A DNA stretch of 59,597 nucleotides from Acetobacteraceae bacterium (GTDB lineage: Bacteria; Pseudomonadota; Alphaproteobacteria; Acetobacterales; Acetobacteraceae). The DNA is taken from NCBI GenBank assembly GCA_025354865.1, contig JANXMB010000001.1, positions 1-59,597 on the forward strand, read 5' to 3'. Below the pieces are notes generated by a model. That model saw only the letters and a program-made list of their open reading frames with translations, made no database searches and was not told where the DNA came from. A program made the position numbers and the translations under genes. Numbering within the stretch: position 1 is the stretch's first letter; each line of letters starts with the position of its first letter. This document shows positions 1-59,597 of the stretch, in pieces.

Positions 1-33
1 AGTCTGCACCCGCTCGATATCGGATGGGGTCAT
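1..33 (-). CDS. Possible globin, N-terminal start only (runs off left edge)
   Basis: An ATG on the minus strand at 33 opens a frame that reads MTPSDIERVQT before the window ends. That opening resembles the first helix of bacterial single-domain globins (MTPxxIxLVQ). It lies 15 bases after the stop of the alpha/beta hydrolase on the same strand and would be the last visible gene of that run. Only eleven codons are visible, so the family call is a guess from a short match. Confidence 0.3.
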   Translation of the reverse strand, partial: MTPSDIERVQT

Positions 34-48
34 AGATTCGCACTCATA

Positions 49-1839
49 TCAGGGGTGGGACGCGGTGGCCGCTTCATACGCCGCCGCATCGTCTGCCAGC
101 AACAGGCCGTCTGCCACCAATGTTCGAACTACCCCGCGCACTGCGGTCGCATAGGCGCCGGGCGTGGGATAGAGCGCGGCCAACGTCGCGTCCGGATATG
201 CCAGGAACGTGCCGTCCCGATCGGCCAACTCTCCGGCGGGGTACGGTTCCTTATACAGGTTCCAGCCGGCGAACAGGCCGCGCGGGGCGGCGATATCGGG
301 TAGCCGGATTCCGGCCAGTTCGTTTCCATCCGCCCCGACTTGCGGGACCAACGCGCCGTAGTGCTGCGGTTGCGGCTGCGGCTTTGTCCAATCCGGCAGC
401 GGCACCACATCGTTGGCGGCGGCTGGCGGGGTCAGGCCGGGAACCGGCGGGAAGGCAACCGCCGCAGTGCGCACCAAAGTGCCATCGGCGATCGTGGGGA
501 CTCGGCTGGGCGGTGGTTCGCGGCCGGTGGTGACCCATGCGTCGAGCGCCACCAACAGCGCCCGCACCGCCGGCATCGGGTCGTGCCAGTTGCGCGGTGC
601 AACGCAGGGGCCGCAGTCGCGCGGCATGCCGGCCTTACCGCCGTGTTGGGTGCCCGCGATCAGATAGGCGCGCGCGTGGGCCGGCAGGGCCAGATCCCGC
701 GTCCCCATCGGGTCGGTGTGCAGCAGCGACGCACCCTTCTGCCAGTATTCGGTGGAGGTATTGGTCTCGATCAGCTTCGGGTCGGTCGCATGGCCCGGCA
801 GCAGCGCGCCGGATGCACCGGTCAGCGGATCGTCGGTGCTGGCTGCGGAAAACGGGAAGGCCACTTCGGGAAAATCGTGGTCCTCGTGTCGGGTGCGGGT
901 GCGGAACGGTTGGGCAAAGGGGATGTTGTGAAAGACGCGGCCGATGCCGGCGACATGGGACAGCACGCCGTCGAAGACCCGGCCGCCGTTTTCGTCCGCA
1001 TTGAAGCCTTGGGCGATGTGATCGCGCAGGTACCGCCCGGCCTGGGATATGCCGAACGCCAACGCATGCGTGAGTTGCCGGCCACCGATCGGGTGTTGCC
1101 GCAGATGGGCAACGATGTCGCGGGTGGCGGCGAAGCCGATGCCGTTCGGGCGCGGATCGGTCGCATCGTAGTGGATTTCGTAGATCGATCCGACGGTCGG
1201 CACCGTGCCCTCGGGCAGCAGGCGGATGCTGCGCCGATCGACGAAGGCACAGGCGACTTGGGTGCGTTCCCCGCTTTGGGTGCGCCGCACGGTGACGGTC
1301 GCTTCGCTGCTGGCGGCGGGGTAGGCGAGTTTGAACGTCTCGTGGCGGCCAAGACGGGTGCCGGAGACAAATTCCTCCCGAATGCGCCGGGTCAGATTTG
1401 GGATGATGGGCACGTCCAGCCCCAACCCGGTTGCTTTCGGCGCGCCGGGGTCCCAGCCGGTCCACAACATCGAAAATCCCAGGCGCAGCGGCAATGCGTT
1501 GCCCAGATCGGCCGGCTTTTCCCACCGGTTGCCTTGGATGCCGGCGCAGAGGTTGTGGATCATCATGATCCGGCCGCGATTGTTGACCTCGTATAGCAGG
1601 CGCCCGTTGCCCAAAGCGGGATCGACGGGCGCCAGCAGGACGAAGTCGGATTTGTATTCGACGAGGCCGGCGGCATTGCGCGGGGCCATGCTCAGCAGGG
1701 CGATACCCCGATTGGCCTTGTGCGCAGGGTCGAGCGTGCCGCTGGCGGTCCCTTCGATCCGTTCGTAGGCACCGCTGGCGCCGAAGCTGGCACCGCCGAC
1801 GAGGGGGGAGCGGGATGCGATTGCGAGATCGACGATCAT
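49..1839 (-). CDS. Alpha/beta hydrolase domain-containing protein (Abhydrolase_10-like)
   Basis: A 596-residue protein resembling the large 'alpha/beta hydrolase domain' family seen beside acyl-CoA catabolic genes. A nucleophile-elbow-like motif, FGISQAGRYL, places the likely catalytic serine at about residue 265. The N-terminal third is a family-specific beta-rich region. I see no signal peptide, so it is probably cytoplasmic. It starts 30 bases after the CoA-transferase subunit B stop and is probably co-transcribed with both CoA-transferase genes, suggesting ester or lactone hydrolysis feeding a CoA-dependent pathway. The substrate is not predictable. Confidence 0.8.
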   Translation of the reverse strand: MIVDLAIASRSPLVGGASFGASGAYERIEGTASGTLDPAHKANRGIALLSMAPRNAAGLVEYKSDFVLLAPVDPALGNGRLLYEVNNRGRIMMIHNLCAGIQGNRWEKPADLGNALPLRLGFSMLWTGWDPGAPKATGLGLDVPIIPNLTRRIREEFVSGTRLGRHETFKLAYPAASSEATVTVRRTQSGERTQVACAFVDRRSIRLLPEGTVPTVGSIYEIHYDATDPRPNGIGFAATRDIVAHLRQHPIGGRQLTHALAFGISQAGRYLRDHIAQGFNADENGGRVFDGVLSHVAGIGRVFHNIPFAQPFRTRTRHEDHDFPEVAFPFSAASTDDPLTGASGALLPGHATDPKLIETNTSTEYWQKGASLLHTDPMGTRDLALPAHARAYLIAGTQHGGKAGMPRDCGPCVAPRNWHDPMPAVRALLVALDAWVTTGREPPPSRVPTIADGTLVRTAAVAFPPVPGLTPPAAANDVVPLPDWTKPQPQPQHYGALVPQVGADGNELAGIRLPDIAAPRGLFAGWNLYKEPYPAGELADRDGTFLAYPDATLAALYPTPGAYATAVRGVVRTLVADGLLLADDAAAYEAATASHP

Positions 1840-1869
1840 GCTGTTCCTTGGGGGAAGGGGATGGCGGGG

Positions 1870-2517
1870 CTATCCGGCGGGCAGCAGCTTTGCCTCGGTC
1901 CGTTCCTGCAGGGCGTCGAAGGTCAGGCCGGGCACCATATCGCGCACGACGAAACCGGTTGGGGTGACGTCCAGCACGGCCAGATCGGTGTAGACCCGCT
2001 TCACCACGCCCTTTGCAGTCAGCGGGTAGGAACACACGCGGCGGATGCGGGATTCGCCGCGTCCTTTGGTATTGTGCTCCATCGCGACCCACAGGCGTTG
2101 CGCCCCGACAGCCAGATCCATGGCCCCGCCGACCTGCTTCACCGGTTCGTCCGCAGCCCGCGCCCAGTTGGCGATATCGCCGGTTTCCGACACCTCGAAC
2201 GCGCCGAGCACGCAAAGGTCGAGGTGACCGCCGCGGGCGATGGCGAAGCTGTCGGCGTGGTGGACGTAAGCGCCGCCGGTGCGCAGGGTGATGTGTTGCA
2301 CCCCGGCGTTCACCAGATAGGGATTTTCCGATCCCGGAGCAGGCGCGGGGCCGATGCCGATGACGCCATTTTCGGCGTGGAAAATGACCTCCCGTTCTGT
2401 CGGCACGAAGTCCGATACGGTGGTCGGGATGCCGATGCCGAGATTGACGAACCAGCCCTCGGGGATGTCCTGGGCGATGCGGGCGGCGATGCCGTTGCGG
2501 TCCAATGGTTTGAACAT
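1870..2517 (-). CDS. scoB: 3-oxoacid CoA-transferase subunit B
   Basis: Beta subunit of a family I CoA-transferase, which moves CoA from a donor acyl-CoA to a 3-oxo acid through a glutamyl-CoA intermediate. The motif HAENGVIGIGP carries the catalytic glutamate at about residue 49. At 215 residues it has the normal length. The frame is open further upstream, but the ATG at 2517 has an AGAGGA ribosome site seven bases away and gives the family N-terminus MFKPLDRNGI. Subunit A lies upstream on the same strand, separated by 180 bases that hold a MITE-like repeat. Confidence 0.9.
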   Translation of the reverse strand: MFKPLDRNGIAARIAQDIPEGWFVNLGIGIPTTVSDFVPTEREVIFHAENGVIGIGPAPAPGSENPYLVNAGVQHITLRTGGAYVHHADSFAIARGGHLDLCVLGAFEVSETGDIANWARAADEPVKQVGGAMDLAVGAQRLWVAMEHNTKGRGESRIRRVCSYPLTAKGVVKRVYTDLAVLDVTPTGFVVRDMVPGLTFDALQERTEAKLLPAG

Positions 2518-2570
2518 CGTAAAATTCCTCTGATGGCAGGGGCCGGGCGGAGCCGTTTTACGGTTGGCCG

Positions 2571-2676
2571 CTAGAGCGCGATGACCGAAGGTGGAATCAC
2601 CGAAGGTCTGAATCGCGCGAACAAACAATAGGATAGAGCGCGAGACGTGAGCGAGAGCGAACGCATCGTGCTCTAA
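2571..2676. repeat. MITE-like intergenic element with CTAGAGC ends
   Basis: The stretch begins CTAGAGCGCGATG and ends CATCGTGCTCTAA. Its termini form inverted repeats: TAGAGC-G-CGATG against TAGAGC-A-CGATG, twelve bases with one mismatch. CTAG on the left and CTAA on the right could be a decayed 4-bp target duplication. Inside, GCGCGAT at 2576-2582 pairs with ATCGCGC at 2612-2618. No coding sequence is seen. The ends resemble those of the element at 58600-58710. It separates the scoA and scoB cistrons. Confidence 0.6.
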
Positions 2677-2699
2677 GCGCGCGGCCCGATACGCGCGCT
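2676..2699 (-). terminator. Stem-loop overlapping the scoA stop codon
   Basis: AGCGCGCG (2676-2683) pairs perfectly with CGCGCGCT (2692-2699) around an 8-base loop. The structure overlaps the scoA TAG stop. There is no T tract, so it may act as an mRNA-stabilising or attenuating hairpin between scoA and scoB rather than as an intrinsic terminator. Confidence 0.4.
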
Positions 2700-3354
2700 A
2701 AACCGGCACATGCAACACGCGCTGCACGAAGACCCCGGCGGTGTGCACGTGTTCGGGCGGAATATCGCCCAGCTTCACGACATGGGCGGTTTGTACGATG
2801 GCCAGTTTTGCGGCCATGGCCATGATCGGGTTGAAATTGCGGGCGGAGTCGCGATGGGTCAGGTTGCCCCAGCGATCGGCTTGCCAGGCGTCGATCAGCG
2901 CCACGTCGCCGACGATGGGGTATTCCAACAAGCAGAGGCGCCCACCGATGACGCGGGTTTCCCGTCCCTCGGCGAGCAGGGTGTCGGCGGCGGTGGGGGT
3001 GTAGAAGCCCTGCACCCCGGCGCCGCCGGCGCGAATGCGTTCGGCCAGGGTGCCTTGCGGCACGATCTCCAGCTCCAGCTTGCCAGCGGTGAACAGCCGG
3101 GCGGCGACGCTCGCAGGGCGGACGAAGCTGCAAACCAGCTTGCGCACGCGCTCGGTCGCGAGCAGGTCGGCAATCGGGCCGTCGTCCCGCCCGCCGGCAT
3201 TGCACACCAGGGTCAGGTCTTTCGCCCCCTGCGCGATCAGTCCGGCCACCAGATGTTCGGGGGTGCCGGCGCCGAACCCGGCCAACAGCACGGTGGCGCC
3301 ATTTTCGATCCCCGCCAATGCCTCGGCTCGGGTAGACACAAATTTATCGATCAC
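2698..3354 (-). CDS. scoA: 3-oxoacid CoA-transferase subunit A
   Basis: Alpha subunit of the family I CoA-transferase, partner of the scoB product. The glycine-rich segment LLAGFGAGTPEHLV near residue 25 is the family's nucleotide-loop signature. The frame is open to 3432, but the N-terminus VIDKFVSTRAEAL from a GTG at 3354, preceded by AGGGGCGGG, matches family length best (218 residues); an ATG at 3375 is the alternative. It is the first gene of a minus-strand run scoA-scoB-hydrolase. The acceptor acid could be acetoacetate, 3-oxoadipate or another 3-oxo acid, and the sequence alone does not decide. Confidence 0.88.
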   Translation of the reverse strand: MIDKFVSTRAEALAGIENGATVLLAGFGAGTPEHLVAGLIAQGAKDLTLVCNAGGRDDGPIADLLATERVRKLVCSFVRPASVAARLFTAGKLELEIVPQGTLAERIRAGGAGVQGFYTPTAADTLLAEGRETRVIGGRLCLLEYPIVGDVALIDAWQADRWGNLTHRDSARNFNPIMAMAAKLAIVQTAHVVKLGDIPPEHVHTAGVFVQRVLHVPV

Positions 3355-3461
3355 GGCATTCCCGCCCCTTCGCATTTGCGACGACGATGGCGCCGGTTGC
3401 CGGTTGGCGCAACCCGGCATAGGGTCCGGCACCCCATTTCAACGCATGGAAAGGTTCAGGC

Positions 3462-4517
3462 ATGGCGCCCAACACCAAGCGCGTGTTCTACGTGAACGCC
3501 GTTTCAGCCCAGATTTACATCGATATTCTCGCCGATCGGCCGGACGTGCAGCTCGATAAGCTGGTGAACGAAAGTGCCGAGGCGGATGCCCAGCCGGTGT
3601 TGTCGCAAGCGCATGCGTATCAGATCGGGTCCTCGCGGCAGGAATTGGCGATGCAGTACCAGGGCTATGCCCCGCTGTTCCAGCGTTGCCCGAATCTGGT
3701 GGTGGTTTCGACCAACGGCGCCGGTTTCGATACGGTCTCGCTGGCGGATGCCACGGCTGCCGGGGTTGCGGTGGTCAATCAGGCCGGCGGCAATAAGGAG
3801 GGTGTGGCCGAGCACGTCATGGCCATGATGCTGGCTTTGTCGAAGAAGATCATGCTTTCGGACCACCAGATGCGGGCCGGCGGCACCTACAACCGGCGTG
3901 ACTTCATGGGCGACGACGTCCAAGGCCGCGCCATCGGCATCGTCGGGCTCGGCCATGTCGGCGGGCGGGTGGCGGAACTGTGCAAGGGCCTGTTCCGCAT
4001 GCGGGTCATGACGTACGATCCCTATATTTCTGCCGAGCAGGCCGCTGCCCAGGGGGTGGAGAAGATGGACTCGCTGCACGCCATGCTGACGCAGGCGGAT
4101 TACGTCTCGGTCAACTGCCCGCATACGGCGGAGACGAGGGGGATGATGGGCGCGGCGCAGTTTGCGGCGATGCAGCCGCATGCCTACTTCATCACCACCG
4201 CCCGAGGCGGCATCCACGACGAAGCCGCTCTGGCCGCCGCATTGACGGCCGGGCAGATCGCGGGTGCCGGGTTGGATGTGTGGGAAGACGAGCCGCCGCC
4301 GTCGGATCACCCGCTGCTGGCGTTCGACAATGTTCTGGTCAGCCCGCACACGGCGGGGATCACGCGGCAGTCGCGGCACAATATCGCGAAGATCGCAGCC
4401 GAGCAGATGTTGGAGATTCTGGACGGGCGGAAGCCGCCGCGCTTGTTGAACCCCGAGGTGTGGCCAGCCTACCGGGAGCGTTTTGCTCGGATTTTGGGCT
4501 TTTTGCCAGATGCGTAG
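3462..4517 (+). CDS. D-2-hydroxyacid dehydrogenase (NAD-dependent, SerA-like)
   Basis: A 351-residue member of the D-isomer 2-hydroxyacid dehydrogenase family, which interconverts a 2-oxo acid and its D-2-hydroxy acid with NAD(P). The Rossmann motif GLGHVG is at 162-167. The catalytic triad is visible as Arg248 (TTARGG), Glu277 (EDEPPP) and His296 (SPHTAG). There is no C-terminal ACT domain, so it is not a full-length phosphoglycerate dehydrogenase. It stands alone, divergent from scoA and convergent with the tad genes. The substrate is unknown. Confidence 0.88.
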   Translation: MAPNTKRVFYVNAVSAQIYIDILADRPDVQLDKLVNESAEADAQPVLSQAHAYQIGSSRQELAMQYQGYAPLFQRCPNLVVVSTNGAGFDTVSLADATAAGVAVVNQAGGNKEGVAEHVMAMMLALSKKIMLSDHQMRAGGTYNRRDFMGDDVQGRAIGIVGLGHVGGRVAELCKGLFRMRVMTYDPYISAEQAAAQGVEKMDSLHAMLTQADYVSVNCPHTAETRGMMGAAQFAAMQPHAYFITTARGGIHDEAALAAALTAGQIAGAGLDVWEDEPPPSDHPLLAFDNVLVSPHTAGITRQSRHNIAKIAAEQMLEILDGRKPPRLLNPEVWPAYRERFARILGFLPDA

Positions 4518-4540
4518 CGCCGGTAGCGAGATCGGCACTG

Positions 4541-4568
4541 GCGGTTCGAGGTGTTCGGCTCGAACCGC
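4541..4568. terminator. Bidirectional terminator-like stem-loop between convergent genes
   Basis: GCGGTTCGAG (4541-4550) pairs perfectly with CTCGAACCGC (4559-4568) over an 8-base loop. It sits in the 65-base gap between the dehydrogenase stop and the tadG-like stop, where a shared terminator is expected. No T tract follows on either strand. Confidence 0.5.
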
Positions 4569-4582
4569 CCGCGATTGGGGGC

Positions 4583-5980
4583 TTAGGGCGAAGCCAACCG
4601 CAGCGTTGACCCGATCATTTGGCAGACCTTGGCGGCTTGGGTGACGAAGCCGCCGACTGTTACTCCGTTGGATACGGTATCGGTGTAGCTGTAGGGCTGC
4701 ATCGTTAGACCGCCGTTCTTGGTCCAGGTACCGATTTCGGTCGCGGCAGCAGTCGGTGAGGTGCCGTTGTTGTTGGTGGCGTAATAGATGGTGGAGATCG
4801 TGATGCCCGATCGGCCGCTGGCGACTGCGGTGCCGGCGGTGTTGGCCTGGCCCTCAGCCATGTCTTTCAGCAGCGTGTCGGTGCAAGTTGTGGTGCCGGT
4901 CGTGCCGTTGCAGATACCGGTCCCCGATCCGCCGGTCCAGGCGCCACCGACCTGGGTGACGCCGGTGCCCATCGCCAGACTGTAGTTTGTGGGGACAATG
5001 TGCTGCGCTGGGTTGGTGGTCGGATCGTAGATCGGCAGTTCGTTGGTTAGGATGACGATGTTGTTGCTGGTATTGGCATAGGCTGCACCGCTAAACTGCG
5101 CGATCGCCGAGTAGATGCCGGCGGCGACGTTGGAGCCATGGCAGGACTGGGCCGACTTGCTCTGCCGGCAGTATTGGAAATTGACGCTGCCCACATTGTT
5201 GATATTGTTGGCGATCGTTGTCTTGACCGACGTGCTAGAAACGGCGGTGAGGGCTTGCAGGACATAGGGTTGCTCGACGAAGCCGGTGATGCCGAATTGC
5301 GATGCCGCGTTTCCGGATGCAGCGACGCAATTCAGGATGGCCGCATCGGCCGCTTGTTGCTGCGCCCACCAGTTGGCCTGCGCCGAACCGGGTACGCCAA
5401 GGCCCTGGTTGATGTTCGGCCCGCCCAAATCGTTCAGGACGATGACATTGAACGTCTTAGGCGACCCGAGGGTGGCGACGGCTTTTTTCGTCACGGTTAA
5501 GGTCGATTGCCCGCCGAGCGAGCCGGCCAGGATGGTGGTGATGGTTGCATTACCGATAACCTGGACCGCGTTCGGCGATGTCGCTCCGGCTGCAAGGCCG
5601 GTGAATGTTGAGGCTGCGGAGTCCCATGTGCCCAAAGTCACGGTGGTCGCGTTGGTGACGTTGGGAAGACTGGCCGTATTGGCGACGGAAATGGTCGATG
5701 CGATGGCGGTGATGGTCGATGTCCCGGCGGTCGCACCTTGGCTGTAGTAGTTGCCCAACTGGGACCCGGCGGCGAGCGCGGCGGCTTGGGTCGCGAAGTT
5801 GATCTGCGCTGCCTGAGAATAGGCGCGCACGGCATCGACGGCCAACAAACCCATGGCGATCATCGCCGGGAAGGCGAAGGCGATGAACAAGGTCATGCCC
5901 GCCCGCCGATCGTTCCGAAAGCTGCGCCGGGTGCGGCCGCGCTGTTCGGAAATGGACGGGGCCTGGCAAAGACGGGTCAT
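4583..5980 (-). CDS. TadG-like pilus-associated protein with degenerate vWA-type domain
   Basis: The 465-residue protein starts at an ATG at 5980 with AGGGAA upstream; the longer frame to 6463 is ignored because it overlaps the preceding gene. After a short basic leader there is a hydrophobic segment (MTLFIAFAFPAMIAMGLLAV) typical of Tad-type pseudopilins, then a long Ser/Thr/Ala/Asn-rich extracytoplasmic part. A VIVLND ... VILTNELP pattern resembles a von Willebrand A fold, with the metal-site DxSxS replaced by NDLGG. Four cysteines around QYCRQSKSAQSCHG may form disulfides. Its ATG overlaps the preceding TadE-like stop by four bases. Confidence 0.72.
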   Translation of the reverse strand: MTRLCQAPSISEQRGRTRRSFRNDRRAGMTLFIAFAFPAMIAMGLLAVDAVRAYSQAAQINFATQAAALAAGSQLGNYYSQGATAGTSTITAIASTISVANTASLPNVTNATTVTLGTWDSAASTFTGLAAGATSPNAVQVIGNATITTILAGSLGGQSTLTVTKKAVATLGSPKTFNVIVLNDLGGPNINQGLGVPGSAQANWWAQQQAADAAILNCVAASGNAASQFGITGFVEQPYVLQALTAVSSTSVKTTIANNINNVGSVNFQYCRQSKSAQSCHGSNVAAGIYSAIAQFSGAAYANTSNNIVILTNELPIYDPTTNPAQHIVPTNYSLAMGTGVTQVGGAWTGGSGTGICNGTTGTTTCTDTLLKDMAEGQANTAGTAVASGRSGITISTIYYATNNNGTSPTAAATEIGTWTKNGGLTMQPYSYTDTVSNGVTVGGFVTQAAKVCQMIGSTLRLASP

Positions 5981-6540
5981 GGGCAAGTTCCCTGTTTCAC
6001 GGCAACAGATGAGGCGCTGAGGGTCTGGGACGTGAAGAAATTGAAAATATCGGCGAGTGCGGCTGAAGATGCATTCACAGAGATGGTAACACTGAATTTC
6101 GGGACCGAACAGTCCTCGACCGTCGAGACACTGAAATTCGCCCAACTCGGCAAGCCGGTGCAGGCGTAGTATTCGACCATCGCTGTCGTCAGGGCACCAT
6201 TGGCGACGGGTGGCGAGCCGCTGGAGCAGGCGATATTGGTCGATGTGCGGTTCGCTACAGAAATCGTGCCGTTGGCATTGCTTTTGGCCTGCCCGGTGGC
6301 GCCCATCATGGTCCCGTACTGGGATGAATTCTGCATGACCGACAATGTGTAGAACATCAGGTTTGTGGCGATGAAACCGAAGACGATCATCAGCATGGGC
6401 GTCATCGCCAGCGCGAATTCGACGGCGGCGACGCCGCGCCGGCATTGCGCGAGCAACGTCCAACCCGCCGGCCGGCGACGGGGTTCACGGCAGAAGCCGT
6501 CGAATTCCAGTGTGCTGGCGCCGATTTTCGCGCGCATGTT
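5977..6540 (-). CDS. TadE-like pseudopilin
   Basis: A TadE-family minor pseudopilin. A basic leader ending CRRGVAAVEFALA is followed by one transmembrane helix (roughly PMLMIVFGFIATNLMFYTL) and a Cys-containing periplasmic part. The RGVAAVEFAL boundary is the family hallmark, with the conserved Glu five residues into the hydrophobic stretch. I chose the ATG at 6540 (GGGGAAC upstream); a GTG at 6564 that overlaps tcuB is the alternative. It overlaps the TadG-like gene by ATGA. The rest of the tad locus (ATPase, secretin, flp) is not in this window, so these two genes are orphans here. Confidence 0.75.
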   Translation of the reverse strand, partial: NMRAKIGASTLEFDGFCREPRRRPAGWTLLAQCRRGVAAVEFALAMTPMLMIVFGFIATNLMFYTLSVMQNSSQYGTMMGATGQAKSNANGTISVANRTSTNIACSSGSPPVANGALTTAMVEYYACTGLPSWANFSVSTVEDCSVPKFSVTISVNASSAALADIFNFFTSQTLSASSVAVKQGTCP

Positions 6541-6553
6541 CCCCGTTTTCAGT

Positions 6554-7663
6554 TCACTCGCCACCCAGAGGCTTCATGTCCCGCTCAATCGCCCGCCGCA
6601 GTAGCGCGGCGGAGCGGTATACCCCGTGTACCATTTTCGAATATGGAAGTAGCATAAAGAGAGCGAGAATGAAACCCAAATGAATCGCCATGGCGATCCC
6701 CATCGCACCGGTCGCCCGCACTGCCAGCAGGAACAGCCCCGTAACGGCGGTCGCCGCCAGCAGCACCAGCATGGCAACATCGCCGCCGAGAAGTTTGCGT
6801 GCGACTGGCATTGGGTCCTCGACCAGTTTCATCGCAAACAATCCGACCGTCCCGATGGTGAGCAGCACACCGCCGACGGTGCCCAAAAGGACCGGCAGGC
6901 TGATGAATGCGTAAGGCGCGGCCCAGCCCAGGAAACTGTGATAAATAAAACCCACGGTTGTGGCGGCAAAGCACAGCATGAAGCCGCCGGCCATGGCATG
7001 GTGCAAATGCCGCCGCCGCTTGGAAAATGCCTCGGAGTTGTCGTTGCAGCCGTCGCCGCCGCCGCCCAGGTTCTTGAGCGTAACCGCATCCCAGGCCGCG
7101 ATGCCGATCGCGGCAATCGTGATGGACTGCTTCGCCCCGGCGTCCGCCCAGAAATTGCATGCGCCTTTCCATAGCGCGAACAGGGAGAAGCCGAAGGTGC
7201 CGATGCCAACAAGCTGCATCGCCCATAGCGGGACGACAGTATAGAACGCGTCTGCCACCATGGGCCGAGCGGCGAAGAACTGTCCGGGGGACGATATCGC
7301 CATGGCGATCAGCAGCATCAGCGCGATCGACAAAGCAACGACCACCGCCACCACAACGCCGTTGCGTTCGAAGGCTTTTGCCAGCGGCTGCGGCCACGCG
7401 TATGCGACGTAACTTTCCGCCCGCACCTCGGCCAAGGTCCGGGGCACGTTGATGCCCCATTCGTGCGGCGGCGCGTATTGGCAGGCATAATAGCAGCCGC
7501 GGCAACCGTGGCAGAGATTGGCCAGATAGCTCAGATCGCCGGCCGAGAAGTCGCGGCGCAGCTCGACAGCGGGGAAAACGGCGCAAAATCCCTCGCAATA
7601 CCGGCAGGCATTGCAGATTTCCATTTCCCGGCGGGCATTGAGAACGGCTTCAGTTTCTTGCAC
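6554..7663 (-). CDS. tcuB: TcuB-type iron-sulfur electron-transfer protein
   Basis: A 369-residue membrane protein resembling TcuB/CitB, which re-oxidises the flavin of tricarballylate dehydrogenase and passes electrons to the membrane. Two ferredoxin-type clusters are clear: Cys17, 20, 23 and 27, and Cys51, 54, 57 and 61. The C-terminal two thirds contain several hydrophobic helices and conserved histidines. It overlaps the tcuA stop by 14 bases, supporting coupled translation. No TcuC transporter or TcuR regulator is present, so the substrate may differ from tricarballylate. Confidence 0.87.
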   Translation of the reverse strand: MQETEAVLNARREMEICNACRYCEGFCAVFPAVELRRDFSAGDLSYLANLCHGCRGCYYACQYAPPHEWGINVPRTLAEVRAESYVAYAWPQPLAKAFERNGVVVAVVVALSIALMLLIAMAISSPGQFFAARPMVADAFYTVVPLWAMQLVGIGTFGFSLFALWKGACNFWADAGAKQSITIAAIGIAAWDAVTLKNLGGGGDGCNDNSEAFSKRRRHLHHAMAGGFMLCFAATTVGFIYHSFLGWAAPYAFISLPVLLGTVGGVLLTIGTVGLFAMKLVEDPMPVARKLLGGDVAMLVLLAATAVTGLFLLAVRATGAMGIAMAIHLGFILALFMLLPYSKMVHGVYRSAALLRRAIERDMKPLGGE

Positions 7664-9050
7664 GGCGCGCGGCCTCCTGCCCGGCGATGCGGCCGAAAAC
7701 CGTGCCGATCGTCATTCCGAAACCGGCAAGATACCCTTTACCCAGGATATTGCCGGACATGATCTCGCCCGAGGCGAACAGATTCCCGGCCGGTTGGCCG
7801 TTTTCCATCAACACCTGGGCTTTGTCGTTCACCTTCACACTAAGGTAGGTGAACGTGATACCGGGACGCAGCGGATAGCCGTAGAACGGCCCTTTATCCA
7901 CGGTGCGCGCCCAGTTGGTCTTGTTCGGGGCCAACCCCTCGGTCCGGTTGCCATCGAGCTTGAGGTTGTCGAACGACTGCCCCGGCACCACGGCGGCGTT
8001 ATAGGCATCGACCGTGGCGATCACCTTCGCCGGATCGAGCTTCATCTTGACCGCCAACTCGCCGACCGAGTCGGCCTTGATCGCCGGATACACCGACGGC
8101 ATGAACAGCGGGAATGCCTTGGCGTCGCAGATGGAATAGGCGATCTGATCCGGCTGCTGCGCGATCAGGCGCCCCCAGATGGCATACCGCTTCGGCCAAA
8201 CGTCCTCGCCCTCGTCGTAAAAGCGGTCGCCGTGCTTGTTGACGACAACGCTGTACGGCACGCTGTCCAGGCGGGTGGTGATGCCGCCGTCGAATTTCGG
8301 CGCGCGCGCATCGAGTGCCACCGCATGGCACTGTGTCGGATCGCCGATCGCGGCCACGCCCTGATCCAGCAGGTTCTTGAGCACCCGGCCACGGTTGTAG
8401 GGCGTGCCGCGAATGACGAAATTATCGACCGCATCGCCCCAGAATTCGCGCATCCATTCCAGATTGGCCTGGAATCCGCCGCAGGACGCGACCACGCAGC
8501 GGGCGTGCACGGTTTCCGGGAAGCCGCGATAGGTGATGTCGATGGACCGCACCGAGCCATCGTCGATGTTCATGGAGATGACCTCGGTATCGTAGAGGAT
8601 GTCGATGCCGAGCTTTTCTGCGGTCAGGTAGTAGGCGTTCAGCAACGCTTTGCCGCCGCCCAGGAAGAACGCATTCGTCCGCCCCAAATTCAACGTGCCG
8701 GTCAGCGACGGCTGGAACCGCACCCCGCACGCCTTCATCCAATCGAACACACCCGAAGACGCTCGGATGGTCATCCGGGCCATTTCCTCGTTGGTGTTGC
8801 CGCCGGTGACGCGGAGCAGATCGTCCCAGTATTCGTCTTCTTTATAAGCGTCGGTCAGGACGGCGTTCGGCGCATCGTGCATGGCGCGCAAATTGCGGGT
8901 GTGTCGGCTGTTGCCGCCGCGGAACGCCTTGGGGGCGCTTTCCAGCAGCAGCACGCTGGCTCCGGCCTGGCGCGCGGTAATCGCGGCGCACAATGCGGCG
9001 TTGCCGCCGCCGGCGACCAGCACATCGTACGTTTGTTTGCGGTCGGGCAT
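7650..9050 (-). CDS. tcuA: FAD-dependent tricarballylate dehydrogenase-like protein
   Basis: A 466-residue flavoprotein of the fumarate reductase/succinate dehydrogenase class. The N-terminal VLVAGGGNAALCAA (about residues 10-23) is the FAD-binding Rossmann signature. In TcuA the reaction is oxidation of tricarballylate to cis-aconitate. The ATG at 9050 has a run of six G residues just upstream; the longer open frame to 9611 crosses the divergent decarboxylase gene and is ignored. It pairs with tcuB. Related flavoproteins act on other polycarboxylates or steroids, so the substrate call is tentative while the tcuAB pairing is strong. Confidence 0.85.
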   Translation of the reverse strand: MPDRKQTYDVLVAGGGNAALCAAITARQAGASVLLLESAPKAFRGGNSRHTRNLRAMHDAPNAVLTDAYKEDEYWDDLLRVTGGNTNEEMARMTIRASSGVFDWMKACGVRFQPSLTGTLNLGRTNAFFLGGGKALLNAYYLTAEKLGIDILYDTEVISMNIDDGSVRSIDITYRGFPETVHARCVVASCGGFQANLEWMREFWGDAVDNFVIRGTPYNRGRVLKNLLDQGVAAIGDPTQCHAVALDARAPKFDGGITTRLDSVPYSVVVNKHGDRFYDEGEDVWPKRYAIWGRLIAQQPDQIAYSICDAKAFPLFMPSVYPAIKADSVGELAVKMKLDPAKVIATVDAYNAAVVPGQSFDNLKLDGNRTEGLAPNKTNWARTVDKGPFYGYPLRPGITFTYLSVKVNDKAQVLMENGQPAGNLFASGEIMSGNILGKGYLAGFGMTIGTVFGRIAGQEAARRARN

Positions 9051-9186
9051 GGTCCCCCCCTCGGATCGACCTTCTGCATACGGACCCTCGCTGGCGTTCG
9101 CAAGACGGGACCCCCGCGACAGATCGCCGGTTGCCCGCATGCGAAAGGCGTGCGAATGGGCGGGCACCATGTTTGAGGAGACGGAG

Positions 9187-9708
9187 ATGGCTGACAGGGC
9201 CTGGTACGAGATCGTCCGCGATGTGCTGAAACAGCATAACGTCAGCCTGATCCCCTTTGTACCCGACAACGTGTTGCGGCCGTTGATCGAATTGCTGGAA
9301 GCCGACCCGTTCTTCACGGCGTTTTCGGTGTCGCGCGAGGAAGAAGCCCTCGGCATCGCAGCCGGTGCGTGGATGGGCGGAATGCGCGCCATCGTGCTGA
9401 TGCAGACCAGCGGATTCGCCACCCTGGCGAACCAACTGGCATCCCTGTCCGTCCCGTTCCAGATCCCCACGATGATGATCGTGTCCGAACGCGGCACGCT
9501 GGGCGAATTCAACATTGGCCAGATGCTCGTCGCCCGCACCATGCGGCCGGTGCTGGATTGCCTCGCCATCGAACACCACACCGTCGCCCGGCTGGATGAG
9601 GTCGAGTTCATCTTCGATCGATCTATCCGTCAGGCCGTCGCCACGCTCGGTCCGGTTTGTTTCATCCTGTCGCCGCTGCTGACCGGCGGCAAAGTTTTCG
9701 CGGCCTAA
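9187..9708 (+). CDS. Thiamine-diphosphate decarboxylase, N-terminal (Pyr) subunit
   Basis: A 173-residue protein matching the N-terminal half of phosphonopyruvate/sulfopyruvate decarboxylases. The conserved glutamate that activates thiamine diphosphate lies in VSREEEALGIAAGAWMGG, near residues 41-58. The start at 9187 follows GAGGAG with a six-base spacer. The C-terminal (PP) half is encoded by the next gene 12 bases downstream, as in the split ComD/ComE sulfopyruvate decarboxylase. It is divergent from tcuA. The product probably decarboxylates a 2-oxo acid; which one is not visible. Confidence 0.82.
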   Translation: MADRAWYEIVRDVLKQHNVSLIPFVPDNVLRPLIELLEADPFFTAFSVSREEEALGIAAGAWMGGMRAIVLMQTSGFATLANQLASLSVPFQIPTMMIVSERGTLGEFNIGQMLVARTMRPVLDCLAIEHHTVARLDEVEFIFDRSIRQAVATLGPVCFILSPLLTGGKVFAA

Positions 9709-9720
9709 GGGGGACGGATC

Positions 9721-10350
9721 ATGGCACATTTTTCCAATCAGCTCGTCACCCGGGACCAGGCCAAGGTGATGAACCGCTACGACATCGCCCGGCGCATGCT
9801 CACGCACCTCCATAACGATGAGGCCGTGATCGGCGGCATCGGCTATTCCAATTTTGACCTGTGGGCTGCCTCCGCCAATCCGAACGGCCGGCGGCAGCAG
9901 AATTTTTACATGCTGGGCAGCATGGGCCTCGCGGTGCCGATCGCGCTGGGGGTTGCCATGGCACAGCCGCAACGGCGCACCATCGCGTTCGAAGGCGACG
10001 GCTCCATCCTCATGCAACTCGGCGCCCTCGGCACTGTCGCGGCACGGGCGCAGAAGAACCTGATCGTCGTCATCCTCGACAATGGCGCGTACCAGATCAC
10101 CGGTGGGCAGAAAACGCTGACCGATCAAGGGTTGGACATCGTTGCCGTGGCCCGAGCGTCCGGTCTGGCGCAAAGTGCCTGGGCCGCCGACGAAAGCGCG
10201 TTCGAGGAAACGATCCAGCGCGCCCTGAAAGAAGATGGCCCCTGGCTGATCGGCTGCCGGATCGACAACAGCAAGCCGGTCGATACCACCGAACGCGATC
10301 CGTCGCGGATCCGGGACCAGTTCATGCGTGGACTGGGGGTGAAGAAGTAG
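9721..10350 (+). CDS. Thiamine-diphosphate decarboxylase, C-terminal (PP) subunit
   Basis: The 209-residue partner of the preceding gene. The thiamine-diphosphate/Mg motif GDGS at 92-95, ending at the conserved Asn121 (VILDN), is intact. Together the two subunits equal one full-length ThDP decarboxylase split at the interdomain point. The gene follows its partner by 12 bases (GGGGGACGG ahead of the ATG) and precedes a flavin monooxygenase by 28 bases, so the three are probably one transcript. Confidence 0.83.
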   Translation: MAHFSNQLVTRDQAKVMNRYDIARRMLTHLHNDEAVIGGIGYSNFDLWAASANPNGRRQQNFYMLGSMGLAVPIALGVAMAQPQRRTIAFEGDGSILMQLGALGTVAARAQKNLIVVILDNGAYQITGGQKTLTDQGLDIVAVARASGLAQSAWAADESAFEETIQRALKEDGPWLIGCRIDNSKPVDTTERDPSRIRDQFMRGLGVKK

Positions 10351-10378
10351 CGCCAGTTCGCGAGGGGTACGAAACGCG

Positions 10379-11656
10379 ATGACCGTCCTGATCGCCGGTG
10401 GCGGCATTGCCGGATTGACCCTCGCACTGAGCCTGCACCAAATCGGCGTTGCCTGCCGCGTGTTCGAAAGCACGCCGACCATTCAGCCGCTGGGTGTCGG
10501 TATCAACACGCTGCCGCATGCGGTGCGCGAGTTGACCGAACTCGGCCTGCAAGACCGCCTTGCGGCCACGGGCATTCCGACCGCCGAATTGGCCTATTAC
10601 ACACGGCGCGGCCAGCGGATCTGGACGGAACCGCGCGGCCGTGCCGCCGGGTACGATTGGCCGCAATTTTCCATCCATCGCGGTGCGCTGCAAACGATCC
10701 TGCTGGAAGCCGTGCGGGCGCGGCTTGGCTCGGACAGCGTCGCGACCGGACACCATCTTGTCGGTTGGGACGAAACCGCGACTGGCATCCGTGCGCATTT
10801 CACCGACGGGCGCGGCGGGGATCGGATCGGCAGCGGCGATGGCAGCCTGTTGATCGCGGCCGATGGGATCCACTCTGCTGCCCGAGCGCGGCTTTACCCC
10901 GACGAGGGCCCGCCGATTTGGAACGGGGCCATCCTGTGGCGCGGTGTCACGCGGGCCAGCCCGTTCCTGACCGGGCGGACGATGATCATGGCCGGGCACG
11001 AATTCCAGAAGTTCGTCGCCTACCCCATTTCCTCCGATGCCGAGCAGCGGGGCGAGTCGGTCGTCAACTGGATCGCCGAGCGCAAATTTCCCACCGATCG
11101 GGTCTGGCGGCGGGAGGATTGGAACCGAACCGGCGGGCTGGACGATTTCCTGCCCCAGTTCGCCGATTGGCGCTTCGACTGGCTCGATGTGCCGGCCACG
11201 ATCGCGGCGGCGGAGCAATGTTACGAATATCCGATGGTGGATCGCGATCCGGTGGCGCGTTGGACCTTCGGCCGGGTGACGCTCCTGGGCGACGCGGCGC
11301 ATGCCATGTACCCCATCGGCTCCAACGGCGCCTCGCAAGGCATCCTCGATGCGCGGGTATTGACCCGGGAAATCCTGGCGCGCGGGGAAACCGAGCAGGC
11401 GTTGCAGGCGTATGAGGCGGAACGGCGCCCGGCGACGGCGAAAATCGTGCTGGCCAATCGCGCCAATGGGCCGGAGCAGGTGATGCAACGGGTCGAACAG
11501 CGCGCGCCCGGCGGCTTCGATCGGATCGAGGACGTGTTGACCCCGGCGGAGCTGGAAAATACCGCCGCGTCCTACAAGCGCCTTGCCGGGTTCGACGTCG
11601 ATGCGTTGAACGCCCGCCCGTCGATCGTCGGGATGCAGCCTGCTAGAGGTCGATGA
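10379..11656 (+). CDS. FAD-dependent aromatic-type monooxygenase
   Basis: A 425-residue class A flavin monooxygenase resembling PhzS and salicylate hydroxylases. The N-terminal VLIAGGGIAGLTLAL is the FAD ADP-binding fold, and GDAAHAMYPIGSNGASQ near residue 302 is the ribityl-binding GD motif. The enzyme would use NAD(P)H and oxygen to hydroxylate an aromatic or heterocyclic acid. It is the third gene of the plus-strand run after the split decarboxylase. Its end overlaps the convergent Rieske gene by 14 bases. Confidence 0.86.
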   Translation: MTVLIAGGGIAGLTLALSLHQIGVACRVFESTPTIQPLGVGINTLPHAVRELTELGLQDRLAATGIPTAELAYYTRRGQRIWTEPRGRAAGYDWPQFSIHRGALQTILLEAVRARLGSDSVATGHHLVGWDETATGIRAHFTDGRGGDRIGSGDGSLLIAADGIHSAARARLYPDEGPPIWNGAILWRGVTRASPFLTGRTMIMAGHEFQKFVAYPISSDAEQRGESVVNWIAERKFPTDRVWRREDWNRTGGLDDFLPQFADWRFDWLDVPATIAAAEQCYEYPMVDRDPVARWTFGRVTLLGDAAHAMYPIGSNGASQGILDARVLTREILARGETEQALQAYEAERRPATAKIVLANRANGPEQVMQRVEQRAPGGFDRIEDVLTPAELENTAASYKRLAGFDVDALNARPSIVGMQPARGR

Positions 11657-12056
11657 CGACGTATTGTTCTTCGATCGTCACCGGAACGGTTTCCGCGACA
11701 TAGGGGCCTTGCACCACGGTCTGGCCCTCCGCCACTTCCATCGGATAGGTGCGCAACGAAATTTTCGACGGTTCGCAGAAGCTTTGCCCGGTGCGGACAT
11801 CGAATTCCCAGCCATGCCAGGGGCAACGCAGAATTTCCCCGGCGCGGGAGTATTGGTAGTGGCCGGGTTCGTCGGATTCAATCAGGCCGGTCAGGATGCC
11901 CTCGCACATCGGGCCGCCCTGGTGCGGGCAGCGGTTGAACAGGCCGAAGAATTCGCCGCCGAGATTGAATACCGCGATCGGCCGTCCGCGCACGGTGACC
12001 AGTTTCCTGGCTCCTGGCGGGATCTCGTTCACGGTCGCGACCACGTGCTTGCTCAT
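11643..12056 (-). CDS. Rieske [2Fe-2S] ferredoxin-type protein
   Basis: A 137-residue single-domain Rieske protein. Cluster ligands are plain: Cys43-Pro-His45 and Cys78-Pro-Trp-His81. There is no catalytic START domain, so it is either a stand-alone electron carrier or the ferredoxin of a multicomponent oxygenase. The start at 12056 gives MSKHVVATVNEIP. It is convergent with the flavin monooxygenase and divergent from the double-barrel gene. No matching terminal oxygenase lies nearby; the TauD-type dioxygenase at 13192 does not need such a partner. Confidence 0.88.
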   Translation of the reverse strand: MSKHVVATVNEIPPGARKLVTVRGRPIAVFNLGGEFFGLFNRCPHQGGPMCEGILTGLIESDEPGHYQYSRAGEILRCPWHGWEFDVRTGQSFCEPSKISLRTYPMEVAEGQTVVQGPYVAETVPVTIEEQYVVIDL

Positions 12057-12189
12057 AGTTCGGCGGTTCCTGCTTTGCTTCCCGGTCGAGGCTACCCAAG
12101 GACCGTCTTCCCGGCAACCGGACCGCATGCCAGGATCGTCGGCAATGCCGCTGCCGCCCAATCCGGCGCACCGCTCGGGAGTATACGCC

Positions 12190-12828
12190 ATGGCCAAAGG
12201 CCTGTTGTTCGCATCGTTCGACTTCTCGACCGCCAATGCCGGCGAATTCCACGATTGGTACGACACCGAGCATGTGCCGGAACGGTTGCGGGTGCCGGGG
12301 ATCGTGAATGCGACGCGATGGATCGGTGCCGACAATCCGACATATGCCATCGCCACCTACGATCTGGAGTCGCTGTCGGTTCTGCAATCCCCGCCCTATC
12401 TGGCGGTAGGCGGCGCCAATGGTTCGCCCTGGACGATGCGGGTTACCAATAAAGCGACCCGCATCATGCGCTTCGCCGGCGACCAGATCCTGCCGGGCGA
12501 TGCGGTCGCCCCGGACAATGCTCAGGGGCTGCTGGTCGCGTCGATGAACGTCGATCCCGCCGCCGAGGCCGAGTTCGAGGAATGGTACAACACCGAACAC
12601 ATCCCCTACCTCGCTTCCGTGCCGGGCGTTCTCCTGGCTCGGCGCTTCAAATCTCCGGACCCCGGCAGCGCTCGGAAATATCTGGCGCTGTACAGCCTGG
12701 ACACTGTCGATGCCTCACGGTCTGCCGCATGGCAGAAAGCGGCGCATACGCCCTGGAGCGCCCGGGTCAACCGGTATTTCACCGACCTGTTGGTCATCCG
12801 CTGCACCCGCTACCGGCGCGCTGGATAG
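12190..12828 (+). CDS. Double dimeric alpha/beta-barrel protein (EthD-like), function unknown
   Basis: The 212-residue protein has two internal repeats of a ferredoxin-like dimeric barrel. Each carries the signature EFHDWYDTEHVPERL (about residues 20-34) or EFEEWYNTEHIPYL (about 122-135). Such folds occur in EthD-like proteins and small cofactor-free oxygenases or isomerases. The two copies probably make a pseudo-dimer in one chain. The start at 12190 (GGGAG upstream) was preferred to earlier in-frame codons. Beside monooxygenase, Rieske and dioxygenase genes, a role in aromatic breakdown is plausible but unproven. Confidence 0.68.
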   Translation: MAKGLLFASFDFSTANAGEFHDWYDTEHVPERLRVPGIVNATRWIGADNPTYAIATYDLESLSVLQSPPYLAVGGANGSPWTMRVTNKATRIMRFAGDQILPGDAVAPDNAQGLLVASMNVDPAAEAEFEEWYNTEHIPYLASVPGVLLARRFKSPDPGSARKYLALYSLDTVDASRSAAWQKAAHTPWSARVNRYFTDLLVIRCTRYRRAG

Positions 12829-12959
12829 AGCGTTCCATGCCGCAGCGCAGCGATCGGGAAACGAAATAAACATGCGGTGGAACACGGATTTGTGAGCAAC
12901 GTCACAGCCGGGATCGGGCAACTGGACCATTTTGGACGAACCCAACGGAGGATCGCCCG

Positions 12960-13124
12960 ATGTACCACCCCGCCCAAACATTGTCGTTCGGCCTCGCCGA
13001 TCCCAAGTCTTCGTTCCGCCGTCGCAAACCGTCGGTGTGGCGGCGGCTGCTGCATCGGCTGATGGCATGGCGGCGCCCCTCCACGGCGGTGGTTCTGCAC
13101 CGGCTCGCCCCCTATCGCCGCTGA
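12960..13124 (+). CDS. Small Arg-rich protein, 54 residues, unknown
   Basis: A short frame begins at 12960 behind a near-ideal GGAGGA ribosome site. It reads MYHPAQTLSF..., and its second half is strongly basic (SVWRRLLHRLMAWRRPST). There is no transmembrane segment or signal peptide. The composition is loosely like DUF1127-type small proteins, but the DUF1127 core motif is not evident. It lies alone between the double-barrel gene and the dioxygenase. The ribosome site is the main evidence that it is translated. Confidence 0.45.
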   Translation: MYHPAQTLSFGLADPKSSFRRRKPSVWRRLLHRLMAWRRPSTAVVLHRLAPYRR

Positions 13125-13163
13125 GCCTATGCGGGCACTTCTATCGGTGGCCGACCCGATCTA

Positions 13164-13187
13164 GGCTCCCCCGCCAAGGGGGAAGCC
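13164..13187 (+). promoter_or_regulatory. Stem-loop covering the dioxygenase ribosome-binding site
   Basis: GGCTCCCCC (13164-13172) can pair with GGGGG-A-AGCC (13178-13187, one bulged A). The right arm contains the GGGGGAA that serves as Shine-Dalgarno sequence for the ATG at 13192, so folding would hide the ribosome site. It may be a translational switch, or only a generic G/C-rich intergenic hairpin. Confidence 0.35.
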
Positions 13188-13191
13188 ACAG

Positions 13192-14028
13192 ATGTCCGAC
13201 GCAACGTTCCAGGTAAAACCGTGCACAGCCACCATCGGTGCCGAGATATCCGGTATCGACCTGTGCCGACCGCTCGATAGAACGCGGTTTGGGGTGGTGT
13301 ACGATGCGTTGATGGCGCATCAGGTGATCTTCTTTCGCGACCAGAAGCTGACATTGGACCAGCACAAGGCGTTCGGTCGGCTGTTCGGCGGCTTGATGGT
13401 GCATCCCAATACCAAGGGGCCGGATGGGCATCCGGAAATCCTGCCGGTTCACGCCGATGCAAATTCGAAGCGCATTTCGGGCGAGCGCTGGCACTCCGAC
13501 GTGTCGTGCGAGGTGGAACCGCCCATGGGATCCATCCTCAATCTGAAGACGATCCCGCCGGTCGGCGGGGATACCGTGTTCGCCAGCATGTATGCGGCAT
13601 ACGATGCGCTGTCCGCGCCGATGAAGCAGTTCCTGGCCGGGCTGACTGCCATGCACGACGGTGCGCCGGGTTACGGCAAGACCAACCGGATTATCGGCGA
13701 TGCTACGCCCAAGACGTTTCCGACGGCGTCCCATCCCGTTATTCGCACCCATCCGACGACAGGCCGGCAGGCGATCTATGTCAGCCCCGTTTTCACCACC
13801 CACATCGAAAACGTGCCGGAAGCGGAATCCCGCGCCATCCTGTCCTTCCTGTTCGAACATTGCGCCCGCCCGCACTGGCAGGTGCGCTTTCGGTGGGCGG
13901 CCGACAGCGTCGCGTTCTGGGACAATCGGTGCGTCCAGCACATCGCCATGTGGGATTATTTCCCGGCCACCCGATCCGGCTACCGGGTTACGGTGAAGGG
14001 CGACCGCCCCTTCTATCGCGCATCCTGA
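13192..14028 (+). CDS. TauD/TfdA-type Fe(II)/2-oxoglutarate dioxygenase
   Basis: A 278-residue 2-oxoglutarate-dependent dioxygenase. The iron ligands are His101 and Asp103 (RWHSD) and distal His250 (RCVQHIAMWDYF); the following DYFPATRSGYR segment holds the Arg that binds 2-oxoglutarate. Family members hydroxylate taurine, alkyl sulfates or phenoxyacetates. No sulfonate transporter is adjacent, so taurine is not specially favoured. The next gene, gamma-glutamyltransferase, starts 34 bases downstream and may be co-transcribed. Confidence 0.86.
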   Translation: MSDATFQVKPCTATIGAEISGIDLCRPLDRTRFGVVYDALMAHQVIFFRDQKLTLDQHKAFGRLFGGLMVHPNTKGPDGHPEILPVHADANSKRISGERWHSDVSCEVEPPMGSILNLKTIPPVGGDTVFASMYAAYDALSAPMKQFLAGLTAMHDGAPGYGKTNRIIGDATPKTFPTASHPVIRTHPTTGRQAIYVSPVFTTHIENVPEAESRAILSFLFEHCARPHWQVRFRWAADSVAFWDNRCVQHIAMWDYFPATRSGYRVTVKGDRPFYRAS

Positions 14029-14062
14029 ACCCAACCCGTATTTGCAACGAAAGGGGCCGCTC

Positions 14063-15685
14063 GTGACCCAAGCCATGGTCTCTGCCGCGCAACCCGAGGC
14101 CGCCGAAGCTGCGGCGGATATTCTCCGAGCCGGGGGGAATGTCGTGGACGCGGCGATCGGGGCGGCGTTGGTGCAAACCGTCGTGGACCCGCAGATGTGC
14201 GGTATTGCCGGCATGGGGTGCATGCATCTGTATTTGCCGTCGCAGGGCGTCCACACCACGATCGATTTCCACGGCCGCTCCCCCGCCGCCGTGCGCCCCG
14301 ATATGTGGGCCGATCGTATCGTGCGCGAAGCCGAGGACGGTTGGGGTTTCATCCTGAAAAATCGGGAAAACGAGCTTGGCTATCAGGCCGTGACCACCCC
14401 GATGACGCTGCGGGCCTTCGACCTCGCGCTGCGCCGTTACGGCACCATGTCGCTGGCGGCGCTGCTGGAACCGGCGATCGCCTACGCCGAGGAGGGCTAC
14501 CAGATTCGCCCCCACATGGCGCACTTCTGGACCCGCCCGCCCATCGCCGGGCGCGACGGCAATCGCGCGATCGTGACCCATTTCCCCGCTACGCGCGCCA
14601 TCTACTGCCATCCCGACGGGCGGCTGCGCGAAGTCGGGGAGGTCCTGCGCAATCCCGACATGGCGCGCACTTTGCGTCGCATCGCCAGCCACGGCGCCGA
14701 GGATTTCTACACCGGCCAGATCGCCCGCGCGATCGCCGACGACATGGCGGCGCATGGCGGGCTGATCGGCCTCGACGATCTCGCGGCTTGCGAACCCGAA
14801 CATACCGAACCGCTGTGGGGCACATACCGAGGCCACCGCATCGCCACCAACAACCCGCCCGGCGGCGGCATCCAATTGATCGAGATGCTCAATATCCTCG
14901 AACATTTCGATCTGCGTGTGATCGGGCATAACACCCCCGAATACATCCGGGTGGTTTCCGAAGCGATGAAGATCGCCACTGCCGACAAGGACGCCAAAGT
15001 CGGCGATCCCCGCTTCGTCGATGTTCCCGTCGCCGAACTCACGTCAAAACAATATGCCGGTGCGATGGCGGCCCGGATCGCCCGCGGGGAGAAAACCCCG
15101 GTCCCCCGCTTCAACCCCGGCGGCACCGAGTCCCGGCACACTACCCAGATCTGCGTCGCCGACGCCGCCGGAAACGCCTTCACCATGACCCATACGCTGG
15201 GTCAGCCGTCGGGCGTGGTCACCGACGGGTTGGGGTTCATGTATAACGGTGCGATGGCGGTCTTCGATCCGCGTCCGGGGCACGCCGGATCGCTGGCCCC
15301 CGGCAAGGCGCGGTTCACCGCGATATCCCCGACGATCGTGTTCCGGGGCGAGCGGCCATTCCTGGTGCTGGGCGCGCCCGGTGCTACCTACATCACGATG
15401 GGCAATCTTCAGGCGATGCTCAACGCGATCGACTTCGGGATGGATGCGCAGCAGGCGGTGTCCGCCCCTCGGTTCGCTGCCGTTTCCGATACGATCGAGA
15501 TTTCCAATCGGATCGAACGCGCGTCGGAGCGGGCGCTGGTCGCGATGGGCTATGCAGTGCGCCGGAGCCCGTACGGCTACGCCTTCGCCTGGGTGAACGC
15601 GATCCGCCTGACGGATGCGGGCCTGGACGGCGGCGCCGATCCGGCGGCGGACGGGATGGCGATCGCGGTTGAACCCGCGATGTAA
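14063..15685 (+). CDS. ggt: Gamma-glutamyltransferase family protein
   Basis: A 540-residue Ntn-hydrolase that would cleave itself to expose a catalytic threonine, probably Thr360 in the segment ESRHTTQICVAD. The usual TTH motif is TTQ here, a departure often seen in gamma-glutamyltransferase-like proteins acting on other substrates. The GTG at 14063 preceded by AAAGGGG was chosen over an upstream TTG at 14042. There is no signal peptide, unlike periplasmic GGTs, so it is probably cytoplasmic and may be an acylase-like relative. Confidence 0.82.
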   Translation: MTQAMVSAAQPEAAEAAADILRAGGNVVDAAIGAALVQTVVDPQMCGIAGMGCMHLYLPSQGVHTTIDFHGRSPAAVRPDMWADRIVREAEDGWGFILKNRENELGYQAVTTPMTLRAFDLALRRYGTMSLAALLEPAIAYAEEGYQIRPHMAHFWTRPPIAGRDGNRAIVTHFPATRAIYCHPDGRLREVGEVLRNPDMARTLRRIASHGAEDFYTGQIARAIADDMAAHGGLIGLDDLAACEPEHTEPLWGTYRGHRIATNNPPGGGIQLIEMLNILEHFDLRVIGHNTPEYIRVVSEAMKIATADKDAKVGDPRFVDVPVAELTSKQYAGAMAARIARGEKTPVPRFNPGGTESRHTTQICVADAAGNAFTMTHTLGQPSGVVTDGLGFMYNGAMAVFDPRPGHAGSLAPGKARFTAISPTIVFRGERPFLVLGAPGATYITMGNLQAMLNAIDFGMDAQQAVSAPRFAAVSDTIEISNRIERASERALVAMGYAVRRSPYGYAFAWVNAIRLTDAGLDGGADPAADGMAIAVEPAM

Positions 15686-15762
15686 CCGACCTGACGCCGG
15701 AGCCTCACGGTACAGTCATGCATCGCCCCGAAAAGGGGGCCGCACATGACATGGAGGCCCCA

Positions 15763-17343
15763 ATGATCGTTCGTCCCCCGACCCGGCGCGGTTTGATCCG
15801 CGCTGGCGCGTCCTTCGCGCTCGCAAGCCCGCTGTTTGCGCCCGCCATCAGCCGCGCGGCCGATCGTCCAACCATCGTCAACGGCCTCCAATCCGGCGAC
15901 ACCACCGCCGACAGCGGAATGGTTTGGGCTCGGGTCAGCCAGCCCTCCCGCGTGCGGGTCGAGTTCTCCACCACCGATACATTCAAAAACATCCTCGGCA
16001 GCGTCTTCGCCGATGCCCTGCCGGAGTCCGATCTGACCATGAAACTCGGCATGGAAGGGTTGCCGTCCGGCCAGGATATCTTCTACCGCGTCACGCCGCA
16101 GAACCACGCCGATCCCTCGGTGTTGGGCGAACAGATGGTCGGCCATTTCCGTACCGCGCCCAGCGACAATCGCGACGTGACCTTTATTTGGTCGGGCGAT
16201 ATGGCCGGGCAGGGTTGGGGAATCGACGAAGACCGGGGCGGAATGAAACTATATGCCGCCATGCTGAAGCACCGCCCCGATTTCTTCATTCACTCGGGCG
16301 ATACGATCTATGCCGATGGCGTCATCCAAGCCGAGGTGAAGCTGAAAGACGGCACGATCTGGAAGAACTTGGTGACCGAGGAGAAGTCGCACACCGCCGA
16401 GACGCTCGCCGATTTCCGTGGTGCCTATCGCTACAATCTGCTGGATAAGAACGTTCGCGCCTTCAACGCCGAAGTGCCGATGTTCGTGCAGTGGGACGAT
16501 CACGAAGTCACCAATAATTGGTGGCCGGAAGAGCCGCTGACCCGCGCCGAGCACGTTCGTAAGAAATATACCGAAAAATTCGCACTGCCGCTGGTTGCGC
16601 GTTCGCATCGTGCGTTTCACGAATACATGCCGATTCGGGACAATCCTTTCGAACCCAATCGCGTCTACCGGAAAATCGCCTATGGCCCGAACGTCGATGT
16701 GTTCATGCTGGATATGCGCAGCTACCGCGGGCCGAACGGTGCGAACAACCAGACGGTCTATGGGCCGGATGCGTATTTCCTCGGCCCGGTGCAGATGGCT
16801 TGGCTGAAAAAGGAACTGAAAGCGTCGAAGGCAACTTGGAAGATCATCGCTGCCGATATGCCGATCAGCCTCTATGTGCAGTACGACGAAGATGCGAAAT
16901 TCGGATCCGAGGCCATCGCCCAACTCGATCACGGCGCGCCGCTCGGCCGCGAACTCGAAATCGCCGATCTGCTGGGTTTCATGAAGCGGGAGAAAATTCG
17001 TAACAGCGTGTGGCTGACGGCGGACGTTCATTATACCGCTGCCCATAAATACGAACCGTCCAAGGCGAAATTCCAGAATTTCGATCCGTTCTGGGAATTC
17101 GTATCCGGGCCGTTGCACGCCGGCACATTCGGTCCGAACGAATTGGATATGACCTTCGGCCCGCAACTAATGTATATCAAGGCGCCGAGCACGGAGCAGG
17201 GGCGGAATTTGCCTCCGTCGGATGGGTTTCAGTTTTTCGGCCATGTCAAAGTAAATGGCAAAACGAAACAATTGACGGTGACGCTGCGCGATACGGCGGA
17301 TACCGCGCTGTGGGCCACGACGATCGACCCGGTGCGAGGCTGA
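15763..17343 (+). CDS. phoD: PhoD-type alkaline phosphatase/phosphodiesterase, Tat-exported
   Basis: The 526-residue protein begins with a twin-arginine leader (TRRGLIRAG followed by a hydrophobic stretch and AISRAA). It then has the PhoD N-terminal domain and a metallophosphatase core containing the motifs WSGDMAG, HSGDTIYADG, WDDHEVTNNW and TADVHYTAA. PhoD enzymes use Fe/Ca and release phosphate from mono- and diesters in the periplasm. The start at 15763 follows GGAGG by about five bases; an ATG at 15751 is possible. A strong terminator lies 57 bases after the stop. Confidence 0.9.
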   Translation: MIVRPPTRRGLIRAGASFALASPLFAPAISRAADRPTIVNGLQSGDTTADSGMVWARVSQPSRVRVEFSTTDTFKNILGSVFADALPESDLTMKLGMEGLPSGQDIFYRVTPQNHADPSVLGEQMVGHFRTAPSDNRDVTFIWSGDMAGQGWGIDEDRGGMKLYAAMLKHRPDFFIHSGDTIYADGVIQAEVKLKDGTIWKNLVTEEKSHTAETLADFRGAYRYNLLDKNVRAFNAEVPMFVQWDDHEVTNNWWPEEPLTRAEHVRKKYTEKFALPLVARSHRAFHEYMPIRDNPFEPNRVYRKIAYGPNVDVFMLDMRSYRGPNGANNQTVYGPDAYFLGPVQMAWLKKELKASKATWKIIAADMPISLYVQYDEDAKFGSEAIAQLDHGAPLGRELEIADLLGFMKREKIRNSVWLTADVHYTAAHKYEPSKAKFQNFDPFWEFVSGPLHAGTFGPNELDMTFGPQLMYIKAPSTEQGRNLPPSDGFQFFGHVKVNGKTKQLTVTLRDTADTALWATTIDPVRG

Positions 17344-17399
17344 ACCGGGGGGGCCGGCCCCCGGCCGGATCGCATCGTTATTCGTAGTTTCTAAGGAAA

Positions 17400-17426
17400 G
17401 GTGGCCTGCCCAGGGCCGCCTTTTTT
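17400..17426 (+). terminator. Intrinsic terminator after phoD
   Basis: GGTGGCC (17400-17406) pairs with GGCCGCC (17414-17420), including one G-U pair, over a 7-base loop and is followed at once by six T residues. It sits between the phoD stop and the next gene and is a good rho-independent terminator. Confidence 0.8.
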
Positions 17427-17471
17427 GCGCCCCCCCGTTGCCGCCATCGCGGACCCGTATAGAGTGCGGGC

Positions 17472-18650
17472 ATGACAGCATTTGCGAACCCGAACCGTCC
17501 GACCACGACCGAGATGCTGGCGCGCCTCGTCGCGTTCGACACCACCAGCCGGAATTCGAATCTGCCCCTGATCGCGTTCGTTCGATCCTACCTCGACGGA
17601 TTGGGCGTGCCCTATCGGGTCAGCACCGACGCGAGCGGGCAGAAAGCCAATATCCACGCAATCGTCGGCCCGGTCGGCGCGGGCGGGCTGGCGTTGTCCG
17701 GCCATGTCGATACGGTTCCGGTGGAGGGGCAGGCTTGGACCGCCGATCCTTTCGCGCTGCGCGAGCAGAACGGCAATCTTTATGCCCGCGGGTCCTGCGA
17801 CATGAAGGGGTTTGTGGCCTCATGCCTGGCGGCGGTGCCGGATTTCCAGGCCCGCGATCTGGCCCGACCGTTGCACTTATTTATCAGCTACGACGAAGAG
17901 GTCGGCTGCGGCGGCGCGCGCCGTTTGATCCAGGATTTGTCGGACTCCGGCTTGAAGCCCGCGCTGTGTCTGGTGGGGGAACCGTCGGGCATGAAACCCA
18001 TCCTGGCGCATAAAGGGAAGCTCAATCTGCGGGTGAAGGCCAAGGGCATGCCCGGCCATTCGTCGGAACCGGCGAAGGCGGTCAACGCCATTTACCCCAT
18101 CGCCGCCACGATCGGATATGTGGAGGCCGAGGCAAGGCGTTTCGCTGTCGAAGGCCCGTTCGAAGACGGGTTCGACCCGCCGTATACGACGATCCATGTC
18201 GGCACGGTGGAGGGTGGCTCCATCCTCAACATCGTGCCGGAATACGCGGAATTCGTTATGGAATGGCGCCCGGTGCCGAGCGTGGATCCGTTGCGGGAAA
18301 TGGAACGGTTGCAGGCTTATGTGGCAACGCATATCGAGCCGGCGATGAAAGCGGCCAATCCCGCTTGCGGGTTTTCCTACGAAATCGAATTGGAAATGCC
18401 CGGCATGGCGCTACCGGCGGACCACGATCTGACGGCGGTGGTCAAGCAACTGACCGGCGCCAACAGCGCGGGCAAAGTCGCTTACGGGACCGAGGGCGGA
18501 TTCTACCAAAACGCTGGCATACCCACGATTATTTGCGGCCCGGGGCATATCGCCCAGGCGCATCAGCCGGACGAATTCGTGGCTCGCTCGCAGTTGGACG
18601 AATGCGATGCGTTCGTGCGCCGGCTGGCCGACCGGCTGCTGGTTGGATAA
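17472..18650 (+). CDS. argE: Acetylornithine deacetylase-type M20 peptidase
   Basis: A 392-residue M20 metallohydrolase with the ArgE pattern. Metal and catalytic residues fall in LSGHVDTVPVEGQ and in YDEEVGCGG (catalytic Glu pair), with the dimerisation domain in between. ArgE removes the acetyl group from N-acetylornithine, but many paralogues act on other N-acyl amino acids. It is followed nine bases later by a succinylglutamate-desuccinylase/aspartoacylase-type gene and then a thiamine enzyme, which suggests catabolism of an N-acylated compound rather than arginine synthesis. Confidence 0.85.
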   Translation: MTAFANPNRPTTTEMLARLVAFDTTSRNSNLPLIAFVRSYLDGLGVPYRVSTDASGQKANIHAIVGPVGAGGLALSGHVDTVPVEGQAWTADPFALREQNGNLYARGSCDMKGFVASCLAAVPDFQARDLARPLHLFISYDEEVGCGGARRLIQDLSDSGLKPALCLVGEPSGMKPILAHKGKLNLRVKAKGMPGHSSEPAKAVNAIYPIAATIGYVEAEARRFAVEGPFEDGFDPPYTTIHVGTVEGGSILNIVPEYAEFVMEWRPVPSVDPLREMERLQAYVATHIEPAMKAANPACGFSYEIELEMPGMALPADHDLTAVVKQLTGANSAGKVAYGTEGGFYQNAGIPTIICGPGHIAQAHQPDEFVARSQLDECDAFVRRLADRLLVG

Positions 18651-18659
18651 GCAGGGACG

Positions 18660-19625
18660 ATGGGTTCTTTTTCCCCCCAGACGCCATTGCCGGATTTCGA
18701 GGTGCGCCTGAGCGCGCCCGATCTTTACGATTGGCGTGCGGGCAATACCGGCATACCCGGCACGACCCTGCGCGATTCCGGCAAACCCGGGCCGCATGCG
18801 GTCTTGGTCGCGATCACCCATGGCAACGAAATAGGCGGCGCGATCGTGCTGGATCGGCTTTTGCGCGCGGGCCTGACGCCGTCCGTCGGGCGGATATCGT
18901 TTGTCTTCGCCAACATCGCAGCCTACGATCATTTCGATCCGGCGCATCCGACCGCGTCCCGTTTCGTCGACGAGGATCTGAATCGTATCTGGGACGAATC
19001 AGTGCTCGACGGGCCGCGGCACTCCATCGAATTGAACCGAGCACGGGAGTTGCGGCCGCTGATCGATACGGCGGACGTGCTGTTGGATATTCATTCGATG
19101 CTTTGGGATGCCGATCCGCTGATGTTGTGCGGCAGTGCGCCGGGCGGGCGGCAATTGGCTCAGCGCATCGGTGCGCCGCTGCTGATCGTCGCAGATGCCG
19201 GGCACGCGAACGGCAAGCGGATCATCGATTACACAAGGTTCGTGGCGCCGGGGGCCGCCTGCGCCGCCAATCTGGTCGAAGCCGGCCAGCATTGGCTGCC
19301 GTCCACGGTGGCGGTTGCACAATCCTGCGTGGCGGGATTGCTGCGCCGGATGGATATGGTGCTGCCGGATGCACCGCTGCCGGATGCCCCGACGGCCGCG
19401 CAACGCGTGGCCGAGGTGACCCAGACCGTTACTGCCACAACCGGCAAATTCGCCTTTGTGCGAGATTGGCGTGGCGGCGATATCGTGCCGGACCGCAACA
19501 CGCTGCTGGCCTTGGATGGGGAGGAGGAGATCCGCACCCCGCACGACAATTGCCTTCTGGTAATGCCCAGCCTCCGCCCCACACGCGGCCATACCGCCGT
19601 TCGATTGGCGCGGTTTGTCGGCTAA
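18660..19625 (+). CDS. Succinylglutamate desuccinylase/aspartoacylase family protein
   Basis: A 321-residue zinc carboxypeptidase-fold deacylase. The Zn motif HGNE (THGNEIGG, about residue 57) and a later DIHSM segment with a further His ligand are visible, and DLNRIW matches the family substrate loop. Members release an acid from N-acyl amino acids such as N-succinylglutamate or N-acetylaspartate. It starts nine bases after the argE-type stop (AGGGA ribosome site), so the two deacylases are probably co-expressed. The exact substrate is unknown. Confidence 0.8.
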   Translation: MGSFSPQTPLPDFEVRLSAPDLYDWRAGNTGIPGTTLRDSGKPGPHAVLVAITHGNEIGGAIVLDRLLRAGLTPSVGRISFVFANIAAYDHFDPAHPTASRFVDEDLNRIWDESVLDGPRHSIELNRARELRPLIDTADVLLDIHSMLWDADPLMLCGSAPGGRQLAQRIGAPLLIVADAGHANGKRIIDYTRFVAPGAACAANLVEAGQHWLPSTVAVAQSCVAGLLRRMDMVLPDAPLPDAPTAAQRVAEVTQTVTATTGKFAFVRDWRGGDIVPDRNTLLALDGEEEIRTPHDNCLLVMPSLRPTRGHTAVRLARFVG

Positions 19626-19713
19626 CGGCATTTTCCCCGCCCGTTGCCATCGCGACGCGCCTCCCCTACCGTGTTGGGTCTCATGTCCCTGCGACGGGAC
19701 CTGCCACACAGAC

Positions 19714-19753
19714 CGAAACCATGCCAAAGGGAACGAAACCATGCCAAAGGGAA
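19714..19753 (+). repeat. Tandem 20-bp duplication carrying ribosome site and ATG
   Basis: The 20-base unit CGAAACCATGCCAAAGGGAA occurs twice head to tail (19714-19733 and 19734-19753), with a partial third copy leading into the real start at 19761. Each unit holds an ATG and an AAAGGGA ribosome site. The ATGs at 19721, 19741 and 19761 lie in three different frames. The frame from 19741 encodes seven residues and stops in an ATGA overlap with the 19761 start. Confidence 0.85.
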
Positions 19754-19760
19754 CGAGACC

Positions 19761-21386
19761 ATGAAGGTCGGCGAAGCCATCGCGCATATTATGAAGGCCG
19801 AGGGGATCGAAATCCTCTGCGGTTATCCGGTCAATCATCTGCTTGAATTCGCAGCGGCCGCCGATATCCGGCCGATCATCGTCCGGCAGGAACGGATCGG
19901 CATCCATATGGCCGACGCCATTTCCCGCGTCACCTCCGGCCGCAAGGTCGGCGCGTTCTGCATGCAGCACGGCCCGGGGGCGGAAAACGCCTATGGCGGT
20001 GTCGCGCAGTGCTATTCCGAATCCGTGCCGTTGCTGGTGTTGCCGCAAGGCTATCCTCGGCGCATCGCCGGGATCGATCCCAATTTCGGGTCGGCCCGGG
20101 AAATGCGCGGCGTGACCAAATCGGCCGAAGTCGTCAACATGCCGAAAGAAATCGCCAACATCATGCGCCGCGCGATGAGCAACATCCGCAACGGCCGCAG
20201 CGGTCCGGCGTTGGTCGAAATTCCGACCGATATCTGGAACGAAGAAATCGGCGACGTCGATTACACCCCTGTCGGCATCCACAAATACGGCCCCGATCCG
20301 GTGGACGTGCGCAAGGCCGCAGCGGCGATCCTGGCCGCCAAACGTCCGGTCATCTACGCCGGCACCGGGGTGCAGTGGGCCGAAGCCTGGGCCGAACTGC
20401 GGGAATTCGCCGAACTGCTCGGCGCGCCGGTCACCACCAGCCTGGGCGGGAAATCCTCGTTCCCGGAAACGCACGAATTGTCGTTGGGGTCGGGCGGCAA
20501 CGCGGTGCCGAAGCCGGTGCATCATTTCGTGCAAAACGCCGATCTGATCATTGGTATCGGCTGCTCGTTTACCGAAACCAATTTCGGGATCAAATTCCCC
20601 GCCGGCAAGAAGTTCATCCATGCGACACTGGATCCCAACCATCTCAACAAGGACATCGTCAGCGACATCGGGCTGGTTGGCGACGCGAAACTGACCCTGG
20701 CCGCGTTGATCGGGGAACTGCGCCAGACCATTAAGGTCAACCGCGACACCAAAGCGGTGGTGGCGGAAATCCAGGCGGTGCGCGCCGAGTGGATGGCGCA
20801 ATGGCAGCCGTTGCTGGACTCGAACGAAGCGCCGTTGTCGCCGTATCGGGTCATCAAGGAACTGATGGGCGCGGTCGATATCGACAACACGATCATCACC
20901 CACGATGCCGGCAGCCCGCGCGACCAGATCTCCCCGTTTTGGGTGTCCACCACCCCGATGTCCTACATCGGCTGGGGCAAGACCACGCAGCTCGGCATGG
21001 GCCTCGGGTTGGCGATGGGGGCGAAACTGGCGAAGCCGGACAAGCTGTGCATCAACCTGTGGGGCGACGCGGCGATCGGCTTTACCGGCATGGACTTCGA
21101 AACCGCAGTGCGCGAGCGGATTCCCATCCTGTCGATCCTGCTGAACAATTTCTCCATGGCGATCGAATTGAAGGTGATGCCGATCTCGACCGAGAAATAC
21201 CGGTCCACCGACATTTCCGGCAACTATGCCGACATGGCAACGGCGTTCGGCGGCTATGGCGAAAGGGTAACGGATCCGAACCAAATCCGAGCGGCGATCC
21301 AGCGTGGGATTGCGCAGACGCAGGCGGGGAAGCCGGCGTTGCTGGAATTCATCACCGCGAAAGAGACTCGCGTCTCCAAGTTCTAA
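19761..21386 (+). CDS. Thiamine-diphosphate-requiring enzyme (acetolactate-synthase-like)
   Basis: A full-length ThDP enzyme of 541 residues with the order Pyr, central and PP domains. The cofactor-activating Glu is in IIVRQERIGIHMADA near residue 48, and the PP motif is NLWGDAAIGFTGMDFE ending near ILLNNFS. It resembles acetolactate synthases, benzoylformate decarboxylases and oxalyl-CoA-type enzymes without clear identity. The ATG at 19761 is set by AAAGGGAA. It follows two deacylases and precedes an ABC importer, suggesting a shared catabolic task on a 2-oxo acid. Confidence 0.82.
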   Translation: MKVGEAIAHIMKAEGIEILCGYPVNHLLEFAAAADIRPIIVRQERIGIHMADAISRVTSGRKVGAFCMQHGPGAENAYGGVAQCYSESVPLLVLPQGYPRRIAGIDPNFGSAREMRGVTKSAEVVNMPKEIANIMRRAMSNIRNGRSGPALVEIPTDIWNEEIGDVDYTPVGIHKYGPDPVDVRKAAAAILAAKRPVIYAGTGVQWAEAWAELREFAELLGAPVTTSLGGKSSFPETHELSLGSGGNAVPKPVHHFVQNADLIIGIGCSFTETNFGIKFPAGKKFIHATLDPNHLNKDIVSDIGLVGDAKLTLAALIGELRQTIKVNRDTKAVVAEIQAVRAEWMAQWQPLLDSNEAPLSPYRVIKELMGAVDIDNTIITHDAGSPRDQISPFWVSTTPMSYIGWGKTTQLGMGLGLAMGAKLAKPDKLCINLWGDAAIGFTGMDFETAVRERIPILSILLNNFSMAIELKVMPISTEKYRSTDISGNYADMATAFGGYGERVTDPNQIRAAIQRGIAQTQAGKPALLEFITAKETRVSKF

Positions 21387-21396
21387 AACGCGCTAG

Positions 21397-21447
21397 TGGT
21401 CCGATCCTAACGCTTGAGCGTCAAGCGTTAGGTGAATCGGTCCACCA
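21397..21447. repeat. Palindromic intergenic repeat, copy 1
   Basis: A 51-base imperfect palindrome: TGGTCCGATCCTAACGCTTG, a five-base loop, then CAAGCGTTAGG-tga-ATCGGTCCACCA. A near-identical copy lies in the opposite orientation at 56337-56390. The arms are conserved while the loop differs (AGCGT here), as expected for a structured repeat. It lies between the thiamine enzyme stop and the ABC ATPase gene. Confidence 0.8.
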
Positions 21448-21453
21448 AAACGC

Positions 21454-21476
21454 CCCCCTCCCGCAATGGGAGGGGG
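21454..21476 (+). promoter_or_regulatory. G/C-rich stem-loop ahead of the ABC ATPase gene
   Basis: CCCCCTCCC (21454-21462) pairs perfectly with GGGAGGGGG (21468-21476) over a 5-base loop, directly after the palindromic repeat. It lacks a T tract. It may partly terminate transcription from the upstream thiamine enzyme or protect the downstream mRNA. The hairpin at 23954-23979 has the same C/T-rich arm style. Confidence 0.5.
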
Positions 21477-21510
21477 CCGCCATAAAATCGACGGGAGACG
21501 ACCGACTGCC

Positions 21511-22569
21511 ATGGCCAATGTATCCATTCGCAACGTGCGCAAGCGGTTCGGCTCTACCGAGATTCTGCATGGCGTCGATGTCGAAATCGACGATGGTGAG
21601 TTTGTGATTCTGGTCGGCCCGTCCGGCTGCGGCAAATCGACCTTGCTGCGCATGATTGCCGGATTGGAAAACATCAGCAGCGGCGAGATTGCGATCGGCG
21701 ATCGCGTGGTCAACAACATCGCGCCGAAAGAGCGCGATATCGCAATGGTTTTCCAGAATTACGCGCTCTATCCGCACATGACGGTGCGCGACAACATGGC
21801 ATTCTCGTTGTCGTTGACCAACGCATCCAAGGCTGAGATCGACGAAAAAGTGGGTCGGGCGGCGCAGATCCTCGGGCTCAATCCCTATCTCGCGCGGTAT
21901 CCGCGGCAGTTGTCCGGCGGGCAGCGCCAGCGTGTGGCGATGGGGCGGGCGATCGTGCGCGATCCGCAGGTGTTCCTGTTCGACGAGCCGCTTTCCAACC
22001 TCGATGCCAAGCTGCGCGTGGCGATGCGGGCCGAAATCAAGGAATTGCATCAGCGCCTGCAAACCACGACCGTCTATGTGACCCACGATCAGATCGAAGC
22101 CATGACAATGGCGGATAAAATCGTCGTCATGAACGCTGGCAATGTCGAACAGATCGGCGCGCCGTTGGACCTGTACGACAAGCCGAACAATCTGTTTGTC
22201 GCAGGTTTCATCGGCTCCCCCGCCATGAATTTCGTCAAAGGCAAGGTCGCCGACGGGGCCTTCACGGCCGAGGATGGCACGATATTGCCGCTGCCGCCGA
22301 GTGCGGCCGGGCAGGACGGGCGACCCGCAGTATACGGCATCCGCCCCGAACACTTCCGGCTTGCCGGCGACGGTCTGCCCGCTCGGATCACCGTCCTGGA
22401 GCCGACGGGTTCGGAAACCCAGGTCATGGCGCATTTCGCCGGAACTCCGATCATCGGTGCCTTCCGGGAACGGATTGCTGCGAAGCCGGGCGAAACCATC
22501 CGCGTGTCGGTCGATCCGATGGCGGCGCATGTGTTCGACGGTGCCACCGGTCAGCGTATTGGCGCCTGA
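21511..22569 (+). CDS. ABC importer ATPase, UgpC/MalK-type
   Basis: A 352-residue ATPase of the CUT1 carbohydrate importer class. Walker [10 protein letters not shown] is at 36-44, the signature LSGGQRQR near 133-140, Walker [12 protein letters not shown] follows, and a C-terminal TOBE-type regulatory domain is present (about 240-352). The start at 21511 gives [14 protein letters not shown]; the upstream open codons lie in the repeat region. It is followed by a solute-binding protein and two permeases, so the importer is complete. Likely ligands are sugars, polyols or glycerol-3-phosphate-like compounds. Confidence 0.9.
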
Positions 22570-22593
22570 TTTCAATCGTTCCACAGGGAGATA

Positions 22594-23943
22594 ATGCAAA
22601 TGTCGCTCACCAGACGCGGATCGCTCGCTCTTGGCGCCGCTGCCATCGGCACCGCCAACATCGCCACGATCGGACGCGCGCGCGCTGCCGATCTGGACGT
22701 GCCGACAGCCGACGTGAAAGCGCCCGAGTTCAAGATCGAACCCGGTGCCACCTTGCGGGTGCTGCGTCCGGCCAAGTTCGTCGAGGCGGATGAGGTGTGG
22801 TTTAAAGAAAACACCAAGAAATTCACCGAAAAGACCGGCATTCCGGTGCGGGCGGATTTCGTGGGTTGGGAAGACCTGCGGCCGCAGATCGCGGTGACTG
22901 CGAACACCGGGGCCGGCCCGGACATAATCCTGGGCTTCGGCGCCGATCCGCAGATTTATGCGTCCAAGCTGCTGCCGATGAACGATCTGGCGGAGTATCT
23001 GGGCAAGAAATACGGCGGCTGGCACACGCTGGCGCAGCTTTATTCGAAGAAATGGGGCACCAACGATTGGCTGTCGATCCCGATGGGCGGCAGCGGCGGG
23101 GCCTCGGTCTACCGTATCTCCTGGCTCAAGGATGTCGGTTACAGCAGCATTCCGAACGACCATGCGGGGTTTTTGGCAATGTGCGCCAAGCTGAAGGCGT
23201 CGGGCCATCCCGCCGGCTTCGCGCTGGGGCACGCGGTGGGCGACGGCAACGGCTTCGCCAACTGGCTGTTGTGGTCGCACGGCGCGTCGCTGACCGATGC
23301 GCAGGGCAAGGTTTCGCTGGATTCCAAAGAAACCATCGCGGCACTGAAATATGCCAAGGAACTGTATCCGCACATGATCCCGGGCACATTGTCCTGGGGC
23401 GACCCGTCCAACAACAAAGCGTTCGCGGCGGGCGAAATCAGCCTGACCTTCAATGGCGTGTCGATCTACTACGCGCTGAAGAAGGGCGACGAGAAGATGC
23501 AGGCGATGGCCAACGACACCGGGCATCAGGTTCCGCCCTGGGGTGTCGCGAAGGCGGCGCCGTCGTCGGCCACCGTGATGAACGCAATGACGTTCAAACA
23601 CACCAAATATCCCAATGCGGCAAAGGAATACCTGCGCTTCATGATGGAGAAGGAGCAGTACGCCCCGTGGCTCGCCAACTGCCTCGGTTACTGGTCCAAT
23701 CCGCTGAAGGCCTATGGCAAAATGGCATTCTGGGATACCGACGCGAAGCTGAAGCCGTATATCGGCGTGATGGATACCCAGTATTACGACAGCTATAAGG
23801 GCCCCATCACGGCGGCGGCGTCTGCCGTAGCGGCGAACTACACGTTGGTCGATATGTTCGCGTCCGTCGCGACCGGCAACGCCACGCCGGAAGAAGCTGT
23901 CAAGCAGGCCGCCAAAGCCGCAGCCCGCTACTTGAAGGGCTGA
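22594..23943 (+). CDS. ABC importer solute-binding protein, Tat-type leader
   Basis: A 449-residue family 1 extracellular solute-binding protein. The leader SLTRRGSLALGAAAIGTANIA has a twin-arginine-like pair and ends near GRARAADL. The rest has the two-lobe architecture typical of sugar binders, with a W-rich segment around SWGDPSNNKAFAAGE. AGGGAG lies just ahead of two possible ATGs (22594 and 22600); the second has better spacing. It comes after its ATPase and is separated from the permeases by a strong hairpin, which fits higher expression of the binding protein. Confidence 0.88.
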   Translation: MQMSLTRRGSLALGAAAIGTANIATIGRARAADLDVPTADVKAPEFKIEPGATLRVLRPAKFVEADEVWFKENTKKFTEKTGIPVRADFVGWEDLRPQIAVTANTGAGPDIILGFGADPQIYASKLLPMNDLAEYLGKKYGGWHTLAQLYSKKWGTNDWLSIPMGGSGGASVYRISWLKDVGYSSIPNDHAGFLAMCAKLKASGHPAGFALGHAVGDGNGFANWLLWSHGASLTDAQGKVSLDSKETIAALKYAKELYPHMIPGTLSWGDPSNNKAFAAGEISLTFNGVSIYYALKKGDEKMQAMANDTGHQVPPWGVAKAAPSSATVMNAMTFKHTKYPNAAKEYLRFMMEKEQYAPWLANCLGYWSNPLKAYGKMAFWDTDAKLKPYIGVMDTQYYDSYKGPITAAASAVAANYTLVDMFASVATGNATPEEAVKQAAKAAARYLKG

Positions 23944-23953
23944 GCACGCAAAC

Positions 23954-23979
23954 CCCTCCCCCGTTTTCGCGGGGGAGGG
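23954..23979 (+). promoter_or_regulatory. Intercistronic stem-loop between binding protein and permease genes
   Basis: CCCTCCCCCG (23954-23963) pairs with CGGGGGAGGG (23970-23979) over a 6-base loop, a perfect 10-bp G/C stem. It begins 10 bases after the binding-protein stop. Such structures in ABC operons typically protect the upstream mRNA or reduce read-through, giving more binding protein than permease. No T tract is present. Confidence 0.65.
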
Positions 23980-24002
23980 ACGCGCGACATGAGGTGCCCC
24001 AA

Positions 24003-24962
24003 ATGAGTGCGACCACGATCCCAAGCCGAGCCTTCCGGGAACGACCGAAGGAAAGCTGGCTGGCCAAGCTGTTCGATTCCAAGCCGTTCCTGGTCGCGCT
24101 GTGCCTGCTGCCATGCAGCGGGCTGTTGATCGTTTTCATGACCTACCCGCTGGGGCTGGGCCTGTGGCTGTCGCTGACCGACACCACCATCGGTCAGGCC
24201 GGCGATTTCGTGGGGCTGGACAATTTCATCTCGCTGTTCGACGACCAGATCTTCTGGAACGCCGTCGGCTACACGATTTTCTACACCGCCGTCGCCACCT
24301 CCGGCAAATTCATGCTGGGGCTTTGGCTGGCGCTGCTGCTGAACCACAACCTGCCGCTGAAAGCCTTCCTGCGCGCCATCGTGCTGCTGCCGTGGATCGT
24401 GCCGACGGTGCTGTCGTCGATCGCCTGGTGGTGGATCTACGATCCGCAGTTCTCGATCGTGTCCTATGTCGCGGTGGATGTGTTGCATGTCAGCGATCAG
24501 TACTTCGACTTCCTCGGTTCTCCCTGGGCGGCGCGTTGGTCGCTGATCGCGGCCAATATCTGGCGCGGCATTCCGTTCGTCGCCATCACCTTGCTCGCTG
24601 GGCTGCAAACCATTCCGCCGTCGCTGTACGAAGCCGCGTTGCTCGATGGCGCCAGCGGGTGGCAGAAATTCCGCCGCATCACGGTGCCACTGCTGATGCC
24701 CATCCTATCGGTGGCGCTGACCCTGTCGGTGCTGTTCACCTTCTCGGACTTCCAGTTGGTCTATGCCATCACGCGCGGCGGCCCGTTCAACTCCACCCAT
24801 CTGATGGCCACGCTGGCATTCCAGCGCGCCATTCCCGGATCCCAATTGGGGGAGGGCGCGGCCATCGCGGTGTCGATGATCCCCTTCCTGCTGCTGGCGA
24901 CGATGGTGTGTTTCTTTGGCGTCGGACGCCGCAAATGGCAGCAAGGGGGCGACAATGACTAA
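24003..24962 (+). CDS. ABC importer permease, MalF/UgpA-type
   Basis: A 319-residue inner-membrane permease with about six helices. The cytoplasmic EAA loop that docks the ATPase reads YEAALLDGASGWQKFRRITVPLL, near residues 207-229. The start at 24003 (GAGG upstream) gives MSATTIPSRAFRE. It overlaps the second permease by eight bases. It forms the importer with the ATPase at 21511 and binding protein at 22594. Confidence 0.88.
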   Translation: MSATTIPSRAFRERPKESWLAKLFDSKPFLVALCLLPCSGLLIVFMTYPLGLGLWLSLTDTTIGQAGDFVGLDNFISLFDDQIFWNAVGYTIFYTAVATSGKFMLGLWLALLLNHNLPLKAFLRAIVLLPWIVPTVLSSIAWWWIYDPQFSIVSYVAVDVLHVSDQYFDFLGSPWAARWSLIAANIWRGIPFVAITLLAGLQTIPPSLYEAALLDGASGWQKFRRITVPLLMPILSVALTLSVLFTFSDFQLVYAITRGGPFNSTHLMATLAFQRAIPGSQLGEGAAIAVSMIPFLLLATMVCFFGVGRRKWQQGGDND

Positions 24963-25857
24963 CGCGACCGTCGAAGACGCCGCCCAGGGTGCCAATATCG
25001 ATGTGCCGGAGCACATGGCGTGGGACTCCCGCGCCCGCCGGACCATCACGATCTACATCCCGTTGAGCATTTTTATCGTTGTGCTGTTGTTCCCATTCTA
25101 CTGGATGGCCATCACCTCGGTGAAACCCGATTACGAGATGTACGACTACAAGAAGTACAACCCGTTCTGGGTCGGCTCGCCCACTTTGGACAACATCAAG
25201 AAGCTGTTGTTCGATACCGACTATCCGCAGTGGTTGATCACCACGATGGGCATTGCCACCGCCGCGACGTTCCTTTCGGTGTTCGCCAGCGTGCTCGCGG
25301 CCTATGCGATCGAGCGGCTGCGCTTCAAAGGCGCCCAGCATGTGGGGTTGGCGATCTACCTCGCCTACCTCGTGCCGCCGACGATCTTGTTCATCCCGTT
25401 GGCGACCATGATCTTCCAGTTCGGCCTGTTCGACAGCCCGCTGGCGCTGATCCTGACTTATCCCACGACCTTGGTGCCGTTCTGCACCTGGCTGCTGATC
25501 GGCTACTTCAAATCCATCCCCTACGAGTTGGAGGAATGCGCCCTGATCGACGGCGCGTCCCGCCTGCAAATCCTGCGGCGTATCACGCTGCCGCTGGCGG
25601 TGCCCGGCCTGATCTCGGCCGGCATCTTCGCCTTCACCCTGTCGTGGAACGAGTTCATCTACGCCCTGGCCTTCATCCAATCGACCGAGAAAAAGACCGT
25701 CCCGGTCGCGATCCTGACGGAGTTGGTCACCGGCGACGTCTTCCAATGGGGCTCCCTCATGGCCGGTTCGCTGTTGGGCTCCGTTCCCGTTGCGATCATC
25801 TATTCGTTCTTCGTGGAATATTATGTGTCGTCGATGACCGGCGCGGTGAAGGAGTAA
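24955..25857 (+). CDS. ABC importer permease, MalG/UgpE-type
   Basis: A 300-residue second permease with about six helices. Its EAA loop reads YELEECALIDGASRLQILRRITLPL, roughly residues 192-216. The ATG at 24955 lies inside the end of the preceding permease gene (AAGGGGG ribosome site), indicating translational coupling. The iron alcohol dehydrogenase starts four bases after its stop, so that enzyme is very probably part of the same operon. Confidence 0.88.
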   Translation: MTNATVEDAAQGANIDVPEHMAWDSRARRTITIYIPLSIFIVVLLFPFYWMAITSVKPDYEMYDYKKYNPFWVGSPTLDNIKKLLFDTDYPQWLITTMGIATAATFLSVFASVLAAYAIERLRFKGAQHVGLAIYLAYLVPPTILFIPLATMIFQFGLFDSPLALILTYPTTLVPFCTWLLIGYFKSIPYELEECALIDGASRLQILRRITLPLAVPGLISAGIFAFTLSWNEFIYALAFIQSTEKKTVPVAILTELVTGDVFQWGSLMAGSLLGSVPVAIIYSFFVEYYVSSMTGAVKE

Positions 25858-25861
25858 TCGG

Positions 25862-27034
25862 GTGACGGTCGCCGGCACGTTCCAGAACGTCTCGATCGAC
25901 CGCATCGTCTACGGCCGCCCCGCCGCCGCTGTTCTAGCCGAGGAAGCCGAGCGGCTGGGCGCGGCTCGGGTGTTCCTCATGGTCAGTCGGACGCTGAACC
26001 GGGAGACATCGTGGGTCGGGGCGATGCGCGACGCCCTCGGTCGTCGATACGCCGGGACATTCGACGGCATGCCTTCCCACACCCCGCGGGAGGCTGTGCT
26101 GGCTGCGGCGACACAGGCGCGCGCGGCAAACGCCGATCTGGTCGTGACCTTCGGCGGCGGATCGACCACCGATGCCGGCAAGATGGTGCGTCTGGCGCTG
26201 CGCCACGATCTGACCGAGGTGCCGGATTTCGACCGCTACGCGATCCAGGTCATGCCGGACGGGCGCCGCGTCGCCCCGACATTCGATGGCCCGAACGTGC
26301 CGCAAATCGCCATCCCCACCACGCTGTCGGCCGGGGATTTCAATGCCATCGCCGGCTGCACCGATACGCGCACGATGTTGAAGCAGCTCTATGCCAGCCC
26401 GACCGCCATTCCCAGGGTGGTGGTGCTGGATCCCGCGATGACCTTGCGCACGCCGCAATGGCTATGGCTTTCGACCGGTATTCGGGCGCTGGATCACGCC
26501 GTCGAGTCGGCCTGCGCCCTGGATGCCGATGTGCGTTCGATGTCCGAGTCGCTGGGCGCTATCCGCCTGCTGACCAAAGCGTTGCCGCGCAGCGTTACCG
26601 ATCCAACGGACCTGGGCGCGCGGTTGGAGGCGCAGTTGGCGATGTGGATGTCGATGGAACACCATCGCTACGGCGTGTCGAAAGGCGCCTCGCACGGGAT
26701 CGGGCATGTGCTGGGCGGCACCTGCAACGTGCCGCACGGCTATACCTCCTGCGTTATGCTGCCGGCCGCGATGCGCTTCAATCTGCCGGCGAATGCACCG
26801 CAGCAGGCCCTGGTGGCCGAGGCCATGGGCCAACCCGGCCGCCCGGCCGCCGACGTGCTGCACGAATTCATCGCCGGCCTGGGCATGCCCCGCACGCTGG
26901 CGGCCGTCGGCGTGACCCCCGACATGTTCGAAACCGTGGCGAAAGCGGCGCTGTTAGATCATTACCTGCATACAAATCCTCGGCCGATCCATGGGATCGA
27001 GGATATTCTGGAAATCCTGCGCGCCGCCGCCTGA
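25862..27034 (+). CDS. Iron-containing alcohol dehydrogenase, maleylacetate-reductase-like
   Basis: A 390-residue type III (iron) alcohol dehydrogenase. The nucleotide motif [11 protein letters not shown] (about 99-109) and the metal-binding stretch [22 protein letters not shown] (about 263-284) are present. Family members reduce maleylacetate or oxidise polyols and short alcohols. The GTG start at 25862 sits four bases after the permease stop. Being last in the importer operon, it probably acts first on the imported compound or on an early intermediate. Confidence 0.85.
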
Positions 27035-27076
27035 GCAGATGCCTCGGGCAAAAAATTCCGAAAATCCCGCGCGCCG

Positions 27077-27091
27077 TTAACCGTTCGTTAA
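27077..27091 (+). promoter_or_regulatory. CtrA-type binding site upstream of the chemoreceptor gene
   Basis: TTAA-CCGTTCG-TTAA matches the full CtrA consensus TTAA-N7-TTAA exactly and is followed by CC. It lies 105 bases ahead of the chemoreceptor start. CtrA controls motility and chemotaxis genes in many alphaproteobacteria, so activation of the downstream receptor is likely. Binding is inferred from sequence only. Confidence 0.65.
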
Positions 27092-27195
27092 CCTCGGCCT
27101 GCCATGTTGCGAAAACCGGAGCGACCGTCGGCGCTCGGGATCGCATACCCGAACGAACGGCAGCAGTCGCCCGACAGGCCCAGAGGAAAGTCCCC

Positions 27196-29217
27196 ATGCG
27201 TTTCGAACGCGTTCCCGTTGCTATTCGTCTGCATTTTGCAACTATAACGGCCGTCCTGGCGCTGATCGTGTTCTCGCTCGGCGTCTATGTCATGACGTCC
27301 GAGCGGATCGTCGCAACCCGGGTTGCGTCGCTACGGCAGGTAACGGAGGCCGCGACCTCGATCGTTGCCGGCTTCGAAGCGCGGGAACGGGCCGGGCAGA
27401 TGACCAGGCAGGACGCGCAAAGCGCCGCTGCCGCTGCCCTGCGCAGCCTGCGTTACGACACCGCCGATTACGTCTGGATCAACGACATGACCCCGCGCGT
27501 CGTCATGCACCCGACCTCCCCCAAGTTGGAGGGGCAGGATGTCGGAGGCCTGACCGATCCCGCCGGCAAGCGGATGTTCGCCGCTTTCGTCGATGTCGTG
27601 CGCAACGAAGGGGCCGGTATGGTGCCCTACCTCTGGCCACGGCCGGGAGATACGGCGCCGGTGCCGAAATTGTCCTATGTGAAAGGCTTCGCACCCTGGG
27701 GCTGGGTTGTCGGCACCGGTGTCTATATCGACGATGTCATTGCCGCGCAGCGAAGGGTGGCCATTGGACTGGCGATCGCGACATTGCTGACCAGCTTGCT
27801 GGTTGGGGTGGTGACCTGGTTCCTCGGGCGCGGCGTATCCCGGCCGGTGCGGGCACTGACAGCGGCGACCGAACAAATGGCGCAGGGCGAACTGGGCAAC
27901 GACATTCCCGGTATGACCCGAGGCGATGAGTTCGGCGCTCTCGCCCGATCGCTGGATGTCCTGCGCCATCATGCCCGCGAACGTACGCGGTTGGAACAGG
28001 CGGCGGCAGCGGAACAGGCGGCGAAAGACCGACGGCAATCGGTCATGGAACAATATACGCAGGAATTCGGCGCATCCGTGTCCGGCGTTCTGGCGACCTT
28101 GGTTTCCGCCTCCGACGACATGCGCGGCACCGCCGATGCCATGACCACCGCCGCCGAACGCACCCGCACACAGTCCAACCAGACCGCGCTCGGCGCCGGG
28201 GAAGCAACCCGGAACCTGACCTCGGTTGCCGCCGCGACCGAGGAAATGGCAGCCAGCGCCGAGGAAATCGCCCGTCGCGTGCGCGAAGTGACCGACGCCG
28301 CGCAGACCGCCGTTCTCGCGGCGACCCGGTCGGACGGTATGGTCAAGGGGTTGATCGCGTCGGCCGACGAAATCGGCAATGTCGTTCAGATGATCGCCAA
28401 TATCGCCAGCCAAACCAACCTGCTGGCACTGAATGCCACCATCGAGGCAGCCCGAGCGGGGGAGGCCGGGAAGGGCTTCGCCGTGGTGGCGAACGAGGTG
28501 AAAACGCTTGCTGCGCAAACCCACAAGGCAACCGCCGAAGTCGGCGCTCGCATCGACGCGATCCGCGTTTCCACCCACGACGCCGGGGCCGCCATCGCCG
28601 GCGTGGGGGAAGCCATCCATCGCGCCCACGATGCGGCGGCGGATATCGCGGCCTCGATCGAGCAGCAGGGCATCGCGACCCGGGAAATCGTCGTCGCCGT
28701 TCAATCCGTCTTCGCCGCGACCGAGGGGGTGACCCGTTCCATGGGCGAACTCTCCGATGTCGCCGACGAAGCCGGTGTCGTCAGCCGCACCCTGCTGGGG
28801 TCCGCCGACGCCGTGCGCGCGCAGACCACCACCCTGCGAGAGGAGGTCGATCAGTTCCTCCAGGCCACCCGAAACGCGGGAGAAAATCGCCGCAAATACG
28901 AACGGGTGCCGGCAGCGGGGATGCGCTGCGTGCTGCGCTATACGATCGGCGGGCGTTCCCGATCGGAACCGCTGACCGCGATCGACCTGTCGCGCGGCGG
29001 AGTTGGCTTGGAAAGCACCTTGGGCTTGCCATCCGGCCTTGACGTACTCATCGATCTGCCCGGCATCGATCGTCCCCTCTCCGCTCGGGTTGCCCGCATC
29101 GAGGGCGGGCGCATGGGGCTGGCATTCCGCCAGGACGACGCGACCTGCGCGCTGACCGATAAAGTGTTGGCCGACCTAGAAACCGCGCGTTCGAACACCG
29201 CCCGGCGGGCTGCCTGA
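27196..29217 (+). CDS. Methyl-accepting chemotaxis protein with C-terminal PilZ domain
   Basis: A 673-residue membrane receptor. The first transmembrane helix is about 13-33, followed by a periplasmic Cache-type sensor (about 35-185; [16 protein letters not shown] is typical). The second helix is about 188-210, then HAMP (about 211-265) and a methyl-accepting signalling domain whose hairpin tip reads [20 protein letters not shown]. The end (about 565-665) is a PilZ domain with RKYER and DLSRGG, the two c-di-GMP-binding motifs. The ATG at 27196 has AGAGGAAAG upstream. A CtrA site precedes it. Azospirillum Tlp1 has the same layout. Confidence 0.9.
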
Positions 29218-29227
29218 GCCGGGGCAG

Positions 29228-31579
29228 TCACCGGTCGAGCGCGGTCCGGTCGCGCAATAACCGCAGAATCCGTTCCGGCGTCAGCGGTTGCCGGTCGGCC
29301 ACCGCCCCGAACGGCGCGAGCGCGTCGTTCACCGCCAGCGTCACCGCGCCGACCGCCCCCATGACCCCGCCTTCCGACATGCCCTTGCTGCCGGTGGGCG
29401 TGCGGGTGTTCGGGGTGTGACGGGATACGATTTCGATGGCCGGCAGATCGGCGGCCGTTGCTAACCCGTAATCCATCAAACTGCCGGTGACGTTGTGGCC
29501 GTCCGCGTCGTAGACGATGCACTCCCGTAATGCCCCGCTGAGGCCCATCGCCACCGCACCGTGTTGCTGCCCGGCGACGATCGCAGGGTTGAGCATGGTG
29601 CCGCAATCCTCAGCCAGGAGGTATCGCTCGGGGGTTACCAATCCCGTTTCGATATCGACCACGACCTCGCAGAGATGGGTCGCGTTGGCAAAGGTCATTG
29701 GCGGCGGATCGAAGGCGCGGTGGGCTTCCAATCCCGGTTCCATGCCGGGCGGCAGGCGGGCGGGATCGAAATAGGCGATGCGAGCGATCTGCGGCAGGGT
29801 CCATCCAGCATCCTGCCAGACCCCGTCCAACAGGCGTTGCAACCGCCCGTCGTGCAGGCGCAGGTCGTCGGCGGCATTCAGGCCCAGCAAAGCGGCACCG
29901 ATGGCGCATACCTTGCGCTGTAGGGTCTGCCCCGCCAGATACAGCACCGATCCTCCGGCGGTGCCGCCGCGCGCGCCCCGACTGCCCATGCCGTAGGGGG
30001 CAATGTCGGTGTTGCCCATCCGCATGCGAACCGTTTCGGCGGCGACTCCCAGCCCGCCGGCGACCGCCTGGGCCAATGCCGTTTCGTAACCTTGCCCCGA
30101 TCCCATCAGCCCGCAGGACGCATCGATCGCGCCCGACGGTGCGACCTTGACCCATCCCGCCTCATACCCCGATCCTGGAATACCGGACCGCTTGTAGAAC
30201 GCCGAGCCATAGGTGCTGGATTCGACGACGGAACAAACGCCGAGGCCGCGATAGATGCCGCGCGTCCGGTCCTCGGTCTGTCTTTTCCGGAACGATAAGA
30301 CATCGAACCTGTCCAGAGCCGCGTCGAAAACGGCCAAGGGGGCGATATCCTGCAGGGCCACGCCTTCGAGCATCGGGAACGGCAGGTCGTCGTCGCGCAG
30401 CATATTGAGGCGGCGTACGGCGATCGGATCCAGCCCGAGTTCTCGGGCGACCGCGTCGATCGTGCCGTCCATGACCCAACTGCCCATGGCCATCGGCGCA
30501 CGCATCGGAGCCGCGCCGCATTTGTTGGTCAGAACGATCTGCATGTCGTACGAATAGGCCTCGATCCGGTACGGGCCGGTCAGCGACAGCACCATCATGC
30601 GCACGAGGTAATTCGCCGGGAAAAAGCAGTATGCGCCGAAATCTTCGACGACCTCGACAGCCAGCGCGGCAATGCGGCCGTCGCGATCCACAGCGGCTTT
30701 GGCAACGACCGTTTGTTCGCGGGCATGGGCGCTGGCCAGCAGATTCTCCCCGCGGTCTTCCCGCCAGCGCACCGGTCGTTTCAGAACACGGGACAAAGCG
30801 GCGCAGGCGAGGTCTTCCCGTTGCAGCACGATCTTTTGCCCGAAGGCGCCGCCGACATCGGGGGAGATCGCGGTGATCTGCGTTTCCTCCAGGCCCATGC
30901 GGATTGCCAGGGCGGTCCGATACGGGTGCGGTGCCTGGTTGCCGATATGCATCGTCAGGTGCTGTTGGCCTTCGTCCCAGATGGCGCAGCAGCCGCGCGG
31001 TTCCATGGGGACATGGGTTTGTCGATGCTGATGGAACCGCGCTTCCACCACGCGATGGGCAGTTGCGAAACGACCGGCGACATCGCCGATCCGATCGCCT
31101 TGTGCGGCGACGCGGTTAGTGCCGAGTGCCGCATCGACCAGCGGCGCGCCCTCGGCCAGGGCAGCGGCGACCGAAACGACGGCGGGCAGGGGTTCGTAGT
31201 CCACGACGATCCGTTCGGCGGCGTCCTCGGCGGCGACGCGATCGCGGGCCACGATTACCGCGACCAGATCGCCGTCGAACCGAACTTTTTGTGTCGGCAT
31301 GGCCTCGTTCACGACCGGCAGCAGGCCCTCGACATCCGGCGCCAGTCGGCCTGGTACGGTCCAGCGCGCAAGGTCGGCGCCGGTGGCCACCATTTCGACC
31401 CCGGGCACCGCCAGCGCGGCCGTCGTATCGATGGTGCGGATCAGCGCATGGGCATGCGGCGAGCGCACGAACCGGGCGATCAGGGCGCCGGCAAATCCCA
31501 TGTCGTCGAGGTAGCGCCCCTGCCCGGTCAGAAATCGGGCATCTTCCCGCCGCAGCAACCGTTGCCCGATGGCGGTCAT
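29228..31579 (-). CDS. Molybdenum hydroxylase large subunit (xanthine dehydrogenase/CO dehydrogenase family)
   Basis: The 783-residue molybdopterin-binding subunit of a xanthine dehydrogenase-family enzyme, which hydroxylates aldehydes, heterocycles or similar substrates using water. The N-terminal a/b-hammerhead domain starts REDARFLTGQGRY. GAFGQK and GSRGARGG mark the cofactor site, and the catalytic Glu is in GSKGMSEGGVMG near the C-terminus. The start at 31579 overlaps the aldo/keto reductase stop by ATGA. The usual FAD and [2Fe-2S] subunit genes are not adjacent, so it needs partners encoded elsewhere. Confidence 0.85.
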   Translation of the reverse strand: MTAIGQRLLRREDARFLTGQGRYLDDMGFAGALIARFVRSPHAHALIRTIDTTAALAVPGVEMVATGADLARWTVPGRLAPDVEGLLPVVNEAMPTQKVRFDGDLVAVIVARDRVAAEDAAERIVVDYEPLPAVVSVAAALAEGAPLVDAALGTNRVAAQGDRIGDVAGRFATAHRVVEARFHQHRQTHVPMEPRGCCAIWDEGQQHLTMHIGNQAPHPYRTALAIRMGLEETQITAISPDVGGAFGQKIVLQREDLACAALSRVLKRPVRWREDRGENLLASAHAREQTVVAKAAVDRDGRIAALAVEVVEDFGAYCFFPANYLVRMMVLSLTGPYRIEAYSYDMQIVLTNKCGAAPMRAPMAMGSWVMDGTIDAVARELGLDPIAVRRLNMLRDDDLPFPMLEGVALQDIAPLAVFDAALDRFDVLSFRKRQTEDRTRGIYRGLGVCSVVESSTYGSAFYKRSGIPGSGYEAGWVKVAPSGAIDASCGLMGSGQGYETALAQAVAGGLGVAAETVRMRMGNTDIAPYGMGSRGARGGTAGGSVLYLAGQTLQRKVCAIGAALLGLNAADDLRLHDGRLQRLLDGVWQDAGWTLPQIARIAYFDPARLPPGMEPGLEAHRAFDPPPMTFANATHLCEVVVDIETGLVTPERYLLAEDCGTMLNPAIVAGQQHGAVAMGLSGALRECIVYDADGHNVTGSLMDYGLATAADLPAIEIVSRHTPNTRTPTGSKGMSEGGVMGAVGAVTLAVNDALAPFGAVADRQPLTPERILRLLRDRTALDR

Positions 31580-32541
31580 GCGACCGACGCGTCGATCCGA
31601 GCAATGAGATCGGCTGGAAGGGGGCCGGCAGCGGCGGCGGCGATGCAGCCGGCCAGTTCGGCGCGGTTTTTCACCCCCAGCACCAGCGTGTCGATCGGCA
31701 GCGACAGGGCGTAGCGATGCGCGACGATGGCGGGGTCTTCCCCCAGTTCGGCGCATAATTTTCGGAAGCCGGCGGCTTTTGCGTAATCCAGCACTTCCGG
31801 ATGGTCGGCCGGCAAATCGCGATCGATCGCCGCCGTCAGTGCCCCCGCCTGCACCGCTCGGATTCCCATCGTGCCGATCCCCCGAGCGCGCGCGACCGCC
31901 GCGATTTCCCGCGCGCGGCTCGGTCCCTCGTAAAATTTGAGCCCGCCGGGCGAGTCCAGCAAATTGGCGATGCATTGCACCGCCGCTGGTTTGGGGTCCT
32001 GGCGCAGCACGTCGAGGATGGCGTCGGGATGGCCGATGCCGGTTATGCCCCAGGCGCCGATTAGACCTTCTTGCACGAATTTCTCGAACAGCGGGCGGAC
32101 GTGGTCGACGAACATCGGGTAGGGGGTGAACCGTTCGATGGCGTCCTTGTTGCTCCACATCGGATGCCCGTCCGGCACGATGTTGGAATGCAGGAAGAAC
32201 AGATCGATGCGATCGAGTTGCAACAGCCGCAGGCTGGCTTCGATGGATTGGCGGAAGATCGACTCGATCCGGGCGGTCGGTGGATTGCCCAGATTGCACT
32301 TGGTCGTGACCTTGACCCCGGCCGGCAACCGACCGCCGAACGCCGCGCCGACGACGCTTTCCGCCTTGCCGTCGCCGTAGCGGGGGGCGAGGTCCAACAG
32401 GTTAATGCCGGCATCCACGGCGTCCTTCACGGTCGCCACGCATTCGTCGAAGGTTGTCTGCCCCCACAGCATGCCCAGGCCGCCGCCGCCGAGCGTGAGC
32501 GGGGATACCGGAAAGAGGGAGCCGAAGGGGCGGAGTTGCAT
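31576..32541 (-). CDS. Aldo/keto reductase
   Basis: A 321-residue (beta/alpha)8 NADPH-dependent oxidoreductase. The catalytic tetrad is visible as Asp and Tyr in LLDLAPRYGDGKAE, Lys in VTTKCNLG and His in LFFLHSN. The start at 32541 gives MQLRPFGSLFPVSPL, which matches the family; the ribosome site (AGGCAA) is weak. It is translationally coupled to the molybdenum hydroxylase gene downstream, suggesting both handle an aldehyde or carbonyl compound. It is divergent from rplU. Confidence 0.85.
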   Translation of the reverse strand: MQLRPFGSLFPVSPLTLGGGGLGMLWGQTTFDECVATVKDAVDAGINLLDLAPRYGDGKAESVVGAAFGGRLPAGVKVTTKCNLGNPPTARIESIFRQSIEASLRLLQLDRIDLFFLHSNIVPDGHPMWSNKDAIERFTPYPMFVDHVRPLFEKFVQEGLIGAWGITGIGHPDAILDVLRQDPKPAAVQCIANLLDSPGGLKFYEGPSRAREIAAVARARGIGTMGIRAVQAGALTAAIDRDLPADHPEVLDYAKAAGFRKLCAELGEDPAIVAHRYALSLPIDTLVLGVKNRAELAGCIAAAAAGPLPADLIARIDASVA

Positions 32542-32660
32542 GGGTTGCCTCGATGCGCGCGGTTTGTTCGACGGCGTGTATAACGCCCATCGGGTGGTGG
32601 CGAAACGGCCAGGACGCGATACGATTTTGCGCTGGAAACCGTCGATGCGCCGAAACGCCG

Positions 32661-32688
32661 TTGACACACGCCGGACGCCCGCTATAAC
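32661..32688 (+). promoter_or_regulatory. Sigma-70 promoter of the rplU operon
   Basis: TTGACA (32661-32666) and TATAAC (32683-32688) are separated by 16 bases, one of the best housekeeping promoter matches in the window. Transcription would begin near 32695, leaving a leader of about 55 bases before rplU. Confidence 0.75.
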
Positions 32689-32750
32689 CGCGCCTCTCCG
32701 GTCGCCGGGCGTCCCCCGAGCGGCCCGTGCAGGCTTGGAAAGTTCGACAT

Positions 32751-33065
32751 ATGTTTGCTGTGATCCGCACCGGCGGGAAACAGTATCGCGTTACTCCGAA
32801 CGCGGTGCTGAAGGTTGAGAAGCTGGAAGCCGAACCCGGCTCGACCGTGACGTTCAACGACGTCCTTGCGATTGGCGGCGAGGGCGGTCTGACCCTGGGC
32901 GGCCCGACCGTGCCCGGCGCCAGCGTCACCGCAACGGTGATCGCGCAGGACCGGCTGGACAAGATCATCATCTTCAAGAAGCGCCGCCGGCAGAACAGCC
33001 GCCGCCGCAATGGCCATCGCCAGCACGTGACCGTGCTGCGTGTCGCCGAAATCGTCGCAGCGTAA
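32751..33065 (+). CDS. rplU: 50S ribosomal protein L21
   Basis: L21 at the usual 104 residues, beginning [13 protein letters not shown] and carrying the basic rRNA-binding stretch [17 protein letters not shown]. It binds 23S rRNA early in 50S assembly. It is the first gene after a strong promoter and is followed 18 bases later by rpmA, the conserved bacterial order. Confidence 0.97.
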
Positions 33066-33083
33066 GCAGCAGGGGATCTCACC

Positions 33084-35549
<2,466 letters not shown>

Positions 35550-35585
35550 ATCCGGTTTCATTTTAGAGTCAGGCGCCCGAGCGAT

Positions 35586-36782
35586 CTATGCCAACACGCC
35601 CAATCCGCGCAGTCGTTCGATGTCGGCGGTAGAATAGCCTGCCTCCGCCAGCACGGCAGCGCCGTGTTCGCCGATCCCCGGGGCGCGGCGAGGGGCGACC
35701 TTGTCCTCCCCGTCCAGGTGGAACGGGGCCGACACCGTCAGGCCCTGACCATCGGCGAAGGGCACCAAGGCGCCGCAATGCACCATCTGGGCGTCGTCCA
35801 GGATCTCGTCCACCTTGCCGACAATGCCGAAGGTCACGCCGACGCCATCCAACAGGCTGCGCCATTCCGCCAGGGTCCGGGTCGCGAACACCGTGTCCAG
35901 AACATCGACCAGCGCCCGCGCATTCTGTTTGCGGGCGGCGTCGGAGGCGAAGCGAGGGTCGTTGGTCAGCTCCGGCCGGCCGATCGCTTCCATGAAGCCT
36001 TTGAGCTGCCGTTGCTCGTTGTACAGCGCCATGATGAACCAGCGGTCGTCGGCGGTGCGATAGTGGTTGGCGAAGGCGTTCGGCACCTCCAGCCGGGTCG
36101 GGCGGTGCGGCACGTGGTCGCCAAACAGCCGCGTTTGCACGGCGCAGGCATTGGCCCAAAGCCCGTTCTGCAACAGCGACGATTGCACCAGCCCGCCGAG
36201 GCCGGTCTTTTCCCGCCGGTAGAGCGCGGTGACGATGGCGGCATACAGTGCGGTGCCGCTGGGGTGGTCGCCCATGCCGGCCATCGATCGCGCCGGCTCA
36301 TAGCTATCGTAGGCCCGCACCATGTCCATCAGGCCGGTGCGCGCCCAGTAGGCGGTCGAGTCGAAGCCGGTCTTCGCCGCCTCGTCGCCGTGTTCGCCAT
36401 AGGCGGTGAAGGATGCGTAGATCAGTCGCGGGTTCAGCGGCAGCAGTTGGGTGTGTGCCAACCCGAGGCGTTCGCGCACCGGCAGCGGGAAATTGGTCAC
36501 GAACACGTCTGCGCCGGCCACCAGTCTATGCAGCGCCGCGCGGCCCTCGTCGTGCTTCAAATCGAGCGCCAGACTGCGTTTGTTGCGGGACGTCAGCTGC
36601 CAGTAATAATCGGTCGGAGCGGCCGGGTTCGGCCCGCGTCCGCGCCAAGGATCGCCGACGCCCGGCGGTTCGATCTTGATGACGTCGGCGCCGAAGTCGG
36701 ACAGGATCGTGGTCGCGGCCGGGCCGGCGATCCAACTGGCGCAGTCAATCGCTTTCAGGCCGGCGAACAGGTTCTCGGACAT
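35586..36782 (-). CDS. CaiB/BaiF-type (family III) CoA-transferase
   Basis: A 398-residue family III CoA-transferase. It begins LKAIDCASWIAGPAAT and has the conserved GADVIKIEPP segment; the catalytic Asp is about residue 172 (GMGDHPSG). Such enzymes move CoA between carboxylic acids, as in carnitine, formate/oxalate or bile-acid metabolism. The start at 36782 has AAGGGGGAA upstream. It is not linked to an acyl-CoA dehydrogenase here, so the substrate is open. It is convergent with proB. Confidence 0.88.
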   Translation of the reverse strand: MSENLFAGLKAIDCASWIAGPAATTILSDFGADVIKIEPPGVGDPWRGRGPNPAAPTDYYWQLTSRNKRSLALDLKHDEGRAALHRLVAGADVFVTNFPLPVRERLGLAHTQLLPLNPRLIYASFTAYGEHGDEAAKTGFDSTAYWARTGLMDMVRAYDSYEPARSMAGMGDHPSGTALYAAIVTALYRREKTGLGGLVQSSLLQNGLWANACAVQTRLFGDHVPHRPTRLEVPNAFANHYRTADDRWFIMALYNEQRQLKGFMEAIGRPELTNDPRFASDAARKQNARALVDVLDTVFATRTLAEWRSLLDGVGVTFGIVGKVDEILDDAQMVHCGALVPFADGQGLTVSAPFHLDGEDKVAPRRAPGIGEHGAAVLAEAGYSTADIERLRGLGVLA

Positions 36783-36895
36783 TGTGGTTCCCCCTTGCGT
36801 TGCGACGACGCTACAGGCACTCGGGCGCGGATAGAAGCGCCCGGTCGGCGCTATTTTGCCGGTGCGCCGGCAGGACGTTTCCCGAACGCTCCCGG

Positions 36896-37222
36896 TTAGA
36901 CGTCGAGATAAGCGCGCAATTCGTGCATTTTTCCGTCCCGCCATTCGATGACATCGACCCCGGTCAGCACCTTGCCGTCGAGGGTCAGCACGAACTCGAT
37001 CAAGGTGGTGTCGCCGTCCTGGTAAATATTGCGCGCGACAAAAGACAACGCCTCGCACGACGCGAAAATACCCCGCACCGCATCGATCGCTGCCGCGCGA
37101 CCTTCGATACGCACGATGATCGGGTCCTCCAGCGCGAAATCCTCGGCCATCAGGGCGGCGCAGGCGTCGGCGTCCTTGGCATCGAACGCAGCGACGTAGG
37201 CGCGAGCGAGGTCTTTGAGCAT
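36896..37222 (-). CDS. SnoaL/NTF2-like protein
   Basis: A 108-residue cone-shaped alpha+beta barrel of the NTF2-like superfamily, starting LKDLARAYVAAFDAKDADAC and ending with the typical EWRDGKMHELRAYLDV. Members are isomerases, hydratases or ligand-binding proteins. The start at 37222 has GGAG about eight bases ahead. It is 113 bases upstream of the CaiB-type gene on the same strand and divergent from hisD. No catalytic role can be assigned. Confidence 0.75.
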   Translation of the reverse strand: MLKDLARAYVAAFDAKDADACAALMAEDFALEDPIIVRIEGRAAAIDAVRGIFASCEALSFVARNIYQDGDTTLIEFVLTLDGKVLTGVDVIEWRDGKMHELRAYLDV

Positions 37223-37345
37223 GGCAGCAACTCCGATTTTACGATCCGCCCATGTCGCACGAAGCGACTCAGATGGGCAAACGTACGCCAGACATAACGA
37301 CGGGCGGGCATGACGCCGGGCGGGCGATAGGCTAAACGCCGCCGG

Positions 37346-38635
37346 ATGATCCGCCTCACCACCGCATCCCCCGACTTCGAACCCGCTTTCGCCGCCCTGC
37401 TCGGCCAAGCCCGCGAAACCACGGAAACCGTCGATAAGGCGGTGTCCGCCATCGTTGCCGATGTGCGCGCGCGTGGCGACGCGGCGCTGTTCGATTATAC
37501 CGCCCGGTTCGACCGGCACACCCCCATCGCGCTGCGCATCGCCGAGGCCGAAATCGATGCTGCCACGGCCAGCATACCGGCGGAACTGGCGCGGGCGCTG
37601 GACCTCGCGGCCACCCGGATCGAGGCGTTTCACAAAGCCCAATTGCCGTCCGACCTGAAAATGACCGATGCGGCCGGCTTGACCCTGGGGATGCGCTGGG
37701 GCGCGTTGGACTCAGTCGGGATTTACGTGCCGGGCGGCAAAGCCGCCTACCCGTCGTCGGTGTTGATGAATGCGATTCCAGCCCGAGCGGCGGGGGTGTC
37801 GCGAATTGCGATGTGTGTGCCGACACCGGATGGGGTGTTGAATCCGTTGGTCCTCGCCGCTGCGCGCCGTGCCGGCGTGTCGGAGGTTTACCGCGTGGGC
37901 GGGGCGCAAGCCGTCGCGGCGTTGGCCTATGGGACCAGGTCCATCGCCCCGGTCGATCGCATCGTCGGACCGGGCAATGCCTACGTGGCCGAGGCCAAGC
38001 GTCAGGTGTTCGGCCGTGTCGGCATCGATAACATCGCCGGCCCGTCCGAGGTTGTCGTCCTGGCCGATGCCGCCAACGATCCCCGCCGGGTCGCCATCGA
38101 CCTGATGGCGCAGGCCGAACACGACGAAGCGGCACAGTCCATTCTGATCACCGATAGCGCCGCCTTCGCCGATGCCGTCGCGGCGGCGGTACTGGCGGAA
38201 ATCCCGACCCTGCCACGGGCGGCGATCGCCGGGGCAAGCTGGGATGCCCACGGTGCCATTGTGCTGGTGCGCGATTGGGACGAGGCCATCGCACTGGTGG
38301 ACCGGCTGGCGCCCGAGCATTTGCAGATCATGCTGCCGGAGCCGGAGACGGTTTTTGCGCGGGTCCGCCATGCCGGTGCCGCGTTCCTGGGGGCCTATTG
38401 CCCGGAAGCGGTCGGCGATTATGTCGGCGGGCCGAACCATGTGCTGCCCACCGGACGCACCGCCCGCTTTGCGTCGGGCCTGTCGGTGTTCGATTTCCTC
38501 AAGCGTACAACTTGGATATCGGCCGATAGTGCGGCGCTGGAACAGGTCGGGCCGGCGGCGGTCGCCCTGGCCGAGGCGGAAGGTTTGCAGGCGCACGCTC
38601 GTAGCGTGGCGATCAGGCTGCAAGGGAAAACTTGA
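37346..38635 (+). CDS. hisD: Histidinol dehydrogenase
   Basis: A 429-residue Zn enzyme that makes the last two oxidations of histidine synthesis. Conserved blocks include IYVPGGKAAYPSSVLMNAIPA, VDRIVGPGNAYVAEAK, DNIAGPSEVVVLAD, AQAEHDEAAQ (Zn ligands) and LAPEHLQIM (catalytic Glu-His). It is followed 55 bases later by infA, a known arrangement in Rhodospirillales. hisG, often next to it, is absent from this window. Confidence 0.96.
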   Translation: MIRLTTASPDFEPAFAALLGQARETTETVDKAVSAIVADVRARGDAALFDYTARFDRHTPIALRIAEAEIDAATASIPAELARALDLAATRIEAFHKAQLPSDLKMTDAAGLTLGMRWGALDSVGIYVPGGKAAYPSSVLMNAIPARAAGVSRIAMCVPTPDGVLNPLVLAAARRAGVSEVYRVGGAQAVAALAYGTRSIAPVDRIVGPGNAYVAEAKRQVFGRVGIDNIAGPSEVVVLADAANDPRRVAIDLMAQAEHDEAAQSILITDSAAFADAVAAAVLAEIPTLPRAAIAGASWDAHGAIVLVRDWDEAIALVDRLAPEHLQIMLPEPETVFARVRHAGAAFLGAYCPEAVGDYVGGPNHVLPTGRTARFASGLSVFDFLKRTTWISADSAALEQVGPAAVALAEAEGLQAHARSVAIRLQGKT

Positions 38636-38690
38636 CCTTTACGGCGCCGATCATCATGTTCCGCGCGAATTGAACAGACAATGAGGCCCG

Positions 38691-38909
38691 ATGTCCAAAG
38701 AAGACATGATCGAATTCAGCGGCACGGTGATGGAGCTGCTGCCCAACGCCATGTTCCGCGTGAAGCTCGACAACGAACACAGCATCCTCGCGCATACCAG
38801 CGGCAAGATGCGTAAGAACCGCATCCGCGTGCTGGCGGGCGACCGGGTGAATGTCGAAATGACGCCATACGACCTGAGCAAGGGACGTATCACCTTCCGG
38901 TTCAAGTAG
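38691..38909 (+). CDS. infA: Translation initiation factor IF-1
   Basis: A 72-residue OB-fold protein, [20 protein letters not shown] at the start, identical in layout to IF-1. It binds the 30S A site during initiation. It has GAGG ahead of the ATG and is followed without a gap by maf, whose GTG touches the infA stop. Confidence 0.97.
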
Positions 38910-39485
38910 GTGTCGGTTCCTCCGCTGGTGCTGGCGTCGTCCAGCCCGCGGCGCCTGATGCTCCTGGCGCAGCTTGGCATTACGCCTGCCCGCGTCGTCT
39001 CCCCCGATATCGACGAAACGCCGCACCGGGACGAGCAGCCTCGCCTCTACGCGCAGCGTATGGCGCGCGCCAAAGCGGCGGCGATTGCCGAACCCGGCGC
39101 TTTCGTCCTGGCCGGCGATACCGTGGTCGCAGTGGGGCGCCGCATTCTTCCCAAAGCCGAAACCGAAGCCGATGCGCGCCTGTGTCTGGGGCTGCTGTCC
39201 GGGCGCCGCCATCGCGTGCTGACCGGCATCGCCCTGACGGAACCGGGCGGTCGCACGATGGAGCGGCTGTCGGAAACGGTTGTGACCTTCGCCCGCCTGA
39301 CTGCCGCCCAGACCGAGGCGTTCATCGCCAGCGGCGAGTGGCAGGGCAAGGCCGGTGGCTACGCGATCGACGGCCGGGCCGCGAGCTTCGTCCGGGCCTT
39401 GTCCGGCAGTTTCTCCGGCGTGGTCGGCCTGCCATTGTTCGAAACCGCGCAACTGCTGCGGGGGTTCGGCTGGGCGGTGCCGTGA
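38910..39485 (+). CDS. maf: Maf-type nucleoside triphosphate pyrophosphatase
   Basis: A 191-residue Maf/Ham1-like protein that hydrolyses non-canonical or unneeded nucleoside triphosphates. The family start LASSSPRR is near residue 8, the catalytic AGDTVV near 69, and EWQGKAGGYAIDG is the second family motif. Its GTG start abuts the infA TAG directly. It overlaps the RNase E/G gene by GTGA. Confidence 0.93.
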   Translation: MSVPPLVLASSSPRRLMLLAQLGITPARVVSPDIDETPHRDEQPRLYAQRMARAKAAAIAEPGAFVLAGDTVVAVGRRILPKAETEADARLCLGLLSGRRHRVLTGIALTEPGGRTMERLSETVVTFARLTAAQTEAFIASGEWQGKAGGYAIDGRAASFVRALSGSFSGVVGLPLFETAQLLRGFGWAVP

Positions 39486-40558
39486 GCGCGACTCGCATCC
39501 TGGCGTCGTGCAGCCCCGGGGAGGTCCGGGTCGCCGCGATGCGCGGGCAGAAAATGCTGGATTACGCGATCTGGCGCCCAGGCCTGCCGGACGGGGTCGG
39601 CGACATCCACATGGGGCGGGTGACTGCCATCATGCCATCGATGGCCGGGGCGTTCGTGGCGCTGGTCGATGGCGACGGCTTCCTCCCCGATAGCGAGGGC
39701 GCCAAGGGCCTGACCGAGGGCACCATCCTGCCCGTGCGGGTAACCCGAGCGGCGCAGGGCGGGAAGGGGCCGCGTTTGAGCGCGCGGTTTGCGGGGCCGA
39801 TCGAAGTCGAAACCGTCGGGCAGATCCGGCGCGGACCCGGCGCGGTGGAGCGTTTCGCCGCCGCCCACCCCGATGCTGTCGTGTCGATCGACGATCCCGG
39901 CGTCGCGTCGCGGCTGCCGATCCGCTGCACGATCGTATCCCGTGCCTTCGACGACGATGTCGAGTCGGCGGTCGAGGCGCTGTCCGACTCCGTCGTCGCT
40001 CTACCGGGCGGGGCGCGGCTATCCATCCATCCAACCCCGGCGCTGGTCGCCATCGACACCGACACCGGCGCGCGGCAGGACATGCATGCGGCGTTCAACC
40101 GTTCGATCGTTCCGGCGATCGCGCGGGAAATCCGGCTGCGCAACCTGTCGGGCGCCATTGTCGCCGACCTCGCGGGGATGCCGATGCGCAAGCGTGGCGC
40201 ATTGGGTCCGGCGATCGCGGCGGCGCTGGCCGACGATCCGCTGAAGCCTCGGTTTCTGGGATTTTCGGCCCTGGGGCTGGCGGAAATCCTCCGCACCCGC
40301 ATCCATCCCCCGCTGCACGAAATGTTGGCCGGGCCGCACGCCGCAGGGCTGGCCGCGCTGCGCCGGATTGCCGCCGATCTGGATCCCGATCCGCGCCGCC
40401 TGCCGGCCCTGCATGCGGCGCCGGCAGTGGTCGAGGCCCTGCAACGCGATCCCGTCGCCCTGGCCGACCTGGCCCGTCGCACCGGCCGGCGCCTGACGCT
40501 GCGATCCGACCCGTCCGCATCCGGTACCGATTGGCGATTGGAGCAAGAGCATGGCTGA
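39482..40558 (+). CDS. rng: Ribonuclease E/G family protein, short form
   Basis: A 358-residue RNase E/G relative. An S1-like domain (about 30-100; MGRVTAIMPSMAGAFVALVDGDGFL) is followed by the RNase H-like catalytic region containing LSIHPTPALVAIDTDTGA and GAIVADLAGMP. It is shorter than E. coli RNase G (about 490) and lacks the Zn-link region. The GTG start overlaps the maf stop, and the gene ends eight bases into yacG. This infA-maf-rng-yacG row is typical of Rhodospirillales. Confidence 0.88.
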   Translation: MSATRILASCSPGEVRVAAMRGQKMLDYAIWRPGLPDGVGDIHMGRVTAIMPSMAGAFVALVDGDGFLPDSEGAKGLTEGTILPVRVTRAAQGGKGPRLSARFAGPIEVETVGQIRRGPGAVERFAAAHPDAVVSIDDPGVASRLPIRCTIVSRAFDDDVESAVEALSDSVVALPGGARLSIHPTPALVAIDTDTGARQDMHAAFNRSIVPAIAREIRLRNLSGAIVADLAGMPMRKRGALGPAIAAALADDPLKPRFLGFSALGLAEILRTRIHPPLHEMLAGPHAAGLAALRRIAADLDPDPRRLPALHAAPAVVEALQRDPVALADLARRTGRRLTLRSDPSASGTDWRLEQEHG

Positions 40559-40727
40559 CCCGCGTTGCCCGATTTGCGGCAAACCCCCCATCCCCACCAA
40601 CCGTCCCTTTTGCAGCAAGCGCTGCTCGGACGTGGATTTAGGCCGATGGTTGACCGGTCGTTACGTGATTCCCGGCCCACCCGAGGAATTGGACGAAGAC
40701 CCACCGCCATCGCCGGAAGCGGCTTGA
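40551..40727 (+). CDS. yacG: DNA gyrase inhibitor YacG
   Basis: A 58-residue zinc protein that binds GyrB and inhibits gyrase. The four zinc ligands are Cys6, Cys9, Cys22 and Cys26 (CPICGK...PFCSKRCSDVDLGRW). The ATG lies within the last eight bases of the RNase gene. It ends the operon ahead of tRNA-Phe. Confidence 0.92.
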   Translation: MADPRCPICGKPPIPTNRPFCSKRCSDVDLGRWLTGRYVIPGPPEELDEDPPPSPEAA

Positions 40728-40787
40728 TCCCCCTGTCATGTTGGGGTAATCACCCAGCCTCCGCTGCGGGGTTCCCGGCGGAACAGG

Positions 40788-40863
40788 GCCCAGGTAGCTC
40801 AGTTGGTAGAGCATGCGACTGAAAATCGCAGTGTCGGTGGTTCGATTCCGCCCCTGGGCACCA
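40788..40863 (+). tRNA. tRNA-Phe (GAA)
   Basis: A 76-base cloverleaf. The acceptor stem is GCCCAGG/CCTGGGC, the D-arm contains AGCTCAGTTGGTAGAGC, the anticodon GAA is at 40821-40823 after CT, and the T-arm is GGTTCGATTCC. The CCA end is encoded at 40861-40863. It lies 60 bases after yacG. Confidence 0.98.
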
Positions 40864-40880
40864 TTCTAACCCCCGCCCGC

Positions 40881-41936
40881 TCAGCCGACCGCCAGGCAGA
40901 ATAAATCCTGGCAGCGATCCGGCAGCAAATATTCTTCCCAGCTCTTGCCGCCGTCGCTTGTGCCGAACACCTGCCCGACTCGGGATACGCAATAGACCCG
41001 ATCGGCATCGCGCGGGTGCAGCGCCACCGCCATCATCGTGGCCCGCGCCTGCACCCCGTGGTCGAACCGCCGCCAGTTCCGACCGCCGTCGTCGGATCGG
41101 TACAACGAACCATCCCGGCTGCGCGAGGCCGGGCTGAAACAGCCGTACATGACATTCGGGTCCTGCGGCGACACCCGCACATCCCGCCCGTACGTCAGTG
41201 GCGAGAACCTGCCGATCTGCATATCGTCCCAATGCGCGCCACGGTCGTCGCTGCGGAACAAACCCATGCGGCAGGCCATGAAAACGCTGTCGGGGGCGGC
41301 GGGGCTGACCTCGATCGCGTGGCCGTCCAGCATCCCTTCCGCCTTGACCGTGGTGCGCAAATGGTTGGTCAAATGCGGGCGCTCGGCCAAGGCCAGCAGA
41401 TCGGCGGAGGTATCTTCCCAGGTCTCGCCGCCATCCAGCGATCGCATGGTGCCATCGACCTCCAGCGTTGCGTAAAGGATATCGGCCTCGGTCGGGTGCG
41501 CCGCCAGACGCATGACGCGGCAGGGGAAGGGCATGACGATGCGCCCGGGCATGCCGGGATCGGGCAGCGCGCGCCACGTTTCGCCGGCATCGTCGGACCG
41601 ATACACCCCGACCGGGGCGCCGCCGATATACAAGCGGCGATGCTGCGCCGGATGCACCAGGATCGACCACGCCTGCACCCCCGGGAATGGGAAATTCATG
41701 CGTTTCCAATGCGCGCCGTGGTCGTGGCTGACATAGGGGCCGGTTTTGGTGCCCAGATACACAGTCGCCGGGTCCGCCGGATGCACCGTAATCGCATGCA
41801 CGTCGGTATCGGCTGGCAATCCGTCTGTCAGTTTGGTCCAAGCCCCGCCATCCACCGCTCGGCGAAAAATTCCGCCTTCGGTCCCTTCGCGAATCCAGGC
41901 AGTCCCGGCATAAATATAGCCCGATGCAGTCGGCAT
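40881..41936 (-). CDS. BNR/sialidase-like beta-propeller protein
   Basis: A 351-residue predicted beta-propeller made of BNR-type Asp-box repeats: YRSDDAGETW, MRSLDGGETW, FRSDDRGAHW, YRSDDGGRNW and FGTSDGGKSW, regularly spaced. No catalytic sialidase residues stand out and there is no signal peptide. Related 'WD40/YVTN/BNR-like' proteins are common and uncharacterised in soil bacteria. It is convergent with the tRNA and divergent from the DNA methylase. Confidence 0.72.
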   Translation of the reverse strand: MPTASGYIYAGTAWIREGTEGGIFRRAVDGGAWTKLTDGLPADTDVHAITVHPADPATVYLGTKTGPYVSHDHGAHWKRMNFPFPGVQAWSILVHPAQHRRLYIGGAPVGVYRSDDAGETWRALPDPGMPGRIVMPFPCRVMRLAAHPTEADILYATLEVDGTMRSLDGGETWEDTSADLLALAERPHLTNHLRTTVKAEGMLDGHAIEVSPAAPDSVFMACRMGLFRSDDRGAHWDDMQIGRFSPLTYGRDVRVSPQDPNVMYGCFSPASRSRDGSLYRSDDGGRNWRRFDHGVQARATMMAVALHPRDADRVYCVSRVGQVFGTSDGGKSWEEYLLPDRCQDLFCLAVG

Positions 41937-41991
41937 GGCGTTTCCCTCCAGCTTATCGCCATCCTACCGACCCATCGGGAGGAACCGCAAC

Positions 41992-42627
41992 GTGAGCGAC
42001 CCAACACCGCGCCCGACCATCGAGCACCGGGATTTTCGCCCGATCCACATCTCCGGTTACGAACGGGCGGCGAACGATTTCTACCCCACCCCCGCCTGGG
42101 TGACCGAAACGCTGCTGCGCCACGCCCCCCTCCGAGGCCCCGTCTGGGAACCCTGCTGCGGCGACGGCGCCATCGCTCGTGTCATCGAAGCGGCCGGCCT
42201 GCGGGTGGAGGCGACCGATCTCGGCGATCGCGGCTACGGCAGCGGCGGGGTCGATTTTTTCGCCCAGACGGCCGTGCCCGCAGGCTGCCAGGCGATCGTG
42301 ACCAATCCGCCGTACGGCGATGGCGGGGCGGAGCGGACATCGCGGCGGGCGTCGTCGCAGTTGCTGGCCTTCGTGCGGCACGCCATCGCTCTGACCGAGG
42401 CGTCGAACGGCCAACTCGCGCTCCTGGTGCGCTTTACCTGGATCGCCGGTCAGCGAGCGGCGGCGCTGCTGTCCGCCGGGCCGTTGGATAAAGTGGTGGT
42501 GCTGACGCACCGCATTATGTGGTTCGATATGGGCCCGGACACGAAGAACGGCCAGCACCATCACTGCTGGCTATTCTTCGACGCCCAACGGGACCGCGCG
42601 AAACCGCCGGAGGTCGTTTTCGGGTAG
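41992..42627 (+). CDS. DNA N6-adenine methyltransferase-like protein (phage type)
   Basis: A 211-residue SAM-dependent methylase. Motif I is EPCCGDG (53-59) and motif IV NPPY is at 105-108, the signature of N6-adenine methylases. The opening ANDFYPTPAWVTE is typical of phage and prophage orphan methylases. The GTG at 41992 has GGAGG about eight bases ahead. No restriction enzyme is adjacent. It may be a remnant of a prophage or a solitary modification enzyme. Target sequence unknown. Confidence 0.75.
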   Translation: MSDPTPRPTIEHRDFRPIHISGYERAANDFYPTPAWVTETLLRHAPLRGPVWEPCCGDGAIARVIEAAGLRVEATDLGDRGYGSGGVDFFAQTAVPAGCQAIVTNPPYGDGGAERTSRRASSQLLAFVRHAIALTEASNGQLALLVRFTWIAGQRAAALLSAGPLDKVVVLTHRIMWFDMGPDTKNGQHHHCWLFFDAQRDRAKPPEVVFG

Positions 42628-42685
42628 TGTTATATCGACCCGTGCAGGGTCGGACGGCGACGGCGCGCGATAGCCGCAGGCGAAA

Positions 42686-43399
42686 TTACCAGCTCACGGG
42701 TTCACGGGTGACGTGGACGGTGCCGTTGCCGGTCAGGCGTACCACGTTCACGGTTTTCGCCAGATCGGGGGAGCCGGAGTAGTAAGCGGGTACCGAACCG
42801 GTGCCCACCTGGGCCGGGCGATTCCAATGGCCGAGCGCGAGGTAGTCGGCGCGGGTTGCTTCGATCTCGGCGTTGGAGATCAGCCAGGATGGGCGGAGCG
42901 GCACAGCGCCGTCGTCCTCGTAATGGCCGTGCGCCAATGCGATATGCCAACGGGCGGTGCGCGGCCGCGGGGTCCGCAGCGGCACCATATTGTCGTAATC
43001 GATGTGCGGGTGGCCCCAGATTTCCAGATCGTGATGCGGGAAATGCACCGCCTGTTCGTGCGTCACGCCGATGATATGGACATTGTGCAGATCGGCCATG
43101 CCGCCGCGTAGCCAGACGCTATCCTTGGTGATGGGATCGTGGTTCCCCGGCAGCACGACGACCGGGCGGCCGGCATCGGCCAGCAGCGCGACGCAACGAT
43201 CGATAATCGCCGGCGGTTGGCGATTGTTATCGAAAATATCGCCGACCAGCAGCACGTAGGACGCGTTGTGGGTTTTGCCGGCCTCCAACACGATGCGCAG
43301 GCCGGTGGTGCCGTCGTCGCCATAGGTCATGTCGGCGGGGTCGCTGTCGACGTGCAGGTCGGAACTATGCACAAGCACGATATCGGAGGCGTCGGTCAC
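42686..43399 (-). CDS. Calcineurin-like metallophosphoesterase (SbcD/Mre11-like)
   Basis: A 237-residue two-metal phosphoesterase. The metal motifs are in order: SDLHVD (Asp/His), GDIFDN, GNHD, then histidines in GHPHID and LAHGH. It resembles the catalytic part of SbcD-type nucleases but lacks the C-terminal capping domain, and no SbcC partner is nearby. The GTG at 43399 is preferred because the longer frame begins with a TTG in low-quality sequence. Confidence 0.78.
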   Translation of the reverse strand: MTDASDIVLVHSSDLHVDSDPADMTYGDDGTTGLRIVLEAGKTHNASYVLLVGDIFDNNRQPPAIIDRCVALLADAGRPVVVLPGNHDPITKDSVWLRGGMADLHNVHIIGVTHEQAVHFPHHDLEIWGHPHIDYDNMVPLRTPRPRTARWHIALAHGHYEDDGAVPLRPSWLISNAEIEATRADYLALGHWNRPAQVGTGSVPAYYSGSPDLAKTVNVVRLTGNGTVHVTREPVSW

Positions 43400-43477
43400 A
43401 ATCTTCGATCCATTCGACGAGGTTGGCAGCAGAAAGCCCTCGCTGGCCCGTCGCGTCAAGTTCGGCTAGCGTCCGGT

Positions 43478-43529
43478 CCGAGGATAACCCCCGAGGATAA
43501 CCCCCGAGGATAGGCCCCGAGGATAGCCC
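43478..43529 (+). repeat. Four 13-bp direct repeats upstream of the glutathione transferase gene
   Basis: The unit CCGAGGATAACCC occurs at 43478 and 43491. Variants CCGAGGATAGGCC (43504) and CCGAGGATAGCCC (43517) complete a perfect 13-base period. The last unit ends 14 bases before the ATG at 43544, and each unit contains AGGA, a possible ribosome site. Replication slippage is a likely origin. Confidence 0.9.
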
Positions 43530-43543
43530 AGGAGCACGCGCCC

Positions 43544-44272
43544 ATGATCGACCTGCATTATTGGCCCACGCCCAACGGCAAGAAGGTGACCATCTTGCTG
43601 GAGGAAGCGCAGATTCCCTACAACATTATCAAATGCAATATCGGCCGGGGCGATCAATTCACGCCCGAATTTCTGGCGATGAATCCCAACCACCGCATGC
43701 CGACTTTGGTCGATCGGGCGCCGGCCGATGGTGGCGAGCCGCTGGCGATTTTCGAGTCCGGTGCCATCATGATGTACCTCGCCGAGAAGGTCGGAAAATT
43801 CTACCCGCAGGATTTGCGTGGCAAGCACACCGTGCAGGAATGGTTGATCTGGCAGATGGCCAACCAAGGGCCGAAATCCGGTGAATGCGGGCATTTCCGC
43901 CGCCTCGATGCGTCGAAGGGCGATCAAACCTATGCCATTACCCGTTTCACCGACGAAGTGAATCGCATGTACGGCGTGCTGAACAACCGCCTGTACAAGA
44001 ACCGCTATCTGGCCGGCGACCAATACACCATAGCCGATATGATCTGCTATCCCTGGACGATAAACTGGAAGATGCAAGGCCAGGATATCGAAGAATTCCC
44101 CTATTTCAAGCGCTGGCAGGACGAGCTTGCTGCCCGTCCCGGCGTGCAGCGCGGCATGGCGGTCGGCGCGGATTTCGCCGAAGATCAATCGAAGCTCTCG
44201 CAGGAGGAAAAGGATCGCCGCGCCAAGATGCTCTATAACCAGCGGGCACGGCCGGTGCCGCTGGATGCATAG
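43544..44272 (+). CDS. Glutathione S-transferase, Nu-class (YghU/YfcG-like)
   Basis: A 242-residue glutathione transferase. The thioredoxin-like half contains the active-site segment TPNGKKVTILLEE (about 9-21) and the glutathione-binding ESGAIMMYLAEK (about 71-82). The helical half ends near WQDELAARPGVQRGM. This class shows disulfide-bond reductase activity and lacks the catalytic Tyr or Cys of others. It stands just ahead of a second thiol-fold enzyme gene. Four 13-bp repeats sit in its leader. Confidence 0.87.
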   Translation: MIDLHYWPTPNGKKVTILLEEAQIPYNIIKCNIGRGDQFTPEFLAMNPNHRMPTLVDRAPADGGEPLAIFESGAIMMYLAEKVGKFYPQDLRGKHTVQEWLIWQMANQGPKSGECGHFRRLDASKGDQTYAITRFTDEVNRMYGVLNNRLYKNRYLAGDQYTIADMICYPWTINWKMQGQDIEEFPYFKRWQDELAARPGVQRGMAVGADFAEDQSKLSQEEKDRRAKMLYNQRARPVPLDA

Positions 44273-44335
44273 CATCCTCCCGGCTGGTTGAATGCCACTT
44301 ACAGTAACGAAATGCAGAACGACAGGATAACCCGC

Positions 44336-44947
44336 ATGGCCGAAGTAGAGTGTTTTTTCGATTGTTCCAGCCCCTGGACCTATTTTGCGGTCCATAGCCT
44401 GCTGGAACTGCGCAAGGAAACCGGCGCGACGATCGCGTTTCGCCCGCATCTGGTCGGTGGCGTGTTCAACGCCGTGAACCCGACGGTGCACAATTCCCGC
44501 GAAAAGCCGGTGGTGCCGAAACAGGCTTACAGCAAAAAAGACCAGCAGGACTGGGCGCGTTTCCTGGGCATCGCGATGCACTACCGCCCCACCGTTTTCC
44601 CGGTGAACAGCGTGAAGATCATGCGCGGATGTTGTTGGCTGGAAGGGACCGACCAACTCGAACCGCTGATGATGGCGGCGTTCCACGCGTATTGGGGCGA
44701 CGATCTGGATATGTCCAAGGACGACGTGCTGACCGAAATCTGCAAGCGGGCGGGGGTCGATCCGGCCGCCTTCTTCGCGGCGATCGGCGAACAGCCGAAC
44801 AAGGACCGGCTGCGCAATAACACCGATGAACTGATCGCGCGCGGCGGGTTCGGCTCCCCCACCATATTCGTCGGTGGCGACGACATGTATTTCGGCAATG
44901 ATCGCATGCCGCTGATCCGCGATTCGGTGCTGCGTCACCGCACATGA
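44336..44947 (+). CDS. 2-hydroxychromene-2-carboxylate isomerase/DsbA-fold protein
   Basis: A 203-residue kappa-class glutathione transferase relative. The N-terminal VECFFDCSSPWTYFA carries the active-site Ser-Pro of hydroxychromene-carboxylate isomerases, and GSPTIFVGGDDMYFGNDR is the cis-Pro region. Such enzymes act in naphthalene-type degradation with glutathione. The ATG at 44336 has AGGATAA upstream. It overlaps the disrupted enoyl-CoA hydratase by four bases. Confidence 0.84.
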   Translation: MAEVECFFDCSSPWTYFAVHSLLELRKETGATIAFRPHLVGGVFNAVNPTVHNSREKPVVPKQAYSKKDQQDWARFLGIAMHYRPTVFPVNSVKIMRGCCWLEGTDQLEPLMMAAFHAYWGDDLDMSKDDVLTEICKRAGVDPAAFFAAIGEQPNKDRLRNNTDELIARGGFGSPTIFVGGDDMYFGNDRMPLIRDSVLRHRT

Positions 44948-45120
44948 TCCGATCCCGAATCGACCCTCGGGGTGTCGCGCTGGTCACGGTGGACAATGCC
45001 GAGCAGCGCAACGCTTTGGGGAATGCGGGGAAGCGGGAATTGGCGGAGGCGCTGGAAGCCGTTGCCGCCGATCCTGGCTTGCGGGTGGTCGTGCTGACCG
45101 GGTCGGGCGATCGCTCGATT
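44944..45120 (+). pseudogene. Enoyl-CoA hydratase, 5' part (gene split by inserted islet)
   Basis: The frame begins MIRSRIDPRGVALVTVDNAE and matches the crotonase N-terminus up to VVLTGSGDRS, where homologues continue into the oxyanion-hole region (FIGGANV). Here the sequence changes near 45117-45121 and meets a stop at 45159. The missing continuation reappears at 46633 in the same sense. The ATGA overlap with the upstream isomerase shows it was once a regular operon gene. Confidence 0.85.
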
Positions 45121-45320
45121 TCCGGTCATAACTTCCCGCCTCCCGGATCACGCGAATAAAAACCCGGCACTTGTCTTCAAGAGCTTGAATCCCGCGCGTT
45201 TGGCCGTCCCTTCGGTCATTTTTTTGGAAACCATAAGGCTCATATACCATTGTCTGTTGCCCGCAGGCTCGTTGGGTCCGCGCAGGCCACCCTCGTTCAA
45301 TCGTGGCGCACATCGGAAAA

Positions 45321-45491
45321 TCATCAAGCGCACACGAAGTGACACGGTGTTTGAACGGAGTTGCACGGAGAGGGATTTTCAGGCCCGGGGGCGAGAAAAC
45401 ACCGCCGGTTGGATTAAAAATCCTGAAATTACCAACTCATTGCGCCGAACGTCTATCTCGTTTTCCGTGTCATTTCGTGTGCGCTTGATGA
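45321..45491. repeat. 27-bp inverted repeat around a 117-base loop
   Basis: The arm at 45321-45347 (starting TCATCAAGCGCACACGAA) is the reverse complement of 45465-45491 with one mismatch. The arms contain CACGAAG/CACGG-like runs that recall dispersed intergenic repeats of other proteobacteria. The structure could be a miniature element or a structured RNA. Confidence 0.75.
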
Positions 45492-45775
45492 CTTTCCCGC
45501 AAATGGCACCACTGCGCGGGCATGGCCACAGCCGGTGAAGCAAGTTCTACCCGCCGTCCGATTTCAACAAATAATGCATAAGAGCCAACCATAATGCCTT
45601 GAAAAGGCCAGGCAGACCCGGGTTTCCGAAAGTCCTGCTTCGAGCACAGGCCCTCTACGTGCTTGACGGATACAGGGCAACGATATGTTTCGGCCCCCTC
45701 ACGCCGCGTCCAGGGCGGCGGCGCGGTTGGCCGAACGGCGGATGAAGGAAGCGCTCAAGCCGAAAGCGACCGGCA

Positions 45776-45809
45776 TGCGCCTGCGATCACGCCAAGGATC
45801 GCAGGCGCA
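45776..45809. repeat. Perfect 13-bp hairpin in the islet
   Basis: TGCGCCTGCGATC (45776-45788) pairs without mismatch with GATCGCAGGCGCA (45797-45809) over an 8-base loop. No T tract follows. It lies about 150 bases upstream of the PEP-CTERM gene and may end transcripts entering from the left or mark an old element boundary. Confidence 0.65.
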
Positions 45810-45956
45810 ATTCAATCGAGCAATGTGTCGGAAAACTTTACATCTTTGGAAGATGATTCCGGATGTGGTTTTGTAACCCGCTGTCACTGTTGGTAATGTT
45901 GTGATGGCATCATATTTGCATATTCAAAATAGTGTTTTTCGATTGGAGTTTAAACC

Positions 45957-46613
45957 ATGCATGCTCGTTTCTTCCCCCTGTGCGCCGCACAAACCAATAC
46001 CGTGATGGCACGTTCCGGTTCTGCCCCGGGTCGGCCTTCGCTGTCGTCATCTGCGGGGACGTCAAGAATATCCATACCAACCCGGGCAAGACTCGCCATT
46101 TGCGGCGCTTTGTTCTGGATGGGGGTCCTGGTCGGCGTGGTTGCGCCAACGACCGTGATGGCCGCGAATACGACCTGGAGCATATCGTCGAATGCAATTT
46201 TCGGCAATTATTATCCGCTGTCCGGTTCATTCACGGTTGATTCCTCGGGAGTGCTTATTTCCGCCGATTTGGATTTCCATAATACCTATACCAACCAGGA
46301 TGACATCTTTTCAACCAGCTCAAATGCGACGATCGGGTTCGCCACAAATAACCGGTTCCAGGTTAACAGAGCGGTTTCGGAGTCGTTTGGAGCTGTCCAG
46401 CTTACTATTAACCTTACTTCTGGCGAAACATTCGCCGATTCGGTCACGACGTTGCAGCTATCGAGCAGCAGTAACGCCCGTACCAACGGTTGCTGTAGCT
46501 ACCTGAATTCGGCCGCCTACATTACCAACGATTCAATCCCCGAACCCGCCTCGCTCGCGCTGTTTGGCGTTGGCGCCGCGGTTCTCGGCATGGTTCGCCG
46601 TCGTCGCGCCTGA
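45957..46613 (+). CDS. PEP-CTERM sorting-domain protein
   Basis: A 218-residue predicted exported surface protein. A long basic/Ser-rich leader is followed by a hydrophobic signal segment (about 46-68) ending VMAANTTW. The mature part is Ser/Thr/Asn-rich, with a paired Cys motif (NGCCSY). The C-terminus is a textbook PEP-CTERM signal: PEP at 195-197, a short transmembrane stretch, then RRRRA. Exosortase would cleave and anchor it. The ATG at 45957 has GGAG about ten bases ahead. No exosortase gene is in the window. Its function is unknown. Confidence 0.85.
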   Translation: MHARFFPLCAAQTNTVMARSGSAPGRPSLSSSAGTSRISIPTRARLAICGALFWMGVLVGVVAPTTVMAANTTWSISSNAIFGNYYPLSGSFTVDSSGVLISADLDFHNTYTNQDDIFSTSSNATIGFATNNRFQVNRAVSESFGAVQLTINLTSGETFADSVTTLQLSSSSNARTNGCCSYLNSAAYITNDSIPEPASLALFGVGAAVLGMVRRRRA

Positions 46614-46632
46614 CGAACCGAGATGAATCTGC

Positions 46633-47232
46633 TTTATCGGCGGTGCCAACGTTTCGGAAATGGCGACCTTCACCCATGGCCATGCCAGCGAAGGCCCCGC
46701 CCTGACGCACCGGGTGTGCGAGGCCATTCGTCGCACGCCGGTACCGACGATCGCCCGTATCAATGGCTATTGTTTCGGGGCCGGGCTGGAAATCGCAGCG
46801 TCCTGCGACATGCGGGCGGCATCCGATACCGCCCGGTTCGGCATGCCGGAGGTGTTGTTCGGCCTGCCGTCCGGCATGGAAGCCTGCCTGCTGCCGCAAC
46901 TCATCGGTTGGGGCAAAACCCGGGAACTGGTGTTCACCGGCCGGCACATCGACGCCCAGGAAGCCGCCGCCTGCCATCTGGTGGAACGGATCGCGCCGCT
47001 AGCGGAATTGGATGCCGCCGTCGAGGAATGGGTCGCCGCCATATTGTCGGCCGGTCCGCTGGCAATCCGAGCGCAAAAGGAATTGATCCGGGATTGGGAA
47101 CGGATGTCGATATCGGACGCGGTGCAGGAAGGGATACGCGCGGTCGCGGCGGCGCATGGAACGGATGAAACCAAACGGCTGATGGGTGCGTTCGTTGCCC
47201 GACGGCGGGCGAAACGAAAGGACAGCCCATGA
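46633..47232 (+). pseudogene. Enoyl-CoA hydratase, 3' part (gene split by inserted islet)
   Basis: The crotonase sequence resumes at 46633 as FIGGANVSEMATFTHGHASEG and continues through the second oxyanion-hole motif NGYCFGAGLEIAASCD and the C-terminal helices to KRKDSP. An internal ATG at 46660 could start a product of 190 residues, but it would lack the first CoA-binding strands and part of the oxyanion hole. Its stop overlaps the following amidohydrolase by ATGA, so read-through coupling of that gene has probably been altered. Confidence 0.85.
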
Positions 47233-48242
47233 ACTGCCAATGCGGTCGCCGCCATCTGATGTTGGGCGCCGGGGCCGCTGCCCTGTTCGGCCCTTCCGCC
47301 ACCCAGGCGGCCGGCGGTTATCGTCGGATCGATGTGCATCACCATGCCGTGGCGCCGGCGTACCTCGCGGCGGTGAAGGCGGCAAAACTCGACAGTCCGC
47401 CACTCAACGATTGGACCCCGGCGCGATCGCTGAACGACATGGATTTGGCGGGCATTTCCACCGCCATGCTGTCCCCCATGCCGCCGCAAGTCGGTTTCCT
47501 ACCCGCCGCCGAGGCCGCCCAGGTCGCCAGGGAATCCAACGAATGGGCGCGTAAACTGGCCGTCGATCATCCCGGTCGTTTCGGGGTGTTTGCCATGCTG
47601 CCGCTGCCGCATATCGACCTGAGCCTGCAAGAAATCGCCTATGCGTTCGATACGCTGAAGGTCGATGGGGTCGGTATCATGACCAGCTACGGCGACAAAT
47701 GGTTGGGTTATCCCGAATTCGCACCGGTCTTTCGCGAATTGAATCGACGCAAGGCCGTGGTCTACACCCATCCCACCGGGGCGAATTGTTGCGTCAATCT
47801 GGTGAAGGGGGTTCCCGATCTGGTAACGGAATCGGGCACCGACACGACCCGTAGTATCGCCAGCCTGATCTTCAGCGGGGCTTCGGCGAAATACAAAGAC
47901 ATTTCGTTCATTTTCTCCCACGGCGGCGGCGTCCTGACCGCTGTGGCGGAACGATTCCGCATCCAGATGGTTAACCCGCCATACAAAAAAGACATAACGC
48001 GGGCGATGGTCGATCGCGAATTGAAACGGTTCTTCTACGATACCGCCCAGGTCGCGAACGAGGTGACGATCGAAGCCTTGGCCAAATTGGTCGGTATTTC
48101 GCAAATCGTGTTCGGCACGGATTATCCGTATCGCACCGGGGCAGAACATGTCAGCGGACTGAAGAAGCACGAGTTTTCGGATCAGGATCTGGCGCGCATC
48201 GACAGCGGCAATGTCCTGCGCATCCTGCGTAAGGGGTTTTGA
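47229..48242 (+). CDS. Amidohydrolase family 2 protein (ACMSD-like), exported
   Basis: A 337-residue metal-dependent hydrolase or decarboxylase. After a leader with a twin-arginine-like pair (CGRRHLMLGAGAAALF) comes the metal motif IDVHHH, then VYTHPTGAN, IFSHGGG and the metal-site Asp in FGTDYPYR. Relatives decarboxylate aminocarboxymuconate semialdehyde or hydroxybenzoates. The ATGA overlap ties it to the disrupted enoyl-CoA hydratase, so it originally belonged to the same catabolic operon as the isomerase and glutathione transferase. Confidence 0.83.
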   Translation: MNCQCGRRHLMLGAGAAALFGPSATQAAGGYRRIDVHHHAVAPAYLAAVKAAKLDSPPLNDWTPARSLNDMDLAGISTAMLSPMPPQVGFLPAAEAAQVARESNEWARKLAVDHPGRFGVFAMLPLPHIDLSLQEIAYAFDTLKVDGVGIMTSYGDKWLGYPEFAPVFRELNRRKAVVYTHPTGANCCVNLVKGVPDLVTESGTDTTRSIASLIFSGASAKYKDISFIFSHGGGVLTAVAERFRIQMVNPPYKKDITRAMVDRELKRFFYDTAQVANEVTIEALAKLVGISQIVFGTDYPYRTGAEHVSGLKKHEFSDQDLARIDSGNVLRILRKGF

Positions 48243-48248
48243 CGCGAC

Positions 48249-48611
48249 CTACGGCGGTAATGTCACTGTCAGCACGGCGCCGTCGAAGCCAGCCGGTTTG
48301 AAGTGTGCGCGGATCGCAACAGAAACCGTGCCGCGCGGTATCTCCACCCCGTAGACGTCGCGGGTGAAGGGCTGTTCCTGCTCGTGCGGGTGCTCCAGGA
48401 CGCGGGTGCCCAGCAGCCTCCCGTCCGGCGCCAGGATTTCGATCCGATCGGCGTAACGATCCCATCCGGAATCGTTGCTCCGGATGGTGACATCGAAGTC
48501 GTAGATGCGTCCCGAACGGTGGTCGATACGGGCGGCAACCACATCGGCTTCCCCGGCGAGCGCGGGGAAGCCTGCCAACGTCGCGATCAATGCGATTGCC
48601 AGCCGTATCAT
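48249..48611 (-). CDS. Small secreted protein, unknown function
   Basis: The 120-residue protein has a clean Sec signal peptide (MIRLAIALIATLAGFPALAG) and a mature domain rich in beta strands with no cysteines. The mature part reads like an immunoglobulin-type fold, but I do not recognise a family. Its start overlaps the stop of the MBL hydrolase by four bases, so the two are co-expressed. Confidence 0.65.
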   Translation of the reverse strand: MIRLAIALIATLAGFPALAGEADVVAARIDHRSGRIYDFDVTIRSNDSGWDRYADRIEILAPDGRLLGTRVLEHPHEQEQPFTRDVYGVEIPRGTVSVAIRAHFKPAGFDGAVLTVTLPP

Positions 48612-49441
48612 GCGGCGCGCCAGAGTTCCCCATCGAGGGCTGCTTTACCCTCGATCTGCATCTTCATAAGATGGGCGATGACGTTGCGCTCTGCCGCGCG
48701 GCGCAGACGCGGGTCGATCTGCGAATATAGTGCGTCCATCAGTTGGTAGGACGTCGCCGGCCCGTCCTGCAGCTTGCGGCCGATCGACTGTTCGCGGATT
48801 TGCCGGTGGGTCAGCATCTCCCCGACCAGCGCGCGGGGGTCGCGCAGCGCCGGGCCGTGGCCGGGCAGGAACACGTCGTCGTCACGTTTCAACAGCAGAT
48901 TGAGGCTGTCGAAGTAGTCCTTCATATCGCCGCCGGGCGGGCTGACGATGCTGGTGGACCAGGACATCACGTGATCGGCGCTGAACAGCACGCGGTCGCC
49001 GTTCCGGGCCGGCAGGCCGAAGCACAGGTGATCCAGCGCATGGCCGGGCGTGTGCAACGCGGTCAGTCCGGCCAGCACTTGCCCGTCCGACAGTTTGATA
49101 TCGGCGTCGAAGCTTTCCAGCCCGCTGACCTCGAACCCAACGCTCGGCGCCCCGCATTTTTCCTGCAAGGCCGCCAATGCGCCGACATGGTCGTGGTGGG
49201 TATGGGAAATCAGCACATACGCGATATTCCCCCCGGTGTGGCGCAGAATGGCGTCCACATGTTCGGGATGGTCCTCCGGACCGGGGTCGAGCACGACCGT
49301 GCCGGCTTCGGTTTCGATCAGGTAGGTGTTGGTGCCGAAATAGGTCATCGGGCCGGGATTGTTGGCGACGATGCGGCTGATGCCCGGCACAATGGGGAGG
49401 TTCGCACCCCGCTCGGGTTCCGGTTCGGTCAGAAAGGGCAT
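48608..49441 (-). CDS. MBL-fold metallohydrolase (LACTB2-like)
   Basis: A 277-residue metallo-beta-lactamase-fold protein. The Zn motif HTHHDH is at 80-85; further ligands lie in HTPGHALDH and FLPGHGPALRD. The C-terminal helical domain (about 205-277) is shared with LACTB2-type nucleases and lactonases. It starts 21 bases after the yajC stop on the same strand, in the place usually taken by secD. Confidence 0.83.
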   Translation of the reverse strand: MPFLTEPEPERGANLPIVPGISRIVANNPGPMTYFGTNTYLIETEAGTVVLDPGPEDHPEHVDAILRHTGGNIAYVLISHTHHDHVGALAALQEKCGAPSVGFEVSGLESFDADIKLSDGQVLAGLTALHTPGHALDHLCFGLPARNGDRVLFSADHVMSWSTSIVSPPGGDMKDYFDSLNLLLKRDDDVFLPGHGPALRDPRALVGEMLTHRQIREQSIGRKLQDGPATSYQLMDALYSQIDPRLRRAAERNVIAHLMKMQIEGKAALDGELWRAA

Positions 49442-49462
49442 GGGGGCCTTGCTCCGTTCGGG

Positions 49463-49834
49463 CTATTTGGTGGGTTTGGTATCGTTCGCTGCGGCCGGGC
49501 GGATCACGGTGGAGATGGTGTCGCGCATGACGATCACCTTGACGTTGGCCGCGATCTCGACCTCCAGCTCGTTGCTGGGGACTTGTTTGCCGTCTTTGTC
49601 GGCGACCATGCCGACTTTCTGCACGACGCCGACGATGCCACCGGCGGTGACGATCTTGTCGCCGCGTTTCAGGCCGCCGAGCATGGCTTTCATATCTTTC
49701 TGCTTCTGCATTTGCGGGCGGAAGACGAGGAACCAGAAGATCACCCCGATCATCAGGAACATCGGCAGCGGCCCACTGAGCAGCGGGGCCAGTTGATCGC
49801 CGAAGCCTTGGGCGTAGGCGGGGGAGCTAAACAT
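49463..49834 (-). CDS. yajC: Preprotein translocase subunit YajC
   Basis: A 123-residue single-span inner-membrane protein with the family transmembrane segment MFLMIGVIFWFLVFRPQ and the following KGDKIVTAGGIVG-type domain. It associates with SecDF-YidC. The start at 49834 gives MFSSPAYAQG. It is divergent from the DUF815 ATPase, a conserved arrangement. secD and secF do not follow. Confidence 0.93.
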   Translation of the reverse strand: MFSSPAYAQGFGDQLAPLLSGPLPMFLMIGVIFWFLVFRPQMQKQKDMKAMLGGLKRGDKIVTAGGIVGVVQKVGMVADKDGKQVPSNELEVEIAANVKVIVMRDTISTVIRPAAANDTKPTK

Positions 49835-49914
49835 GCGGGGGTCCTTGCGGTGAGCGAGGCCGGACCATACTTTCCGCCCCCCTCCCGTCAAGCCTTAACG
49901 GATTTTCGTACGCC

Positions 49915-50772
49915 ATGGACCAAAGCATTATCGAACTCGTCGCACGCATCGCCGATGCTTTGGAGCGGCTTGCGCCCCCCGTGGCCCCGCCCGTCACGCT
50001 GGACGGCGCCGATGCGTTCGTGTGGCACCCGAATCCGCCGGCACATCTGGCGCCGGTGACCCAGGTCTCCCGGGTGGATATCGCCCTGCTGAAGGGCGTG
50101 GACTATCAGCGCGATATCCTGCTGGAGAACACAATCCGCTTCGCCCGCGGCCTGCCGGCCAACAACACCATGCTTTGGGGCGCCCGTGGCATGGGCAAGT
50201 CGTCCCTGGTGAAGGCGACGCATGCGGTGGCGAACCAGGAAAACCCCGGCAGTCTGGCCCTGATCGAAATCCATCGGGAGGACATTCGCACCCTACCGGA
50301 CCTGCTGAACGTGCTGCGTGCGCAGCCCCGCCGCTGCATGATCCTGTGCGACGACCTGTCGTTCGAGAAAGAGGACAGCGACTACAAGGCGTTGAAATCC
50401 GTGCTGGACGGCGGGATCGAAGGCCGACCGGAGAACGTGGTCTTCTATGCCACGTCCAACCGCCGCCACCTGATGCCCCGCGACATGAGCGAGAACGAAC
50501 GCGGCGCCGCCATCCACGCGACCGAAACCACCGAGGAGAAAGTTTCCTTGTCGGATCGCTTCGGCCTATGGCTGGGCTTCCATAATTGCGACCAGCCGAC
50601 CTACTTCTCGATGGTCGAAGCCTATGCCGCAGCGATGCAATTGCCCATCTCCGCCGAGGATTTGCGCGCCCATGCGGTGGAGTGGTCGATGACTCGCGGT
50701 GCCCGATCCGGGCGCGTGGCGTGGCAATGCATCCAGGATATCGCTGGGAGGTTGGGGGTTAAAACGGCGTGA
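49915..50772 (+). CDS. DUF815-family AAA-type ATPase
   Basis: A 285-residue P-loop protein. Walker A reads GARGMGKSS (about 88-96), Walker B is MILCDDLSF (about 142-150), and YATSNRRHLMPRD carries the sensor-1 Asn typical of AAA+ proteins. The family is widespread in alphaproteobacteria beside yajC but its function is not established. The short leader region ahead of the ATG is shared with divergent yajC. Confidence 0.88.
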   Translation: MDQSIIELVARIADALERLAPPVAPPVTLDGADAFVWHPNPPAHLAPVTQVSRVDIALLKGVDYQRDILLENTIRFARGLPANNTMLWGARGMGKSSLVKATHAVANQENPGSLALIEIHREDIRTLPDLLNVLRAQPRRCMILCDDLSFEKEDSDYKALKSVLDGGIEGRPENVVFYATSNRRHLMPRDMSENERGAAIHATETTEEKVSLSDRFGLWLGFHNCDQPTYFSMVEAYAAAMQLPISAEDLRAHAVEWSMTRGARSGRVAWQCIQDIAGRLGVKTA

Positions 50773-50971
50773 TGGGCGCTGCGACTGCCTGAGTCGCTGC
50801 GGGGGCCGCTCCGCAGAATACCGGCCGCGGACCGGTCGAATTCGGCGACGAACCCGTTCGACGCCGGGCAGACCTGCCAAATTATCCTGGCCTTTTGGCA
50901 CCGAACCGGCCTAAGCAGCGGCGTTCGGTGCGCCGTGTCGGCTTGCGACCGGCCCCCTTTTTGGATTTCCG

Positions 50972-52762
50972 ATGAACTTCCCCACGGTTAACCCCGCGCT
51001 CACCCGCGCTCTTGTCGCGCGCGAATACCTCGAACCCACCGCTGTCCAGTCCGCCGTTCTGCAACCGGAAACGGAAGGACGCGATCTGCTCGTGTCCGCG
51101 CAGACCGGCTCCGGCAAGACCGTTGCCTATGGCCTTGCCTTCGCGCCGACGCTGTTGGGGACGGAAGAAGCGTTCCCGGCCCGGTCCGGCGCCCCGCTGG
51201 CGCTGATTGTCGCGCCGACCCGCGAACTGGCGATGCAGGTGCAAGCCGAGCTGACATGGCTCTACGCCCAGACCGGTGCGAAAATCGTCTGTTGCGTCGG
51301 CGGGATGGACGCACGCGCGGAACGGCGCCTGCTCGCCAATGGGTGCCATATCGTGGTCGGCACGCCGGGCCGACTGCGCGATCATATCGAACGCAGCGGG
51401 CTGGATGCGTCCGAACTGCAGGTCGTGGTGTTGGACGAAGCCGATGAGATGTTGGACCTAGGCTTCCGCGAGGACCTGGAATTCATCCTCGACGCCACGC
51501 CGCGGGAACGCCGGACGATGCTGTTCTCCGCAACCATTCCCCGGGAAATCGCCGACCTCGCACGGCGCTTCCAGGACAATGCGCTGCGCATCGACACGCT
51601 GGTGCGTAACCAGGCGCATGAAGATATCGACTACAAAGCCATCCGCATCGGCGCCGCCGACATCGAACGCTCGGTCGTCAACGTGCTGCGGTTCTACGAC
51701 TCCAAGGCGACGCTGGTATTCTGCGCCACGCGCGATGCGGTGCGGAATCTGCACATCTCGCTGCAAAAGCGCGGCTTCGATGTCGTGTGCCTGTCCGGCG
51801 AATTGTCGCAGGAGGAACGCAACGCCGCTCTGCAGGCCCTGCGCGACGGGCGCGCCCGCATCTGCGTGGCAACCGACGTCGCCGCGCGCGGGCTGGATCT
51901 GCCGGACCTTGGGCTGGTGGTGCATGCCGATCTGCCGACCAACAAGGAAACCCTGACGCATCGCAGCGGCCGCACCGGGCGCGCAGGTAAGAAGGGGATC
52001 TGCGTGCTGCTGGTGCCGCACCCCAAGCGCCGCCGGGCCGAACTGCTGCTGGCCTCGGCCAATATCCGGGCCACGTGGTCCGGGGCGCCGACTGCGGCGG
52101 AGATTCGGGAACTCGACCGCGAACGTCTTTTGGCCGACCCCATCCTCGCCGAACCCGCATCCGACGACGACCTTGCGCTCGGTCGACTCCTGCTCGATCG
52201 CAGTTCTGCCGAGCATGTGGCGGCGGCGCTGATCCGGTTGTATCGGTCGCAGTTGCCGGAAGCGCAGGATGTCAACGACGTCACCCCCGTGCAGGAACGG
52301 CGGGAAGACGTGCGCAGCTACAAAAACACCGAACGCGCGGCCCCGGTCGTGCGGGAAAAGCATGCGCGCCCGGTCAACACCACCTGGTTCAGCCTGAATG
52401 TCGGACGCCATGGCAATGCCGATCCCAAGTGGATCTTGCCGCTGATCTGCCGCCTGGGGAATGTGACCAAGGCGGAGATCGGGGCAATCCGCATCTTCGA
52501 TACGGAAACCAAGTTCGAACTGGCCTGGGACAGCGTCAGCGGCTTCCTGGCCTCGGTCAATGCTTCCGGTGAGACGGAGGTGATTTTCGAACGCACCACC
52601 CCGGCCAATCAGGCCCCGCCGCGTTCGGGAAAATACGGCCCGCAGCGGCCGGAAGGCGCGATCACGCCGCGTGCCTTCGCCAAGCCGGGTGCGCGGCCCT
52701 ACGTCAAACCGACCGGCCCGAAGCCGTTCAACGCAGCCAAGCCCCGCCGCGCCAAGGGTTGA
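50972..52762 (+). CDS. DEAD-box RNA helicase with DbpA-type C-terminal domain
   Basis: A 596-residue ATP-dependent RNA helicase. The Q motif (PTAVQ), Walker A AQTGSGKT (43-50), PTRELA, DEAD (VLDEADEML), SAT and HRSGRTGRAG are all intact. A DbpA-like RNA-binding domain (about 470-540; WFSLNVGRHGNADPKWILPLI) is followed by a basic Pro/Lys/Arg tail. It probably acts in 50S assembly or cold adaptation. DbpA in E. coli recognises 23S rRNA hairpin 92. Confidence 0.92.
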   Translation: MNFPTVNPALTRALVAREYLEPTAVQSAVLQPETEGRDLLVSAQTGSGKTVAYGLAFAPTLLGTEEAFPARSGAPLALIVAPTRELAMQVQAELTWLYAQTGAKIVCCVGGMDARAERRLLANGCHIVVGTPGRLRDHIERSGLDASELQVVVLDEADEMLDLGFREDLEFILDATPRERRTMLFSATIPREIADLARRFQDNALRIDTLVRNQAHEDIDYKAIRIGAADIERSVVNVLRFYDSKATLVFCATRDAVRNLHISLQKRGFDVVCLSGELSQEERNAALQALRDGRARICVATDVAARGLDLPDLGLVVHADLPTNKETLTHRSGRTGRAGKKGICVLLVPHPKRRRAELLLASANIRATWSGAPTAAEIRELDRERLLADPILAEPASDDDLALGRLLLDRSSAEHVAAALIRLYRSQLPEAQDVNDVTPVQERREDVRSYKNTERAAPVVREKHARPVNTTWFSLNVGRHGNADPKWILPLICRLGNVTKAEIGAIRIFDTETKFELAWDSVSGFLASVNASGETEVIFERTTPANQAPPRSGKYGPQRPEGAITPRAFAKPGARPYVKPTGPKPFNAAKPRRAKG

Positions 52763-52856
52763 AGCGCCCCTGCGTCGGACCATATAGCGAAGGCGGGCAA
52801 GGCGAATCGGGTGCGATTGCCGGTCCGCTCGTTGCGTGAGGTTGTGGCATTCCCGC

Positions 52857-53231
52857 ATGGTCGAGGCCGTTCGTAAGCTATTGATTGTCCTAGCCGTGCT
52901 GTGGACGGCAACCGGGAATGCCGTGGCGTTTCCCGGCACGCCCACCTGCGGCGACATGCCCGGCGGGCACAGCCACCATCATGCGATGGCGCATGACGGT
53001 TCCGGCCATCGCGGTTCGCCGCATCCTGGTACCACGCACGGCGATGGCGGCGGGGCGGCGTGCCAGGCCTGCTGTCTTGGCGCCTGTGCCGGCACGTTGC
53101 TGGCGCCCGTGTTCGTCGCTGCGGGGGAGAACCCGGCCACGATCGCTGCGATCAGTTACTGGTCTCCTGTGCGACGACTGACCGGTCGTCCCACCCCGCC
53201 GGACGCCGCCCCTCCCAGACCTAGCGTCTGA
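52857..53231 (+). CDS. His/Cys-rich secreted protein, DUF2946-like
   Basis: The 124-residue protein has a Sec signal (KLLIVLAVLWTATGNAVAF). A histidine-rich stretch follows (GGHSHHHAMAHDGSGHRG...HPGTTHGDG) and then CQACCLGACAG, all likely metal ligands. A second hydrophobic segment (TLLAPVFVAAG) follows. DUF2946-like proteins sit in copper clusters, as here, directly ahead of the CusF-like and CopAB genes. The ATG at 52857 was preferred to a GTG at 52836. Confidence 0.65.
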   Translation: MVEAVRKLLIVLAVLWTATGNAVAFPGTPTCGDMPGGHSHHHAMAHDGSGHRGSPHPGTTHGDGGGAACQACCLGACAGTLLAPVFVAAGENPATIAAISYWSPVRRLTGRPTPPDAAPPRPSV

Positions 53232-53404
53232 AGCGAACCCGACGCTCCAAACGAGCCTCGGGTCGAGGATCGCTGTGCCGTTGCGATGGCACGACCGTCG
53301 ATCGGCGCAATCTCCCAATCGAGCAGCAAGCGACCGAACAAGCCTGTGGCAGGCGAACGGTCCAGCGCGTTCGGCCCGAGGGGCCGACAAAAGGTGGAAC
53401 TACC

Positions 53405-53839
53405 ATGGCGACATATCGTTTTGCAGCATCGTTGGCCGGGCTGGGCCTGCTGGCGTTAGCGGCGTGTAGCAGCCCGACGGAGGCTCTGCCGGGCCTTTCA
53501 GCAATCCCGGGCATCGACCTCGGTCCGTCGAACCGGGTGCCGATGGCGATGGCGGCGGTCGACGCCGAGGCCAATGTGCGGCGGGTGAACGATCGGGGAA
53601 CTGGCCCGCAAGCAGTGGGTACGGTGAACGCGATCGATCCGGCACAGCACCGGCTGACGCTGACGCACGAACCCATCCCGTCGATCGGTTGGCCGTCGAT
53701 GACCATGGATTTTCCCGTGGCGCCCTCGGTCGATCTGGGCGGCGTGAAGCCGGGCGATCGGGTCGATTTCGGCATGGAAAAGGGCGCGAACGGGATGTAC
53801 GAGATCCGGTCCGTCCGTTCGGTCGGATCGAAACGATGA
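53405..53839 (+). CDS. CusF-like periplasmic copper-binding lipoprotein
   Basis: The 144-residue protein begins with a lipoprotein signal (LLALAAC, Cys about 21). The C-terminal half is a CusF-type OB fold: TLTHEPIPSIGWPSMTMDF shows the CusF ligands in order, His, Trp, Met and Met. CusF hands Cu(I)/Ag(I) to the Cus efflux pump; no pump is present here, so it may serve CopA/CopB. AAAGGTGG precedes the ATG, and its stop overlaps the multicopper oxidase start by ATGA. Confidence 0.84.
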   Translation: MATYRFAASLAGLGLLALAACSSPTEALPGLSAIPGIDLGPSNRVPMAMAAVDAEANVRRVNDRGTGPQAVGTVNAIDPAQHRLTLTHEPIPSIGWPSMTMDFPVAPSVDLGGVKPGDRVDFGMEKGANGMYEIRSVRSVGSKR

Positions 53840-55482
53840 GGGCGCCATCCAGTCCCCGGTTGGGCCGCCGAGCGGCGATCTGGGGTGGGATCGTAGCAGG
53901 TTGGGCGCGTCCGGCGATGGCGGCGGGGCCAGCACCCGTTTTGACCGGCACCGATTTTGCCCTCGAAATCGGCCCGGTGCCGGTCGATTTTAGCGGCGAA
54001 CGGCACATGGCGACAGGAATCGACGGCATGGTGCCGGCGCCGATCCTGCGTTGGCGCGAGGGCGATACGGTAACGATCGCGGTCACCAACCGCCTGCGGG
54101 AGCCGACGTCCCTCCATTGGCATGGGCTGCGGGTGCCATCTGCCATGGATGGGGTGCCGGGATTCGATTTCCATGCGATCGCGCCGGGCGAGACTTTCGT
54201 TTACCGGTTTCCGGTCCAGCAGAGCGGAACTTACTGGTATCATGGGCATTCTGGATTTCACGAGCAGACCGGCCTCTATGGTGCGATCGTCGTTGAGCCC
54301 AAAGACGGCTATCGTCACCGCTTCGATCGCGATTATGTCGTGTTGTTATCGGATTGGTCCGACGACGATCCCCGGACTGTCTTGAGCAACCTCAAATTTC
54401 AGAACGATTATTACAATCGCGGCCGGCGCACGCTGGGCACTTTGGTTGCCGATGCCGATCGCCAGGGATGGGCGGCAACCTTGGCCGATCGTCTGGCCTG
54501 GGGGCGCATGCGCATGAGCCCGACGGACATTCTGGACGTGAGCGGGGCGGCCTGCACCTACCTGTTGAACGGTCGCACAACCGCCGCCAACTGGACCGCC
54601 CTGTTCCGCCCGCAGGAGCGAGTGCGCCTGCGGTTCGTCAACGCCTCCGCCATGGGGATTTTCGACGTTCGCATCCCTGGGTTGCCGCTGACCGTCGTGC
54701 AGGCCGATGGGAACGACATCGAACCGGTCTCCGTCGACGAATTTCGCATCGGCAATGGGGAGACATACGACGCGATCGTGCGCCCCGACCGGGATCGAGC
54801 CTATGCCATTTTCGCCCAGTTGGAGGATCGCAGCGGTTTCGTTGCCGGAACGCTTGCGCCGCAACTCGGGATGACGGCGGCGGTTCCGCCGATGGACCCT
54901 CGGCCGTTGCGCACCATGGTGGATATGGGCATGGGGGCAATGGAGCATGGCGCCATGGCCGACATGGCAGCGCCGGCCGGCGTCGAAACCAGCGTTGCGG
55001 TGGACAATGTCGCCGTCATGCCGATCGCGCGCCTGCACGAACCCGGCGGCGGGCTGGGCGACAGCGGCCGGCGGGTGCTGACATATGCCGACCTGCGCGC
55101 GATCCGCCCGGCATCGGATACGCGCCCCCCGCAGCGCGAAATCGTGCTTCGGTTGACCGGGAACATGCAGCGCTACATCTGGGGATTCGACGGAAAAACT
55201 TTCGCCCAGGCCGATCCGATCGCTCTGACCCGGGGGGAGCGGGTCAGGTTCGTCGCGATCAACGATACGATGATGGAACACCCGTTGCACTTGCACGGGC
55301 TGTGGTCGGAGTTGGAAAACGGCCAAGGCGACTACCGTCCCTATAAGCACACGATTCTGGTCAAACCGGGCGAACGACTGAGCTTTCTGGTCACCGCCGA
55401 CGAACCCGGCCGCTGGGCGATGCACTGCCATCTGATGTTTCACATGGAACTTGGTATGTTCCGGGAGGTACGGGTGGCATGA
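53836..55482 (+). CDS. copA: Multicopper oxidase, CopA-type copper resistance protein
   Basis: A 548-residue periplasmic oxidase with a Tat leader (RLGRRAAIWGG...AMAA). Copper sites are complete: SLHWHGLRVP and YWYHGHSGFHEQ at the N-terminus, HPLHLHGLW and the type 1/trinuclear MHCHLMFHMELGMF at the end. A short Met-rich loop (MVDMGMGAMEHGAMADM) may bind extra copper. It would oxidise Cu(I) to the less toxic Cu(II). It lies between the CusF-like gene and copB with ATGA overlaps on both sides. Confidence 0.93.
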   Translation: MRAPSSPRLGRRAAIWGGIVAGWARPAMAAGPAPVLTGTDFALEIGPVPVDFSGERHMATGIDGMVPAPILRWREGDTVTIAVTNRLREPTSLHWHGLRVPSAMDGVPGFDFHAIAPGETFVYRFPVQQSGTYWYHGHSGFHEQTGLYGAIVVEPKDGYRHRFDRDYVVLLSDWSDDDPRTVLSNLKFQNDYYNRGRRTLGTLVADADRQGWAATLADRLAWGRMRMSPTDILDVSGAACTYLLNGRTTAANWTALFRPQERVRLRFVNASAMGIFDVRIPGLPLTVVQADGNDIEPVSVDEFRIGNGETYDAIVRPDRDRAYAIFAQLEDRSGFVAGTLAPQLGMTAAVPPMDPRPLRTMVDMGMGAMEHGAMADMAAPAGVETSVAVDNVAVMPIARLHEPGGGLGDSGRRVLTYADLRAIRPASDTRPPQREIVLRLTGNMQRYIWGFDGKTFAQADPIALTRGERVRFVAINDTMMEHPLHLHGLWSELENGQGDYRPYKHTILVKPGERLSFLVTADEPGRWAMHCHLMFHMELGMFREVRVA

Positions 55483-56225
55483 ATATCCGAGCGATATGTG
55501 TCGGATGGGTGGCGACGATGGCAACGATGGCAACGTTGCTTGGATCGGCGCGAGCGCAGGAGCCCATGCACACAATGCCACCGATGGCCGATACGGCAAT
55601 TTTCGTGCACGGCATATTCGATCGATTGGAAGCCCAGACCGGTGCCGGCGGGCCGGCTTTGCGCTGGTCGGGGGAGGCTTGGGCCGGCAACGATCGCGAC
55701 AAAATCTGGCTGAAGTCGGAGGGTGTGGCTCGCGATCGCCGTCGCCTCGACGACGGGCGCCACGAATTGCTGTACGACCGCGCAATCTCGGCTTATGCGG
55801 ATTTGCAGGCGGGGGTGCGGGTGGATTGGGATTCGGGTCCGGGCCGCACCTGGGCGGCGCTTGGCGTGCAGGGCCTGTCCCCGTTCTTCTTCGATTACGA
55901 GGCGACGGCCTATCTCGCCGATCGCGGCCGAGCGGCGGCGCGGTTCGGAGTGTCGTACGATATGCCGATAACGCAACGGATCGTTCTGCAACCGCAGGCG
56001 TCGGCGAATTTCTACGGTGAGGCGGATCGGGCACGGGGGATCGGGGCGGGATTGTCCGACCTCGAAGCCGGTTTGCGCCTGCGTTACGAGATATCGCGCA
56101 AATTCGCGCCGTATGTCGGCGTCGCCTATGCTGGCAAATTCGGTGAGACGGCGCGGATGGCGCGGCGGGCCGGCGATCCGGCGGACAGCGTGCAATGCGT
56201 GTTCGGCATTCGGGGCTGGTTCTGA
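55479..56225 (+). CDS. copB: Copper resistance protein CopB, outer-membrane
   Basis: A 248-residue outer-membrane beta-barrel protein. A Sec signal ending SARAQE is followed by a short Met motif (MHTMPPMADT) and the CopB pattern (WSGEAWAGNDRDKIWLKSEG, LQAGVRVDWDSG, ending GIRGWF). The Met-rich N-terminus is shorter than in plasmid-borne CopB. It is translationally coupled to copA and closes this operon. Confidence 0.92.
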   Translation: MNIRAICVGWVATMATMATLLGSARAQEPMHTMPPMADTAIFVHGIFDRLEAQTGAGGPALRWSGEAWAGNDRDKIWLKSEGVARDRRRLDDGRHELLYDRAISAYADLQAGVRVDWDSGPGRTWAALGVQGLSPFFFDYEATAYLADRGRAAARFGVSYDMPITQRIVLQPQASANFYGEADRARGIGAGLSDLEAGLRLRYEISRKFAPYVGVAYAGKFGETARMARRAGDPADSVQCVFGIRGWF

Positions 56226-56245
56226 TGCGCCTCGGGGAGGCGACG

Positions 56246-56284
56246 TTGACGTAGATCAATGCGTTTCAGCGGGGATTCTCTAAT
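56246..56284 (+). promoter_or_regulatory. FNR/FixK-type box with -10 element
   Basis: TTGAC-GTAG-ATCAA (56246-56259) fits the FNR/FixK consensus TTGAT-N4-ATCAA at nine of ten positions. A -10-like TCTAAT lies at 56279-56284, which puts the box near -40 as in class II FNR promoters. The nearest plus-strand gene is the Spy-like protein at 56526, with a structured leader of over 200 bases. Confidence 0.6.
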
Positions 56285-56322
56285 GGTCAGAATCTGACGA
56301 CAAGAACCGTCAGATTCTGACC
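56285..56322 (+). repeat. Perfect 15-bp hairpin downstream of copB
   Basis: GGTCAGAATCTGACG (56285-56299) pairs perfectly with CGTCAGATTCTGACC (56308-56322) over an 8-base loop. Each arm is itself partly palindromic (GTCAGAATCTGAC). It has no T tract. It lies right after the predicted -10 box, so it would form the 5' end of the downstream transcript or terminate the copB mRNA. Confidence 0.7.
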
Positions 56323-56336
56323 GCCAGGCTTTGATT

Positions 56337-56390
56337 TGGTGGGCCGATTCACCTAACGCTTGGGATCCAAGCGTTAGGATCGGACCACCA
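56337..56390. repeat. Palindromic intergenic repeat, copy 2 (inverted relative to copy 1)
   Basis: A 54-base imperfect palindrome. Read on the minus strand it begins TGGTGGTCCGATCCTAACGC, the same arm as at 21397, and it ends with the mate GTTAGGTGAATCGGCCCACC. The loop differs (GATCC-type), while the arms differ by only one or two bases. It lies in the leader of the Spy-like gene. Confidence 0.8.
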
Positions 56391-56525
56391 GTATTCAACA
56401 ATCGAATTCCACCGAGGTAGCTCAATCGGGAATTCGCATCGAATGTTAAATTTCCGGCATGAAAGGCCGCTCGCACGTTGGGAAACCGACCTGCAAGCCA
56501 TTCCGATTTTCCACAGGAGACACGC

Positions 56526-57128
56526 ATGACAACCTATAATCGCCTGACCCTGGCTGCTGCGGCCTTGATCGCCAGCTTCGGCGTCGCCAATGCCCAATCG
56601 GCACAGGACCACGATGCCCACCACCCCGCCGATACCGGTGCGGCGCCGGGGCAGCGGCCGCCGATGGCGCCGACAGCCCGCCCCGGCGGCATGCCGATGA
56701 AGCCGGGCGGGCAAGGCATGGGCATGGGCGGCGATGCGATGCATGCGATGCACCCAATGCACGGCGATATGCACGGGATGGGCATGGGGCCGGGCGACAT
56801 GCATGGGTTTGGCCATGTCGAAGGGCGCCTCGCGTTCGTCAAAGCGGAATTGAAGATCGCCGACGCCCAGACCGCGCAATGGAACGCTTTCGCCGATGCC
56901 GTGCGCGCCACTGCCGCAGCCCAACGCACAGCGATGCAGGGCACAGCGCATGCAACCGGCCCCGCTACCGTGCCCGAAACGATGGGGCGGCGGATCGCGG
57001 CCGTAACCGCGCACCTCGACGGCATGAAAACCGTTCTGGCAGCGGTGAAACCGCTCTATGCGGTGCTGTCCGACGATCAGAAGAAAGTCGCCGACGAACT
57101 CATGGCCGAACATGCCATGATGCACTGA
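56526..57128 (+). CDS. Met/His-rich Spy/CpxP-like periplasmic protein
   Basis: The 200-residue protein has a Sec signal ending VANAQS. The mature N-terminus is very rich in Met, His and Gly (GMGMGGDAMHAMHPMHGDMHGMGMG), a probable copper-binding tract. The C-terminal part is helical and contains the Spy/CpxP-type LTxxQ variant IADAQTAQWNAF and a second helical repeat ending LMAEHAMMH. Spy-type proteins are ATP-independent periplasmic chaperones. AGGAG precedes the ATG. Its position next to copAB supports a role in copper stress. Confidence 0.8.
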   Translation: MTTYNRLTLAAAALIASFGVANAQSAQDHDAHHPADTGAAPGQRPPMAPTARPGGMPMKPGGQGMGMGGDAMHAMHPMHGDMHGMGMGPGDMHGFGHVEGRLAFVKAELKIADAQTAQWNAFADAVRATAAAQRTAMQGTAHATGPATVPETMGRRIAAVTAHLDGMKTVLAAVKPLYAVLSDDQKKVADELMAEHAMMH

Positions 57129-57246
57129 CCGCGACAGCGGCGATCCCGAGCGGAGAATGCGACGCGTGGGATCGCCCGCGCCGTGACGTGCGGTGGCATC
57201 CGGTTTAAACCCTTCCTCCGACGAAACACGTTGCGGAGGAACAGAT

Positions 57247-58197
57247 ATGCAGATCGGGTTCAACTTGCCGGTCAGCGGCCCCATGGCCGCGCCGGAGGTC
57301 ATGGCGGAAGTGGCGCAACTCGGGGAGTCCCTGGGTTTCGCCTATCTCACGACAACCGATCATATCGCGCTGCCCGATACCTCCACGCCGGGCTATCCGT
57401 ATTCGGAAAGCGGCGCGTTTTATTCGCCCGACCCCGGCCATCGGATGGAACAACTGACGGCGACCGCCTGGATCGCCGCCAAGACCAGCAAAATCCGCTT
57501 GGTACTGGCCGTGCTGGTGGTGCCGTATCGCCCGGCCGTGGCGACCGCGAAAATGCTGGCGACGATCGATGTACTGTCCGGCGGTCGGCTGACGGTCGGC
57601 ATCGGTGCGGGCTGGCTGAAACCGGAGCTGGAGGCACTGTCCCACATCCCCTTCGCCGAACGCGGCGCGGTGACCGATGAGTATATCGACGCATTCCGAG
57701 CGATCTGGACGCAGGAACGGCCGGTTTTCCATGGGAAATATACGAACCTCGAAGGTTTGCTGATCGATCCCAAGCCGGTTCAAAAACCCCACCCGCCGAT
57801 CTGGGTCGGTGGCGAAACCGGCCCGTCCATGCGCCGTGCCGCGCGGGTTGGCGATGCCTGGTATCCGATCGGTACCAATACCGCGCATATGTTGGACACA
57901 AGGCCTCGGTTGGAGGCCGGCATTGCCCGCATGCGCAAACTGGTCGAAGCCGCCGGCCGCGACCCCAGCGCGATGGGGATCGTGTATCGGATCAAACGCC
58001 ATGGCTATGAGGCGCCGCCGGCCTCGGACGGCAACCGCAAGCTGTTCACCGGCAGCATACAGGCGACGATCGACGATATCGCGGCGCTGGAAGCGATGGG
58101 CGTGACAGCGATGGATTTCGACTTCGAGGGACGGGACGCGGCGAAAGCGATGGACGAGATGCACCGGTTTAAAGCGCAGGTGCTGGATAAGGTGTAA
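57247..58197 (+). CDS. LLM-class (F420/FMN-type) oxidoreductase
   Basis: A 316-residue luciferase-like monooxygenase/F420-dependent reductase of TIM-barrel fold. It begins QIGFNLPVSGPMAAPE. LTVGIGAGW and WVGGETGPSMRRAARVGDAWYP are the family flavin/F420-binding segments. The ribosome site is CGGAGGAA. F420 use is inferred from family resemblance and could equally be FMN. It has no obvious functional tie to the copper cluster and is followed by the IS element. Confidence 0.86.
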   Translation: MQIGFNLPVSGPMAAPEVMAEVAQLGESLGFAYLTTTDHIALPDTSTPGYPYSESGAFYSPDPGHRMEQLTATAWIAAKTSKIRLVLAVLVVPYRPAVATAKMLATIDVLSGGRLTVGIGAGWLKPELEALSHIPFAERGAVTDEYIDAFRAIWTQERPVFHGKYTNLEGLLIDPKPVQKPHPPIWVGGETGPSMRRAARVGDAWYPIGTNTAHMLDTRPRLEAGIARMRKLVEAAGRDPSAMGIVYRIKRHGYEAPPASDGNRKLFTGSIQATIDDIAALEAMGVTAMDFDFEGRDAAKAMDEMHRFKAQVLDKV

Positions 58198-58323
58198 TAC
58201 CGGTCGGCCGAAGGGGCGGGCTGGTATGCGCGCAGGGTTGGCGTGGCGGCTGCGCGCGAAATCAAGAGGATGAAGTTGACCCGGTTTGGTGGAGCCCCCC
58301 CACTTTCGCCGGAGGCTTCTCAA

Positions 58324-58587
58324 ATGGCCAAAACCCGCCCGCCTTACTCCCCTGAGTTCCGCCGCCAGATCGTCGACCTTGTCCGTGCTGGCCGCGGTCC
58401 CGATGACCTCGCACGCGAGTTCGAACCGATCGCACAGTCGATCCGTCACTGGGCCGCCGTCGCCGAGCGACGAGACGGCCACCGGGCGGAAAAGAACGAG
58501 ATTGTCACGCCCAATGAACGCGACGAACCGATCCGGCTGCGGCGTGAGAACAAACAGTTGCGTCTGGAGCGCGACATTCTCTCCTGA
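58324..58587 (+). CDS. IS3-type transposase OrfA (helix-turn-helix)
   Basis: An 87-residue OrfA: AKTRPPYSPEFRRQIVDLVRAGR is the helix-turn-helix DNA-binding region and LRRENKQLRLERDILS the leucine-zipper end. Homologues usually continue with about 20 more codons (KAAAWFARETG); here a TGA replaces that junction. With orfB dead the protein could only bind ends. Confidence 0.85.
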   Translation: MAKTRPPYSPEFRRQIVDLVRAGRGPDDLAREFEPIAQSIRHWAAVAERRDGHRAEKNEIVTPNERDEPIRLRRENKQLRLERDILS

Positions 58588-58599
58588 GCGGCGGCCTAG

Positions 58600-58710
58600 A
58601 CCATGATCGTTTGAGGTCGCACGCGATCTCGGCGTTGGATCATGGTCTAAGCCTTTGTTTGAGAGGGTGATTCACGCCCGAGGTTGAAGTCAACCTCAAG
58701 CGATCACGCT
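58600..58710. repeat. 111-bp MITE-like element inside the IS3 element, CTAG-flanked
   Basis: CTAG at 58596-58599 and again at 58711-58714 flanks 111 bases. The ends are inverted repeats: left ACCATGATCGTTTGAGGT against right (reverse complement) AGCGTGATCGCTTGAGGT, three mismatches in 18. Inside, GATCATGGTCTA (58638-58649) mirrors the left flank TAGACCATGATC (58597-58608), and GAGGTTGA (58680-58687) pairs with TCAACCTC (58690-58697). It carries no frame. Four-base YTAR-type duplications are typical of IS5-group transposases. Confidence 0.75.
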
Positions 58711-58758
58711 CTAGTTTGCACGAGAGACCGGAGCGGTACCGTCCGGGTCTTCGAATTC

Positions 58759-59593
58759 ATGAGTGCGAACCAGCAGGACTTCCCGATCGCCGCGATGACC
58801 CGCGTCCTTGGCGTATCGGAGTCCGGCTATCGTGCCTGGCGGAACCGTCCTTGCTCGGCTCATGCGACCGAAGACGAGATGCTGTTGAAGCGGGTCCGAA
58901 CGGTTCACGCGTCCTCACGTCAAACGTATGGGGCACCACGCATTCACGCCGAATTGCAGGCGGACGGGGAACGCCATGGACGCAAACGCATCGCCCGCCC
59001 GATGCGTGGGGCCGGTCTGACCGGGGCCAGCCGCCGGCGGAAGGGCGTGACGACGACGCGCCGGGACCAAGACGCAAGGCCGGCGCCGGATCTGGTGGAT
59101 CGGGATTTCACCGCAGCCGGGCCGAACCGGCTCTGGGTCGCCGATATCACGTATGTGCCGACGTGGAACGGGTTCCTGTATCTGGCGGTCGTTCTCGATG
59201 CCTGGAGCCGGAAGATCGTTGGCTGGGCGATGGCGAACCATCTGCGCACCGCGCTCGTTCTGGACGCCCTGGAGATGGCGATCGGGCAGCGCCGGCCCGC
59301 CGATGTCATTCATCACAGCGATCGGGGCAGCCAGGGCGGATTCAAGCGGCGTTCGCCCCTCCATGGGTTCGGTTGGCGACGCTTACGATCGCGTCATGTG
59401 CGAAAGCTTCCTCGCCACCCTGGAATGCGAGTTGCTGGACGGCCGCCGGTTCGCGTCCCAGGCTGAGGCGAAGATGGCCTGCTTCAGCTTCATCGACGGC
59501 TGGTACAACCCCGCCCGCCTGCATTCCGCGTTGGGTTACCGGTCACCGATGGATTACGAAGCAATCATGGAGGCCGCCATCGCAGAATCGTAA
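58759..59593 (+). pseudogene. IS3-type transposase OrfB, frameshifted
   Basis: The frame from MSANQQDFPIAAMTRVLGVS runs through the first catalytic Asp (VADITYVP) and second Asp (IHHSDRGSQ), then breaks at about 59337-59350. About 30 bases that normally encode YTS-AFG-RC are lost, and the reading frame shifts. The C-terminal part with the catalytic Glu (ATLECE) and the end GYRSPMDYE is intact in the other frame, stopping at 59593. Confidence 0.88.
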
Positions 59594-59597
59594 TCGT

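Follow-up and report, generated by a model that had tools for sequence, protein, structure and literature searches.

How does a gene for a PEP-CTERM protein come to lie inside a catabolic gene, and what might its presence there mean for the genes that follow? In the window (the whole stretch of 59,597 nucleotides of Acetobacteraceae DNA analyzed here), an insert of 1,515 bp (45118-46632) separates codons 58 and 59 of a crotonase (enoyl-CoA hydratase) gene, an ordinary gene of fat metabolism. We asked what the insert contains, where related DNA occurs, and which mode of arrival agrees best with its ends.

The interrupted crotonase gene

The 5' part of the crotonase gene (codons 1 to 58; 44944-45117, forward strand) and the 3' part (codon 59 to the stop; 46633-47232, forward strand) were delimited by open reading frames, Pfam matches, and alignments of relatives. 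The frame of the 5' part runs on into the insert to a stop at 45157-45159, and this open reading frame (44944-45159) matches Pfam ECH_1 with an E value of 2.4e-8. The frame that holds the 3' part (46627-47232), with its earliest in-frame ATG at 46660, matches the same family at 1.2e-26 and reaches 227.1 bits against NF004795 (PRK06143-like enoyl-CoA hydratase), the cutoff of 283 being set for the whole protein.

Residues 58 and 59 are adjacent, with no gap, in alignments of both parts to all 20 loci from close relatives (L035 to L054). Among 18 further loci, the halves abut exactly in 11, are aligned 24 nt apart in 2, and lack a match to the left half in 5. The initial annotation had read this locus as a crotonase gene split by inserted DNA, and the uninterrupted loci bear this out and fix both junctions, without target duplication. 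The right junction, 46633, was exact as first given and the estimate of about 1.5 kb becomes 1,515 bp, but the left junction, put at about 45120, lies at 45117/45118.

Upstream is a gene for a DsbA-family thioredoxin-fold protein (44288-44947, forward strand; Pfam DSBA PF01323, E = 8.1e-34) whose start, TTG 44288 or a later ATG, is uncertain and whose end overlaps the crotonase start through ATGA at 44944.

Ends and composition of the insert

The insertion was loss-free, every host base being kept. Comparison of both outer ends revealed neither a target duplication nor an outer inverted repeat, and the longest word common to the surroundings of the two junctions is 4 nt, which is also the commonest value for random pairs. 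At 54.1% G+C, the insert is, as first described, richer in AT than the flanking genes (59.5% and 61.6%). It is a composite of a MITE-like element and a PEP-CTERM gene with its promoter.

The absence of a transposase, also reported initially, was upheld: two insert open reading frames scanned with Pfam and NCBIfam, and three scanned with PADLOC and PHROGs, matched no transposase, defense, or phage family. A group I or II intron, or another structured RNA element, was ruled out by the lack of any Rfam match at an E value of 1 or below in 44900-46700. A terminator-like stem with seven consecutive T's after it (45201-45225, forward strand) is a consensus match only; terminators (6 found versus 3.6 expected in shuffles) and sigma-70 promoters (1 match versus 1.0 expected) are not clearly above chance. 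Of the two large stem-loops proposed for the insert, one is the 350-bp palindromic element described below, and the other is a perfect 13-bp stem (45776-45809).

A nested MITE-like element

The palindromic element spans 350 bp (45237-45586) and has the ends GGCTCATATACCATTGTCTGTTG and GGCTCTTATGCATTATTTGTTG, the latter being the reverse complement of the right end; none of 5,000 shuffles aligned as well as these terminal inverted repeats. An inner pair of arms is 33 nt long and 94% complementary (45315-45347, forward strand, and 45465-45497, reverse strand). The octamer AACCATAA abuts the element on both sides (45229-45236 and 45587-45594), as a target-site duplication would, and is one of 7 pairs of equal 8-mers at distances of 308 to 407 nt in the 2.6-kb region.

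Bacterial MITEs and palindromic intergenic repeats are a known class of elements. This one resembles them in its length, its terminal and inner inverted repeats, its 8-bp flanking direct repeat, and the lack of a detectable transposase; it differs in that neither an autonomous partner nor a second full-length copy was found. Its own genome holds no further copy. Partial copies occur in one congener (G011), and the inner arms are present in G041, G043, and G022 too. Of 33 genomes of the genus, 2 carry the 20-nt end (with at most 2 mismatches allowed), each as one exact copy.

The PEP-CTERM gene and its promoter

The insert contains one PEP-CTERM gene, as first annotated. It encodes 218 amino acids (45957-46613, forward strand), carries its C-terminal sorting motif at 46533-46607, and matches PF07589 with an E value of 6.8e-6 (26.4 bits versus a cutoff of 20.7). 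Upstream lie motif 1 of the PEP-CTERM regulon, a predicted PrsR site with the sequence TGTCGGAAAACTTTACA, which ends in TTTACA (45826-45842, forward strand), and, 62 nt downstream of it, a sigma-54 -24/-12 promoter, TGGCATCATATTTGCA (45905-45920, forward strand), the single such match in the window versus 0.07 expected. The unit of motif 1, spacer, and sigma-54 site recurs at 6 of 17 other PEP-CTERM loci of the same genome, the examination covering 120 nt at two loci. The genome also encodes PrsR (TIGR02915, 622.9 bits versus a curated cutoff of 502.6) and has two exosortase hits (PF09721), one of them on the same contig as PrsR (C171).

This layout is that of the PEP-CTERM/exosortase regulon of Proteobacteria as described by Haft et al. 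(2006; PMC1569441), in which motif 1 precedes a sigma-54 site by a spacer averaging 62.8 nt. The likeness extends to the single-gene unit with a long upstream region, the C-terminal sorting motif, the TTTACA end of motif 1, and the presence of exosortase and PrsR in the genome. Regulon genes in that description lie between genes, whereas the gene in the insert lies inside a disrupted catabolic gene. A sigma-54 -24/-12 promoter has been demonstrated experimentally for the RpoN-dependent PEP-CTERM gene pepA of Aquincola tertiaricarbonis, in the account of which an upstream enhancer is likewise predicted (PMC9850573). The PEP-CTERM gene, which encodes a surface protein, carries its own, switchable promoter of the predicted PrsR/sigma-54 type.

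Relatives of the insert

No orthologue of the PEP-CTERM protein was found in 39 other genomes. In 397 genomes of the family, its own excluded and the best 7 candidates per genome scored, the closest homologue belongs to another genus (39% identity over 165 amino acids). Matches of the insert DNA in the 32 other genomes of the genus are confined to the repeat element, the PEP-CTERM coding end (reaching at most 8 nt beyond the stop), and one 26-nt stretch in one genome (G013). With up to 11 candidates scored per genome in the 33 genomes of the genus, its own included, the insert's left 117 bp and last 11 bp are unmatched outside their own locus. All matches listed for the portion to the right of the MITE-like element in the 397 family genomes (best 2 candidates per genome scored) fall at the PEP-CTERM coding end, and the left 111 bp have no match in 2.6 Mb of retrieved sequence.

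Phage or plasmid cargo was ruled out: the insert DNA matched nothing in plasmid or phage collections and the PEP-CTERM protein nothing in the plasmid collection; no viral contig carries an 18-nt piece of the left end, and none of the 8 viral-contig stretches that fitted a pattern was confirmed as a relative.

Origin of the insert

We consider it probable that the locus records a one-off, recent capture of foreign DNA into an intact crotonase gene by illegitimate, end-joining-like recombination. The gene would have stood in a run of dsbA-like, crotonase, and amidohydrolase genes; the fragment would have been intergenic DNA with the MITE-like element already nested in it and one complete PEP-CTERM transcription unit, and the element probably came in with the insert; and the joining itself would not have involved a transposase at the insert's ends. 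The event resembles gene inactivation by horizontally acquired inserts in that DNA not found in the relatives interrupts a gene which those relatives have intact, and differs in being free of transposase, phage, or plasmid features.

A foreign origin is suggested by the lack of an orthologue in congeners, and it rests on absence, since no donor sequence was found in wide searches that scored few candidates per genome. Recency is suggested because both crotonase parts are still open and the codon differences are mostly synonymous: 98 synonymous only and 31 amino acid changing against L037, 93 and 34 against L040, and 78 and 24 between these two relatives. Counting against recency are the lineage-specific amino acid changes, 10 here versus 2 in L037 and 4 in L040 (raw counts that ignore branch lengths), and the insertion may therefore be less recent than we propose. 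Classical bacterial end joining requires Ku; this genome yielded no Ku (7 of 23 searched genomes did), and a Ku-dependent route, considered first, was therefore dropped. Sloppy end joining is not usually free of loss, and an insertion that keeps every host base would fit a recombinase that acts precisely.

A conventional transposon or insertion sequence that has since lost its transposase and ends through decay or deletion is an unlikely source. Some insertion sequences insert without duplication, and the MITE-like element with its 8-bp flanking repeat does lie within the insert; however, that element is internal rather than terminal, the scanned reading frames hold no trace of a transposase, no Rfam family (introns included) is present, and the crotonase parts look young, which leaves little time for such decay.

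The initial annotation had proposed that PEP-CTERM genes may travel singly, as cargo, along an unrecognised route, and we know of no described route for their arrival. That the insert is itself mobile, as a cassette of promoter and gene which a recombinase acting in trans integrated without target duplication, seems unlikely to us. Its insertion is exact and loss-free, the unit is compact and self-contained, and PEP-CTERM motif counts vary (9, 24, 21, and 44 in four congeners, 18 here), yet its outer ends lack an inverted repeat, the right end falls 19 bp after the PEP-CTERM stop codon, and searches for both ends across the genus (33 genomes), and for the right part across the family (397 genomes), found neither end elsewhere. 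Nor did the 27-bp repeat emphasized initially, which we take to be the left inner arm of the MITE-like element (45315-45347), adjoin other PEP-CTERM genes: none of 13 retrieved matching loci, with flanks of up to about 1.5 kb, holds a convincing one. The proposal of single-gene cargo is thus not supported.

A partial synteny test set 30 PEP-CTERM loci, out of 98 listed in four congeners, against about 1.69 Mb of the 4.76-Mb genome and its 18 PEP-CTERM loci. Four of the 30 have one or more adjoining flanks in common with a PEP-CTERM locus here, which indicates that some such loci are stable; one sits roughly 1 kb away from such a flank, one is a presence/absence site at which two genes are held between genes, and 24 could be placed neither way. 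It is highly improbable, in our judgment, that PEP-CTERM genes with a motif 1/sigma-54 promoter spread generally as self-contained single-gene units, integrating precisely without target duplication and able to put the genes that follow the integration point (here, half a crotonase gene and the amidohydrolase gene) under exopolysaccharide-linked sigma-54 control. The locus is a single event and does not demonstrate a special mobility of PEP-CTERM genes. These genes are scattered and variable in number. The insert marks a fresh landing site whose ends are known exactly, and can serve in tests of how such genes are gained.

A chimeric join or strain-variant bubble is also very unlikely. The 4.76-Mb assembly is fragmented (190 contigs, estimated contamination of 3.56%), and two of its contigs (C21 and C35) have in common a 945-bp stretch that is 96.5% identical, so that strain variants may exist within it. 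The genes on both sides of the insert, however, keep the order and orientation seen in relatives, which is not expected of a random chimera, and neither insert end is repeated in the genome at an E value of 0.001 or below. The last reading, that the halves are old separate genes or that it was the crotonase parts, and not a native islet, that moved, is refuted by the 20 close relatives: in all of them the halves abut as one continuous gene, and 18 have the dsbA-like gene immediately before it. We found nothing in favor of this reading.

Possible consequences for the downstream genes

Under the capture that we favor, the fragment probably disabled the crotonase. By its position, the insertion also puts the amidohydrolase gene (Amidohydro_2; 47229-48242, forward strand; PF04909, E = 9.4e-29) downstream of the predicted sigma-54 promoter. 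The initial annotation had the amidohydrolase gene losing its original cotranscription, as it may have done, but the promoter now upstream could equally drive the genes beyond the insert. The PEP-CTERM gene, the crotonase 3' part, and the amidohydrolase gene are probably all expressed from this PrsR/sigma-54 promoter. The 19 bp between the PEP-CTERM stop codon and the junction contain no terminator, and two weak terminator-like matches start about 220 bp downstream of the stop codon; pepA, in contrast, is described as separated from the gene that follows by a putative terminator stem-loop (PMC9850573). Should transcription from the promoter read through, a single insertion would clearly have rewired a catabolic operon to a biofilm/exopolysaccharide regulator. 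The coupling of the crotonase stop and the amidohydrolase start through ATGA, which the initial annotation had recognized, is present here, with the amidohydrolase gene beginning at 47229, and recurs in all 4 of the 20 close relatives in which an amidohydrolase gene lies next door.

Interruption of a crotonase gene

The crotonase gene stands in a row between a DsbA-like gene (44288-44947) and an amidohydrolase gene (47229-48242), both called from open reading frames and Pfam matches, with ATGA overlaps joining the three at 44944 and 47229. Its codons 1 to 58 stop at 45117 and codon 59 starts at 46633, on either side of a 1,515-bp insert (45118-46632). The halves abut exactly in all 20 close relatives (L035-L054; right halves at least 79% identical), with Ser then Phe at the join (Ala then Phe in L045), and no host base is missing from the interrupted copy. 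The alternative raised in the initial annotation, that the halves are two separate ancient genes, is therefore ruled out, and its proposal of a crotonase gene split by inserted DNA holds: judged from these alignments, the cut is an insertion. Among 18 more distant loci, exact abutment was found in 11, the alignments lay 24 nt apart in two, and a left-half match was absent from five.

Eighteen of the 20 close relatives have the DsbA-like gene directly upstream of crotonase; it lies 1.2 kb off in L043 and was not found in L052. The amidohydrolase directly follows in four (L035, L037, L040, and L043), each with the ATGA overlap, bearing out the coupling noted earlier. The named contigs closest to the window's crotonase are mostly labelled Acetobacteraceae metagenome-assembled genomes; the window is contig C1 of a genome that comprises 4.76 Mb in 190 contigs.

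The insertion looks young, since both crotonase parts are still open and codon differences are mostly synonymous (98 synonymous and 31 amino acid-changing against one relative, 93 and 34 against another, 78 and 24 between those two). Lineage-specific amino acid changes are commoner here (10, versus 2 and 4 in the two relatives, as raw counts on branches that may differ in length), a hint of relaxed selection. The insertion point falls just ahead of the FIGGAN stretch, which in this family forms part of the oxyanion hole, and crotonase function has very likely been lost.

Ends and origin of the insert

The left junction passes from GGCGATCGCTCG to ATTTCCGGTCAT and the right from AGATGAATCTGC to TTTATCGGCGGT. 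The initial annotation had suggested looking for target duplications, and none was seen at these two outer junctions; their surroundings share no word longer than 4 nt, the length most often seen in 2,000 random 24-mer pairs, and no inverted repeat was found at the outer ends. The ends thus give no support for transposition bearing a classical signature. The simplest reading, which we favor with moderate confidence, is that a DNA fragment was captured at a break in an intact crotonase gene. Joining would have followed a route other than the Ku-dependent one, because this genome gave no Ku hit (7 of the 23 genomes searched did); this joining step holds our confidence at that level.

No donor sequence was found in searches of genus and family genomes. 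No orthologue of the insert's PEP-CTERM protein was found in 39 other genomes, which gave only partial or weak matches, mostly C-terminal. The best homologue in the family, from another genus (G137; 39% identity over 165 amino acids), is better than anything found in the genus of the window. For insert DNA beyond the right side of the nested element, matches in family genomes were confined to the surroundings of the PEP-CTERM coding end; both searches covered 397 genomes with few candidates scored per genome (seven for protein, two for DNA), so that weaker or additional matches may be missed.

A nested palindromic element

Within the insert lies a 350-bp palindromic element (45237-45586) whose ends align with each other better than in any of 5,000 shuffles. 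AACCATAA directly abuts it on both sides; equal 8-mers at such distances occur seven times in the surrounding 2.6 kb, which limits the weight of the repeat, and the 8-bp duplication is convincing mainly because it abuts the ends of the element exactly. The 20-nt element end (at most two mismatches) occurs among 33 genomes only in this one and G011, and no further copy of the element was found in this genome; the element probably arrived together with the insert.

Its inner 33-bp arms, taken to be the 27-bp repeat of the initial annotation, are part of a palindromic intergenic repeat, which also occurs in G011, G041, G043, and G022. The association of this repeat with other PEP-CTERM genes did not materialize: none of 13 loci with matches to the element showed a convincing PEP-CTERM gene in flanks reaching at most about 1.5 kb. 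The pattern hits at L088 and L089 were dropped for want of a hydrophobic stretch. The intergenic repeat, about 180 bp with CACGGAGTTTGCACGGAGTT-like units, is found in several congeners (L075, L089, L090, L097, L098, and others), with 14 arm matches in G041 and 13 in G043.

Gain or loss of PEP-CTERM genes

PEP-CTERM motifs number 18 in this genome and 9, 24, 21, and 44 in the congeners G008, G010, G001, and G006, a nearly fivefold spread among the four. We compared 30 of their 98 loci with about 36% of this genome. Four (L179, L188, L194, and L183) have one or both adjoining flanks in common with a PEP-CTERM locus of this genome, the second flank of L183 matching a different contig; in a fifth (L182) the matching flank is separated from the motif by about 1 kb more in this genome. 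At L177, conserved neighbors enclose a PEP-CTERM gene and one further open reading frame in G001 (L177:801-2170, about 1.37 kb) that are absent here, where the neighbors lie 103 bp apart (L326:18575-18678, contig C136 near 33.6 kb); this may reflect either gain or loss. The other 24 received no assignment from the portion compared.

These alignments show gain or loss of genes. None of the 30 loci revealed a single-gene unit whose ends are fixed, and the suggestion that PEP-CTERM genes move as single-gene cargo gains no support from them. Titles and abstract openings yielded no literature on such movement, and the PEP-CTERM passages of PMC4886054, on horizontal transfer, deal with whether the entire system is present or lost, not with single-gene transfer.

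The promoter of the inserted gene

The insert carries a single, complete regulon-type PEP-CTERM gene (45957-46613). Upstream lie motif 1, TGTCGGAAAACTTTACA (45826-45842), and, 62 nt after it, a predicted sigma-54 site (45905-45920). Haft et al. (PMC1569441) describe for the regulon a 17-nt motif ending in TTTACA, a spacer averaging 62.8 nt, and a sigma-54 motif, with mostly single-gene operons and PrsR as presumed activator; sigma-54 dependence has been demonstrated experimentally for one PEP-CTERM gene (PMC9850573). Our motif 1 model was built from the insert site and two homologues, making its own match circular; independent support comes from other PEP-CTERM loci. Motif 1 (at most three mismatches) with a sigma-54 site (at most one) occurs in 7 of this genome's 18 loci, the insert gene included, with start-to-start distances of 68 to 80 nt (two of these 18 loci offered only 120 nt to examine). 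It recurs in 6 of 30 congener loci, 67 to 91 nt apart, a set in which one yielded no open reading frame, seven offered less than 170 nt, and the frames picked in L173 and L175 are visibly wrong. Besides the window's own, seven such units occur in 1.63 Mb of this genome, both strands. The genome also has two exosortase hits and a PrsR above the curated cutoff, which shares a contig with one exosortase.

Across 13 loci (L139, L140, L142, L144, L145, L152, L154, L174, L178, L181, L182, L187, and L189) the start-to-start spacing of motif 1 and sigma-54 site falls at 67-68, 79-80, or 91 nt. These values are about one helical turn apart, the periodicity one would expect if the activator has to face the polymerase. 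The starts of contigs C21 and C35 (L230:1-945 and L243:1-945) share 945 bp at 96.5% identity, inverted and including a complete PrsR/sigma-54 promoter; this looks like a strain variant or inversion end.

The gap between the PEP-CTERM stop codon and the crotonase remnant is just 19 bp long. From that stop to the amidohydrolase, the list of forward terminator-like matches holds just two, weak and overlapping each other near 46833, so that, beside the loss of cotranscription proposed in the initial annotation, read-through from the predicted sigma-54 promoter toward the amidohydrolase is possible.
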